The position numbers and the translations under genes were made by a program. The notes beneath the pieces are model-generated. The model saw only the letters and a list, made by a program, of their open reading frames with translations, was not told where the DNA came from and did not search any database. DNA of 64,000 nt, from positions 20,147,014-20,211,013 of the forward strand of contig CP141144.1 of the NCBI GenBank assembly GCA_035235625.1, written 5' to 3'. This stretch comes from Saururus chinensis. Taxonomy: Eukaryota; Streptophyta; Magnoliopsida; Piperales; Saururaceae. This document shows, piece after piece, positions 1 through 64,000 of the stretch (the stretch's first letter is position 1; every line of letters starts with the position of its first letter).

Positions 1-124
1 TGATGTCTGTAAGTCCCATGTCCTAGATTTTGAACTTTTGCACTAAGTTTTCTTAAATTTCTTCACATCTATGTGATTTGTCTAAGCAAATCAATTTTAA
101 CGCTATCTCTCTCAAATTTTTTTC

Positions 125-454
125 TCACTGATTTGTTCTTATTTGATTCAATTTTATTACTAGATCCTCCTTAATCAATTGAGTTCTAACCAAAAGTTTA
201 GCCTTGACAAATTTAGTGATTCCTAGGGAATTTGTATTCTTTTGTCCTACATACCCTAAACCATTTTTGTCACATCTAAATTGACCACATGAGATAATTT
301 TATAAAGTTTTTCTTTGCCTTTTACAAATTCTTTCAATTTAAAATTTGAAATTTTCAACTCATCTTCTGACAATTCAATTTTCTCAAGAAACTCAATATT
401 TTTTATCTCACATAAGGATTTGTCATAAACAAGTTGAAAATTTTTATGTTCCAT
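125..454 (-). pseudogene. Ty1/copia gag C-terminal remnant
   Basis: A 109-codon open frame rich in Lys, Glu and Leu. It reads like the coiled-coil tail of a plant copia Gag and the segment after it: a charged 'LKEFVKGKEKL' stretch followed by 'CDKNGLGYVGQ', which resembles the 'FDKxGLGY' motif of these polyproteins. The frame has no zinc knuckle and its start codon is internal to the family pattern, so it is a fragment rather than a gene. Upstream on this strand (positions 460-1700) lies AT-rich leader and LTR-like sequence with no frame. Family assignment rests on motif resemblance only. Confidence 0.55.
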
Positions 455-799
455 AGCTCAAAATTTTTCTCTAAGAATCTTTAACTCATAAAAAACATGA
501 CTATTCCTAGCAACAACGAAATTTAAAACATATTTACAAACTGAGTATGTTTTTGAATTCCATGGCAACCAAAATCAAAATTAAGCTTCAATCACAATGA
601 AAACATCTCAGAATAATTCAAAATAACCTTAGTTAACCCTTGTTGGTTTGTTGGACTATGTGTGTGGCATAGATAAACTGAAAAAATAAAGCGCCTCTAA
701 CTCATAATTTAGTTACAATATTTATTTTCCCCCTTTAATCAAAATAAACCTAGAATTCAATTAATTTAGTGTTCCTAATTCCAATTTATTTTAACGAGA

Positions 800-1700
800 A
801 ATTTGCAATCAAATTTGCCACTAAAATTCACAAGAACTTTTATGTGAAAACCCAACTAGGTCAAGACCACATTACACTGTGTCCAAATCAACTATGCACT
901 ATGTAAACCAGAGATTACAGAATTACCTATTACATAGATGAATGGCTCATCCTTTTTCTTCCTGTCTGGTTCTTCACATCACTTTTGAATTTTGAATAAA
1001 CCACTCCTTGGTTGTTTACTAGCCATAGATTGATCTTCTTCTCTTTTGTGTTCTTTTGATCGACCTAGATCTTTCATCTCCCCCCTTGGAATAAATCTTC
1101 TATTCACTTGATCTTTTAAGCAACAAGCTTTAGCAAACACCATGTATTTTGTGCTTTAATCTCACCTCTAATCACTCTTTTTGATTTAGAGATTGTCTCA
1201 TTCTAGAAGAAAACTCTCTCAAAACTCTATTAGAGCAACTCCACATAAGCTCTCTATGTTTTTTAAGTCTTCTCCCTTCCTCTATCACATTCCAATCTCT
1301 TTTTATAGATTCCCAAACCATAAAAGGAAAACTTCTCCAATTTCAAATCTAAACCAAACTAAAAAGTCTTAATTTAGGCAACCAACCACTTCAGCAGTTG
1401 ATCATTTCCTCAGGGAAATCAATTGCTCCCTATGTATTTCTTCATGACTCTTTAGACAATCAATTGCTTCATCAAGCTGATCGATTGCTTCATCAAGCTG
1501 ATCAATTTCTAACTTTTAGTTTTGTCTTACACATAGCAATTTCATGTGGCCATCAATAGTTTCATAGAACTGATTGATTGTTCGGTCATATTTTCAAATT
1601 TTCACCATTAAATCTCTAGTCTTCACAATTCTTTCACTTAAGGTCTCTTTTACCCTAAAATATATAAATGTGATGTATGTGTGTGTTTTTACCTGACAAA
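800..1700 (-). mobile_element. LTR-like promoter region of the copia remnant
   Basis: No coding frame. A TATA-like box lies on the minus strand at 1301-1310. Some 90-280 bases upstream of it on that strand (1392-1580) are several near-palindromes of the type tgatcaatt or tgatcgattg, partly as a tandem repeat of about 25 bases (1456-1510). The order palindromes, TATA box, leader, gag (125-454) fits the U3 region of a 5' LTR. I could not define the ends or a target duplication. Confidence 0.35.
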
Positions 1701-3922
1701 AACATGAATGTGAGTCTTCTTTTCGTTCCACCTTCAAAAATCCATCTTTAGACTAAAACTCGACTCAAAATATACATTCCATAATATTGTTTTGATCATG
1801 ACAATAAGTCAATACATGACATAAGGACATTTATGTTCTTACAATATTCTGTACCTTATTTTAGGTAAATTAAGATTGGAATGAGATTATCATAATTTGT
1901 AGGCACCTTAACAAGTAGAAATGAAATGGGTGTTATAGAACACCATGATTATTAATTGAATGCAATGACAACTTTTGGTTGTGTTATCATGTGATGATTT
2001 GCTTATTCCAACATATTTTTTCACTATCCTTAGTTTGCCATGGGGTGGGAATAAGATTATCTAGGTCAGGTAACAAGATTGAAACTTGCTTTAAGTGCAC
2101 ATATGAGTTACAAGAAAATTATATGAAAATAGTCCAGAGCAGCTCAGGGGACTTTGGAGGCGTGGGTGTATTGCCTTCAAGATCAGTGTTGGATGCATAT
2201 TGGTATTATAGGATGTTTCCCCTTGGGGAAAGCGTATCTAAGTAAAATGGAAGAAAAAGGTCTATTTGAGTAAATCTGTGTATATTATTTACTTGAATAT
2301 ATTTTCAAGGTGGTAATGCTTCATATTTATTTAATTGTTTCATAGGTACTCGAAACTAAGATATTTGGTATGATATATCTGATTCCATTGTTATGTGAGT
2401 ATGATGTTATGATTAGTGTAACGAATGCATGGCTACTTAATTCAGAATAGTGCCAACTAGACTAAAAATAGACTTCAAGAAAATACAAATGGTGGAATCG
2501 GTAAACCTTGGAGAAAATGTTTTAAATTTTTACCAAACCTAGATAAAGGATCATGAAGGTCTCATAGAGAATTGGGATAAAAAATCTTACTAGAAGGTCT
2601 TGAACAAATCTGGATATTCTGAGTGTGTAGACATAGTCAAGCCAAAAATAATAAGATAGAATAACTTGAATAAAATGCTAACCAATTTCCCATTTAAGAT
2701 ACATAGTTAAAATCACAACCATATGATACCAAACTTAAGAATACATCATAATCAGTCACCAAAATCAAGAAAAACTCATTTAAACATGATATGTCCATAT
2801 TTTATGGGAACATATATATCAAAAGTGAATAGTAAAGGAGCACCTGGGTGCTTGTGCGCTCGAGTGCTCTTGAGCTATCAAATCATGATCCGGTAGCTTG
2901 GGGGGCAGATGACTTCTCTACCCCTTATCCAGTGGCTGATATGCCTCGGGCACATATGTGCCCGACACATGTTAACGAGGTCCATATCAAAAACCATAAC
3001 TTTAATATGTAAATAAAAACACTAAATATCATGCTTTTAGGAACAATTTCCAAGGCAATCATAAGCATACAAAATCAGTAGGTGTGAATCACTTACCTCT
3101 CAAGTTGATCCAAAAATCACGATTTGAAACAAAGAATGATTCTTCATTGCTTTGAAACTTTAATTTGTAGAAAAACACTCAGGTGCCAAACTTCTAAAAG
3201 CAGTAATTCTTTGAGATTTACATAAAACCTTTTTTTCTTCACTTGGAAAGGATTCCTACACTCAAGAACCAGTCTTTAATGGTGTGAAAGTTGATGAAAA
3301 ATCTCCAAGATGGTGCTCCAATATTGAGGGTTTCTAGTGTTTTTTTCAAGGGTTTATCAATGGTGGTGTTCACAAACCTTTGATTTTTCTTTAATCTCAT
3401 CTTTAGGCACTTTTGAATATTTAGAGCTCATTTCTTCAAGCTATCAATTCCAATGACCATGACTTAAGCAATGCACACACATTGAATCAATTCTTAAAGA
3501 ATGATTCAAAATTAAAAAATATACACATTAATTGACATTGCTTTGTTCATGGAATATGTCAAAACTCAAATTTTATTTAAAAAAACACAAAAAGATAGAG
3601 AAGGAAAGCCTTCATGTTAAGATGAAAAAGAAACAAGAAAAAAAATATTAAATAAAAATCACTTATAAAAAACCTTAAGTAAAGCCAACTATGTAACATG
3701 AAAAGAAGCTTGCTGCCAAATTTGGCCACTATGACTAGTTGTCCAGATCTGGCTAGCTGTGGGCTCGACCATCCAGCAGTCATGGCCACAACCAGTTTTG
3801 GCTATGGCCAAAGCCAACAATACAACCAACAACTAAATTTGGTTCTCATCGAAGCAACAATGGTAGATGTACCAAGTCAGCAACCAAATTTGGTCACCAA
3901 AGGGCTGGTGGAATAAAATTAT
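1701..3922. other. No gene recognised; AT-rich with one palindromic patch
   Basis: Open frames here are short and show no recognisable motif. Positions 2841-2975 hold GC-richer sequence with small palindromes, including the perfect 16-base gggcacatatgtgccc near 2948, which may be a transposon scrap. At 3880-3914 a segment ('ggctggtgga' and flanks) is repeated imperfectly at 4250-4280, on the far side of the MITE at 3923-4115. Confidence 0.4.
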
Positions 3923-4115
3923 AATCCCTTCGTCCTAAATTAATAGCTCCATTTGGGAAAAAAGTTTGTTCCATAGTGATAGCTCCATTTTGTTAAATTT
4001 AAGTAGTCGGGAAAGAGTATAATGAGCTTATTTTTCCTTCTTTTAGATGTGGGTTTCACCATTCAATAAAAACCGCTATTTTTCTAAATGTAGCTATTCA
4101 TATAGGACAAAGGGG
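3923..4115. mobile_element. Stowaway-like MITE (copy 1)
   Basis: The left end reads cccttcgtcctaaattaata and the right end, read on the opposite strand, cccctttgtcctatatgaat, giving imperfect terminal inverted repeats of about 28 bases. Length is about 190 bp with no coding capacity. The ends match four shorter copies in this window (9258, 18781, 19302, 24072). TA flanks are suggested but not clean here. Confidence 0.6.
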
Positions 4116-5072
4116 CATTGTGTAAGCTACAAATATAATTTTAGTGTGTAATTTAGATATTAAAAATTGTACTTTGTGCACATATGTAGGAGTTTGACCA
4201 AGGAGTGGCGATAGTGGCATCCATGGCCATAGCTCAACCGGCTGGTGGTGACTAATTTGGCTACCACAGGGCTGGTGGAGTCAATAGGTTACAAAGTAAA
4301 TCTATATAATGTAAATACAAACAATTCATGCTTTGTATATCTCTGCAATAGTTTGGTAGGGGTGGCAATAGCAACAATGGGGTGGCAAGGTGGCAAGAGG
4401 TGGTAGTCATGGTGATGCGGTGGCGGCAGAGGTAGTGGTGGATGTGGTGATAGTGCCAATTCTGTTGGTAACAACAGCAACAACAACAACAATAGCAACA
4501 GGACAATAGCATGAGTGGTGACTCTCAGAGTGGTGGTGGCATCAATTATGATAAATGGGGGGTAGAGATGGCAGTGGCTAAGAAAATGGAGGAAGTGGGA
4601 GGAGGACAAGAGATATGCAATTCAAAAAGGTTAATTTTGGCATTTTCAAAAGATCTTGAAAAATGGGATGGCATTGTTGTAAAAAAGGAAGATTTTATGA
4701 GAAAAAGAAAGAAACTAACTGGCAAACCTGTCTTGTGAGATCAATATTGTGTTGGGAGTTGGGATCCAGGGGTTAATAAAGATAACCATTAGGACCTAGT
4801 GGCTTTTTTATCTTTTGTCAATAGATCATGGGGGCTAAGTGTAAATCACAAATAGGGCATTGTCTGAATATGCATATGCATATGCATAAATCACGAACAA
4901 AAAAAGGAAAAAGAAGTGAAGCTGAGAAGTCAGTTCGATGGGTTCTATTCATATCACACAATTGTATAGAACCATTACATAACAAAAATTCAGGTAATCT
5001 ATGGTGGTTAGTACTCTGTACATTTTACTGGACGTTTATTTACAAAATAAAATGCTGGAAGTGTTACAGGGA
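4116..5072. other. No gene recognised; short CAA-repeat stretch
   Basis: Several overlapping frames on both strands come from GTGG/CCAC-rich and (CAA)n sequence at 4370-4510. Their translations are low-complexity (poly-Leu/Cys or poly-Asn). No domain or splice structure is apparent. Confidence 0.4.
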
Positions 5073-5403
5073 CTATCTCTGTGTTAGATACAAGTACTTC
5101 ACCGAAAGGAGAGAAAATAAGGTAATCATCATCAACCAACATCCCCAGGCTGTCAGATTGTTGGATGACATGCCATAATCTCCTAGCTTTTTCGGTGGCG
5201 AGGATAACAGCACAAAGCGGATGTCATCCTCAATATATACAGCATCAACTGGTTTGAACTTGAGCTGGGTTGCAATAGGCACCTCTTGAAGCCCACAAAT
5301 TGAGAGTTGTATCCTATAATAGTACAAAACTATCCACTATCAGAGATATTGTTCAATCTCTCATGGTTCCTAAGGTGGTAGATCAGATACATTATCATAG
5401 TTA
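5073..5403 (-). other. Probable 3' UTR of WNK, with an unexplained open frame
   Basis: Downstream of the WNK stop codon. A minus-strand frame at 5073-5327 (84 codons) reads in a protein-like way (for example 'KFKPVDAVYIEDDIRFVLLS'). I recognise no family, and it is not in frame with the kinase. It may be untranslated sequence or the relic of another exon. Confidence 0.35.
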
Positions 5404-8371
5404 TCAATCATCACCTGCTTTTAGTTGATCAGGGTGTTCTGAAGTTGATGTGCTTAAGGGGCTGTTTTTCATGTTTGCGTGAATTTGAGAGTAGCATGCC
5501 TGAGATAGTTGTGCCTCTGGTTCTAAGAAAGATTTACAAGATTCAGTACATTGCCCTCCATACCAATGCCTATCACTTTCTGTTGATTTCCTATGGCTTG
5601 AATATTTCAATTGGCATAAGTGCAAAGTACTGATGCGAAGTTCAGGTGGGAGATCTTGCAAAATCTCAGTAATGCCCACTTCATGCCTGTCCTTTATATC
5701 GAGAAGTTCCTTTTGCTGCTCTGCCAATAGCTGACCTAATTTCTGAGTGACAGCTTTGAATTTCTCTGCATGGAGAAATAACTTCATGTCAACCAACTGA
5801 TCAGGTGGAGATAATCCAATTCCATTGATGTAACTTCCTAAAACCTTTCTAATTACCTGGAGATTCTTCTGATCCAAAAGTTGCACGTGTAGCTGAAGGT
5901 AAGACTAACTGGGTAGGCTTTACTAATAACTCATTTTGATCACCCTTAGGTGAATCTCTGGTATCTGCCTGACTAGATGAAGCTTGTTCAGGCATAAGAC
6001 CATCTAAAGTTTGATGATTACTAGTTTCTCCTTCTTTTTTTGGAGCTTTGTTTTCCAGCTCAAAATCATTTGGTTCTCCTTGTTCGTTCAAAGAATTCTC
6101 TTCAAAAGTCTCACCAGGGTGCCAACTTGGGACATGAGCTTGTATTTCTGAATTAATCATGGCAGCAATTGTTGAGACATCTTCATCTGTCAGGTCTAGT
6201 TCTGAAACCATTTCACTAGCAACACTTATTGCTGTGTCTGCTTCTATGTCAAATGGAAAATGGATGTTGCGAATGTCACCTTAGAGAGACATAAAGCAAA
6301 GAACATTTGATGATAAAGTTATCCCGCAACAAATGTACAAAAAACCAAATCAAGATAAAAATTGAGATCAGACAGGAACCTGTGGAATCCACAATACGTA
6401 ACTTCAAGAATATAGTGTTTTGGTCTCTCCTTTGGCCTTCAACTGTAAAGCTTCCATTAGATATCGGAAGACAATCTTTGAGGCCGAATAAGGTAATATC
6501 TGTTTCTGGATGTTGATACTTATAATCTGTACACAATATAAACTAATCAACTATTTGATTATACTCATTTTAATTTAACGACAACAAGGATATCCTTCCA
6601 AACTTTCACCTGAAGTATCTGTCAGAATATAATCATCCACAATTTTATTTTCACAGTTAGATGTCAAAAATGGAACCGTTAGTAACTCTCTCGCAGATAA
6701 CCTTTCAGAAACATTGGCAATACATTTGTCAATGAATTTTTTTACTTCAGGGTCTTTTACTTTTCCCAATGATAGAGGCTTGATTCCCTATAGAAAATAA
6801 AAAAGTAGATCAATACAATGCAGGCCAACTAAAGTCTTCCATCAGATGATCAAAAAATTAGAAATCACAAATCAAACTAATCTTTATTTTTGTCAAAATC
6901 TTCTTTTTTCTTTTCTAGTAATTGAACATGACAAAGTGAGAATATATAAACAAATAAGAAAGTTAAAGGATATCATACTAACATTTTATGGATTAGGAAG
7001 CATTCATTATATTCACACCTCGATTTTTCTATTAGAACACTTTTATACAACGCAAATAACGAAAGAAATAACGGAAGAGTGATGAAAGTTAGTATTTACA
7101 AAAAGCTAAAAAACTGATTGAAGAAACCTCACCGCTGCTACTTTCTTGTATATTTGAGCTGGATTAACACACTCCATGTATGGGTACTCAAGAGTTACTA
7201 ACTCTAATAAGCACATACCAAAAGCATATATATCGACTAGTTCATTATAATCCTCCTCATAAAGCTCCGGCGCCATGAACTCAGGAGTACCTACAATTCC
7301 AGCAATAAGTAAGAGCACATGGTTTAAATATATTGATTTTAACTGCCTATACACACCGATGAGTGTATGAGCTGAATTTGCCTTGCAAAGAGTGGCTGCC
7401 AAGCCAAGATCGCCAATTTTCACCTCGCCGGTATTACCATTGACAAATATGTTATCGCATTTCAAGTCACGATGAATCACTGGAGGGTCATGGTTGTGAA
7501 GGTAGACAATGCCTCTCAATATTTGCCTTGACCAATTCTTCAATGCTTGCAACTCCACTCGTTTATATTTCTTTCTATACCTGATTAAGCATCATAAATT
7601 CAACGAGTTGATAATTAATTCAAGTTATGAGATGGAGCCTTGATGCTGATCAAGAGAAAATTAAAGAGTCTGAAGAAACGCAGGCAAAAGACTTACTGGC
7701 GCAATGTCCCTGATGTAAAGATCTCGGTAATAAAATTGATGTTGTCATTGTTGGTATCAACCCATGATTTGTAAAACTTGATTATGTTTTTATGGTTTAA
7801 AGTTTGAAGCAAATGCACTTCAAAATAAAGGCGATCTAGGTCCTCTTGATTTCGTGTGACATCAAACACTTTAATTTGATTCCAAGCTACTTCAATTCCT
7901 TCAAATTCGTCAAATGCTTTATATCTAAATTAGTGCCATAAATCAAGGACATATACTCTGCTCGCAATGCAATAATTGACCATTCCTTAATTATACTTTT
8001 CTTTTATAATTCACTTGTTAAAAGTAGAAATTCGCCAGTAAAAATTGTAAAAGTTTTCAATTTAAATGAGTTAGGATTGAAAGAAACAAAATGATGCAAG
8101 ACTACAAACAATGAACAGAGGATACACTGTTTTGAATGCTCCCCTCCCCAACACCTCCTTGTACTGCAAATATTAACACCAAACACAACCATTAAGAATG
8201 AAAACAAGACACAACTTGTCAATAATGGAGAATTAAAATGTAACATTATCAACAAAAAAATAAAGAAAATGGCAGTAAGAGATATATACTAACACAACAA
8301 TAGCGACCGGTGGGATCGAACTCGGCGAAATCCCAATCCTCATTGGGCTCCTGATCGGCAGGGGCATCCAT
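5404..8371 (-). CDS. WNK (with-no-lysine) Ser/Thr protein kinase, nine exons
   Basis: Protein kinase of the plant WNK family, presumably cytosolic. Exons in transcript order: 8371-8294, 8163-8126, 7924-7697, 7580-7357, 7290-7133, 6787-6594, 6528-6380, 6279-5857, 5765-5404; phases agree throughout and give 617 aa. The glycine loop GRGAFKTVY carries Lys37, the WNK-specific catalytic lysine, while the usual subdomain II lysine is Asn54 (VAWNQ). The catalytic loop HRDLKCDN is near residue 152, DLG at 173, and GTPEFMAPE opens the P+1 region. Exons 7-8 encode an OSR1-C-like domain (DITLFGLK through RNIHFPFD), followed by an acidic tail and a predicted coiled coil ([13 protein letters not shown]). 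The intron at 7291-7356 is 66 nt and in frame, so an unspliced reading looks continuous. The start at 8371 precedes the conserved DPTGRY. Introns 7925-8125 and 6529-6593 look U12-type. The exon 6/7 junction has a GT-AG alternative (intron 6527-6584) that adds two residues. Confidence 0.9.
6529..6593 (-). other. Candidate U12-type AT-AC intron in WNK
   Basis: Read on the minus strand, the intron begins ATATCCTTG, a full match to the U12 AT-AC donor, and ends TGTAC. Joining GAAGG to AGATTATAAG keeps the frame and gives [15 protein letters not shown] competing GT-AG intron (6527-6584, donor GTTGTCG) is also in frame but has a poor donor. The branch site is weak (TTGAT, 18 bases before the end). 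Confidence 0.5.
7925..8125 (-). other. Candidate U12-type GT-AG intron in WNK
   Basis: Read on the minus strand, the intron opens with GTATCCTCTG, close to the minor-spliceosome donor consensus RTATCCTT. It carries TCCTTGAT, matching the U12 branch site TCCTTRAY, with the branch A 18 bases before the end of the intron. Splicing here is what restores the conserved FKTVY-K-AFDEF sequence; other GT donors nearby give a stop. There is no long pyrimidine tract before the acceptor, as expected for U12 introns. Confidence 0.7.
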
Positions 8372-8700
8372 TGATATCGTCCAACAACCAGGACAGAAAT
8401 CAATGCACCTCTAATCCAAAGATAAAAATGGCTATAGGTTAATAGCAAATATGTAATTCATCCCACCAATTCTGTAGTTATAAGATTGTGAAGAATGCAT
8501 TGGTTGCAATAAAAGAATGAATGAAGAAGCGAATGGATGACGGACTAGTATGGAAATTGAAATGGAAAAGACACCAGGAAGTTTTGAGGAGGACTGGAGG
8601 AGGAGATGGGATGGCTGACCGGTCAGGCGGGATTCTTGGCTGACCAGGTAGCAGTTTCTGTTAGTTGTCTTCCCCTGGGACCCAACTCCACAGATGAAGG
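8372..8700 (-). promoter_or_regulatory. 5' flank of WNK
   Basis: Sequence upstream of the predicted start codon is richer in G and C than the flanking DNA around 8540-8700 and has no open frame of note. It should hold the 5' UTR and core promoter. I see no convincing TATA box. Confidence 0.35.
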
Positions 8701-10146
8701 TGGGCCCATCACAAAATTTTACTTTATGAGCTATTATTGTCAGCGGGTTTAACTGTTTAAGTTGTGTAATTAAATTGATGTGACTGTCTTCAAAGCCCAG
8801 TGCAGACCATCTGACACCTTATCTAAAGCAAGATTTCTTTTTTATCACTTTTCGTTGCATGAGATTAATCTGCGTTAACAAAAAAAAACGAGAAAAAACA
8901 AATTATTATCTGATATCATGCTGGGCACGTCTTGTAAAGAGCAGTATGGCCTTAAGGAAGAGCGGCCAATAAAATAGGCAGATAAGATAAATTTTGGAAG
9001 CTTATCCTTTTTGTATTGCTATGTTGTTGGTCATTAATACGAATTATTACAACCTGTTACTATTCTTTCAAAACTACTTAGAGTCCCGTTAGTATCAGTC
9101 CGGGCTCACTCTGACATACGTAACCTTATGGCATGGTAGTCAAAATCTAACAGTGTTGGGCCCTTGCCCTATCCCTACAAAATGTTTTCCAGCCCTAATT
9201 GGGTCTGAATTAGACCGGCCTCATGAAAGTGCTCAAGGTTGGGCATGATCTCTAAAGTATCCAACTCGCATACATAGTTCTATTTGATTTTTTAAAATAA
9301 ACTAAATGAACTAAGTAGTTCATTTTGAAAAATTAAATGAGGCTATTAATGTGTAACAAGGGAGTATAAATTAAAAAGATTTGATCTGGATCAACGGGGT
9401 TTTTTGCCCCTTAGCCATAGCCCTCATTTTTGCAAGGTGGGCCAGGTGATGCGCATGCCTGACCCAATATCCTCTCTAATCATGCATCATCATCTTGGCT
9501 ATGACCGAAGATGACCCGCTAGTGCCACATTAGCCACCTCATCCACTAGTAGCCCTCTTGTAGTCCTTGGCTCTAATCCCAAATCCCTCGCCTCATCTGT
9601 CACGGATCAGGCTACTCAAGCACTTAGACATCAACAACACCCTAGTTTCTATGTTGTTATAATTGACAGGCTTCCACTATGTCCTTGCTCGGTTCCTAGG
9701 GGAGATCATTGCAATGTCATAGAGGTGCATGGGAGCAGTCATCAGTGTGACACTGACAAGGCAAATCATCAAAGCAAGTTAGCCTTACTTGTTAAGGTCA
9801 TGTTCTTATGACATGAGACTGTGTGTGTAGCTTGCAACTCTAAGCAACAAACTTGCCCCAAAGGGGACATGAAAGCATGCCAAGACATTTTCCAAGTGAG
9901 CTAACTGGAAGGGAACACAATCTTACTATGCACATAAGCAACTTAAGCAATTCAAGAAGAAGAATGTTCGTTTTAGCACCATGCATACAAAGGCTACAAA
10001 GGTTATCTTTCTAACATGGCCATAAGACCGGACAACCAACATGTACATCGGGGAGCCCCATCTTCCAACTAAAGGGCTCTTGGCATGATGGCTAGCCAAT
10101 TAGCAAGACTTTCCCTTACAACTAGTTGTAAGGGTAGACATCATAT
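8701..10146. other. Intergenic, no gene; one MITE inside
   Basis: No coding frame of interest. It holds the MITE at 9258-9365. Around 9400-9800 the sequence is GC-richer and resembles decayed retrotransposon sequence, but I cannot place it in a family. Confidence 0.35.
9258..9365. mobile_element. Stowaway-like MITE (copy 2)
   Basis: About 108 bp that folds back on itself: 'tagttctatttgatttttta' on the left pairs with 'aaaattaaatgaggctatta' on the right. The right end, read in reverse, is actcccttgttacacattaa, as in copy 5. No coding capacity. Confidence 0.6.
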
Positions 10147-10600
10147 GTCACATCCCCAATTTTCTAAATTATAATATTTTTAATTTACATAAAATGATGT
10201 GACAAGTGTAAACTCGTAAGGACGTTAAAGTTAAAAATGATAATAAAATCATGTCTTAGAGTATCTTGGGGGCATAATATATTTGCACAACCCAATTGCA
10301 CTGAGATCTCATGATACATATATCCCTAAATAACTAAATAAATTAAAGAAAGTACATGATCCATAAGTTTGATAGGTGTCTATCATTACATCATTATAAC
10401 AACAAATTAAAACAAATTGACAATCTCAAGTGCTTACACTTATTTTAAAGACAAGAAAGAAATCTAAGAAATTAGTTGCTACAATTGTATGTCTCATTGC
10501 CCCAAGATTGCAAATATCATGTACTTGCAACACAAGACCTATACCACAAGGATGCCGAGTATACCAAATATACTTGGTGGGATAAAAACAATGTAATTAT
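10147..10600 (+). mobile_element. LTR-like fragment
   Basis: Begins near 10148 with tgtcacatccccaattttct, a form typical of Ty3/gypsy LTR starts (TGTCAC.CCC). No second copy or right boundary could be defined, and no coding sequence is attached. Confidence 0.3.
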
Positions 10601-11900
10601 AACATAATATTTTTAGGGAAACTGATCGTTTATAATTAAACATTTTGCAAGTGTACAAGGTAATTGTACTAGGATAAGTATTTAAGGGTTGTCGAACTTC
10701 AGGGACGGATGAATTATCACTAAATCTAAAGAGGAATTTTCTGATTAAAAACTAAAAACAACTTAAACTTAAATTAAGCAAAAGAAAGAAATCAACTAGT
10801 TTAAAAGCAAGAGATTAATATGATGGAAATTACTTAGGAAATCGAATCCACTATAGAACCATTACAATTCCTTAACTTTTAATCTAAATCTAGTGTGAAT
10901 ATGAACAAGTATTCTCAGCTACAAGCTAGAATTACTTCAAAAAGAATTATTAATTAACTTCCATGGCATGAACTATCTTCGACAATAGCACGAATCATCT
11001 ACACTAAACTAGCTATAGGCATGACCTGTCTAATCTTAGTATAACTCATCCAAGTCATTAATTATCTGAACATTAAAACTATTGTATGACCATCTCATCT
11101 AAATCACAGAAATTAGAATCGATGAAAATATCAAAACTACATCAATCTATCATCTACAAGACAATAAATCAGCATAGATTTGAATAAACATGAAAAGCTC
11201 TTCCATTAAAAAGGAAATCCATATCATACAATTGTCATCATTCACAACTGAGATCTAAATTAAAAAGAAAAGAAACTGAAACTTATCTATAGCTTCATCA
11301 ACTCCTAAGTAAAAGAAAAGTCTAGCCTTCCATTGTAGAAGAAAGCACTTGAATCTCCATTGAAAGCTTTGAGTTCTTCTTCATCTTCTTCTTCCTTTTT
11401 CTCTTCATAAAATCTACTGGAATCCCCAAATTTTAAGCCAAATATGTCTTTTTATAGGCATAAGTTCTGTAGCACAAAGTCCAATATGAAAAGGATTGGA
11501 ATTTGGGTCAAACAAGGAAACTGCACGTTATGCCATTCGAACGCCCTGCATGCCCGTTCAAACGCTTGAAATGTATTTTTGTCTGAATTCACATTATCCC
11601 GATCGAACGGTAAGTGACCCCGTTCGAACGGCTACAGTGTTTCTGTTTTCCTGGACAGTTCATATTCTGTTCATTAAGCTTTCCTTCGTGTCCATATTAA
11701 TTTCTAACTTGTTTATAACTCCGAAAAGTTGTCCAAATCACTTTAAAGCATGTGAAGACTACTTTGAACTATTCAAAACATCGACCAAGTACTTCGATAA
11801 GTGCACTTTACCTACAAAACATAAAATACCATATTTTAGACATGTAGAATATAATTAAAATTCCAACTTTGTTTAAATACACATCTAAACTACTAATAAC
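10600..11900 (-). mobile_element. LTR-like block with TATA box and paired palindromes
   Basis: Non-coding. A TATA-like box lies on the minus strand at 11451-11460. About 80-180 bases upstream of it on that strand (11533-11565 and 11599-11633) lie two pairs of near-palindromes (cgatcgaacgg, cgttcgaacgg and variants), each pair with a spacer of about ten bases. The arrangement is the same as at 1301-1580. The element boundaries are not resolved. Confidence 0.35.
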
Positions 11901-12059
11901 TACAAAATCATTAATAATTAAACTAAAATACTAATATCTATTTTAATCTAAATAAACTATAAATAATACTAAATTAACCTAATCTATACTAGCAAATAAG
12001 GTAAAAAGACATATCAAATAGATATATATTTCATACTTATCAAAAACCCATCACATTCA

Positions 12060-12500
12060 CATCCATAATATATATAAATATATGATATTCTCCCAAAACC
12101 TAATCATAAGTTATAGACAACTATAATAAGTCATGGCAACATCAAGGAGGTCTCAATGACTCTTTGAAATGTGCATTACTCTACGAAGCAGCTTCAGACT
12201 CCTATTGAAGACTATAGCATGATCCAACCATGTTATGAAGATAAGACCTATAAGGGTTCATAGACCTAAGTGGTTAAATTTTCTCACTTTCTATAATTAT
12301 TGAGAACTCTGTTGTTACACTATGTTGGAGTCATGCTTCTTTTAAAGCTATAACATATGTCCTCTAGTCTCATACACAAAGGTTTAAGATCTCTATCCTT
12401 TTGTTATGCTCAAACCTAGGGTTCACTTACCCTTTATTCATGCACATTTTTCCATCAAGTATTTGAATATTTACTTACATTCATTATGCAAGTAAATTAT
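12060..12500. repeat. Dispersed repeat, copy A
   Basis: The segment around 12170-12270 ('ctctacgaagcagcttcaga', then 'gaagactatagcatgatcca') recurs at about 20160-20255 with about 70-75% identity by eye, together with less similar flanks. Probably pieces of one retrotransposon family. No frame. Confidence 0.45.
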
Positions 12501-12544
12501 ACTTAAAATATACCTCATTAGTACTAAAAGCATTGGTGAAAGCT

Positions 12545-12944
12545 TCACTTTGAAAATATGAACCTAAATGTCATCGTTTGTCCCATCGATACATCAATAT
12601 TAGTGTCAATGACCATCAACTCCACCAACGACATGTTAGTCCCTGCCATTGGGAGGCTCACTTCTACCTTAGACACCAATGTGATCATCAAAATGCAACC
12701 CCCTACCAACACCCATTGTTTGATAAAATGACATGCCTTTGGCACGTTGGTGCAAGGAAATGTCTTGTCTTCTCCAATCATCGACATGTCAGTCGTAAAA
12801 TCGATGGTTGAGCAGAAGATCAACTCAATTTCCACAATGGACCAAATCCCAAAATATATTAAAGCATGGAAACTCTTAATTTATAGTAGAATTAGGCTGC
12901 AATATCAAGAAATCATCATGAAAACCACTTCACACAATTTTTAA
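12545..12944. other. Unassigned open frames, no gene called
   Basis: Frames of 65-96 codons occur on both strands over the same sequence. None shows a domain, splice structure or codon pattern that I recognise, so I treat them as chance frames in repeat-derived DNA. Confidence 0.3.
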
Positions 12945-13074
12945 CAGCTGAAGGAATCACCTTATGCTTCGTGACATGCTCAACATAGTCAATTTCCATG
13001 ATATATAATTATATCTTGTTATCATTTAGACATGATAATATGTTGAGATTGTTCTATCCTAGTGTGGGGGACGC

Positions 13075-13305
13075 TTCCCTCGCCATTGATGCTCCACCAC
13101 CTCCTGTGATGGGACCGGTCCCACCTGCAGATCCGGGTTTGGCTTCGATAATTGATAAGCGTCGGGTCCGCCGTTTGGGTCACCTCATTATAGAGGTTTT
13201 AATTTCTTGGTAGGGCCAGCCACTTGAGGATGCCACCCAGATGCCTGAGGATAAATTCATAGCTCGTTATCCGGCTTGGTCTCCTTGAGGACAAGACGAG
13301 TAGCG
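13075..13305 (+). pseudogene. Ty3/gypsy polyprotein C-terminus, broken
   Basis: The plus-strand reading runs from a Pro-rich linker into KRRVRRLGHLIIEVLISW, a stop, GQPLEDATQMPEDKFIARYP, then another stop. This is the chromodomain-like end of a Ty3/gypsy integrase, which normally reads 'VLVQWKG.PPEEATWE' and on to a 'FP' segment. The invariant Lys after the Trp is now a stop, and the second Trp is Gln. No upstream integrase or reverse transcriptase remains. Confidence 0.65.
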
Positions 13306-13318
13306 GAAGTATGGTGGA

Positions 13319-13640
13319 GTGTTGTACACGTTCATCAGACTCTTCATTTACTTTCTATTTCAGTATATTAGGCTATTTTCCTTTGTAGTTGATCAATATT
13401 TGCATATGTATTGGATTATTAAACTGTGTTAGAGACGCTAGTGGACCACAAAATAGCCAAGCCCACTAGCGGCACATTTCCCAAGGTAGGAGGGTGAGGC
13501 TTCCCATAAGAGAGTCGACCCTCCCTTAGTTGGTTTATGCAATTGAGTATTCAACTTTCTCTTCCCTTTCTTCCTTCTTCCTCCCCTTTCCTTGAGTGAA
13601 ACTCCAAGGTACCGATTGTGCCACTTCGGGCACATCAATA
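13319..13640 (+). mobile_element. Probable 3' LTR of the gypsy relic
   Basis: Follows the pol remnant directly. It starts around 13334 with tgtacacgttcatcagactc and runs to the border with the next repeat near 13640. Non-coding. The assignment rests on position and the TG start; no partner LTR was found. Confidence 0.35.
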
Positions 13641-15000
13641 AAATATTCTCATAAAAAGTACTCAAAATAATATTATTGGCTAACCGAATCTAATGCACTT
13701 CTTATACGAAAGGTCAGATAAAATAGTTCTTCACATAATCATGTAAACTTAGATAATTCTTGATAAATAATTCAAAATCGGATAAAACATCATTCACAAA
13801 ATGTCACTGATACCGAAGCGACCCATGCTTATGGGGAAACATGATCAGAATGAAGAGGATCTTCCCACTATATCCAACTTTATAGGTGCGCAATACACCA
13901 TAATAAGCGGTACCTAGGAGTTATAACTCCAATGCTTTTGGGCTTTATACCAAATAGCTACCCTTCAAAACCAATCGTAGTTTTTGGGCTTTATACCAAA
14001 TAACTACCCTTCAAATCTAGTCATAATTATTTGTAAATGTAATTCAAATAATAATAGTATCGTAAAGTTTGTATCACAATAAAATCCATCTTAAAGGTAT
14101 ATGATACGCTATATCTTAGTGTTCATTTGACCTCTAATAAATATCATCCTTTTTAGACATTATGTTTTATTTAAAAGGACAATTAAATTACAAAATAGAA
14201 CGCTTAGTTCTAGCATAGAATTAGAGATCAAAATCACCTACCATTTGTCCTTGAAATTGACTGTAGTAATGGCCGGTGGTTGGAGCCTTGTCTCGTTGGT
14301 AGGCTTAGGAGCTGCATGCAAAACCTCCCCTCATGTCAGGATAGGATCTCCTTTCGGGCTTTGAAGTAGAGGATGGAGCCTCCCCTTGCACTAGAACAAA
14401 TTCTTCCTCCCAACCCGAAAGTGGTGGATGGAGCCTCCCTTTACCTAGGGTCGTTTCACCCCTTTAGAGTAGCTAATTCGAAAAATAGACCCTCTATAAT
14501 GTGAAGCATCCACAAATTATCTAAGAATGGTTATGGAATAGACAAAATCAAACGATAAACAAATTAGAAATAGGCATTTAAAATATAGAAACAGTCACAA
14601 GTCAAAAAGAAAGGAGAGGAGGAAGGGCATGGGGTGAGTTGGAACTCCCCCTTCTCTCCCCTTTTATAGGCCCAACAGCCCACCGGATATGCGATACATG
14701 CCATGCATCCAACGACTACAAGAGCCAGTATGGCTCCTTCAGTAGCGGACTAGCCTACGGCTAGCTTGCAAACTACCGCATTAACTATCATAATGTGGTA
14801 TGGAGGGCTGATGCAAAGGCGTAAGCCAGGTTGATGTGTTTGCATCAGCTTTGCCTGACCCCAGGACTAACGCATAAATTCTTTTTTTATTTTTTTTAAA
14901 TTTAAAAAATTTAATACTTTAAACTGAAGTATCTATTTACCCTGAAGTTGAATCACGCTATATTTGTACTATTGGACTTGTACTGATGAGTCCTTTGAAA
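13640..15000 (-). mobile_element. Ty3/gypsy LTR (family L1), left copy, minus orientation
   Basis: Positions 13640-14000 align with 16660-17000: both contain aatgcacttctta, 'cttcccac' and 'aataggcggtacctaggagt' (or close variants). A TATA box lies on the minus strand at 14661-14670 (CCTATAAAAG), followed downstream on that strand by a pyrimidine-rich leader, as in an LTR. A gag relic (15420-16025) and a third LTR stretch (16294-17340), all on the minus strand, complete the picture of one decayed element, or of two. Confidence 0.5.
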
Positions 15001-15419
15001 CAAGACCACACAAGGGTATATTTTCTTGTTAATTTAAAGTCAGTCCCACCCACAACACGCTTCTCAAGGCCATAACCTACTACCCCAATATCTGTTCAAC
15101 ACATTCTTAGGCTCGATACGTTCGTCTCCCCGAGCCCTATAAAATATCTTAAGACTACTCCAAATGAATCAAGCTTAAAATGGTCTAAATTTATAAAAGA
15201 ATGGTTATTGGGCCCTAAAACTCACTAATGGGCCCAACCTAGTAGCAGAGGTATCTCTTTATGAAAACCATTGAGTAAACTAGGTAAACTCCTCTAAATT
15301 AATCTCAAAAGAGCTAATATTATATTATTATTTTATTTTTAAAATAAATTATCTTCGATGATCTCATTAGATTATTGAGTCACCTTAGCTGTGATTGCAA
15401 AAACTTGACCCTTGACTCA

Positions 15420-16025
15420 GGGTTTTTGCTCTTCTTAATTTTTCATTTCCAAGCAATCCTAAGCCTTATGCCCTTGCTCGCCACATGAAAAATAGCGTCC
15501 TTCAGAAAAGTAGCAAGGTCTATTAGGGTGAAATCTATTACACAGTGGATATTTCTCCGATTTCTTCTCCTCCCTAGCTAAAGGTTGTATTTCAGTCTGC
15601 TTTTGGAACTTGCGGTTACCATTGTCATTGAAGAGAAACTTCTAATTTCCCTCGTCGAACTTGGTGTCACTGCTCTAGCCTCGGTTCCCTCGTTCTGCTA
15701 AAAATTCCTTATGGTCTTGTTCCAAACTAGATGTTAACTCCACTACTTTAGCAAAGGTGGAGGGTTGGAAACCTACAACTTTGCTTCACAGACCATTATT
15801 CAACCCCGTTACGAATTTTTGCACCTTCTTCAGCTGGGTAGGACAAGTGTCAGGAGCAAAATATTGAAGCTAGACGAATTTGTTCTCAAATTGACCAACT
15901 CTCATCCCACCTTGCTGGAGATCTAGAAATTCTTTTTCTTTCTTCTCCTAGACATGAGGATGAAGATACTTGTCATATAAAATAAAATACTTGTCAGTGT
16001 ACTTCTTAAATCACTAGTGGATGAC
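15420..16025 (-). pseudogene. Ty3/gypsy gag, broken by stops
   Basis: Read on the minus strand from about 16020, the translation runs KKYTDKYFILYDKYLHPHV, then EKEFLDLQQGGMRVGQFENK, a segment ending in LKKVQKFVTGLNNG, a Lys/Arg-rich stretch, and finally YFSCGEQGHKA-stop-DC near 15450. This matches a retrotransposon Gag domain with its single CX2CX4HX4C zinc knuckle. The first knuckle Cys has become Tyr (TAT), a stop sits inside the knuckle, and at least four other stops interrupt the frame. Many changes are C-to-T or G-to-A type, in keeping with decay of methylated DNA. Confidence 0.75.
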
Positions 16026-16293
16026 ATCTAAACATAATTTTAAAATAAAATATTTATACTTTCAAACTTAATCTAAATAGTCAAAAATAAAAAGTTAGAT
16101 TTTTAAAACAAAATATCACTAGTCACATATGCATTTCTATTTAAATAGAAGATATCTACAAAAATTAGAAATAATAATAAAATGTAATAATCAACTCAAA
16201 TAATTGAAAAAAATATGTACGATAAATTTTCTTTTTTTAGCCTAAAACACTTAGTTACTCATTTGTAGATAGTGGAACCTCGGTTTTAATACA

Positions 16294-17500
16294 AATTGTA
16301 GTGCCCCGACTTTTTAAATTACTTTAAGGTTCGGAATGACACTAATTCGTAATGATAAAATATAGGCTAAGATCAACCATGTACAAAAGAGTAACTTTTC
16401 ATTAATTACAAAAAAATTACAAAACAAGGCTTATTATGCCTTAGCAAAATCAAAGTCGCGCACTTCCAAAATATATACATAATAAGAGAACGTGGTAAAG
16501 TAAATTAGACACGTAGATCTTTTAAAGTTCTATAGGCAATCCTCATTGACATCAACTTCTTCATTCGGACCTGCAGCGTCTAGGGGTGATTTGAGTATAA
16601 TTATACTCAGTATATTGAGTTAAATTCTATTAGCATGCTAAAGCATAAAACATTAAAAAAAGATGCATAAAATATTCTAAAAAAACAAACTCAAATGATA
16701 ATATTGACTAACTGAATCCAATGCACTTCTTAGATGAAAAGTTAGATAAAATATTTCTTCACATAATCTAGTAAACTTAGATAATTCGTTTGTAGCCAAA
16801 ATCCAATAAATAATTCAAAATTGGATAAACATCATTCACATAATGTTGCCGATACTTGAGCGACATACACTAGTGCTCCTGGGGCAACGAGATTAAAATG
16901 AAGAGGATCTTCCCACGATATCCAACTTCATGGGCGGATAATATGCCATAATAGGCGGTACCTAGGAGTTATAACTCTGATAGCTTTTGCTTGATTCAAT
17001 CATCTTTTTCTAGTGGGTTTCTTTCATCACGACAAATACAAAGGTACAAAAATAACACTTATAACATAATCATATTTCACAAAAGCTTGAGCTATTACAA
17101 AAGGAAAATTTTTATTTATCTATTTACTTCATGGCGGATAATATGCTATAATAGGCGGTACCTAGGAGTCATAACTCTAATAGCTTTTGCTTGATTCAAT
17201 CATCTTTTTCTAGTGGGTTTCTTTCATCACAACACATACAAAGGTACGAATATAACACTTATAACATAATCATATTTCACAAAAGCTTGAGCTATTAAAA
17301 AAGGAAAATTTTATTTATCTATTTATTGAATATTATAACACTTCTCCATCACGTGCAAGCGTCTAGTACTCAGGACCTCCCATAACATGAAGCTCTAATA
17401 CAATGAATGATAACCAAGTTTTCTCAAAACTCGAGCTTTTAGGAAGGGATAATCTTATATATTTATTTTATATTCTAATACCCCTCCACAACAAGGGTGA
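16294..17500 (-). mobile_element. Ty3/gypsy 5' LTR (family L1), right copy, minus orientation
   Basis: The inner end at 16294 reads tgtagtgccccgac on the plus strand, the complement of an LTR ending in GTCGGGGCACTACA. Directly inside, the minus strand reads ATTTGTATTAAAACCGAGG, a decayed version of the tRNA-Met primer site TTTGGTATCAGAGCC. The sequence at 16294-16680 recurs at 49018-49500 and that at 16660-17000 recurs at 13640-14000. The outer boundary, near 17350-17500, is unclear. Confidence 0.55.
16932..17331. repeat. Two tandem 200-bp units inside the LTR
   Basis: Unit 1 is 16932-17131 and unit 2 is 17132-17331; both begin with ggcggataatatg and are almost identical, differing at only a few positions by eye. 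The left LTR copy has only one unit start (near 13900), so the duplication is specific to this copy and recent relative to the divergence between LTR copies. Confidence 0.8.
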
Positions 17501-18213
17501 AGCCAATAATTATGGCTAGGTGGGGCAAGATTGTACAAGCAGCAAGTAGATTTTCAATGTACATGTGTGGTCCCCCATATCGGTTAACAAAACTTTTTTC
17601 CTGATTATTATTGAATTTTTTACCAAAATAGACATGAACTCCAAAGTAATGCCAAATATGTGTGTAGGTCTGTTGTAATTCTCAAAGTAGACTTGTGTAC
17701 ATTTGAGGCTAGAGGCTCATGTTGAAAAATGACCTTGTCTACCACTGGTGCTTTCCTCTTCTTGCTAGGACGGGCAGGCCAATCCAATAGAAATATGAAA
17801 ATTTATTGCTAGTGCCACCCTCGCACATCACTGCAAATCCAAGGAGAGAAATATTATAGCCTTGTTGTCCTCTCCCTACAGCTGCATCTCCATCATTCTA
17901 AATGACCTCCTTACTCCACATGGGCTTGTCCCCCACATGTCCTCTTGATCGTCCATGTTGTCCTCTCCAAGGTTAAAATGTTTCTCTCTTCAAAGCTCCA
18001 ATGGCAGGCAAGGGTGATACCAATTAACTATGGGTCTTCATATTTCCACTGGACTAGTCTGTTTATCTTGGCAAGAGGAGGAAAAGCACTAGGGGTAGAC
18101 AAGGCTATTTTTCCACATGATTTCCAGCCTCACTTATGAATAGGTCTAATTTGGGAATTAAGGTAGACATGTGCACATATTTGGCATTCCTTTGGTAAAA
18201 AATAAAAATAATG

Positions 18214-18215
<2 letters not shown>
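17500..18215. other. No gene recognised
   Basis: Frames are short, with no domain. The stretch at 17500-18140 is of average base composition and may be old repeat sequence. Confidence 0.3.

Positions 18216-18269
<54 letters not shown>
18215..18269. repeat. (TA)n microsatellite
   Basis: Some 25 AT dinucleotides in a row. The IY/YI-repeat open frame across it is an artefact of the repeat. Confidence 0.95.
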
Positions 18270-18277
<8 letters not shown>

Positions 18278-18780
18278 AAAATCTAAAGTACATGAAGTAT
18301 CACACATACTTATATGCTTTTAGTATTAAATATTAATAAATACACTTTAACAAGTATTACAACTACACCTTGAACATTTGACTATAGTCATTAGGAAAGA
18401 AGAAAAATATGACAAATAAATTTTAGTTACAAATGCTCAAAAAATGCAGCATTACCATTTTCTTCTCTATATGCTTATAATCACTAAAAAGGATGTAGAA
18501 AATAAAAACTAACTTAGGCAACATTATAATTCATATCTTCTTTTCTTTACTTGCTTATATATCACTTATAAAATAACTATCTATTAGCCTAGTATGCCTC
18601 TAAAAATTTCCTAAAGTATATGTAAAAAAAGAAACATTTTGTAAGCTAAGCATGGTCCCAATATCATGCTTCAACTTTTAAAAGAATCTTCTATTTATTC
18701 TTTTGTAAATTAAGCTTGGTCCCCCTAGTGTCATGCTTCTTTTAGAAAAGTTTTTGGGTATATTAGCATAAAATAATATT

Positions 18781-18888
18781 GACCCTCCATCATATATTTA
18801 TAGCTTTATTTGGTTTGGTTTTTCAATTGAACTAGTTTTAGTTCATCATGAAAAACCAAATAGAGCTATTAATTAGGAATAGAATGAG
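18781..18888. mobile_element. Stowaway-like MITE (copy 3)
   Basis: Fold-back of about 108 bp: 'tatagctttatttggttt' on the left pairs with 'aaaaccaaatagagctatta' on the right. Ends and size agree with copies 2, 4 and 5. Confidence 0.6.
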
Positions 18889-19148
18889 TATATTAATGTT
18901 AGTGTGTCTAATATTTTTATTTTTAAAAAATATATATTATACATAGAAATTATATATCTATTACAATTAAATGAGAATATATATCATAAAATTTTTATAT
19001 GAGGTTGGGCTCACACACGTCAGCATGAGCTAAGGTAATATTGTGATCCAAGGGGGCAAGGAGACATAAAATAACCTACCTCTTGAGTTATGTGCATTGT
19101 TGGATTGAAATCTTAGGGTGCACGACATGGTATATCATATATGGTACA

Positions 19149-19385
<237 letters not shown>

Positions 19386-19505
19386 TATATCATCACTATA
19401 TATATATATATTTAAATTAACAATTATATTTATATAAAATATACAAATATATGTGTTATTTATTTTATATATTTATTATTTATATATAATTTTAAATTTA
19501 TATTT

Positions 19506-19712
19506 AAGTTCGAGCTCAAGCTCAAGCTTGAGCTTGGGCCGAGTAGAGTCGAGTTCGAGTTTTGTTCAAGCTGAGCCAAGTCGAGCAGGGGTATGCTCGA
19601 ACTCAGCTCGAGCCTATCTGAGCTCGATACAACTTTGAGCCAAGCCCAATTCGAGTTGAGCCTAGTTGAGCTGGGCTACTCGACGAGTCAGCTCGGCCCA
19701 TTGACAACCCTG
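19506..19712 (-). mobile_element. hAT-like transposon end with AGCTCGAG repeats
   Basis: The right end, read on the minus strand, is CAGGGTTGTCAATGGGCC, matching the common hAT terminal pattern CAGGG.TGTCAA. Inside it lies about 200 bp of degenerate gagctcgag/caagctcga repeats in both orientations. The opposite terminus is not visible, so the copy is probably truncated. The 61-codon frame here is repeat-derived. Confidence 0.5.
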
Positions 19713-19989
19713 GTCAAGATACATTGAGGTTGAGCCACTTACTTTTAAAATATACGAATATTAAATTAGAGTATATATTAACCATCGTCAAACCATATTA
19801 TCAAACAAAACAGGTCTTCTTAGAGTATATGTATGAGAACTATAATACACATCAAAATAAATAAATTGGCACTCATGTGTCTACAATTATCCATAAAGGT
19901 CTAAGTGACATCATAAAAGATAAATGAATCCTACATATATACTATGTGGCCTGAATTAGATGTGTTTACCATGTATACCAAATCCTCCT

Positions 19990-20340
19990 AAAAGCTTAGT
20001 CCTCTTCAGTACTTGCATCATAAGGATATTAAGTATACTAGTAGGATAACTAAACAAGAACCACAAATACAAATATTATGAAAATAATCAAACTAGTGAG
20101 ACACTTCGAATCATCCCTTAACACAAAGTACAAAGGTTCACTAATGTTATCAAAATGTGTATCTCTACGAAGTGGCTTCATACTCTTAGTAAAGATTGAA
20201 GCTTGCTCCATCGATTTTATGAAGCTAAGGACCACAAGGGCTAAATAATACTAAGATATGCACATTCTTTGTACTATTGACCCTAAGCCTTATCAAACAA
20301 GACCTCACATAGGTAGTTTCTTTTGAACTTTTAAAGTGAG
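19990..20340. repeat. Dispersed repeat, copy B
   Basis: Counterpart of 12060-12500: 'tctctacgaagtggcttcat' and the following 90 bases align with copy A. Non-coding. Confidence 0.45.
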
Positions 20341-21299
20341 CTCAGGGGTAGAGCTAAGAAGTTTTTAAAGGGAGGCACTGTGTGTAATTGTTTAGAGAGG
20401 AAATGGGGGAAGAGGGAGGGGGATGGGCAATTGTCACCCCCCCCCCCCAAGCCACAACATGGCTTCACCCTTGGTGGGCCCCATCTATATGGCACACTTC
20501 TTTAGACTCAAATTAATATGAGAGATAATAATTAAAAAATAATAAATATATAATTCCAAAATGGGAAGCTAGGAGCTGGAATCACCTCGTAAGGTGATTC
20601 GATGATTCCGGCAGAACATGCTAGAATCAACTTTCAAACATAATTTTTAATTCTACCCAACTTCTACATTGAACCATAATTCAGTTGATTTTTCACATAA
20701 TTAAGATGGAATCAACTTAACAGAATCAATAAAATATAAATTCAAAACCCAAACAGAAGCCCTCCAATAGAGTTGTCAACAGTTTTTCCTATTTTCATTT
20801 ATTTATTGTATAAAAGTTTCTTATTACTTGTGCTAATAAGAAGAAAAGGGTGACCACGGACACAAGCTCAATGATAGAAGAGATAGTGGGGCCCACAAGA
20901 TCAATGTGTGAAAATTAAAGTGCTTAAAATTAAAGAGGGAAGATTGTTGGGCTACTCGGTTCGAATGTACTGTGGTATTATCGAAAACTATAGATATGTC
21001 GTAATGGGTGACCTATTGCCCACTTGCATGTGTGGCATATGCATCATATGCTTAGAGTTTTGTAGTAAGGAGGTCACATATACAAATTGACAAAGTAAAA
21101 CACAAGTGAAAAAGCAGAGCACAAGGGAAGAGGCAGAACAAGGTTGAAAGTCTGGAGCCAATTATATACCTGGCCTTTTATTATTTTATTATTTCTCAAT
21201 CCAAGACATATGTATAAGTTAAGTTCCAAATACTAGCCCCCTACACTCATAACATAGTTCTGCCCCAGGTTACACAATGGGAAGAAAAGATTTTATGCG
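20341..21299. other. No gene recognised
   Basis: Holds a C-homopolymer near 20438 and short frames without motifs. A 60-codon frame at 20908-21090 has no recognisable feature. Confidence 0.3.
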
Positions 21300-21800
21300 G
21301 AGGGACTCGGAAGTCATAGAGCCATGGAAGCAAGAACTCCTGAACAAAATGGGCTCGTGGAGGATAGACATTTCGTTGAAACTAGGCTTACTTTGCTAGC
21401 CCATGGTCATCTCTTTTGCAGGTTTTGGAATTATGTTTTCTCTAAGAAATGGAGTATAAATATTAATTTTCTTTCTTGTAATAAATCGGTTTCCTTCGAA
21501 GTCTGTATAGAGATGGACACCATATAAAGTTCTTATGGGTTTTCAGCTGTCTTACTCTCGTCTTTGTACGCCTGGATCTGCATTTTATCCCTACCTACAG
21601 CTGTTTGATCACGGCAAATTGGATTTCAAATTACTTCAATGGGTGTTTATTGGCTAAAATTGTGGGCATAAAGTATAAATGTGTATAGATCCTATTAGTA
21701 GCAGAATCTATATAGTCATGTCTACTTTTTGATGACTAAACACTTATTTATCTTCGCTAACCCACCTTCCAAGACCACTCCACCTATGACGCACCACTTC
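21300..21800 (+). pseudogene. Ty1/copia integrase remnant
   Basis: The plus-strand reading ARTPEQNGLVEDRHFVETRL, followed by TLLAHGHLFCRFWNYVFS, matches the copia integrase core ('TPEQNGVAERRHRHIVETGLTLL'). After a break, a second frame carries FDHGKLDFKLLQWVFIG, then DPISSRIYI, corresponding to the conserved region before the reverse transcriptase. The copy has frameshifts and stops and lacks protease and reverse transcriptase. Confidence 0.75.
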
Positions 21801-21849
21801 AAGCTCTCCAAATTTTCAGCCAGCATGCCATCTTCCCTCCACCTATGAC

Positions 21850-22059
21850 ATGGCACTCCACTGCCGTTGCAAGTCCTTCAGCTGGGTTCAACGTCCAATT
21901 TTACAAGAAATTAAGAAGAGGATGAATCGAAATATAGCTGCTACACCAAAACAGGGTACAAAGAACCGAAAGCCTTTCTTTGAAGTTCCTCCCAGATACA
22001 TGGCTTACAGACCCGGCTTACAATTCTTGGAAAACAATGGAATCGAGGCTTTTCAATGA
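21850..22059 (+). other. Open frame of 69 codons, no call
   Basis: Basic, with a Pro-rich middle ('KKRMNRNIAATPKQGTKNRK'). It runs towards the convergent small gene ending at 22135. I recognise no family and see no splice context. It could be a chance frame or the edge of an unknown exon. Confidence 0.2.
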
Positions 22060-22134
22060 CTTGGCTATTCATACTATTGACTGCAATTCAACACTCCTAT
22101 GAATTTCTGTAAAACTACTTGAATGTAAAAGTAC

Positions 22135-22766
22135 TCAGCCTTGCTGCGGACGTAGTGACATGATAGAAAAGTTGTCATGAATATCGTCCCAGTCAATGAA
22201 ATCCTCCTCATAATCTTCCCATTCATTAAAATCTTCCCCGTAAGCAGCATCGCCTTCACATTCCTTGTAATAATCCATGTAATCGGCATATCGACCGCCC
22301 ATGTTTTCTTCAATTAAATCAGTTTTCTTACCTATATTTGTAAACAGAATTTTAATCAAATTACGAAAATAAATTATCACTCTAAAAGCAAGAAGATGTC
22401 CCAACAGTAGGCTAGGCGGAAGCGATTTCCCCTACAAGATGGAGATTCAGCCCCCTGATTATGGTTGAGAACTGCGGCAGGAAAGAGGGCAATGGCCTCC
22501 AAGGGCCGGTTACTCAAAAGAGAAGCATGGATTGGGAGCAAGAATTTACCATGGCGATTCGTCTGTTTAACACTCGACTTGCGAGAGTACTTGCCCATCA
22601 TTTTCAGGAGCGATTCAGCGAGCTCCAACCTTGTCTTCCCTTCGAGATGTGGAGGGAGAACATTGCTCAGAGATCCGGCAGTCCACCTCTTGTCTTTTCC
22701 GTAGGTCTTCTGCACCCAGACCAGCAAACGCTCTTCCACCGTCAGATCCTTCTTTTTGCCGCCCAT
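22135..22766 (-). CDS. Small two-exon protein, unknown function
   Basis: Exon 1 is 22766-22550 and exon 2 is 22331-22135 (phase 1 junction, donor G|GTAAAT, acceptor AATATAG|GT); 137 aa. The start MGGKKKDLTVEERLLVWVQK follows a 75-nt leader intron (22847-22773, GTAAGG to GGCAG), so a longer upstream reading from 22802 is intronic. The N-terminal two-thirds is basic with a helical, Leu-rich stretch (residues 46-60) and ends in KYSRKSSVKQTNRH. The C-terminal 60 residues are strongly acidic and Tyr/Trp-rich (YADYMDYYKECEG, EWEDYEEDFIDWDD). The basic/acidic split suggests a nucleic-acid or protein-interaction role, but I do not recognise the family. The gene model is supported by consistent splice signals and composition only. 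Confidence 0.6.
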
Positions 22767-23060
22767 TTTTCGCTGCCATGAAAAACAACAGATCATCTCC
22801 ACACCCTACTATCCTAAGCTCTAGAGGAACACAGGAAAGATCCTTACCTTGCTCAATTCAAATTTCAAATCTTCGTGCGGAATGGGCGAAAACCGGATGT
22901 TCAGAGCGGGGAGTGAGGAAGACGAGGCTGGCTGCTTCTTATAGTGTCGTGGATACGAAGGCACTTCCCGCATATGCCGGCGAGGCAGTTGGAGCCAATT
23001 TGCTGCCCTTGGCGGGAACGAGGCGGCCCGCAAGAAATCGAACTGCGGGTTGCGGCCACC
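22767..23060 (-). promoter_or_regulatory. 5' leader and intron of the small gene
   Basis: GC-rich sequence relative to its surroundings. The leader intron spans 22773-22847 on the minus strand. Long frames on both strands here (for example 22631-23146 plus) are shadows of the GC-rich leader and exon 1. Confidence 0.5.
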
Positions 23061-23069
23061 GAGTCAGCT

Positions 23070-23265
23070 TGTTGGCCGGGTTAACTGATTTTAACCCGAC
23101 CCGGTTGCTGATGTCAACGAACTATTCAGGCCGCCGACTCAAATAGAATTGCTGGTTCCGGTCGCCGAGCCAGCCGACCCAAATGGTTGGCCGGGCCGGG
23201 CCGGACCGGGCTAACTGATTAAAATGGGACCCGGTTGCTGATGTCAACAAATTTTATTCAGGCCT
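23070..23265. repeat. Tandem duplication in the promoter of the small gene
   Basis: The segment 23070-23135 (gttggccgggttaactgatt through gttgctgatgtcaac) recurs at 23182-23262 with an expanded ggccgggcc stretch. Both copies keep 'acccggttgctgatgtcaac' exactly. Confidence 0.7.
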
Positions 23266-24071
23266 CCTCCTCCCGGACACCAAATCTCTCGCTCTCTCTC
23301 TCTCTTCAGACACCCCACTCCGGGAGTCCAGCCGTTCGTCCGCCTGTCCCTCTTTAGATACGTCCACTCACTGGATACCTTCTTTAGGCCCAGGTGCAAT
23401 CATCAAAATACACGGCGTAAAGTAACGTAATGATATTTGAATGTGTAGTTTATGTTTTTATTGTGTAGCGTCCAGGTCACTTACCTCCAAATTCACTTCA
23501 CCAAAATAAAACCCCCCTCGTATCTAGCCCCATAGCCAATAGTGTGTCACGACTTAAATTTTTTAATTTTTTTTATAAAAATATGTAATAAAATATAAAA
23601 AAAAAATTAATTATAAAATAAATTATCCAATTAAATATCAAACTTATGATATTTGGGGTTAGGCATCCGATGATCGGAACTCGCAACAAAGTCACCTGAA
23701 ACTCTCCCTAGAGGGGTGTTTCACCATTTTTTTTTCATCATGCACATTGAGCAGGTCCGCTTCACCCTCATTGTTCATCATGAACGTTGCAAGGTATTCT
23801 CCGTACATAGTATGCTTGGTTCCTCCTATGGTGCCTATTCACCAGTAAGTAGTGAAAGCCATAACTTATACGAAAATGTAATTGGTACAAGTTTTGTTAC
23901 ATACTCTGCATTTCTATGTAGTTACTTATCTACCAAATACCACCCATGTGGTTTGAAGGTTAATGGTCTGCTCAAGAACTAGAACCCATAAAGGGTAGCT
24001 AATTGCCACCTTCATGCGTGGCACCTTCATAAGGTTTTTGAAGTTAGTGAAGAGGACCTGTACATGATATA
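23266..24071. other. No gene recognised
   Basis: Contains a CT-rich stretch at 23284-23307 and an LTR-like phrase near 23547 ('tgtcacgacttaaattttttaa'). A frame at 23716-23982 shows no domain. Confidence 0.3.
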
Positions 24072-24170
24072 CTCCCAATGCCCCACATAAATAGTTTTGA
24101 TTAATTTTTTAAATTAATTAAAATTAAATTAATTAAAAATATTAAATAAAGCTATTAATATGTGACAAGG
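24072..24170. mobile_element. Stowaway-like MITE (copy 5)
   Basis: About 99 bp. The left end ctcccaatgccccacataaa pairs with the right end, whose reverse reads tcacccttgtcacatattaa. The centre is a run of aattaatt palindromes. It lies in TA-rich DNA. Confidence 0.6.
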
Positions 24171-25020
24171 GTGATCGCATATAATAAATTGAGGAAAGAA
24201 GGCATAGGAGAAATAATATAATGATGTCCAACTTCAAATGTGTTGGGGTCATGCACAATAAAAGAAGCAACTCAACCACAAGTCGATTAAACCAAAAGTT
24301 TCGACCAAAAAAATTGTACAAATTTTTAAAAAATAAATACCTTGCCAGTTATACCACACATACAAAAACCCTAACAAAAAAATTAATTTTTAATTTAATT
24401 TTTTAAACACTTATCATCCTCCACCTACCCTGTTTCCATTTCACTACATTTATGAGGTGATATGCTTGGCCCACTTGGCGGTGGTGGCAACAGGCATAAA
24501 GCAAAATTAGGTTACAGTTTGCAGTAAAAACTGTATACTTCATCACAGTGAATTCCTATGTCTTAGATGAGACTGGGCTATGAAGAGTAGAGATCATATA
24601 GTCGACGTCGACAGTCGATAACTAACATTCGATCGTCAGTCAGATATAGACATAAGGAAAATTCTGCACATGTCCCCTAAAAAGACCAAAATACCTTTAA
24701 GGACATGTGTCGTATAACCAACATACATGTCACGAAAAGATAAAAATGCCCCCAACCAAGTCAAAACCTCAAAAAAAAAAAATTTTCTCATTTCCCCTCA
24801 AACTGCTCTCCGAAGTTGTACCGACCAAATGCATCCATTTTCACCCCTCCACTTGTGTCTTCGCTGACACCCCTTCAAAAGGATCACGCCCGCTCCCCCC
24901 CCCCAAACAATCTAGCTGTAGATGACGTTTATTCAGCGCCTTCCTCTATATCCTCCAACTTCGTCTTGTCTAAAATATTATCTATGTATAACCCTCTCTA
25001 CTCTAAGTCCAATAACTATT
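24171..25020. other. No gene recognised
   Basis: AT-rich, with short frames that lack motifs and one C-rich tract at 24895-24904. Direct 'gtcgacgtcgacagtcga' repeats lie near 24601. Confidence 0.3.
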
Positions 25021-28000
25021 AGTGTAATGATCTAAATTTTATGGGTTATTAAGTATGTGTGCTACTTAAATTATAAATTGCAGATAAGGTAAATTAAAAG
25101 GGTAGAATGATTTTTGAGTTAAAGGCCGAGCTTGTCAAGGTTGGCCATGGCAAATTGCGAGGATGCAATTGCGCCGGCAGTCTATATTTCTAAGCCACCC
25201 ACCCCTCCACCGCAGTAGGGGGCAGCGCCAGCAAAGGCCGACTAGTCTCTTGCCAGTCGCAGGGAAGATGACCCGCGGTGCAGGTTGTCTGCTCCCTAGA
25301 CTGGGTCGGGAACCCGATCCGGTTTTGTCAGACTCCTTAAAAAAAACTTACACTCTAACTGAACCAAGTCCGGTTCAGTGAGTTAGAGTAGTCAAAAAAT
25401 TATGAATGACCATGAATGTATGAATAGTGCTTTGACCAAGTTTTAAATTAAGTAAACATCTCATATGCTTTGAAATGATATATTTACCCTTGTGAGCTAA
25501 AGCATAAAATAACGGTGATTAATGATGAGACTTAAGGGCTATGAGTTGATTTAAAAATTAAGAAAAATTATAGTCAAATTTTAATGTGTATCCTAAATTT
25601 GGACCAAGCTATAAGCTAGGAAAAAATCCCAGTACATAGATAATTGACTATTTTACCACTAGGGTTAAGGTAAGATAGTTATTTCAACCGGGGTCGGTTC
25701 AAGGGGTTTACGACCCCGTTAAACAGGAAGAAAATTACCTCATGTTCATAACATCAAGGTGTACACTGTGATTAGTTTTGGTCCTTTTAGGATTTAGAGA
25801 GGCCCTGAACAAAAAGATACAAATACCCCTATGCAGATCGGCCCGCATTAGTGTAAATGAAATTAACGGGCCAATGTGATACTAAATTTTTTTGATAGGT
25901 TAAAAACTTAACCAAGAGCAGGGAGTACCATATCCAATGTTGGCTAATTACCTTAATACCGTCAGGTAGATTATGATTAGTTTTTAAAGAGATTTAATAA
26001 GTTAACTCGAGGAGGGTTAGGGCATGTGAGCTAAAATAATTCTAATATCATTATTGAATTTAATTATTAATATTATGATTTGCTTAGACCTGTGTGGTTC
26101 TGATTGTTTATGTTGTTTATTGTTTTGATATTTTGCTATTGATGTTGTGAAGTAAATTATCACTAGCTTAATATTATTAAAAGATTAATCGATGGGGTGG
26201 ATAACTTTGGAATAATATCACACCCTTTCCTTTGAAGTTATTTAACATCATTATAGAGTACCCTAACTCTTGGCTAGCTAGGTTATCCGTTTCGGCAAAA
26301 ATAGAATATACTGCCCCTAAGGGCATTAGAGTAATTCTACCACCTGGGGTACGGTACACTCTCTTGGGTCATTCTGGTAATCTCGCTACCCTCCTATTAA
26401 TTTTAAGTTATTGCCCTCTCCCAAGGCTTTACTCTCAAATCAACTCGCGCTTCTATTTACACGAATGTGGGCGATTTACTCAAAGGGGGAATTTTGTCAT
26501 TTTATTCAATGCTTTCTTGACATCCAATAAGCCCAAAATTGGGCTCTCAAAGGTACTAATTGACATCATGGACCCAGGGTAATTTTCCTGGCATTTGACG
26601 GATTGTGAACCCCTTGAACTGACCATGATGGTTTACCCTAAACACTAAGGGCATAATAGTTATTTATCCACTTGTAGGTAATTTCCCTCACTATGTGTTT
26701 TGGACTATATTTAGAGTACACATTAAACTCTCACTGAAAATTTTCTCAATTTTTAAGTCCACTCGTAGGCTCTTGAACCAGAGCCTCTAAATGGGGTAAG
26801 TGAACCACGACTTAGCTACAAGGGTAAAATGCTTATTTCACAGACACTAAAATTTTCTCTAGCCTGAAACTTGGTTAAGATACTTAAACACCTCTCAGGG
26901 TAAGTTTTTCTAATTTTTGTGAACACTTATATCTTCTTGAACCGGACCAGTTTCAATGACCCCTCCTTTTTTTAAAAAAAATAGACCCGGGTCGGGTCTT
27001 GAACCATGTGGTTCGGGTCGACTGACCCAGACCCTTGCAGATAACCAGCATTGTGGGTCATCTTCTCCACGTCTAGCCAAAGGCTAAGGAGATTTTGGTG
27101 GTGCCGCCCCTAGCCACCAAGGTGGGGCGACGGCCAGGGCCAATCGGATTGCCATCACATGGCAATTCCGATAGCCCTGGCTTGGCCACTGCCGGTGGCC
27201 AGTTGGGGCAACAAAGCCCCTCTCTCTTTTTTTCTTCTACTCTTTGTCATCTATCTAATCAACATGGTGGCCAGCCGCCATGGCCAGGCAAGGCCTAGGC
27301 TCAGCTGCCGCTTGTTCCTTGGCTCCGGACCACCACCGGAATGCAAGCCAACCCATGCTACCAATGTCGCACTGTCCAGAGCCAAAAAGGCTCTGGTTTT
27401 TCATCTCCTAGAGCCTTCACGGCCAAGACTTGCCAGCCACGCTTATGCAGCCAAGGCCTCTAAGCTAGGCCAACATGCCCTAGGCTAGCAAAGCTAGACC
27501 AGTATGGCCCAAACCCGCCGGTCGATGAGTATTTTGTGCCCTACCGACACACAACATCCTCTAGCAAAGCTAATTAACTCTTAAACCAAATAACATAGTT
27601 AAAGACTAGACAAGTTACCTTGTTAAACACCGGTATTCAAGTTTGTTCCTCTTCACCTCCATCAACGGCCACCTTTTGCAGAAAAACCTCCCTCGATGGC
27701 TCCTTCTTATTCCTCCCCTCACATCCAAAGCTTCTACCTAGAAGCTTTAATTTGCCCTTTTTATAATGAGATTAGGGTTCCTAATCCAACTCAACATCTC
27801 TTAAGCAACCTAATTGGACCTCTTAAATTAATTTCTATAACTTTAATTAACCAAGCCAATAAAACGATTTTAAATATCCAATTCGCACATCCAATTCGGG
27901 GTAAATAGGCCCTGTGTGTTATGTTCAACTTCGAACGGTTGTAACTCTCTCATCAAAACTCCAATTCGTGCATTCTTAGTGGTGTTTCAAAGTTCTTTCC
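25021..28000 (-). mobile_element. LTR-like block, minus orientation
   Basis: The left edge on the plus strand is tgtaatgatctaaattttat, the complement of an LTR ending in CA. A TATA-like box (TTATAAAAAGGGC) lies on the minus strand near 27757, and the sequence between is non-coding. Size and arrangement resemble the 3.2-kb solo LTR at 49876. The right boundary and target duplication were not found; the Mutator-like element at 28364 may lie in or beside it. Frames at 27095-27488 come from GGCC-rich sequence and show no domain. Confidence 0.35.
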
Positions 28001-28189
28001 GTATACTTTTTATTATATAGGTTTAGCCACTAATTCTAATTATTTAGTAAGTTTTTCTCACAAGAAAGTTAATGGGTCAAATACGCTAATTTTCACATAG
28101 TCAACTTTAGGAATTTAAAAATTTTCAAGATGTTATAATGATGCTTTTGTCAAAATGACCCAAGAAATAATATAGTATTAAGTACTATT

Positions 28190-28310
28190 TAATTATATTA
28201 AAATATTTTAACAATAATGTTAAAATATTTTGATAATAATGTTAAATTATTTTAACAACAATATTAAATATCTTAATATTATTGTAAAAATATTTTTGTT
28301 AGTAGGTAAA
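28190..28310. repeat. AT-rich tandem repeat, unit about 25 bp
   Basis: Four to five degenerate units of the form aatattttaacaataatgtt occur just left of the Mutator-like element. Confidence 0.6.
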
Positions 28311-28413
28311 AATAATTTAACTTTGTTTAGATCTTGTGTTGATTTAAGTTTGAGAAAATAATAGGGAAAATTATATAAATAATAATTTTAAAAAAATTAT
28401 TTACCAAAATAAA

Positions 28414-28690
28414 CCACTTTGGGAAATATTTCCCAAAGTGGTGTTCTTTTTTGCCACGCAGGCGCCAACAAAGCAGTTGACGCCTGCGTGGTTTTTTTTT
28501 AAAAAATTTTAAGTTGATTTCGTCGTTTAGAAGGACGAAATTGGTTTTAAGCCGATTTTGTCATTCTAAACGATGAAACCGTTTTAAGTTGACCCGGTTT
28601 CGTCCTTCAGAACGACAAAACTACCACACTTCCCATTTCGTCCTTCGGTCTCGGCGACAATACTGATTTCATCGTTCTAAACAACGAAAT
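28414..28690. repeat. Palindrome array, left end of the Mutator-like element
   Basis: In order: a perfect 28-base palindrome (28414-28441, core gggaaatatttccc), a hairpin with an 11-bp perfect stem ccacgcaggcg/cgcctgcgtgg (28454-28464 and 28481-28491, loop 16), and then at least three imperfect palindromes of about 25 bases built on tttcgtc...gacgaaa (28519-28690). Confidence 0.85.
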
Positions 28691-29317
28691 AGAAATAAAT
28701 TTTTTAATAAACTATTTGAAACTAATTTTATCACTTGTCCATGTTCATTCATTCAAAACATACACAATTGCATTCATTCCACCCATTCTATGCATAACAA
28801 ATATAACATTAAAGTACATCGTAGACAAGTATCAAATATATTACATCACAAGTCGAAAAAATGTTTAGTTTAGAATAAACATATAAAAAAAGTAAAGTCA
28901 TAATCTCCTACGTCGTCGACCTCGACCGGCTTTAGCTCCGACACCGGCTCTGACTCCGGCTCCAGCTCCGGCACCGGCTCCGACTCCGGCTCTGGCTCAG
29001 CATAAGTAATAGATGGTACAATACGAGCTGGTTGATATCGTCTATAATATAAAATTGGATCTGGCTAAGCTACATGTGCAGTGTCCTTTTAACGATGTGT
29101 CCCTATGGCCCACACAACCTGTTGTACCCGTCTATGAGTCCCTCTCACTTTAACAGTTGTTTAATTCTTGAGACTTAACTTACCAATACTTGATTATAAT
29201 CTATTGTTTATACCTATTTAAGAAAGTGGACTTGAGCCCCACTGAGATCCACCAAGCTACGGTGAGCTCATATTTTAATCTTACATCTAGAAGAAGGCTT
29301 AGATAAATGTTTCGACA

Positions 29318-29665
29318 CAAAGAAAAGAAGGCTCAAAATTTTTTTCAAGAAAACCCAGCTAAAAAACACAAAGAAAAGAAGGCTCAAAAGATTTTTCAAG
29401 AAAACCCACCTAAAAACAATTAAGGACCATGATTTCGTCGTTTAAAACGACGAAATCACCACAATAAACCTTTTGAGCCCAGCGCCATAAAAAAAATTGC
29501 ATGTGTTAGACGTATAAAAACAAAAGCCCACCTAAGTTGAATGTGTTGACAAAATTATATTGTGACTAGTCCCATCAAAGGTCTTATTCCTTTGTAAAAA
29601 AAAAAATTTATATTGTGAGCCATCCCATCAAAGGTCTTATGCCTTAAAAAAGTCTTATTCCTTAT
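29318..29665. repeat. Short direct duplications inside the Mutator-like element
   Basis: A unit of about 50 bp ('acacaaagaaaagaaggctc' and following) is present twice at 29318-29417, and a second unit ('cccatcaaaggtcttat') twice at 29569-29642. A central palindrome gatttcgtcg/cgacgaaatc sits at 29431-29457. Confidence 0.7.
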
Positions 29666-30202
29666 GGGGTCTACAAAATTTTTGCCTTATTACGCCAAAG
29701 TTTAAGTGTTTACACATAAATTTGAGTTTTTTTGGTAGGCATAATATATGTTTATTTTTTATTAAATTATTTTAAAATAATAATTAAAAAAAATATTTAT
29801 GTGTAAGTGTAGTAATTTATGGACCTCAAAATCATAGCTTTTTAGAGCCCAATGCCATAAAAAAATTGTGGCACTCAAGAGGGGGAACAGTATAAAACTA
29901 GTTACGATGTTTTGGCTTGAAATAGTCTAAAGCGAGAATAATTAATTTTTGTCTTGCATATAATTAATGAAGTCGTATTTTAGGATAGAGAAGGGGAGAG
30001 AGAGAGAGCATGCTTTCGCCGGGATTTCGACCATAGCTCCGGTGCCCTCGGAGGGGTCATCAGCATCGTCGAAATGCTCTTTCGCTGCAACATCATCACT
30101 TTCATCGGCCCGACGATGACGCCAGCAAGATCATGCAAACGTCTATCTTGCAAAGCAACGACAGCTCCATGCTCTAAGCACATTTTATTTAAAAAAGTGA
30201 GG

Positions 30203-30475
30203 TGATTTCGTCGTTTAGAAGGACGAAATCGCCTTAAGGTGATTTCGTCCTTCTAAAGGACGAAATTGGGTCAAGTATTTTAAAAACTTGACCCGATTTC
30301 GTCCTTTAGAAGGATGAAATCAGCTCTAAAGGACGAAATCAGCTTAAAGCTGATTTCGTTCTTCTAAACAACAAAATCAACTAAAAAAGTAAAAAAAAGC
30401 CCTTGCGCTAAGCTGAAATTTGGCGCGCAATGTGGCAAAAAGAAATACCACTTTGGGAAATATTTTCCAAAGTAG
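30203..30475. repeat. Palindrome array, right end of the Mutator-like element
   Basis: Four or five palindromes of the form gatttcgtc...gacgaaatc in near succession (30203-30370), some nested (for example ggtcaagt/acttgacc around 30270-30290), followed by the near-perfect 28-base palindrome at 30448-30475. This mirrors the order of the left end. Confidence 0.85.
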
Positions 30476-31133
30476 TCCAAAACAGTAATTATTTTTTTTA
30501 AATTATTATTTAAATAATTTTCTCAAAATAATATAAGAAAATACCCAAGAGGATAGTGGTGTTATGCATGCTATACAAGTTGGTGAAAAATTGGAGGGTG
30601 GGAGAATATAAACAAGAGGTATTTTTGTTTAGAACTGTACAAAAAATGACGTGATAGTAAGTGATCAAGCATACGGAGACTTAAGGGTGAGGACTAAAAG
30701 GTAAAAAAAAAAAGGCTTAAAGTTGAGAAACGAGAATTTTTGTAGAAAATGTTAAAGAAATTCTTCAAACAATGAGCTTTGATAAAATGTTATCGTCCAG
30801 TATTCTTGCCAAAAACGCTAAAACATGGTTCCAGATAAAATATTATCATAAAATTAAAAAATATTTATATGAAAAAGGGAAGAGAAATATTTCCACGATG
30901 TCAAGTATTATACGTGATGGGCTACGTATAGCCATTATGTGCAAATGGACGGTTTTGGAATAACGAAGTGACTTAATCAGTGAAACGCGTGAATGTAGCA
31001 TAGGTTCTAAGAAAAAGAAAAAAGGAAATGAGAAAACATCGTGAGAAAATTTGCAGTATTTGTTCGTGTTCACGACAAATAAGAGAGCCCAAATACAGAA
31101 AGTAGTCCCGCTCCTGCCGCTTTTTCGGCAAGA

Positions 31134-34100
31134 ATGGCGGCGGCGCTGCGCGGTGGCGCAAAGCGGACGCTGAGGGCTTCGAAGGTGAAGCAGGTGACCA
31201 AGACCAACTTCGCGACGGAGCTCGACGAGATAAAAGCTCGCATCCAAGGCTGTGACTTTGTCGCCGTCTCCTCCCAGCGGACCGGCGCCTTCTCCGTCCC
31301 CTGGCGCCGCCCGCTGCCCTTCGACACCGCAGAGATCGCCTACCGGAAGTCCAAGGAAGCTGCGGAGAGGTTCGAGCTCCTCCAGCTCGCCGTCTGCCCC
31401 TTCACTGTCCAGGCCTCCAAAGTCGTGGCCTACCCGTAAGCATTTCAAATTTTACGTGTTCTAGACATTATCGTAGTAAGTCGCATGTAAACTAGTCGAC
31501 GAAATGCCTCTACGAAGATTAGGAACTACGTAGTCGTTGCTAGTAACGTATACTAACTAGTTTTGGGATAGTGTCTGGAGGGGACAATGAGTAGTCTCCA
31601 AAGTTTAGTTTAGCTAGATTGTCATATAGAAGTTTATGATTCAGAGTTTTGAAACTGGGTCTTTCTTGTTTTCCCAAGAGTCTTGAGGTGGTAAGGTGCG
31701 GAAAGAACATAGTTCTGGATTTCTATTGCCGTAGACTTGCACTGGAAATATTGGGTTCTCTTCTTCTTAACCCGTGTTCTAGTTGGTTGGTAGGATGCTG
31801 TGTGATATGACATGTCGTGCTGATGCTGCAGATACAACTTTCACTTGTTCCCTCGGGATGAATTTAATGTCGGCATGCCATCCTATAGCTTTTCATGCCA
31901 AACATCATCGTTGGAATCCATGGCTCGCCAAGGTTTTGACTTCAATGCGTGCATATATGATGGTGAGCCTTCCTATGGTCGAGAAGTTTATTTTTTTTTA
32001 ATTTTTTTGAAACAATTTAGTCATGAGAAAACCCCAGCTGCTGGGTTGTACTATTCATTCATACTTCAGATATCCTTCTTTTATTGTCTATATACAGGAA
32101 TATCTTATATGTCAAGAGTACAAGAAGCTAATGCACAAATTCGAGTGGGAAATTCAAGATCATGTAGCTATCCTGTGAAATCCTCTTCCAGTCCAGCAAT
32201 TGCTGATGCAGTATTTATGGAAAGGATTAAGTCTCGTGTGTGGCATTGGAGGGAATCGTGCAAAAATTCCATTGAAAAAACTGATGGTGAGAGTCTAGAC
32301 CCATCAGTTGCTTCAGAGTAGATTTGTATTTGTTATCATTTGTAATTATTGCTATCCTATGGGATCGTTACAGATGCTTTGGTCAGTTCCTTAAGGAAAA
32401 TTATCCTTGGAAGTGAAGTCTATGGTACAAGGCCGTGCATGACGATAGATATTTGCAACAGTCGCCAAGTACAGCTAGTTCTGGAGGTACATTTCGACCT
32501 CATTTTACATTTATCAGTATCCAATTGGCCTTCTATAGGTTTAATGTCAATACTTAATTATTTGCTATAGCTTTGATATTATGTCTAAATTTCTTTAGCT
32601 TTGACATCTTATATCTTATGCTATGAAAGCTTATAATTCCTCACAGAACTAACCAGGTGTGCGATACTACTGGAATCTGATTATGGAAAACTTTATACTA
32701 TGTAAGAATAAGCCCATGAAGGCATGATTAGAACACCCATCAATAAGCATGTTGCAATTAATGTCACTCTGCATTTTGTTCATGGCAATTTTGTCTGTTG
32801 ATTTGGGGTTTATTTAGTTTTTGTTCATGTAGTGCTTGACCTTTTCCTTCATTGATTAGTTTCTCTTCACACCAAGTTTAGGTGGTAGGAACTTCAAGGT
32901 TTTGTTCATAGCAATTTCGTTGGTGTTGATTCAGGGTTATATTTTGTGCTTCTTCTGCAGACTGCTTGACCTTTTTGACTGGTCCTCTTTTTACCATCTT
33001 TATGAGGTTGGAACTTCAAGGCCATGTTCAGCTCCCTCTATGGCCGTCACTAGGTCAAGGAAAAGTTAATTTTCTGCCATATGCACTTCCTCGATCTTTA
33101 TGCATATGCGTCCCCTCACCAGCTTGGTTACTATATAAGTTTCATACTCCATTTACCTGTTGCCCACCCAGTAAAGCGGGTGGGTAAGCAGGTGATAATC
33201 TTAACGTTTAGGCCCCACCAATTAAGGGTCTTTTGGCCTTCCACATATGCCCCTTCGCCCCCCAAAATACTAGCCTGTCACTTCCCTTACAACAGTCCTG
33301 CTGCAATTGTTGCTCTGCTCACACCTTTTCCATTTCAGAAAGAGCAGACTCTCCATGAAAATTGAGGAAAGGAGGCATAGTGATTGGAAACTGAGACCAA
33401 AACTGGATTGACCCACAGCTGCAAAAAAATATAAAAAAATGAAACTTAGAAGAAAATCTATTATCTATGCAATGTGTTTTGTCAGCTGCTTGGTACATGG
33501 CCCAGTTGATTTGGGTCCTCCTATTCCTCACCTGGGCAGGCAGATGGGTACTCAGAGCAGCGGTTGTTGATGCTGATGTCAGTGGTGGTGTCGGGTTGAT
33601 CTCAGCAGCTTGTGGTTGGACAATGGCTGCCGTCTAGTCTGCTTTTCAGATGCACTTGGGGATTTGTATGCAAGAACATATTTGTCATATGTCAACCAAC
33701 ATTATAGTGGTATGACAGATCATTTAATGGAGATGGTGAAGGTGGCAGAAGTGACTTGTAACTAGGATGAGATTTGGAATTTGGGTTTTATGAAACACCG
33801 AAAGGGGGCAAGGATAAAGGGTGTTATGGAGCGGGTCATGAGTAATGGGTATGGAATAAGGGTTATTCACGCATGCCTGGTTAGTGAATGGTCAACTAAA
33901 TCACCTACTTTTGCCTGTTGCTTAATCTCAAATTTTCCGTATGTTACAAGTAGATTGTGTGAGGTATTATGGGTGAAGGGTACAAACACCACAAAAGAAA
34001 TTCATGTAGAAAAATTAAATGTAGCTGAAATGCAGACACTAAGCAGGATGTGTGGAACAAGTTGGAGAGACCAGATTAGGAATGAGTATATTAGATGGAC

Positions 34101-37100
34101 TCACAGACAACACCTTTAAAGGAGAAGCTTATGGAGAATAGGTTGCTTTGGTATGGGCTTATACAAAGGAGACGAAGGGATGCCCTTGTTAGAAGGTTGA
34201 AGGAAATGCTAGTTGAAGAGGCCAATAAAGGGAGAGGAAGACCTAATGAGATGAAGTTAAAAAAGAAATGATATGGATATGTTATATCTTACAAAAGAAT
34301 TGGCACATATCAGGCTAGAGTGGAGTACAAGATCCATGTTGTCAATGCCAAATTGTGGAAAAAAAACATTTCCCAATCATGGTTATGACAAATTTATGCT
34401 TCTAGTTGTCCCAAATAAAGCTATATTTGCTAAATGACATCCTTAAAAGATGCATTGAAAGAACAATGCTGCCATTTAGACTGATCCGTATTAGAAAAAA
34501 TCACCTAGTTTGTCATTAGATTATTTATACACATACTATGTTGAGCCATTGACTGCAAAAGTTCAAAGTAAAGCTTAGACTAATATTGATTATGTGATCT
34601 TTGCTGAAATATTTATTCATAAAACATAAACATTTTTCAAGAAAATGCGTACAAAAGACGTTAATAAAATGTTTTTTTTTCCTTCAGAAAATAGTGTTTT
34701 GTGTAGCTTTTGCAGTTGAATGGTGGAGATTATCGCATATGACAGCTCACATATGCGGCCTTATGTGAGCTATCGTTTTGTGGGATCCTTACAGGTATGC
34801 TTAATATTAAATCCATGTGCTTTTCCAGAAATTTCCCAGATAAGGAGGTACACAAATTTGGTCCTATTTGACATGTTGCCCCCCCCCCCCCCCTTTTGAA
34901 CACATTAAGCTCCAACTTTGTGTTCTCCCTTATCTGAAATATTTTTGCAAATTCCTGAGTCCCATTGATATGAATCAGCTATGGGAGAGGGAAATCAAGA
35001 AAGAGATAAGGGTTAAGAGAGAAGAGATTGAGGACATTTAGGGTTGAGAGAAGGGGAATTGAAATGAAGGTGGCTGAGGCCTTCTGTCAAACACCTTGTA
35101 TGCAGATAGAAGGGGACGAGATGGGAAAAGAGTTGGACAAAGCGAAGAGGATTATTGAGACTGAAGTTAATTCATTCACTGCCTAATCTGAATGACCTAC
35201 TGGCCTTACATAGTCTGGCTCCCAGGTGGGCTCATTACCATTTAATCAACTAACAAGAACAGCTGTTCAACTAATCAAGTCTTAAACAGGAATTAAACGC
35301 GCCTTATGGGCCAACTAAGAAAGCAGTAAAAACTAACTAAGAAAGCAGTAAATAGGGCCATTAGGCCTAATACAGAGGTGGCGGAGACACACACCCATGT
35401 CAAGGGGACCTATTTGGGGACATAGTGAGCTTGTATGCAAGAGATAATTTTTTGTTGAATGATTGGTGTCATGTTGTTTTTCGGGTTAGTTGAAAGACAT
35501 GCTCAAGGATTGCCATCTCGGTCTTGTCTGCCACCTCAGCAAGCCAAAAATCTGTGACCAAGGAAAGTTTTTTGAAAGGAAGTTAGGATATAAAAAGTTC
35601 TCATGATTAAAAAAAAGTCATAAGACTTTCTTCCAAATGGAGTTGTTATCAACCAAGAGAGACTCCATATGAAAATTTTCCATGAGAAAATTGTCAGGAA
35701 TTTTTTTGAAAAAAAAGGTTTACATAAGAGGAAAATTGGAGAGGATCTCGGCCAAGATTCTCTCCATTTACCCTCTATCAACAATTTATGTTTTTTTTTT
35801 CAAAATTCTTTCCTTACAACTGTTCTCTATCAATGTATTTTTTCAAAAACATAGCTTTAATGTCGAGGAGAGGATCTTTGTTGGGTTCTTTTCCCTTAAA
35901 TTTTGTCTCGCCTCCCATTGGAATCCGAAATCTTGAGAGATCATGGTGAGATGGCATACCATGCACATGCCAAACTTTTCCTAGTGACCAATATTTATGC
36001 AAATAACTTCCTACTACCCCAGTGTGTTAGAACTCGCTAAGCTGCAGATTTTCTTTTTATGTGATTCCCAAGGATGGAAGCTTACTAAATTAGCAGGCTG
36101 GTGCAGCTGGATTGAAGTTGATGGCAGCAAGGTTGTTGGGCTAATCCCATAATCAGCTTATTCCTTCTCTTTTTTCCTCAAGTACTCATTTATAGTACTA
36201 TTTGATATTTTAACTTTCATTTGGCTTTCTTGTATACCTTCTTGATTGCTAGTTGAGCTTGTCATCATTGAGGCATCACATTGGAAGTTTAACCAACAGA
36301 GGATGAAGAAGAAAAAATTCCTGCACTTGATTGCCTCACCATTTCAATAACAAACTTCTGTCCCACTTCTTCACATAATCCTCGTGCCAATTCTTGCACT
36401 GAATCTTGAGCTGCTTGACACACCTTTGCACCATGACCTGGTACTCTTCCCAAATGATACTTAAGCCTTGTCACTGAACAATAGAACTCCCTACAACAGA
36501 TGCACCTAATTTTATTCCCACTAATCTTCTCAGCATGCTCCCAAATCTTCTCCTTTTGTCTAGGCACTTTTGGAAATCAACTCAAATATCCTATACAAGA
36601 AAGAGCACAATGTTAATCCATAAGGAGAAAAATAATTAATCTGTAGATAAAATATCAATTCATAGTCAATCAGTCAAGTTATACAATATTCATCTATAAG
36701 CACCCATGCAATAAGTCTAATTAATTGTAACTCAAGTTTAGACATTTGAATGACCAAAATAAAATTATATAAATGCTACAAAGTAGACTTACTTGTAAGT
36801 GTGCACTGTAATCTGTAGGGTCAATACAATTGACTTACCAGTTACCATGTAAAGAAATAACAACTTAATCCACTAGATTTTATCATCATGGTCAAATAAA
36901 CTATGTATGATGAGCACATGGATTACTATTGCAAAAGAAAAAACCCATAAAAGAAACTTTGAAGATGGTTATAAGAAAACTTGGAAAACACAAAAAAAGC
37001 TAAGATAAATCAGCATTTCAATAGGAGAGACTGACAAACAGTAAACTTGAATTAAAAAAAACAAAATCCATGGTGTGAATCGACCCTGATCAATATTGAC

Positions 37101-40100
37101 CAGGAACCTCTACTTGCGCTTAATTAGTTTATCTCCAGTTTGCTTAGTATGAAATTGTGTTTAATTGAATTAGGAGCTTGAATATGAATTACTCATCTAA
37201 AAACTATGGCAGTACTGAGCAATATGGGAAACTCAATAGTTATATGAAAGGAAAAAATATTTGGATACATGAAACTCAGCAACAGATTAATGTTTACTGA
37301 AAAAAAAAGTGTTGTCTACAAACATTCTATGCTACAATATACAATGTATAAAGCAAAACAAACAAGAAGCTGAGAGTAGGAATAGGATGTGGGTCACTGG
37401 GAGTACGAGTTTACAGTACTAAGAGACTTTGAACATTAGGAAATTTCTAAGTTCGTAAGTTTTTCCCTCTCTCAAAATTAAAGCTTCCGATACCAAATAT
37501 AGCCCAAACACACAAATCCAATTTGAGTTAAGAACTGACACAATCAATAGAAAATTACAGCACCTTATGAGAATAGAACAATACAACACCCATTGGGAAC
37601 TGCAGAAACATTGTCATCCTGAATGACATAATCATTAAAAAATGGCCATGAATTGAATAAGTAACAAATACTTTGTCTTATGAAATTAATTAACATATCA
37701 TAAACAAAAGAAAAACTTTTAGGTCTAAGGCCATACCTTTCATCCGCCACTGCGTCAGATGCGAAACAGACCAAAACACAGTCTGGGTTCTCATTTGCTT
37801 CAAAAAGAATTGTCTATTTGTTCACATTAACAGTGGTTTTCACCGCTGTGGTCTTTTCGTGCTCCACATAAGGATTGAGGAGGCCTGTGGTCGTTTCACT
37901 AGCCAGTATGAAGGAGGCTGTCCAAACTGAGCCCACTGTTTAATCTCACCGGAGTAATGAAGAGGAGAGGATAGCTGGAGGCTGGAATTATTTTTCTGGC
38001 GAATGCTGCAGCACCTGTGGCCCAAGCAGGCAACCAGCAATAGGAGGGAGGTGATCTCTGCTGGTCTGCTGGAGTTCTAGGCAGTCGCTGTTGGAAGGAA
38101 GATCCATGGAAGCCCTAAATCCTCAAACCAAAAGATTGTGAGCCAAGGAAAAAACCACAACCCAGTCCAGTCAGAAAAAAAATAGCTAAAAAAAGCGAAA
38201 ATATGCAAAAGCCTAAAAAAGTTAGAAACTGCAAAAATTTTCTGAAATGACAAAAATTTTGTCCTGTGGTGCGGTGTAGGGTCTAGAGCAGCAAAAATAA
38301 CAAAACTTTGCGAAATTTGTTACTATGCTCTGAGAGGGTTCTTTTGTTTTTCAGTTGAGGCACTTATGTGGTCATATTTTCTGTTGATTCATCTATCATG
38401 TTGCATCAGATTGTAGGAGGCTTCAGATCTTTATTGTTCCATGCAGGTAGTAAACTCGTTATGTGATGACCTTATACCTCTAATTGTCCCTGATAGAGGT
38501 GGGGAACCTAAAGCGGTACAATTAATTTTCACAAGTTCAGAGAAGGACAAGAATCTTCTGCTGGTATTTATCTCTGTATGATATTGTTTATCTTGTTTAA
38601 CCTTTTTTTATTCCCCTGAAGATCTGTTGGATGCATCTGTTGGTCCAGAGTGAGAATAAAATTTTGGAGGAGGAATGTAGTAAGCAGATGCGCGGTTTCC
38701 GTGAAGTCATTGACACAATCTGTAGTGCTCATAAGCCACTTATTGCCTCCAACTGTCTTCAAGGTAGTGATTGTGCCCTCTTTTATTTAACTTGTACTTG
38801 TTAGGAAATTCAGAGAACAAGGAAGAAGACTTTTTTATCTGTAAACCATGTTCATTTTCCAATAATGAAGGGATTGACCCCTAACCCTAATCACAGTAGA
38901 GGTGCTAACCCTCTTCATTTAGTCTTCACTCAAAGAAGAGTTAACCAATAAGAAAATAACAATTAACTAGATTGGCTAAACTCTGGATGTAGTTAACATA
39001 GAGAGTTTGCTCAACAATAATTGAAATTGTGCCATTGTATGAGACTTGGAGAACATGTCGGCCAATTGGAGAGGGGACTGAACATATAGATGGGAAAGAG
39101 TTCCAACACGTAGATGATGACGGGCAAAGTGGCAATCAAATTCTATATATTTTGTACATTGGTGGAACATAGAATTGTGAGTAATATGAATAGTACTCTG
39201 GTTATCACAAAACATAGGGGTGAGAGCAATAATAGAAACACCCATATCAGACAACAGCCAATGAAGCCAAACAATCTTAGAGGCAGTGTCAGCCATAGCC
39301 CTATTCTCAGCCTTAGCAGTAGATCTAACAACAAAATATTGCTTTTTGCTCTTCCAAGAGATAAGAGAATAACCTAAGAATACGCAGTAACCAGTAGTAG
39401 ACTTGCAATCAACAACATCGCCAACCCAATCAACATCCGAGTAGGCTCTAAGAAGTAGACAAGGATGAAAGGACATTATAATGCTAAGTGCTTCGTACAT
39501 AACAAAAAATATGAAGAAAAGCAGCCCAAAAGGTAGATCGAGGAGTTGAGGAAAATTGGCTACAATATGTAGAGCATGTTGAATATTAGGACGAGTGACA
39601 GTAAGGTATACCAAGGAACCAACAACCTCTCGATATTAAGTAGGATCATCAAGTAAGAGTGCCATCTAAAAGGTCAAACATCAAATTTAGTTCTATAAGA
39701 GTAGCTACTAGACAAGAATCATATAAGCTTGAGTGAGCAATAATATCAGTGGCATATTTGGACTGAGAAAGAAGATATCCTTGAGAAGAGTAGGCAACCT
39801 CAATTGCCAAGAAATATTGAAGAAAACCAAGATCCTTCATCTCAAACAACTCTATTAATTGGTGTTTGAGAGAAGAGATAACTACAATATCACTAACAAT
39901 AATAATCATATCGTCAACGTACAAAAGGAGTACAATATGCCCAGACAGAGTGTCTTTCAATAATAAGGCTGAATCATGAGCATTGACAGTAAAACCCAAA
40001 CGAAGCAATGATGCACTGAATTTCTCAAACCAAGTATATGGGGCTTGCTTAAGACCATACAAAGCATGACAAAGGCGACAAACTTACCCGGACTTATGTA

Positions 40101-43100
40101 GAAGACCAGGAGGATACTTCATATATACTTCTTCTAAAAAATCACCATTGAGAAAAACATTCTTAGACATCTATTTAAATGAGTGGCCATGTATAGACTG
40201 AGGCAATAGATATAAGGGTGCGATCAAAAGTCATTTAAACAATAGAAGCAAATATCTTCTCATAATCAATCCCATATTCCTGAGCAAATCCTTCAGCAAC
40301 TAACTATGCCTTGTACCGTTCAAGAGAACTCTAGATTTAGTTTTGATCTTGAACACCCATTTACACTCAATGACCTGTTTACCAGGTGGAAGAGAGACTA
40401 ACTCCCAGGTGCCAATGTTGTGCAAAGCAAATAACTCGTCTTGCATAGCCCTTTGCCAGTATCACAATAAGCCTCTTTGTTGGACTGACTCTCATGAAGA
40501 GAGTTAATGATAGATAAAAAACTAAGGAAATTGGAAATGTTGAGAGAAGAGGGAGAACCATACCAATCACCAAGAGAGGCAATAGTAGTAGAATCCAAAT
40601 GCAGAGAGGTAGCAGAGGGAGGAGGTACAGCCGGAAAGAACCCAGCTAAATGGTGGCTACATTTGTGTTAAGGAATATGCAGAGATGCATTAGAATGGTC
40701 TCTAGCAGGGGCAGCAGGAGACAACAAGGGTGTTGAGAGCCCTTCAGGTTACGTTGGTAAACTTGAGTAATGGGTGGATCAGTTGATAAAAGAGTAGACA
40801 CATAACAGACTTATTGCACTCATCAAAAAGAGATTTAGGAAAAGGATAAATGTAAATCAAAGTAGAGCAATCAACAGTAGAAACAAGATGAGGAATGACA
40901 TAATAAAATAGACCTTCAACAAACACATGTCGAGAAATATATAACTTATTGCATGTCGGATCATAATATTGATATCCTTTCTGACCAATGCCATAACCTA
41001 AAGACATAATCAAGAGCATGTAGATAACTTTGTGCATTCAATAGTAGGGAGCAATATAATAACAAGCATAACCAAAAATACAGAGCAATTAATAATTAGG
41101 TTTAACACTATATAAACATTTAAAAGGGGACTTGCCTACAGTCAAGGATGACAGAATGCGGTTGATCAAGTAGGTTTTAGTAAGGACAGCTTCACCCTAG
41201 AAGATAGAGGGAACATAAGTAGAAAATAATAGTGCATGTGCATTCTCTAGGATGTGATAATGCTTCTTTTTAGCAAACCCATTCTACTGAGGTGTGTGAG
41301 GGCAAGATAACTGATGAAATGTACCTTCATTAGTTAGACAGACTTTAAACTCAGAGGATAAGTATTCACCACTAGAGTTAGAGCATAAGCACTTAATAGT
41401 TGCATTAAATTGATGACGCATCGTTATGATAAACTCATGATAAATCAAGAGAAAATTAGACCAGCGATGCATTAGATACACCCAAGGAAAGCAAGTATAA
41501 TCATCCACAAATGAAACATAATATTTTGAGCCACCTTTGGTAGAAACTGCGGCAGGACCCTATATAACAGAAAGAATCAAGTGAAATGGATGATGAGAAA
41601 TTGTATCACTTAAAACTAAATGGAAGTGTTGACATTTTTGAAATTTTACAACCACAACAAGCAGAAATGCCACTGACTGACAATGCCTAAAACACCTGCA
41701 GAAACTAAATGTTTTAGTCTTGACCTAGAAACATGTCCTAATCGTAAGTGCCATAAGTAAAATAAGGAAGAATAAGAGCAAAGACAAAAGTTGCCCAAAG
41801 TAGAATGAGCAGTGCATGTAAGTGATCCAACGGGTAGAGATCTCTACCTCTATGACCTATCCCAATTTACATGCCTATTTTTGGGTCCTACATACCACAA
41901 CTAGAGGAAGAAAACTAACAGAGTAACCCAATTTAGTAAGTTGACTGATTGAAATAAGACCAACAATAAGCTGTGGGATATGCAAAACATTAGAGAGTGA
42001 AAGAGAAGGTGAGCTAATGGAGCACATGCCAAACAATGACACGGAGCTACCATTGGCTGCTTGAATAGTGCTGAAGTGTGAAGAGTCTCCACATGTAACA
42101 AAGTAGGTAGCATCTGGCATATATGGTGTGTGGCACCAAAATCAAATATCCAATCGGAACAAGTAAGACGAACAAAATTAAGCAGAGGAGACAAACCTGT
42201 GTTTGTGACAAACAACAAAGGAGAGGCAAAGGTACCAAGTAGTCAAGTCAAATTTGCTAGCAAAGACTGGAGCTCAGAAGTGGAATCTACCACTGTTGAG
42301 GAGGCATTGGAGATATCTGTAAAATATCCAGTTGATAAAGTTTGGCATAATTAGATTACTCATATAAAGAGGATCAAAAATCTCAAACAGCCTTAGCTGT
42401 CTAGAACTTGGCTAACTGTAAACCAACAGAGAAATCCACAAAATTATTTGTCCAAAGTAATAATTTTGGCATTATTTATATGCCATTGAGAACACTGTCT
42501 TGCAAAATTCTATGCTTTGACATTAGCTTTCATTATTGGTTCGAGAGTAGAGCTATCAATATAATTCCACAATCCTTTTCCCATGATGAAGTTACTCATG
42601 ACATAACTCCAATTGGAGTAATTACTACCATTCATATGCACGCTCATGGCTTGAAGATTATCGTGCTTGTTTGACAGATCTATAGTAATGAAATTGGACT
42701 AATAAATAAGCAGCCAAGGGCAACATACGGCAAAGAGAGATTAAAAATACCAAAAACTTGAGAGGAACAAATGCAAGGAAAGCATTATGATGAATATTTA
42801 TGCCGGAACAGCAAACTGCTACAGTTGATAACAATATGTGCTATGCTACACCGGAACCGTATGTTGAACAGTAGCCAAGAACAGTGCGATGAACAGTGCT
42901 GCAGGATAATGCGATGAACACTGCAGCAGAACAGAGTGGCGGAACAGTACGATGAACAATGGGGAGGAATAGTGCAATGAACAGTGCCAATGCAAAGCCA
43001 ACTAAAGAACAGATTTAGAACGCCTCAGCTACCATGTTAGGAAATTCAGAGAACAAGGAAGAAGAAGACTTTATTATCTGTAAACCATGTTCATATTCCA

Positions 43101-46100
43101 ATTATGGAAGGAACAACCCTAACCCTAATCACAGTAAAGGTCCTAATTACCCTTCACTTAAAGAAGAGTTAACCAATAAGAAAATAACAAATAACTAGAT
43201 TAACTTAACTACCCTCTATAATGTTGGAACTAAAATAAACATTGACCAAAAGACTAAATGATACTCTAATAGTACTCAGCTCTGTCCCATGTTAAATTGT
43301 CTGCTTTTCATAAAATGTGAAATTTAAAGGAGTACGAGAAGCAGGTAAGAGGCAAATGTACTGCCATAGATGGGAAGAAATGAAGTAAAATCAGAGCCTG
43401 GGACCCACCATACAAATTAGATGATAGGGGCAGCTATTACCACACTCCACAATGTGTCGGGAATAAATGAATTAAATAACCTTGCCCGCATGAGAAGTGT
43501 ATTAGATGCTTTCTCATTGGTTTTAAATGGGAAAATAAGACAATTTTGTGGGACAATTTTTTGGGAAAGCGAACTTTTAATGATGGATGGAAGGAGTGTT
43601 TATTTTTGTTCCATTGGTTACTTTTATTACTCAATTAATTTTTCAAACATAAAGTCGACAGGGATGACTTGTGTATTTTGCATCATGTACCTCCCACATG
43701 AAAGTTCCCAGTGTGGATTAGTGTCAGCCCTCAGCCTTCATATGCTAATGCACTTTTTACTCTAATAAATTATAGCTCAATTGCATCAATGTACAGATAA
43801 TTTAAAGGGAGACCTTGGTGCAATTTTATGTATGTGGAATCACCCATTGGAGAATTTTAAATGAGAAGAACAAACCGAGTCCTCTACTTCTCCATAGTGT
43901 TTCAATACCCGAATCGACCCAATTGGTTGAACCATGTCCAACTGGGGACCTGATCCCTTTTTTGTGTCAGTCCTTCCAGACTTTGTAAAATTTGAGACCT
44001 GGACCTGACTGGTTAGACCTCTGACCCGAATAGGTCGGGTTGTTTGGGTCAGCTAGAAGTACCGACAAGTTGGGTTTCGATGGAATCAGCACCAATGAGG
44101 GGTTGCTATCAGAATCACTTGCAGCAAGCCTTTGGAATCCACTGAAGGTTTGTTCTGAGTCAGCACCAAAAGGGGAGTCCCCTTGAGTAGGAAACATTTA
44201 ACTCAATTCAACTTGGTCTGATTTCTTCATTGTTCGCTCAAGCCTTTTAACAGGCATACAGTTGTCGTTAAAGTAAATCTTAAAAGTAAAAGGTTACAAT
44301 ATACAAAGTCAACCTTTATGGCTCATATGAAAAGTTAAATATTTTCACACAGAGTCTATAGTAGAGTGTGAATCAAATCAGGGGGCAGCAGCTTTGGGGG
44401 TTTGCGTGATCAGCTCCATTGAATGCCATTGAGCCAGGTGAATCCTCGCTCAGCTACCATTTGATGCAGCAGACACAGGAAAGAGAAGGGCACGACCAAA
44501 TTCGATGTCCACAAAGGGACCTTGTCTCCCTGATAACACAAAGGAATCCTTGAACCCACGAGGAAGGATAAACTCAGCACAGTCACGTGTTGAAGCTGAA
44601 TTTTTATTCAAGCAAAAGATGCCTAGCACCTAGGCTTACAATACTATTTAAAGTTTACTGACCGAGACATTGAAAAGACGCAAGGAATACCAAAAGACAA
44701 CATTAAATACAATAATCACTCCACTAATCTGCTAACGACAACTCCAGCCTTTATTTTTCTAAATAGCCACGGCATTTAGCTTTCAGATTGCTCATCTACC
44801 CATGACAATTTGACATTCCAACTCTTCAGCTGACTTGACGCCTGAGCTTCCACCTCTTAAGCTCTGTCAACTACCCTGCACCAACAAAAGCCTACAGAGC
44901 TTCTTTGGCCTCCCCAAGGTGCTGCTAACATTCACTGTGATGGATCAACTCTGGCTTCCGTTGTTTCCAACAGCCACCCCACTGGCCAGAGATGTTGGTC
45001 TTGTCCTCAATAAGTCTGTTGGCAGATTCTTCACATGATATTGAGCTCCTTCAACCGCCCTGCACCAACAAAAGCGTACAGAGCTTCTTCGGTCTCCCCA
45101 AAGTACTTCTCACCATTGCCATCATGGATGCACTCTGGCCTTCATTGTTTCCAACAGCCACCTTACTGGTTGGAGATGTTGGTCTTGTCCTCAGTAAGTT
45201 TGTCGGCAGATTCTTCACAAAATCAGGGAGGAATGTTCTTTGTAACAAGCAGGTCTGATGTAGGACGAATGCGAGGTGGAAGCAGGTTTTATGTCAGCTG
45301 AAGAGTTGGAATGTCAAAGGATTTGCAGTTTGGAAGTTAAAGATCAAGGCTAATAAGTAAATTAAAAGCTAGAGTTAGTAGTTACTGGGTTAGTGGAGTG
45401 ATTATTGTATATACTGGAGTCTTTTGGGATTCCTTGTGTCTTTTAAATGTCTAGGTCCGAAAACTATAAATAGTGTTCTAAGACTAAGTGTTTGGAATCT
45501 TTTCCTTGAATAGCAATCCAGTTTCAGTACAAGTGTGTTGCGTTTATGCTTCCTCATGAATTCGAGGATTGCTTGTGGATTCAAGTACCCTTTGTGGACA
45601 TCAATGTTGCTTGTGTGTTGCCCTTTCCTGTGTTCACTGCATCATAATGTTAATTTAAAAAAACTAAAATAATTAGAGAGATCTCTCTTTTTCGGCCATC
45701 AAAGATGTCACTGATATCTGGTAGAATTATCCAAACTAGGGTTTTTGAGAAGATTTTATCAAATAATAAAGAAGAATAGATAATACAGAAGAGAGGAGTC
45801 AACTAGCCTCTAATAGGCTCAAGTTGTCCCTTACAATCTAAAGACTAATCATCGCATCTATATGAACCTTAATGATCCCCTCAGTACCCTGCTTTATTAA
45901 AAAAATTCATCAAGGGGGCGTATGGGGTTATTGGGGTACTGAAGGGATTTTTGGGCTGCATAGAGACACATTCAAGACTAATATGCCATTCACTTAAGAG
46001 AGGGCTGACCAATAAGAAATAAGATTACTAAGCTATGACTAAACTACCCTTTATGAATAGAAAGATACAATATTAAATACTTAAAGGTATGAAGAAATAC

Positions 46101-48299
46101 TCTTATCTATCCGAGATGGCCAACTTCTCGTGAGAGGACAATATGGTCTCATCTAATTAAGTTCCTACTACAAACGAAAACATCTATTATGCAAAGCTCT
46201 AAAATAGATGATTAATCTACCTTCTAATTAGCCTGAGCACAAGTGAAGAAATCCCAAAATTCCTCTTTGCATTAGTGCTAATTCTTCTTTTTACTCTTCA
46301 AATTTGTAATTATGTAGTATTATAAATTGATTTTAATATATAAATAGGCATAACTTGACTTTTATCCCCAGGAAGGCCACTTTTAAAGAGAATTGGAAAT
46401 TTAGGTTGGGGAGGGTGACATGTTGAGCATAGAGTCAGCCAACAAATTAAAAAGTCAAAATTATTTTATCTTCATATAAATCCATATTACCCCCCAAAAG
46501 TGGATAAACTCTTTGTCAGCTTGACAGCAGAGCAACAATGCTCAATTTGTTTGACATCAGAAGAGTCACTGTCTACAACTGGTAGATGATGACCAGATAA
46601 ACTTTTTTCTTTTTCTTAAAAAAAGAAAGGCAGCCTTGTAGGAGAGATGTCTTTTGCTACTTTAGAATCACACAACGCCAAGTGCCTTCACAATGTGGGA
46701 AGGTTCCCATCTTAGTTTTGGACTAAGCTACTATGATTTACCCTACTTGGATTGTCTGATTCACTTCCATCAAAATCATGTTTGATGAAGCCTAGCTGGA
46801 GGAGGTGAGCTCAAGTTAAGATGATGAAGCATATGCTTAATATAGTAGAAAGTAGGCATCATGGATCTGCTATGTATTAAAAGAGGGAACTCACCTGGCG
46901 TAGAAGACCAAGATGTGGTAAGGAGCACTTCTTCATACTTGAAACTAATTCCTTGGAATTTGCTATGCAAATTTGACCAAGACTTCATCCCTCATAAATG
47001 CCCAAAATGAAATTGAACAAGAACCCTGTACATCTCATATCCCACTGAAAGACAGTTATCTAAAGATAAATTATTCTTTTCAGTTTAGGATTTTATGCCA
47101 TTGGAAATCACCTTCCTGACTTATTAAAACAATTTGGACGTACTTAATTAACCTTAGCGTATTGTTCCCTTCTAGTTTGGTAGTCTAGATATATGAAACT
47201 TGACGTTAGTACAGATTTGCAAGTCTTGTAGTGTCGAAAGTTTGTACAATTATCTGGTTATAAGTTGAAAGTCTGTTTGTTGTGAAGTTTCCATTTGTTT
47301 ACTGGGTAAACATGCACATATTTTTGCCCATCCTTCTAAACTAATAAATCTTATGGCTGTAGATTTTACATTCATTCATTCCAAATTTATTGCTCCCTTA
47401 CCTCCAAGCATGGCTGAGTTTATGTGCTCCTTAAGATTGGCCTTCTACAGTCTCATAGACCTCAACAATCTGTGTAAAGAAATTGGTCCTCTAAAAAAAG
47501 CAGACAATATATGGGCGGCTTCTTCCTACTTAAAGAGACAATTTTTTGTGCCCCTAAACATGGAAATTCCTCACAAAGGTACTTGGTTCTCTACTCACTA
47601 TTTACCTTTCTCAACCAAATTTGGCTGCTTTATTAAATAAAGAAACTAGTGTTGTTCTTGTGTTGTGCAGGTGAGAAAACTGAAGTGAAAGACCATGGGC
47701 ATAATGTTGTGAGGATAACACAGTTGTTCTCTAGACTTCTAGCTTTATTAAAAATTAGTCCTGAAGATTGCCATCTTCCTGGCTGTTCCTACACATACAA
47801 TCTCGATACTTGTTGGTCTGACCATGAAACAGAAAATGAAGAAGAGGTTCTACTTGTGAATAATGCGAAAAAAATTAGCACAGACAACTTGTTATTCTTA
47901 TGGGGATTTAGGAATGGGATTTCTGCCAGAGAGCTTAAGTGCAAACTTTCTGAAGCTCACAGTGTCTTATTTACGGACTTTGAGTTGCGACTTGCGGATA
48001 AAACTTGTGCTGTCATAGTTTTTTGGAAGTCAGGCTCTGCACAGGCATTAATGGATGTCATGGATTCTGGAGGTAGTAATTTTGCCGCTCTAGAAGATAT
48101 GATATCAGCAGGGCTCAAAGCAGCAGGATATGAGGCTTATAAAAGGGTGTTTGATTTGGGCATTCCAGATGCAGATTTAGCTGACTGTTTGGACAAGGTG
48201 CTACGAGAGCCCCATTGTTGTCATTTGGATAACTCATGTAATGTGGCAACTGAGATATACTGGGAAAATGATTCAGTGATCCGACTGGATGAACTTTAA
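31134..48299 (+). CDS. PARN-like CAF1-family ribonuclease, probably catalytically impaired, eight exons
   Basis: Exons 31134-31435, 31832-31962, 32098-32286, 32374-32486, 38447-38563, 38622-38763, 47363-47578 and 47671-48299; phases agree and give 612 aa. The order of conserved blocks is that of plant poly(A)-specific ribonuclease: VKQVTKTNF, FELLQLAVCPF, YNFHLFPRDEF, GFDFNACIYDGISYMSR, SAHKPLIASNCLQDF, KFIAPLPPSMAEF and a C-terminal 'GYEAYKR' region. In true PARN the nuclease begins DFVAIDLEMTG; here it is DFVAVSSQRTG, with Ser46 and Gln48 at the acidic sites. Asp332 (LQDF) is kept, but the Exo III Asp appears to be Asn415 (GHNVV). This fits the plant PARN-like branch rather than AHG2-type PARN (comparison from memory). 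The Arg/Lys-rich N-terminus could be a targeting signal. Introns 4 (6.0 kb) and 6 (8.6 kb) are swollen by transposons. Confidence 0.88.
32487..33700 (+). other. PARN-like intron 4, left part; no feature recognised
   Basis: T-rich intronic sequence. Short frames (for example 33081-33365) lack any motif. A repeated phrase 'ttgttcatggcaattttg' / 'ttgttcatagcaatttcg' occurs at 32776 and 32902, part of a duplicated segment of about 100 bp. Confidence 0.35.
33950..34340 (+). pseudogene. LINE reverse-transcriptase C-terminal relic (intron 4)
   Basis: The plus-strand reading KLNVAEMQTLSRMCGTSWRD, then QIRNEYIRWT, then a frameshift into LKEKLMENRLLWYGLIQRRR. This is the well-conserved 3' part of plant L1-type LINE ORF2 ('AEMRMLRWMCG', 'RIRNEYIR', 'KMRENRLRWFGHVQRR'). 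The tail 'aaattgtgg' near 34352 is shared with a second relic at 60830-61545. The copy is truncated and has stops and a shift. Confidence 0.7.
36289..36567 (-). pseudogene. hAT transposase BED zinc-finger fragment (intron 4)
   Basis: A 92-codon frame with start and stop: IWEHAEKISGNKIRCICCRE, then YCSVTRLKYHLGRVPGHGAK, then VC. This is the BED-type zinc finger that opens plant hAT transposases, with the zinc-binding pairs Cys-x2-Cys and His...Cys in place. After it come a helical segment (VQELARGLCEEVGQKFVIEM) and a Ser run before the stop. The RNase H-like transposase core and dimerisation domain are absent, so it cannot be an active transposase. It runs antisense to the host gene. Whether the short frame is expressed is unknown. 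Confidence 0.65.
36600..38440. other. Right part of PARN-like intron 4; no gene recognised
   Basis: AT-rich to 37800, then GC-richer at 37840-38110. Minus-strand frames at 37565-37774 and 37840-38040 could be leader or exon relics of the hAT element, but I see no domain. Confidence 0.3.
38976..39614 (-). pseudogene. copia RNase H domain
   Basis: A 212-codon frame containing AYSDVDWVGDVVDCKSTTGY, then ISWKSKKQ, IVWLHWLLSDMGV and DNQSTIHI, the standard copia RNase H blocks. The normal 'SSAEAEYRA' reads STAKAENRA, a sign of decay. It ends close to the start of the left LTR. Confidence 0.85.
39649..40062 (-). pseudogene. copia reverse transcriptase, C-terminal half
   Basis: Begins MYGLKQAPYTWFEKFSASLL and carries the catalytic YVDD box (LLYVDDMIII) and EMKDLGFLQYFL. 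The N-terminal half is upstream at about 40080-40330 in broken frames. Confidence 0.88.
40744..41508 (-). pseudogene. copia integrase fragments
   Basis: The frame at 41284-41508 reads MDDYTCFPWVYLMHRWSNFL and later LCSNSSGEYLSSEFKVCL, where the family has DNGGEY: the second catalytic Asp is Ser. The frame at 40744-41037 carries 'GYGIGQKGYQYYDP' and 'LYISRHVFVEG', the end of the integrase region. At least one shift lies between them. Confidence 0.75.
41875..42218 (-). pseudogene. copia protease region, active site lost
   Basis: Overlapping frames read CSDWIFDFGATHHICQM and LSNVLHIPQLIVGLISISQL. These match the copia protease start ('W..DSGAT.H') and its 'VL.VP.L..NL.S..QL' block. The DSG active site is DFG here. 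Confidence 0.75.
42800..42990. repeat. GAACAGTG minisatellite in the copia leader
   Basis: About eight degenerate units built on gatgaacagtgc, some 12-30 bp apart, lie between the primer site and the gag region of the copia element. Confidence 0.7.
43272..44461. other. PARN-like intron 6, no gene recognised
   Basis: Contains a 114-codon frame at 43421-43765 and others with no recognisable domain. The host intron is not conserved sequence. Confidence 0.3.
44462..45644. mobile_element. Large inverted repeat with a tandem core (foldback-like), intron 6
   Basis: The left arm 44462-44856 starts tgatgcagcagacacaggaa. The right arm 45272-45644, read in reverse, starts tgatgcagtgaacacaggaa. The arms are imperfect inverted copies of about 375-395 bp. 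The core holds two tandem 184-bp units (44861-45044 and 45045-45228). The right arm has a TATA-like box (ctataaatag, near 45465) and ends in CA, so each arm may be a solo LTR in opposite orientation. Flanks show no clear target duplication. Minus-strand frames of the core ('NLLRTRPTSPTSKVAVGNNE') are unassigned. Confidence 0.7.
45710..46090 (-). mobile_element. copia LTR relic related to the intron 6 element
   Basis: The stretch 45990-46065 ('cacttaagagagggctgacc', 'aataagaaataa', 'taaactaccctttat') aligns with the LTRs at 38930-38990 and 43150-43215. The left edge near 45710 ('cactgatatctggtagaa') looks like a primer site plus LTR end in minus orientation. No coding part is attached. Confidence 0.4.
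46091..47362. other. PARN-like intron 6, right end; no feature recognised
   Basis: AT-rich intronic sequence leading to the acceptor at 47361-47362. A minus-strand 70-codon frame at 46776-46988 is without motif. Confidence 0.3.
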
Positions 48300-48840
48300 G
48301 GTTCTGATATGTCCTTGCATTTGGCAGCAATAACCACATCGGATTCATTTTGGCTTGGTATATCCAAGCCTAGAGTACATGGAATCGGAGTGGGGGTTCA
48401 AGTACACTGGGATATACTTGAACAAGAGTAATGCTAACTATGCTCGCAGCTTCCAAGAACACTTGCAGCATGCTCGCAGTGATGCACAGGCTCTATGCAG
48501 ATCTAGGCATGGGGCCTATGTGTGGCCCATGCATCATGGCGAGAATGCAAGTGATCCTCTAGGCGAGTGTACTTAGGATTTTCGACTAGAATGTTAGTGA
48601 TTCAGTGATCCAACTTGAAGGGCTTCAAGGATTGTTTTCAGTATGAGAGACAAGCGTGGAGACTCATGGAATTTGAAGAGTACAGGCAGCCGGGTATAAC
48701 GGAAGCTCTTGGTGGTGGCTGGTGTAGGAGGCCAAATTTCAACTTTTCTTCTATTCATCCTCATATATTATGTATGAAACACAATACATCTGAATAATAT
48801 ATGTAAACAATTCAATTTCAATGAAGAATAATTTAATGAC
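48300..48840 (+). other. Probable 3' UTR of the PARN-like gene
   Basis: Base composition stays exon-like for about 350 bp past the stop. A frame at 48355-48576 (73 codons, 'WGFKYTGIYLNKSNANYARS') is protein-like but in another frame and of no family I know. It may be 3' UTR or a lost terminal exon. Possible poly(A) signals (aatgaagaataat) lie near 48820. Confidence 0.45.
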
Positions 48841-49017
48841 AGAACAATAGCGTACGAACATTCAGATATCGAATCCCCTGGATGTTGTCTTGTATTCCAA
48901 CGCCCAAGAATGCCCTTTTATGCAATATAAACAATAGGTAGGGGGAAATATTTATTTAGAAGCAAAATATACCTAGGAACACCAATTATAAAATCGTCAT
49001 AGTTAAATGGAAGCTAA

Positions 49018-49520
49018 TTGTAGTGCCTTGAAATTTTAAATTACTTTAAAGTTTGGAGTGCCATTAATTCAAAAAATAATGGTCAAAATTAACTGTTTAT
49101 AGAAGAGTAACTAATTATTAATTTACATAATTATAAATTTTTTACAAAATAAGTCTTATCTGCCTTAGAAAAATGAAGTCGCGTATGTCCAAAAGTAATA
49201 CATAACAAAAGAACGTGACCAAATAAATCCAAAGCATAGATTTTTGAAGTTCTACGAGTAATCTTCATTAACATTATCTTTTTCATTTAGACTTGCCGCG
49301 TCTAAGAGTGGGTGAGTATAATTATATTTAATAGATAAAGTTAAATTCTATTAGCATTCTAAAATGTAAAGTATAAATAAATATGCATAAAAAATATTCT
49401 TATAATAATTTATATTTAAAAGTTGACTCAAAATAATATTATCAACTAATAGAATCCAACACTCTTTTAATATAAAAAGTCAAATAAAATAGTTCTTCAT
49501 AGAATCTTATCATAATAAAT
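49018..49520 (-). mobile_element. Ty3/gypsy LTR fragment (family L1), third copy
   Basis: 'gtagtgccttgaaattttaa' and the next 450 bp align with 16294-16740, in the same orientation. Truncated on the right. Confidence 0.6.
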
Positions 49521-49875
49521 TGTATTAAAAAGTGGGTTTAATGATATATAAGTGATATACAACTAAATTATATGTGTGTATTTTTAACAATAAATATAGA
49601 GAGGTGGTAGTGTTTTGCGCACACATTGATCCTCCCTACTTAGTTCATCTCTGATGAAGAATTACTTTCCATTGTCGTAGCCTTACAATTAACACGCCCA
49701 CACAAGGCTATTAAAGTCATTGTATATTAAGTATAGAGAGCACTCTCTATGATCTAGTGTTGTGTCAATGCCTTAAATTTTTGGTGTCGTCAAAGCAAAC
49801 AAACACTAGATTGGAGATCAATTCGGGGGAGTGGGTCAGGTATAAGCTCAAAACAATAGTCACACCCATGTATAT
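49521..49875. other. No gene recognised
   Basis: Short stretch between two LTRs; no frames of note. It contains the left target duplication (49871-49875) of the solo LTR. Confidence 0.4.
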
Positions 49876-50295
49876 TGTAAGAACCCTCATCTTTGAACCG
49901 GTTTTGGTTTTCTTTAATTATGAGTTATCGTGAGATTTACGCGTTTTCTGATCTTATTCGGTGATTTCATAAGTAAATAGTGTTTGTGATAGTTTTAACA
50001 AAAATTAACTTCAATATTAGTAGTTTTAAGTGATTTTAAACCAAATGTGAATTTTTGAGATTTTTCGGAATTTTTACTATTTTCCCAAAAATTAGGGTTT
50101 TGGCGGGACCCCTGTGGGCCCCACCGTCGAAAATTTTATTTTTCTGTCAAATGAACCTAGACATATACTTAAGGTCACACAAAAATTTTCAGAATTTTAT
50201 TAGGCTTAATTTGTGCTTAAATTTACAAAATGACCACTTTTAGCCTACTTTTCATATTTACACCCCAAAACTTACCTATGCCTATCCCAACCCTT

Positions 50296-50306
50296 ACTAT
50301 AAAAGG
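50296..50306 (+). promoter_or_regulatory. TATA box of the solo LTR
   Basis: actataaaagg, 420 bp from the LTR start, a position and sequence typical of retrotransposon promoters. Confidence 0.65.
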
Positions 50307-52315
50307 GCAAACCAGAGCCATTCCCATTTTTGGGAATAGGCTAAGGAAGGAGGCTGGCCTAATCCCCACTTAGGCCCGAATTAGAAGCCGATTAAGGTAA
50401 GCTTGCTCTAATTAAGCACTAATCATTGGCTTTTCTCTTAATTTCTTCCAAATCTACCATTTTCCCCTTGATTCAATTCGTTTTTGACCATCAAAAGCTA
50501 TTGATTTGCGTTTTACTATAAACCCTAGCATTCAAAATTCGATTTTTACTACCAATAAGCCCTAGATCTAAGATTTAATTAGGGATTTCTTGAGTAAATC
50601 GATTTCCATTAGAGTTTAATTCAAACTCATTGTGTTTTCAAGGATTTCAAGAAGGGTGACTCTTCAATCCGAGCTTAATCAAGTGCTGAGGTAATGGGTC
50701 TTCAAAATCTCTGTTTATCCATGGTAAAACTCTTCATTTTTGGCTTATTTCGAAATGGGTTGCTTGATTTAGTGTGTTAATGGTAAGATTAGAAAATGGA
50801 ATTATTTAATCCCGATTTCTTAGGGTTTTGCATTATTATGGTTTGGTTTGATATTCTGGAAGTCAAGGAGGACTTTTGATGATGATTAGGGTGTTAGATG
50901 TGGATTTGAAGTGCTATCTATGGTGTTTCGGTTTGGATTTGCGAAAGGAAGAAGATGACTGTTTTGCCGTGTTGGCGATCGATCAGCCTTGCAGGGCGAT
51001 CGATCGGCTGAACTGAAAATTTCAAATTTATGCGTGTAACCGATCGAACGGCCTGAAGGGCGATCGATCGGCTACGTAAAACCGTATGTTGTGTGTATGA
51101 TGCCTATTTTGATGATTCCACTTTAGCTTGCCAATTTTATATGAATGTGGAGTGTTTTAAGCTATGTTAGGCTACTGGAAATGCATGCTATTGAGTTTAT
51201 AGAGTTGAGACATATGCTTAGAGATGGTGGGATGACTTATGTTTTGTGGCATGATGTTGGAATCGTTATATTGAAATTATGAACGGTTGGTTCCCTTTGG
51301 ATAAGCATATATTTTCAGTAGGACTACAATCATTGTTGGACTGATTTGTCATGATAAATTGTGATTAATGGTGTGTGAATGTTGGTGATTGCCATGACTC
51401 AATGATGAAATGAGTGATGTTATAGATGTTTAGCCTTTGTGGTTGAGTTTTGCATTTAACTATGATTTCAACGATTCTTCTACTATGATTTCCGCTGGAA
51501 TTCATGTTTAGGTAGAAATTCACATGTGTAGTGTGGTAGTGAGTTGATTTTCAAGCATGTTAATATGCATTATGTGAAAGGCTTCTACTAGTTACACACA
51601 CATGTGGGGGTTAAATGATGATGTTGAAGCTTAATATCGTGATTATGAATGATGCATTAGGGGCTGGTGAGAGCACTTATCATGATTAGGATTCATGTAT
51701 GCTTTGCCCACGCATGTACCATGCTGCACGCATCATGAAAATGGATTTCCAATTGAGGCTTCATCGTGATTAATCGAATTTGACCGATTGGATGCAATGT
51801 GATGGAATTGTGTGCCGGGTTTATCGGTCGTGGATTAATCGCAAGTTGATTGGTCCGAAAGGACATATTTTGATTTGAAGTTCCTGTGTGGAATGAGTGC
51901 ACTCCCCGGGTTGAGTCTTGTTTAATGGAATGATGTGGGGACGAGTTGCGTACTTGTCTTGCGGATATGTGAGAATATTATTATGTGTGCCATCTGGACC
52001 CTGAGAATCCAGTGTGGTATGCCGTGTGCACCCCGCTACCACGTGTTCTAGGGTTCTCTGTGTGAGAACTCGGGCTCTTCCCTCCGCAGGAGATGTCCCT
52101 GGGCGAACACCCCTGCTCTAGATTCTCTGTGTGAGAATGGGACATCCTTGGCCAGGATTGTCTAGGGCGAGCAGTATAGGGATTGACAACCCCGATCTTT
52201 CTTGAATTCTTGTGTAGAATTTTGAACCGTGACACGCCTTCGTGGCCTTGTCTATGCTCCCGTCTGTGTGACATTGTTGTGTGGTTACTCCTTGATGGAG
52301 GTTGATTTGATACTA

Positions 52316-52470
52316 TGCATGTGGAATATGTATGTTAGAGATACATCTATGCATGTTGATTTTGATGTTATGTATGTGGAATATGTATGTTAGAGATACA
52401 TCCATGCGGGATTGGTTATGATGTGAATGCATGTGGGAATATGTATGCTAGAGATACATCCATGCAGGTT
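52316..52470. repeat. Three-unit tandem repeat in the solo LTR
   Basis: Units of about 60 bp, each with 'ggaatatgtatg' and 'agagatacatc.atgc'. Each unit also has an internal inverted repeat (gtatgt / acatac-like). Confidence 0.75.
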
Positions 52471-53105
52471 GAATTATGCATTATGATGCAGTGTTAAGTG
52501 ATATGAATGTGTGATCAGAAAGTGATGCACCATGTAAATCTTTGATCTGAAACGATCTCATTTCTAAGCTATCGTATTTTCTACGTTGACAGTGATATTT
52601 AAAACCATTGCTGAATGTTAAAACTCACCCCTCTTTTGTGTTTTGATTTGGGGCTGCGTGGTGCGACACGCAGATGAACAGGATTGCCTCTATGAGGAAA
52701 GGTCAGAGGTAGCTTGGGTGTGATGATGGAGATCGTTGCGTGACTTATCATCGTTTATTTCATGCTTTATGTTCGAACCTTTGTGTAGGGTTCTTGTTTG
52801 GATTTATGTCATATTATGCAGTTGTGATGCTTATGACTTATTTTGAGCCGGTGTGGGCTTTACTTAACTAAGTTTGTGGGTTTGAGATTGTTGTTTACTT
52901 TGTGATAAGCAACACATTTTCTCCCTTTTTATTTACTCTTGCTCAAAGGATTGTGCGCACTCCGTGTCGCTGTTAATCGCCCGTGGTTAGGGTTAAGTCT
53001 TCCGCTAGATCATTTCTAAATTTTCACTTCGTCGCCCCCACGCGCTTGACCAGCCCCTGGACCGGGTTCGGCTCGGGTCGGGCATCGCCGGGGCGTGACA
53101 TATAT

Positions 53106-53797
53106 ACCAAGGGCGATGTGGGTCAAATATAAGTTAAATATTACCTTTCTGCGAGAGGTTTTTGTTTCAATGAAAAATTCTACTATTAGTGATAATTTTT
53201 TGCCTTTCGATAATAATAATTGTCGCTAAATTTGATTGTTTGGTACAACTATTTTTTCATTGCAAAAGGTTTCTATTAGTGAGTTTTTTATTTGTTGCAA
53301 AAAAAATCCATCTTTATTGCCCTATTTTGTTATAGTATTTGACTACCAAACTGTAGTACCTACTCTATGGTCCTTACCCTCTCTTGAGGTATAGTCATAT
53401 GCCTAGAATTCATCATAGTCCCTCAAAACTCTCAAGAATTTAACATTGTTTTCCCGTTTAACCATTCAATACTCATGTGGAATTAGTCTTACAAATCCTC
53501 TAAGAATCTTACTTAAACTAGGATTTTTATTGTATTAAGCGTACTCAAGAGTGGCTTGCATTATTACTTGACAATAAGTCCATTGCCATGTTAGCACCTT
53601 TGTAAATGACTATCCGCATGTCAATATATGTCAACACTTAGAATGCTTGTTTTTTCTTTTTCTCAGCAACATGGTACTGACATGTCTAGCTCATGTAGAT
53701 CGTCATTGACACTCTCATTGATGCATCAAAGTACGTCAATAGTGAGTCCAGGAGTACATTGACATGCTCATCAACATTTTATCCTTAGTAATAGATG
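53106..53797. other. No gene recognised
   Basis: AT-rich spacer between the solo LTR and the next LTR-like block. No frame or motif of note. Confidence 0.35.
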
Positions 53798-53947
53798 TGT
53801 ACATCCCAAATTTCAAACCAAAACCAATGGTGGAGGTGGTTGTGCATCTTGCACAATAGAGGGCAAGGGAAGGTTCAGGGTTGAGTAAAGGCCGTCACTA
53901 GCTAAGCCCTATGCAGGTGAACTAATCCACCTTCGGTCAAGGTAGGT

Positions 53948-54076
53948 GTGCGCCCGGGCTCATTCGGCCATCGGATTTATATCCGACGGCCTATCAAATT
54001 CACGGGGCATTTAAACCCATGAGTTTAATGGGCCGTCAGATATAAATCCGACGGCTCAATGAGCCCGGGCGCACGC
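53948..54076. mobile_element. Short inverted-repeat element (MITE)
   Basis: The left end gtgcgcccgggctcatt and the right end aatgagcccgggcgcac are exact inverted repeats of 17 bases. The pairing continues imperfectly through 'cggatttatatccgacgg' to a small loop, about 128 bp in all. A related palindrome (accggatttaaatccgacggt) is at about 55968. Confidence 0.65.
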
Positions 54077-54108
54077 CGACGCGCGTGAGCCCGGGCTCAT
54101 ATTAACTT

Positions 54109-54112
<4 letters not shown>

Positions 54113-54146
<34 letters not shown>
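54113..54146. repeat. (TA)n microsatellite
   Basis: About 17 AT dinucleotides inside the LTR-like block. Confidence 0.9.
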
Positions 54147-54149
<3 letters not shown>

Positions 54150-55034
54150 GTGCGCGCGCGATTGCGGTGCGCGTAACGCGCGACCGCGACGGGTGGTATG
54201 CACGCCCATTGCGCTGCGCGTGGGCGACACGAAACGGCAGGCGCCGCTGCCTGAAATAGTGGCACCGTAGTTTCTGGCGGTGCGGCGCTACAGTTTCGGC
54301 GGCTCGGGGTCTATATATACCCCATTTGTTCCTCTTTTTTCTACTAGAACTTCTCCTCCCCCGTTTCTGATTGTTCTAAGGCCGATTAAAGCTGTTCAAG
54401 ACCCGTTTCCTACTAAATCGAGCATGCTCTACGTAATGGAGCAATCATTTCTTCGAGTTGGTGATCGTATGAGGAGGAAATGCCCCAAGACAAGGAGAGG
54501 TTCTGCCCATTATCATCGTACACTGACCAACTTCATTTTCTCTGTTTCTGGCTATCCTAACTCCGATTTAGTCAATTCAAGAGGTGTTCTTGACTAAATC
54601 AAGTGTTCTATGCAATGGAGGGTTCCGTTTTAGAGTTAGTGATTATATGAGGAGGAGATGCCCCGAGACTAAAAGAAACCCTGCCCGTCATCCTCGAACA
54701 CCGGAACAAGAAAAAGAGACCAGGAGAAAGACGGGGTTCTGGCCAAAGTAGCCGAGCCACAACCAAAGAAGCATTCCCAAGTAGGGGAGGTTCTATCCGC
54801 TGCCCACAGGCACGGAGAACGAGAAGAGTCTCCGATTTTAGCGCGTGTTTGTACATAGTCTTTCGGTGCAAGAAGAGGAACATATGGAGGCTAAAGGAAG
54901 CTTTGTCTCCTACCCTCGGATCCTAAAGGAAGGACGCCAAGAAGGAACGAATGGTGGGAGTAAGCATTTATGATCTCCCGTTTTAATTATAGAACGACAT
55001 GTGCTAGTTATAATGTGTGCTATGCTACGATTCA

Positions 55035-55125
55035 TATGCTTGCTATGCTTATATGTTATGATGTATGCTTATATGTCATGATGTGCGCTTTATATACCAT
55101 GATGTATGCTTATATGCTATGACGT
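55035..55125. repeat. Tandem repeat, unit about 24 bp
   Basis: Three to four units of the type tgatgtatgcttatatgcta. Confidence 0.65.
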
Positions 55126-55693
55126 GTGTGGTCTCGCTCTAGGGTAGAGCGAGACGTGTAATATGTGTTTTCGGTCTCGGCTCAGTGATAGAGCGAGATG
55201 TGTATATGTGGTTATGATCCCTCTCGGTGGTACAACGAGATGTACTATTTTATTGATTTATTAATTTCCGCTCTACTCCGATAGATTACGAGTTTTAGTA
55301 TGATTTCGATTTAATTTTGGTATATACATATTTTAACGTATATGATTTTGTGATGTGTGATGTATGTAGTAGCCAATAGGTAGAACTACGTTCAGATTTG
55401 ATCGTGTTGGAATAATATCGAATACGTACGTAGGCAACCAATGGTAAGGCAACGTTGGCCCGATCCAAATTAATTATGAATATATGTTTTATGTTGTTTG
55501 TCATGCAATGAACTATGAAGCTTCATTGTGTATGTCCGTTACAACTTAAGTCTACGTATGGGGAAGCCTTGAAGCTTCGTAGTGTATAGACGAACGTTGT
55601 ACCTTTCGCACACAGACGATGATTCCTGGCTCAAAGAAAAGAAAAAAAATTTATTAGTGATTTTGTGGACCCAGCTCGGGTCGGGTTGTTACA

Positions 55694-58680
55694 GAAAATA
55701 AATGAGATACAATTGACTGCCAGATCTTTACCTCTCGAGGCCTTAGAGCTTTGGGAATTATTTTACCATAAGAGAAAAATAGAAAACATCAAGCAAGAGC
55801 TAAGGGATCAAAATGTCAATCATGAGTATAGAAAACAAAACTTAAAATATTTTTTTATTACTCCCTTCATCTTATATAAATAGAGGCTCATTTACATGGG
55901 CCTAGGCTCCTGTGTTTATATAGGCCTGCCTTATACTCGACCGCATGAGCCCAGACCCTTAGGACAACCGGATTTAAATCCGACGGTTTATATTACTCTT
56001 GGGTATTTAATTTTTGAGTAACGTAGGATATTAAATTTAGATTTGATAGCCCTAAGGGCTTGGGCTGACCAATCGTCATGAACCCAAGCTTTTATAAACT
56101 TTTACCATATAAATAGTTATATTTAAAAAAAATTATTGAATACTAAAACCCACATCTTGTTAGAAGTAAACATTACATTTAATGGGTTAAGCCTATATCA
56201 TTAAGATGTGCATGATATTTATGTAGGTCAAGCCCATATTACTTGAGTGGGTTAAGCCCATATGGTAGAAAGAGTCCAAACCCACTTTATATTGAATGAG
56301 AATAACACATGTAAATTGGTTGAAGGAGTGAACAGTCTCACATCTCCTAGAAGAAGATGATGATGTTGATATATAAGGCACAAGTTTGGTCTTTCAAGTT
56401 AGGCCCTTTGGGCCAACCTACTTTTGTGGTGGGTGAAACATGTTGGACCCATACACGTAGGTGGACTAACTTTCATGCGCACATTGCTGGCCTGGTTTGG
56501 TTCACACACGCGGTCGATTGGCCGGGTTGGGTCGGGTCAACAAGATAATATTTTTGGGACAAATTCATTTGGTTTGATTTTTTTATTTATTTAATTTAGT
56601 TTTCTATTGACCAAAATAAGTCTTGATTTTCTTTTTTCTAAAGAATGTGTTTGTTAATGGATGGACGCATCCGTTTGAATAGGACGATTTCTGCATTAAT
56701 CCAATTTTAGATTTTCCATCTATTTTCTTTTTGTGAGAGCATACATATTGTGGTTCGTTGCATGTATTGTGTTAGAGGTGCTCCTATAGTATGTGGTTGA
56801 TCGTCTTATCTTGGGAGGTAGACGCCAAAAAGTCCTGAGCACCGTTAAGAATGACAAATTCTATCTTAAGGACATAGTGACTTACTTGATTCAATAATAA
56901 TCTTTCTAGTAAGATTTCTCATCACAATATTTGTAAATGTATGAAAATAACACATCTAAAAAAAAACTTATAATATTTTTTAAATATTTAATTATTTAAA
57001 TTTAATAAAATAAAATTATTAATATAAAATAAACTATTTTGACGAATAAACTACTAAGATGTCATAGAAGTTGCCCATAGTGGGAGTATAAACTGTGAAC
57101 TGCCCAAGCACAAACATGTATGCTAAAATACGGTAAACAGGTAAAGGTCACCAACCAGTTTGGGATGGATAGGATTGATCCAATTCAATCTCGTCATTCA
57201 GCGTGTCATGTCTTGTAATGGAAGACAGTAGGCACTCTATTTTTGCCCTAATATATCACCAATCTTGTAAATGATGACCATTTTAATAATACAAAGTGCC
57301 ATAAATAATGGCTAAAGTTGGTATTTTACTCTTTATGTTTTCTATAATGTCCCTTATATATAAGTTGAAATTGTATATAGTTTATGTATATTTTCGTTAA
57401 GACTCTTTATATAGAATTTAAATAGAAGATAAGTATGAGTATCCTCCTTTAATTAAATTATTTTAGATGGTTGTTGTGCATGCCCTATTTTTTATTTTAA
57501 TTTTTAATATAAATTTTGTAAGATTATATTTTCTACTTTTGAATTTAAATTTGCATATTTTTAATATTATTGGATGAACTCTATGAAATAAGACTCCATG
57601 TTTGTATGTTTTTATAAAAAAAATTTATAGGTTTTATGCATATAACATGCTTATGGATAATATAATTTTATATTTTTTTATCTATATTACATATATTTAG
57701 ATTCACGTATTCCAAACACTTTTGGATAATTTTCGATAAACTCTATAAAATGAGACCCAATTCAAAACTTATCCGTAATATAAATGGTGTGCTTATAACA
57801 CAAAGTCTTTCGACACTATTATTTTCACCGACTAACAACCTAAAATTAATTACCAACTATAAATAATTAGATTTAATATAATACTTAAAATTATATATAT
57901 GTATAATTTATTATAATAATAATCATAAAAACGTGCAACAATAATGTGTAATAGAGACCTTTTATTTGACATATATATTTAATTTTTAAGTTATTTTATT
58001 TTTTTAACTAATCTATATTTATATATGCAAGCATTCTTACCCGTAAGCCCAAAATATAAAGTAGATAAATTTTGACCAAACCAATTTTCTATCGTACTTA
58101 ATCAATAGTTTCACCAATAATTACACCTACAAAATTTTAATTACGGACGTTCATTTTCATCCAAAAAGTGGCAGATGGGATGAAGGGGGGGCCAACCACA
58201 TAGGCTTGTGACAACGACGTGGGCTGACACGTGCTCCCTCGATGTGAACAGCTCCCATTAAAAATTTTCTTTTACGAAGTGTCAACTTGCCTAATGTGCA
58301 TTGTTTCCTCTCAACACCCCCAACTACCCAAACTTTCAGTGGGCCACCAACTAGGGTCCCACATTACAAGGACATACATTTTTTTAAGAAGCGTTTTATG
58401 TTCTTCATTCTCCTTAGTTTAAGTTGTGCATTGAACCCTTTATTTATAAAATTTACAGTATATATTAATATTATTTATATTATTACGATTTAATATATAA
58501 ATTTTAAATATTAAAAATTCTTATATTAACTCAATATAAATTAATATTAATATTATTTAAATTAATATGAGCTAATATATATTATTAATCTTAATTATAA
58601 AAAATTCTTATATTATCATAATATATATTAATATTAATATAAACTAATATATATTTTGTTAATTTTAAATATCAAGGACT
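55694..58680. other. Intergenic, no gene recognised
   Basis: Holds the phrase gggttaagccc(atat) three times at 56183-56262, probably an LTR relic, and very AT-rich DNA from 56900 to 58680 with palindromic attaatatta runs at 58450-58680. The frame at 55665-55883 is without a known domain. Confidence 0.35.
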
Positions 58681-59194
58681 CCGATAAGCGCCTTAAAAGA
58701 GCAGCAGAAAAATGTTTCTATTTGATACATCTAAGTAGGCGGGCCGGTCCAAAGTCCGGATAAAGCCCCGGGTTCCGATAAGCAGGACCCGGCCCACCGC
58801 TCCAGGGCCCCACCGTTCTTCCCATTCGCAATTAAACAAGGCACCCAATTAGCTAATTCCAAGCACGACAAGTAAAAGCCTAAACAGGAAATAATAAAAA
58901 AAATTCCATTAATTATCATCAAACTCACCGTATGCCCTTCTGCTTCCTTTTGGGCCTTTGGCCCGATTCCTGGCCTACTCCAAGAAAAATCCCATTTCCC
59001 GGCGAGCGTTTCGCTTCCGGCCGTCTGCGATTTTCCCGATTCTTGTATCCCCCGGGCTACGAATCGCGTCCCTCCGGCGTCCTCTAGAGGCTGCGAGTCG
59101 GCGTTCGGCCCACCAACCGGAGGCCTGAAGGGTGGGAGTGGGTTGGTGCCGGTTTGGCTTGCTGTTTGAGGGTTTGGAAGCTTGGGTTGATTCG
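58680..59194 (+). promoter_or_regulatory. Promoter and 5' UTR region of the ARI gene
   Basis: G+C rises sharply from about 58740, as is common at plant gene starts. No open frame on the plus strand joins the gene except a possible N-terminal extension from 59132. I see no clear TATA box. Confidence 0.4.
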
Positions 59195-62100
59195 ATGTGG
59201 GGAGTGGACTCGGAGGACGACATGCACGACGCCAACGACGTGGAGTCCTTCGACGATGACTATTACAGCGGCGGCACGCCGGGGGAGAGCGACGGCGAGT
59301 TTTTGGATGACAACTACGGCCTTGGCGCTGATGACGATGACTACGACGACTCCAGTGAATCTAGTCTTCAACGCCCACAGGTGATTTTTGTTTTTTGTTT
59401 AAGTGGTTATGAATGACTTCTTTATTGATGAAGCTGATTTTGAAATGTGAAAATTATATGTTCAATTGCAGTGTTTAATATTTGCACAATTAGTTTAATT
59501 GCCAAGTCTTGCTTCATCTGTTTGATTTGTTTATATGTCTAAGGGATTATTATCCAGATCATTATTTCTCGTCTGAGAAGATTAGTATCTGATAAAATCT
59601 TGCTCATTATTATCTTATTTTAAACATGCTTCAATACTTTTATTCTGTTAATAGAATAAAGTGCATATAAGATAATTTCTCTGTCATTTTTTCTATCACT
59701 TGTGCATTATTTCTTTGCGTCAGGAATGGTATTCGGTTTTAAGCAATGAGGATATTCTCGTACGCCAACAAGAAGATATATCAACAATATCTACTGTGCT
59801 TTCGTTGCCAAGGGAGTCAGCTAGTATTTTACTGCGTTACTATAACTGGTAGAACACTCTTCACCACTGTTAGAGATCATCATTGTACTTATTGTCATCA
59901 TCATCTATGATTTGTCCCCGCATTTAACTTCGGTATGAAGAAACAATGGTACAGAATCCAATGTGAGGAAACGTTATGGAAGGTTTGATTCATAAAATGA
60001 TGGTTTTGATGTGCTTATTGTTGATATGATGCGATATTTTAACAATAATGATCATGAATTATTTATGTGCATGAGGCTTTTTTTTTTTACTCTTGTACCT
60101 TGCTGTCATTATTGCTCTTTTTTCCTTTCATTGGATGTCGGTACAATTTGTGCTTTTTACAAAAGCATAAAGTTATGCAAATTATCTGCTGTGTTATGCT
60201 TGATAGAACTGTTCCTGGTAATTCAGATTTTAATTGAATATTCTTTGGAATGAATACATGACCATGTTCTTATTGTTTTTCACCTTCTTTGAGATGAAAT
60301 TGATGTCTTATATTGGGATATCACTTCTCCCTTTTATATTTGGTCTCTACAGGGATGTCAGCAAGGTGCATGATGCCTGGTTTGCAGATGAGGAGAGAGT
60401 TCGCTCAAAAGTTGGTTTGTTGGAGAAACCAGTTGTTGTTATAAAGCCAAATGCCAAGGAAGTAAATGTTTCTTTTTTGTAAAATTGAGACCTAGGGATT
60501 TTGTTAATAAATAATCCTGCATTCTTGCTGCTTGTACTTGTATGAATCCATCATAAGTATCTACTTTCATATGTTGTTATACTAACAATTTATTTGTAAC
60601 TGCAGCTGACTTGTGGGATTTGTTTTGAAGCCTACCCTCATGCTCAGATGAAGGCTGCTTCTTGTGGTCATCCATTCTGTCGTACTTGCTGGAGAGGTTT
60701 TTATTCGTGCAACTTTTGAACAATCTTCTTGGAAAATTTTGTTTTAAATCTTTGTTATGTTTACACTGAAATTAATATGTCAAAAGTGTTTTACTGTCTA
60801 TGCTAGAAGTGTTGAGGTAAGACTTAAAGAGTCAACAGGTTTTAGAATAAGCAGAACTAAGATAAAGTATATGGAATTCAACTTTAGGGAATGTGGAACT
60901 ATAGGTGGGCCCCTAGTATAGATGGGCAAGAAGTGCTAACGTGTGAGCAATTCCACTATTTAGGCTTTGTTACCCTCAAGGAAGAGATATAGATGGTGAT
61001 GTGGTACATAGGTTAAATGTGGGTTGGGCAAAGTGGAGAGCTGCTTTGGGAGTGTTGTGTGATAGCCGCATCTCAATTTGGTTTAGAAGAATATTCTATA
61101 GGACAAGAGTAAGTTCAGTAATACTATATTGAGCAGAGTTTTGGGCCCCGAAGCAAAGTCATATGTAAAAATTGAATGTAGTGGAAATGAAGATGTTACG
61201 GTGGATGTGTGAGATTACCAAGAGACACTGGATTAGAAATGAATATAATAGAGAGAACTTAGAGGATAGCACCTTCAAGGAGAAGCTTAGTGAGAGTAGA
61301 TTGTTTTGTTATTGGCATTATACAAACATATGTAATGGATACCCAGTAAGATTGGAGGGGATGCGAGTTGTAGAGGCAAAATGGGGAAGATGAAGACCCT
61401 AGAGAGGTCATGGATGGAGTTAATAAGAATGGACATGATATGCTATCTCCTACAAAAAGTTAACACAAAACAGGCTATAGAGTTGAGGTGCAAGATCTGT
61501 GTTGTGGACCCCAAATTGTGGGGAAAAGGTGCTTTATATCATGATTATGGCGTGCTGTCTGTCCACTTCATTCAGCTAATTCTTAGTTATTTCACTTTTG
61601 TGCAACTGATAAGTTGGTAATTGTTTATAATTAAGTGGCTATTTCTCAAGCTGATTGTTTGAGTTACATGTGTTTGAAAAAATTAATTGTTATTAACATG
61701 TGATGAATATGACAGATTGCTGGATGGTGAGTGAACCTAATTATGATAAACCGATACTAGTTTTGTGGCATTAAATATTTTTCGAAGATTTTAGGTCATA
61801 CTTATGGCTTACTGAGTACATTAAAACTTTATTGATAACAAGAGATGTTGGGTGGTTACAGGAAGATTTTCTGTCCCTCCTATGTGGTAGTTCTAGCTAG
61901 CCAATTTATCCTAATTCTTCTCTGCTTTCAAAAACTTTCTCTGTAAAATTTCATTGCTATAACATTTTACATATATACGATAATTTAATTAAGGCCTCTG
62001 ATTTTGATGCCCTCCTTTTTTGATAAAAATAAGGAATGTGCCCTTTATTTCCAGATGTTGTAGCTAACTAGCTATCGTTAATTGGATATTCCAGTGAACC

Positions 62101-63361
62101 CTTGCATGTGACATCAGCAGCAAATAAACGGGGACACATTATAGTCAAAAGGGATGGGCCACCCAAATCAATGGCCTATACTTAATCTTTTGTATGTTAA
62201 ATATCAATACTTCAATTGTCATTTTATCTTTCGTGCTGTATTTGTCATTTTCTTTTAAGAGGGGGGAACAAGGAAGAAAAAAGGAGCTCTTTTTTGAGGT
62301 TTAGTATTTAATTTCTTTTAAATTTCTTCTTGAGTTTTTTTTTTCTTGTTTGACTGGTTACAGGTTATGTTAGCACATCAATAAATGATGGTCCAGGATC
62401 TTTGACACTGCGATGTCCTTACCCTTCTTGCGTTGCCACCGTGGGTGAAGACATGATTAATGTGTTGGCATCTGAGGATGATAAAGCAAAGTATTCTCGC
62501 TACCTTCTTAGATCTTATATTGAAGACAGTAGACGGGTATGTGCATGTTGCAAGGTTTCTGTCTTTTGGGCCATTTTTTAATGGGGTCTCACTCTTTTTG
62601 CTACAAGTGTATGTTGTGATCTGAAGGATTACAAAATCTCAAGCATGACATGCATGCTTATGTTTTCCTTAGTGTGGGATAGAGTTCATCACCATCAGCA
62701 CCTTATGCCATTTGTCCTGCATTATGTTTCACACTACAACATACTTGTGACCTATTTGATTATTATATATTAATGTAATAATTATCTGACGGATTTAATA
62801 TTTTATAATGCTAAATTATGATTTTTTTATTTTTTATTTCATTTGATAGACAAAATGGTGTCCTGCTCCTGGTTGTGAATATGCTGTGGATTATATCATG
62901 GGTAGCGGCAACTATGATGTCACATGCAGATGCTCATATTATTTCTGCTGGAATGTAAGTTTTTTATAAACAGCTTGTCAACATTTATGATTATACTGGA
63001 TACAGTTGATAAACCAAAAGTTACCATATGTGTTATATTTTTATGAATACCTGTAGTGTTCAGAAGAAGCACATCGCCCAGTGGATTGTGGCACCGTGTC
63101 CAAGTGGATATTGAAGAACAGTGCTGAGTCCGAGAATATGAACTGGTATGGCTTAATGTTATTAAAGACACTGCTTCTTGTGTTATCTTGGCATTATCTG
63201 GAGAACCTGTGGGAGTTGTGTGTCCAGGTATGTTTTGGGTGCTCCTATTTTTAGCATCTCGGAGCTGTTATTGCAATTAATGTTTTGGCAATGCTATCCG
63301 GTATATTTGTCTTAATGTTGACATTATCAAAGCTATTCTGGGAATTAGTTAAACTGGCTGC

Positions 63362-63410
<49 letters not shown>

Positions 63411-63559
63411 TTGTCATATCTGCTGACATGGTTAAAGTGGTAAATTGTCAGGATTTTGGCCAACTCCAAGCCTTGTCCAAAGTGCAAGCGCCCAATTGAA
63501 AAAAATCAAGGTTGCATGCATATGATTTGCACTCCACCTTGTAAATTTGAGTTCTGCTG
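59195..63559 (+). CDS. Ariadne-like RBR E3 ubiquitin ligase (ARI7/8 type), 5' eight exons
   Basis: Transfers ubiquitin from an E2 via a thioester on RING2. Exons 59195-59380, 59724-59848, 60353-60461, 60606-60696, 62364-62536, 62850-62954, 63057-63145 and 63452-63559; phases agree, 328 codons so far. The N-terminus is acidic and Gly-rich ([20 protein letters not shown]), as in plant ARIs. RING1 is [11 protein letters not shown] through [14 protein letters not shown] includes [15 protein letters not shown] and [20 protein letters not shown]2 is [20 protein letters not shown], where the Cys of NQGC is the catalytic one. The Ariadne domain and C-terminus lie beyond the window. Start chosen at MWGVDSEDD; an in-frame ATG at 59132 would add 21 residues unlike the family. 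Intron 4 carries a LINE relic, intron 7 a TA run. Confidence 0.92.
60830..61545 (+). pseudogene. LINE reverse-transcriptase C-terminal relic (ARI intron 4)
   Basis: Readings in shifting frames: [16 protein letters not shown], then [20 protein letters not shown], then [20 protein letters not shown]. Same family and segment as 33950-34340 but longer, reaching further into ORF2. It shares the tail 'caagatc..tgttgt' and 'aaattgtgg'. Many stops. In sense orientation with the host gene. Confidence 0.75.
61546..62363. other. ARI intron 4, right part; nothing recognised
   Basis: T-rich intronic sequence ending in the acceptor ggttacag at 62356-62363. Confidence 0.35.
63363..63410. repeat. (TA)n microsatellite in ARI intron 7
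   Basis: About 23 AT dinucleotides, only 41 bp upstream of exon 8. Confidence 0.9.
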
Positions 63560-63619
63560 GTAAATCTTTATCACATTGTTGTCTTTTAAATCGATACCAT
63601 ATATATGCTTAGTTTGTGT

Positions 63620-63773
63620 AGGGCTGCGAGCGGGCCTGGCCCTGTGGGCCAGGCGTGGGCAAGGGCCCAGGCCCTATTTGTTTTTTTGCAAGGTCTGGCC
63701 AGGGCCAAAAATCTGGCCCGGCCCTAAATTTAGGGATTGGGCCGGGCCACTGGCTTTTGGATCCAAACAGACC
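63620..63773. mobile_element. GGCC-rich hAT-like element end (ARI intron 8)
   Basis: Starts tagggctgcgagcgggc and is made of ggccaggc / gggccgggcc repeats in both orientations, a pattern common at ends of plant hAT-derived elements ('AGGG.TG...GGGCC'). The opposite end is not identified and may lie beyond the window. It directly abuts the MIPS-like fragment. Confidence 0.35.
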
Positions 63774-63922
63774 TAGATACCAGGCAGAGGGACCATGGAT
63801 TCCATGTAGAGCCTCAGCTGTTTCTGCAGGTTGATATCCAGGTCCTTGGCCCTGGACATGGCATCAGCCAGGTAGATGCTGCTAATGCTCCAGCCGCCAA
63901 TCACAATTTCATCCGGGTTCAC
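63774..63922 (-). pseudogene. Inositol-3-phosphate synthase exon fragment
   Basis: Read on the minus strand: [11 protein letters not shown], then [20 protein letters not shown], then [11 protein letters not shown] and a TAG. This is the highly conserved stretch of myo-inositol-1-phosphate synthase ('NPDDIVFGGW', 'LADAMARAK', '[20 protein letters not shown]'). The first base follows a splice-acceptor-like AG (63923-63924), so the piece corresponds to one genomic exon rather than a cDNA copy. It has changes at conserved sites (Asp to Ser after GGW, Pro to Leu in LRPYM), and Tyr of GIY is replaced by a stop. It lies antisense in an ARI intron, beside transposon-like sequence. Confidence 0.8.
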
Positions 63923-64000
63923 CTACTTTACCAAGCAACAAAGTTCGACAATCAATTGAAACTTAAATTCTAAATCAGCCAACATAGTAACTGAAGCATA

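Follow-up and report, generated by a model that had tools for sequence, protein, structure and literature searches.

The window, that is the whole stretch of 64,000 nucleotides of Saururus chinensis that was analysed, lies on contig C5 of the genome searched (516.46 Mb, 11 contigs) and contains an ordinary non-autonomous transposon, small and non-coding. The element proper occupies 28364-30524 (2,161 bp), between two identical copies of the 9-bp target-site duplication AAAATAATA at 28355-28363 and 30525-30533, as proposed in the initial annotation. Inward from either tip follow an AT-rich terminus (GGGAAAATTAT.../GAGAAAATTAT...), a 28-bp palindrome, a GC hairpin and an array of short sites. 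The outer terminal inverted repeats are found at 28364-28410 on the forward strand (GGGAAAATTATATAAATAATAATTTT..., one mismatch in 26 against the family terminus) and at 30477-30524 on the reverse strand (two mismatches in 26). Inverted ends of about 77 bp had been described; inverted ends are indeed present and reach further, to about 200 bp at 76% identity. The palindrome reported on each side, CCACTTTGGGAAATATTTCCCAAAGTGG, is exact on the left (28414-28441) and has two mismatches on the right (30448-30475). The GC-rich hairpin of the left end, likewise reported, was recovered in a palindrome scan at 28454-28491 (forward strand; 16-bp arms with one mismatch), a stretch included in the RNA folding, and its counterpart on the reverse strand, read by eye at about 30399-30436, is much degraded. 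A frame at 31134-31439 on the forward strand, which starts some 600 bp beyond the right end of the element, matches the CAF1 family of ribonucleases (PF04857, 7.2e-16) and is presumably PARN-like; the element sits just upstream of this CAF1-family gene.

Nine sites of the 23-bp pattern TTTCGTCNTTNNNAANGACGAAA, with at most three mismatches, are present in the element, forming mirrored arrays at both ends with one site in the middle. The left array includes sites L1 (28518-28540, fixed positions exact), L2 (28556-28578, two mismatches), L3 (28598-28620, one mismatch) and L5, numbered from its spacing (28667-28689, two mismatches). The right array has sites at 30206-30228 and 30243-30265, both exact at the fixed positions, at 30297-30319 (one mismatch) and, outermost, at 30354-30376 (three mismatches). 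Two single exact half-sites TTTCGTCCTT, at 28636-28645 on the forward and 30329-30338 on the reverse strand, are part of none of the nine. About ten palindromes with a TTTCGTC...GACGAAA core had been counted before, a number borne out by the nine full sites and two additional half-sites, and the palindrome noted in mid-element corresponds to the site at 29433-29455, with exact fixed positions. The middle site also occurs in the copies L004, L006, L007, L008 and L012 and is absent from L002 and L003.

The whole window holds 10 matches to TTTCGTCNTTNNNAANGACGAAA, the tenth at 18383 outside the element, against 0.06 expected by chance, and none of 100 shuffled windows had 10. Counting palindromes of any sequence was too weak as evidence: the element has 8, against 0-3 in 20 shuffles, and another tile of the window reaches 6. 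It is the shared sequence of the sites, rather than palindromy by itself, that is far beyond chance.

Genome-wide, 3,321 exact 23-mer sites were found (reversed-pattern control, 0) and 1,571 sites of the 28-mer with up to two mismatches (backwards-read control, 0). Listing the 23-mer sites by cluster gave at least 25 clusters, those listed all lying on contig C1; the first 20 of them represent 19 independent loci. The family terminus (up to six mismatches) is present in 18 of the 19, and 16 have the 28-mer (up to eight mismatches) as well; one locus (L011) has neither. In this 19-locus sample the 23-mer motif is almost wholly confined to one Mutator-like element (MULE) family. All copies come from a single genome, and sites were counted only at up to three or four mismatches, which underestimates their variation; one genome search scored the best 40 of 3,876 candidate places, and among these no host gene was identified as the parent of a captured fragment.

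Counting the window copy, 24 candidate elements with two ends, 0.68-7.1 kb long, have these ends in common. They are the union of 21 elements picked by hand and 22 pairs obtained by a uniform rule (both termini with up to seven mismatches and at least one site inside), which gained L018, L025 and L047 and missed L012 and L027. The 9-bp duplication is exact in 13 (including L012, whose left boundary was set partly by its duplication), has one mismatch in six and is absent from five with three to eight mismatches: L005, L024, L025, possibly a wrong pairing, L027, and L047, which sits in runs of T. At least one site lies near both ends in 20 of the 24, the right-hand site of L025 being doubtful; the palindromes that the initial annotation had suggested following across copies are thus kept in most of them. 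No site is recognised near one end in L018, the first L022 element, L027 and L046, three of which have an exact duplication, so that a full array at both ends is either not strictly required or was lost later in these four. When flanks were joined and compared within the loci taken, the junction was spanned solely by matches of loci to themselves.

At many ends, arrays of three to six sites make up long inverted ends of repeated sub-units, of the foldback type, foldback being here a structural label that implies no lineage. The inverted ends of L019 measure 792 bp at 94% identity; this is a 3.6-kb member (L019:3098-6680) with an exact AAATTATTA duplication. Another member, L016 (3.1 kb), appears to sit within a different repeat, in which GCGACGCTTA-like motifs recur. 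Two short members, each flanked by an exact 9-bp duplication of its own, lie some 170 bp from one another at L022:4188-5105 and 5275-6017.

A coding relative, as the initial annotation had anticipated, is present at L014/L015: an element of 7,107 bp with an exact TTATTTAAA duplication and the same ends and arrays as the window copy. Its stop-to-stop frames match DBD_Tnp_Mut (PF03108) at 1.9e-9 (37.5 bits, cut-off 25) and PMD (PF10536) at 1e-47 (163.5 and 50.9 bits, cut-off 34.9); the match to MULE (PF10551) at 2.2e-5 has 25.3 bits, below the cut-off of 27.6, and those to SWIM and CCHC are weak and both below cut-off. One PMD exon weakly matches DUF1985 (E 0.0079, below cut-off), and a search with the PMD exon for relatives of solved structure returned none at E up to 1. 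In segments inward of one family end, rather than in whole elements, the MULE match reaches 43.2 bits (L023, above cut-off), and SWIM and PMD reach 23.8 bits (above cut-off) and 153.4 bits, respectively, with PF10551 below cut-off (L009). As judged from these predicted domains, the 7-kb coding members carry a MuDR-type transposase and a PMD protein and represent a large MULE family. A genome search with the transposase exon gave 103 scored matches among 4,217 candidates, at 86-100% identity and including its own place. An exact 28-mer lies within 6 kb of eight of the 13 transposase places on C1 up to 47.37 Mb, the end of the stretch over which the 28-mers were listed (L014 among the eight), compared with 0.14 of 13 for random places.

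At its outer left end and in two internal blocks, 28699-28853 (69%) and 28935-29085 (81%), the window copy matches the PMD-side end of the L014 element, and its right end matches the same inverted end. The two blocks form a decayed stretch (28699-29085, reverse strand) resembling sequence that in the 7.1-kb element lies downstream of the PMD gene; its relation to that gene is inferred from its position in L014. Because L014 shares these ends, is flanked by an exact duplication and encodes predicted MuDR-type transposase segments together with a PMD protein, the window copy is classified from sequence as a non-autonomous MULE derivative with an internally rearranged middle. The original assignment to Mutator-like elements is upheld by the other copies, which share the ends, mostly have a 9-bp duplication and in some cases carry MuDR/MULE transposase segments. 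A cleaner deletion derivative of a coding member is L016 (92.6% over 1.3 kb). The ten loci with the best PF10551 matches (L029-L038) have no site in their 1.5-kb flanks, a length insufficient to rule arrays out. A MULE transposase gene of another kind, resembling the L029-L038 proteins at about 30-37%, lies on the reverse strand at L013:7116-8958, some 1.9 kb beyond where a family member ends.

Conservation of the sites was measured in aligned ends having a 28-mer (up to eight mismatches) beside a terminus (up to nine). The 61-row alignment held one spurious reverse reading of a palindrome (L014L9865) and was rerun with 60 rows. Across these 60 ends, sites 1-4 score 0.939 in their fixed non-CpG columns and 0.661 in the spacer N columns, and non-CpG linkers score 0.729; the 36 ends found independently of the site pattern give 0.962, 0.739 and 0.782, respectively, with fixed columns above linkers (Mann-Whitney p 1.4e-6, columns not being independent). 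Spacer columns off CpG score 0.701 against 0.724 for linkers in the 61-row run, some spacer columns touching CpGs. Among six close copies (L002, L003, L004, L006, L007 and L008, with L005 left out), fixed non-CpG positions are conserved at 97.6% and the interior at 94.8% (Fisher p 0.002). CpG-like positions in the same copies are less conserved in sites (0.745) than in the interior (0.89), so most copies have decaying sites. Of 209 changes at positions 4, 5, 19 and 20, 198 replace C by T or G by A.

Pairing between the two arms of a site is uneven. The stem position that varies freely, 8/16, is paired in 19 of 59 ends at site 1, where 17.1 are expected; the corresponding figures are 28 of 55 against 18.9 for site 2, 27 of 58 against 20.4 for site 3 and 26 of 58 against 21.4 for site 4. 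The excess is clear at site 2, smaller at sites 3 and 4 and about nil at site 1, and relatedness of the copies inflates it. Among 192 distinct site sequences the 8/16 pair is formed in 0.443, against 0.335 expected, and the CpG pairs agree with independence (0.625 vs 0.616; 0.651 vs 0.652; 0.792 vs 0.793). Decay of the arms is mostly by CpG transitions, and the two arms decay independently. Selection for a perfect hairpin was considered and rejected, the 8/16 and CpG pairs having no consistent excess of pairing. The palindromic 28-mer (0.890 vs 0.860 expected) and the GC hairpin (0.694 vs 0.673) have small excesses in the 61-row run, for which relatedness alone may account.

The sites are also oriented and regularly spaced. 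The centre triplet reads TAG in 48 of 60 ends at site 1 and CTA in 48 of 60 at site 2, and sites 1 and 2 form an inverted pair because these triplets are oppositely oriented. Of 204 spacings between adjacent sites up to 120 bp apart, 100 measure 37 or 38 bp, and others cluster at 42-43 and 69-71 bp. Most often site 2 lies 38 bp on from site 1, site 3 another 42-54 bp on, site 4 another 37 bp and site 5 about 70 bp more, an order which the other end mirrors; in most copies the array begins some 135-155 bp inside the tip. In their behaviour the sites resemble inverted half-sites in pairs, TTTCGTCNTT, and not stems whose pairing is maintained. Conservation, pairing, centre orientation and spacing are better accounted for by a dimeric protein bound to DNA than by a stem of RNA.

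Rather probably, an element-encoded DNA-binding protein, with the transposase as the likeliest candidate, uses the array as a multi-site platform. A dimeric DNA-binding protein from coding members, the transposase foremost, would bind the half-site pairs cooperatively at both ends; once bound, it would recognise and pair the two ends, and the DNA held between them would be moved. CpG observed/expected is 1.6-2.5 in the arrays and 0.86-0.91 in the rest of the two elements measured, the window copy and L014. Given the CpG density of the array and its decay by CpG transitions, methylation of its sites could serve as a natural off-switch, as proposed for the TNPA sites of CACTA elements. The platform is favoured because the tip distance is similar in most copies, the two ends mirror each other, non-coding copies with varied interiors have the array, and the 7.1-kb coding member has no site (up to four mismatches) between its arrays. 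The array belongs to the shared end: L019 and L014 have essentially the outer 300 bp or so of each end in common, their matches over 100 bp being limited to this part. Against the platform, the number of sites and the spacing between pairs vary among copies, and the excess of 8/16 pairing at site 2 leaves some room for selection on symmetry. Conservation of the sites could partly come from gene conversion or from recent amplification of arrays.

The most promising rival is anti-silencing by the second gene of the coding members, which we regard as possible and on balance unlikely. The PMD protein would bind the arrays and strip DNA methylation from family copies in the manner of VANC proteins. 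The gene is present in coding members, PMDs encoded by transposable elements have been speculated to counter silencing (PMC5418596, PMC8616336), and VANC21 and VANC6 work via arrays of short motifs located in non-coding DNA, including terminal regions (PMC5735166, in the part available). The domain to which the PMD exon is weakly similar, DUF1985 (below cut-off, as given above), is named for VANC, and the arrays are CpG-dense in both elements measured. The placement of the sites, mirrored, mostly at similar distance from the tips and lacking between the arrays of the 7.1-kb element, speaks against this rival; VANC motifs, by contrast, are reported in introns and intergenic DNA in a single orientation. 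The arrays are kept in non-coding copies as well, and the accessible literature gave no report of DNA-binding specificity for a PMD protein. In a more specific form, which seems somewhat less likely still, the PMD protein would be a sequence-specific factor that recognises the TTTCGTCNTT arrays and lifts silencing, and the array would provide symmetric, methylation-sensitive CpG sites at both ends. If true, PMD anti-silencing would explain why a transposon has kept a captured host silencing gene.

The initial annotation had left the choice between a multi-site transposase platform and a source of hairpin RNA; the former is favoured here, and the latter emerges as the weaker. According to the hairpin reading, to which we give little credence, transcripts of the arrays would form long hairpins and be cut into small RNAs that silence the family or affect nearby genes. 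Folding of both arrays of the window copy is indeed far stronger than that of 200 shuffled versions (-110.7 kcal/mol, z -11; -137.4 kcal/mol, z -17), and the long inverted ends of Mutator-like elements are often sources of siRNA (PMC10398659, as far as available). Strong folding is, however, a property of any nested inverted repeat and no sign of selection, while pairing at 8/16 is near chance at site 1, CpGs are lost independently in the two arms, and no Rfam match at gathering score was found in 28000-31000. The arrays could also be a neutral by-product of slippage or inverted duplication within long inverted ends, persisting through the recency of the copies. Site pairs with their linker are themselves inverted repeats and the number of sites differs between copies, as this origin would have it, but non-CpG site positions are better conserved than linkers and, in close copies, than the interior. 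The neutral reading is already disfavoured and appears very improbable. Which element protein reads the sites is testable, as is whether CpG methylation blocks the reading; the role of PMD genes for their host MULEs has been left open (PMC8616336, PMC5418596, in the parts available). With 3,321 exact sites, a regular geometry in the copies examined and occurrence in both coding and non-coding copies of one genome, the array is in addition a compact end signature for annotation of the family.

Components of this organisation are already known, namely PMD-bearing MULEs (PMC5418596, PMC6446971) and animal MULE ends made of repeated subterminal motifs (PMC5225508, PMC3169594), all as described in the available text. 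No description of a paired-palindrome array at MULE ends was found among the literature matches listed, from which subscription papers and Repbase lay apart; the matches listed for the motif letters are unrelated by title, and no literature joining DUF1985 with the plant mobile domain was found. The array is considered an undescribed variant because of this, while PMD-bearing MULEs and multi-site ends had been published. The earlier statement that no MULE family with such a feature is described accordingly holds in the narrow sense of the paired-palindrome array, and not for multi-repeat MULE ends and protein-bound arrays, which are on record (PMC5225508, PMC3169594, PMC5735166, in the portions available).

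PMDs are reported to be confined to angiosperms (PMC8616336, in the part available). PMD-bearing MULEs (groups 46-50 of the table in PMC6446971; grass and Amborella MULEs of PMC5418596) resemble the family described here in having a MuDR-type transposase with SWIM, a PMD and inverted ends, and a 9-bp duplication where one is given; unlike this family, they have no palindromic-site array at their ends in the descriptions available. The large barley MULE Hvu_Abermu (PMC9168764) is similar in its mostly 9-bp duplications and in boundaries beginning with GGG, and differs in its ends of 138-145 bp and three ORFs, the accessible text mentioning neither palindrome nor hairpin.

VANDAL elements of Arabidopsis with VANC (PMC5735166, PMC10398659, in the parts available) are likewise MULEs with a second gene having a DUF1985-type domain and with arrays of short motifs in non-coding DNA, a likeness that for DUF1985 rests on the sub-threshold match in the PMD exon. 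VANDAL inverted ends are reported there as degenerate, whereas those of the present family are long, as in the window copy and L019. The VANC21 motifs (YAGTATTAY) are short, lie in one orientation and extend over introns, intergenic and terminal DNA (PMC5735166, in the text available); the sites here are 23-bp pairs of inverted half-sites, mirrored at both ends.

Muta1 and other Aedes MULEs (PMC5225508) and Tm1 of root-knot nematodes (PMC3169594) share 8-9 bp duplications, repeated short subterminal motifs and a foldback-like structure with this family, as far as the available text goes. Their repeats are shorter, Muta1 having 12-bp units with gaps of 3-4 bp and Tm1 units of about 14 bp, and they belong to animal lineages in whose available descriptions PMD goes unmentioned. 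A precedent for the platform is provided by En/Spm (CACTA), where subterminal repeats bound by the element-encoded TNPA are cis-acting in transposition and methylation has been suggested to hinder TNPA binding (PMC2613891, in the part available). En/Spm belongs to another superfamily and has another motif, and the corresponding sites of the Saururus family are putative binding sites, recognised from their sequence.
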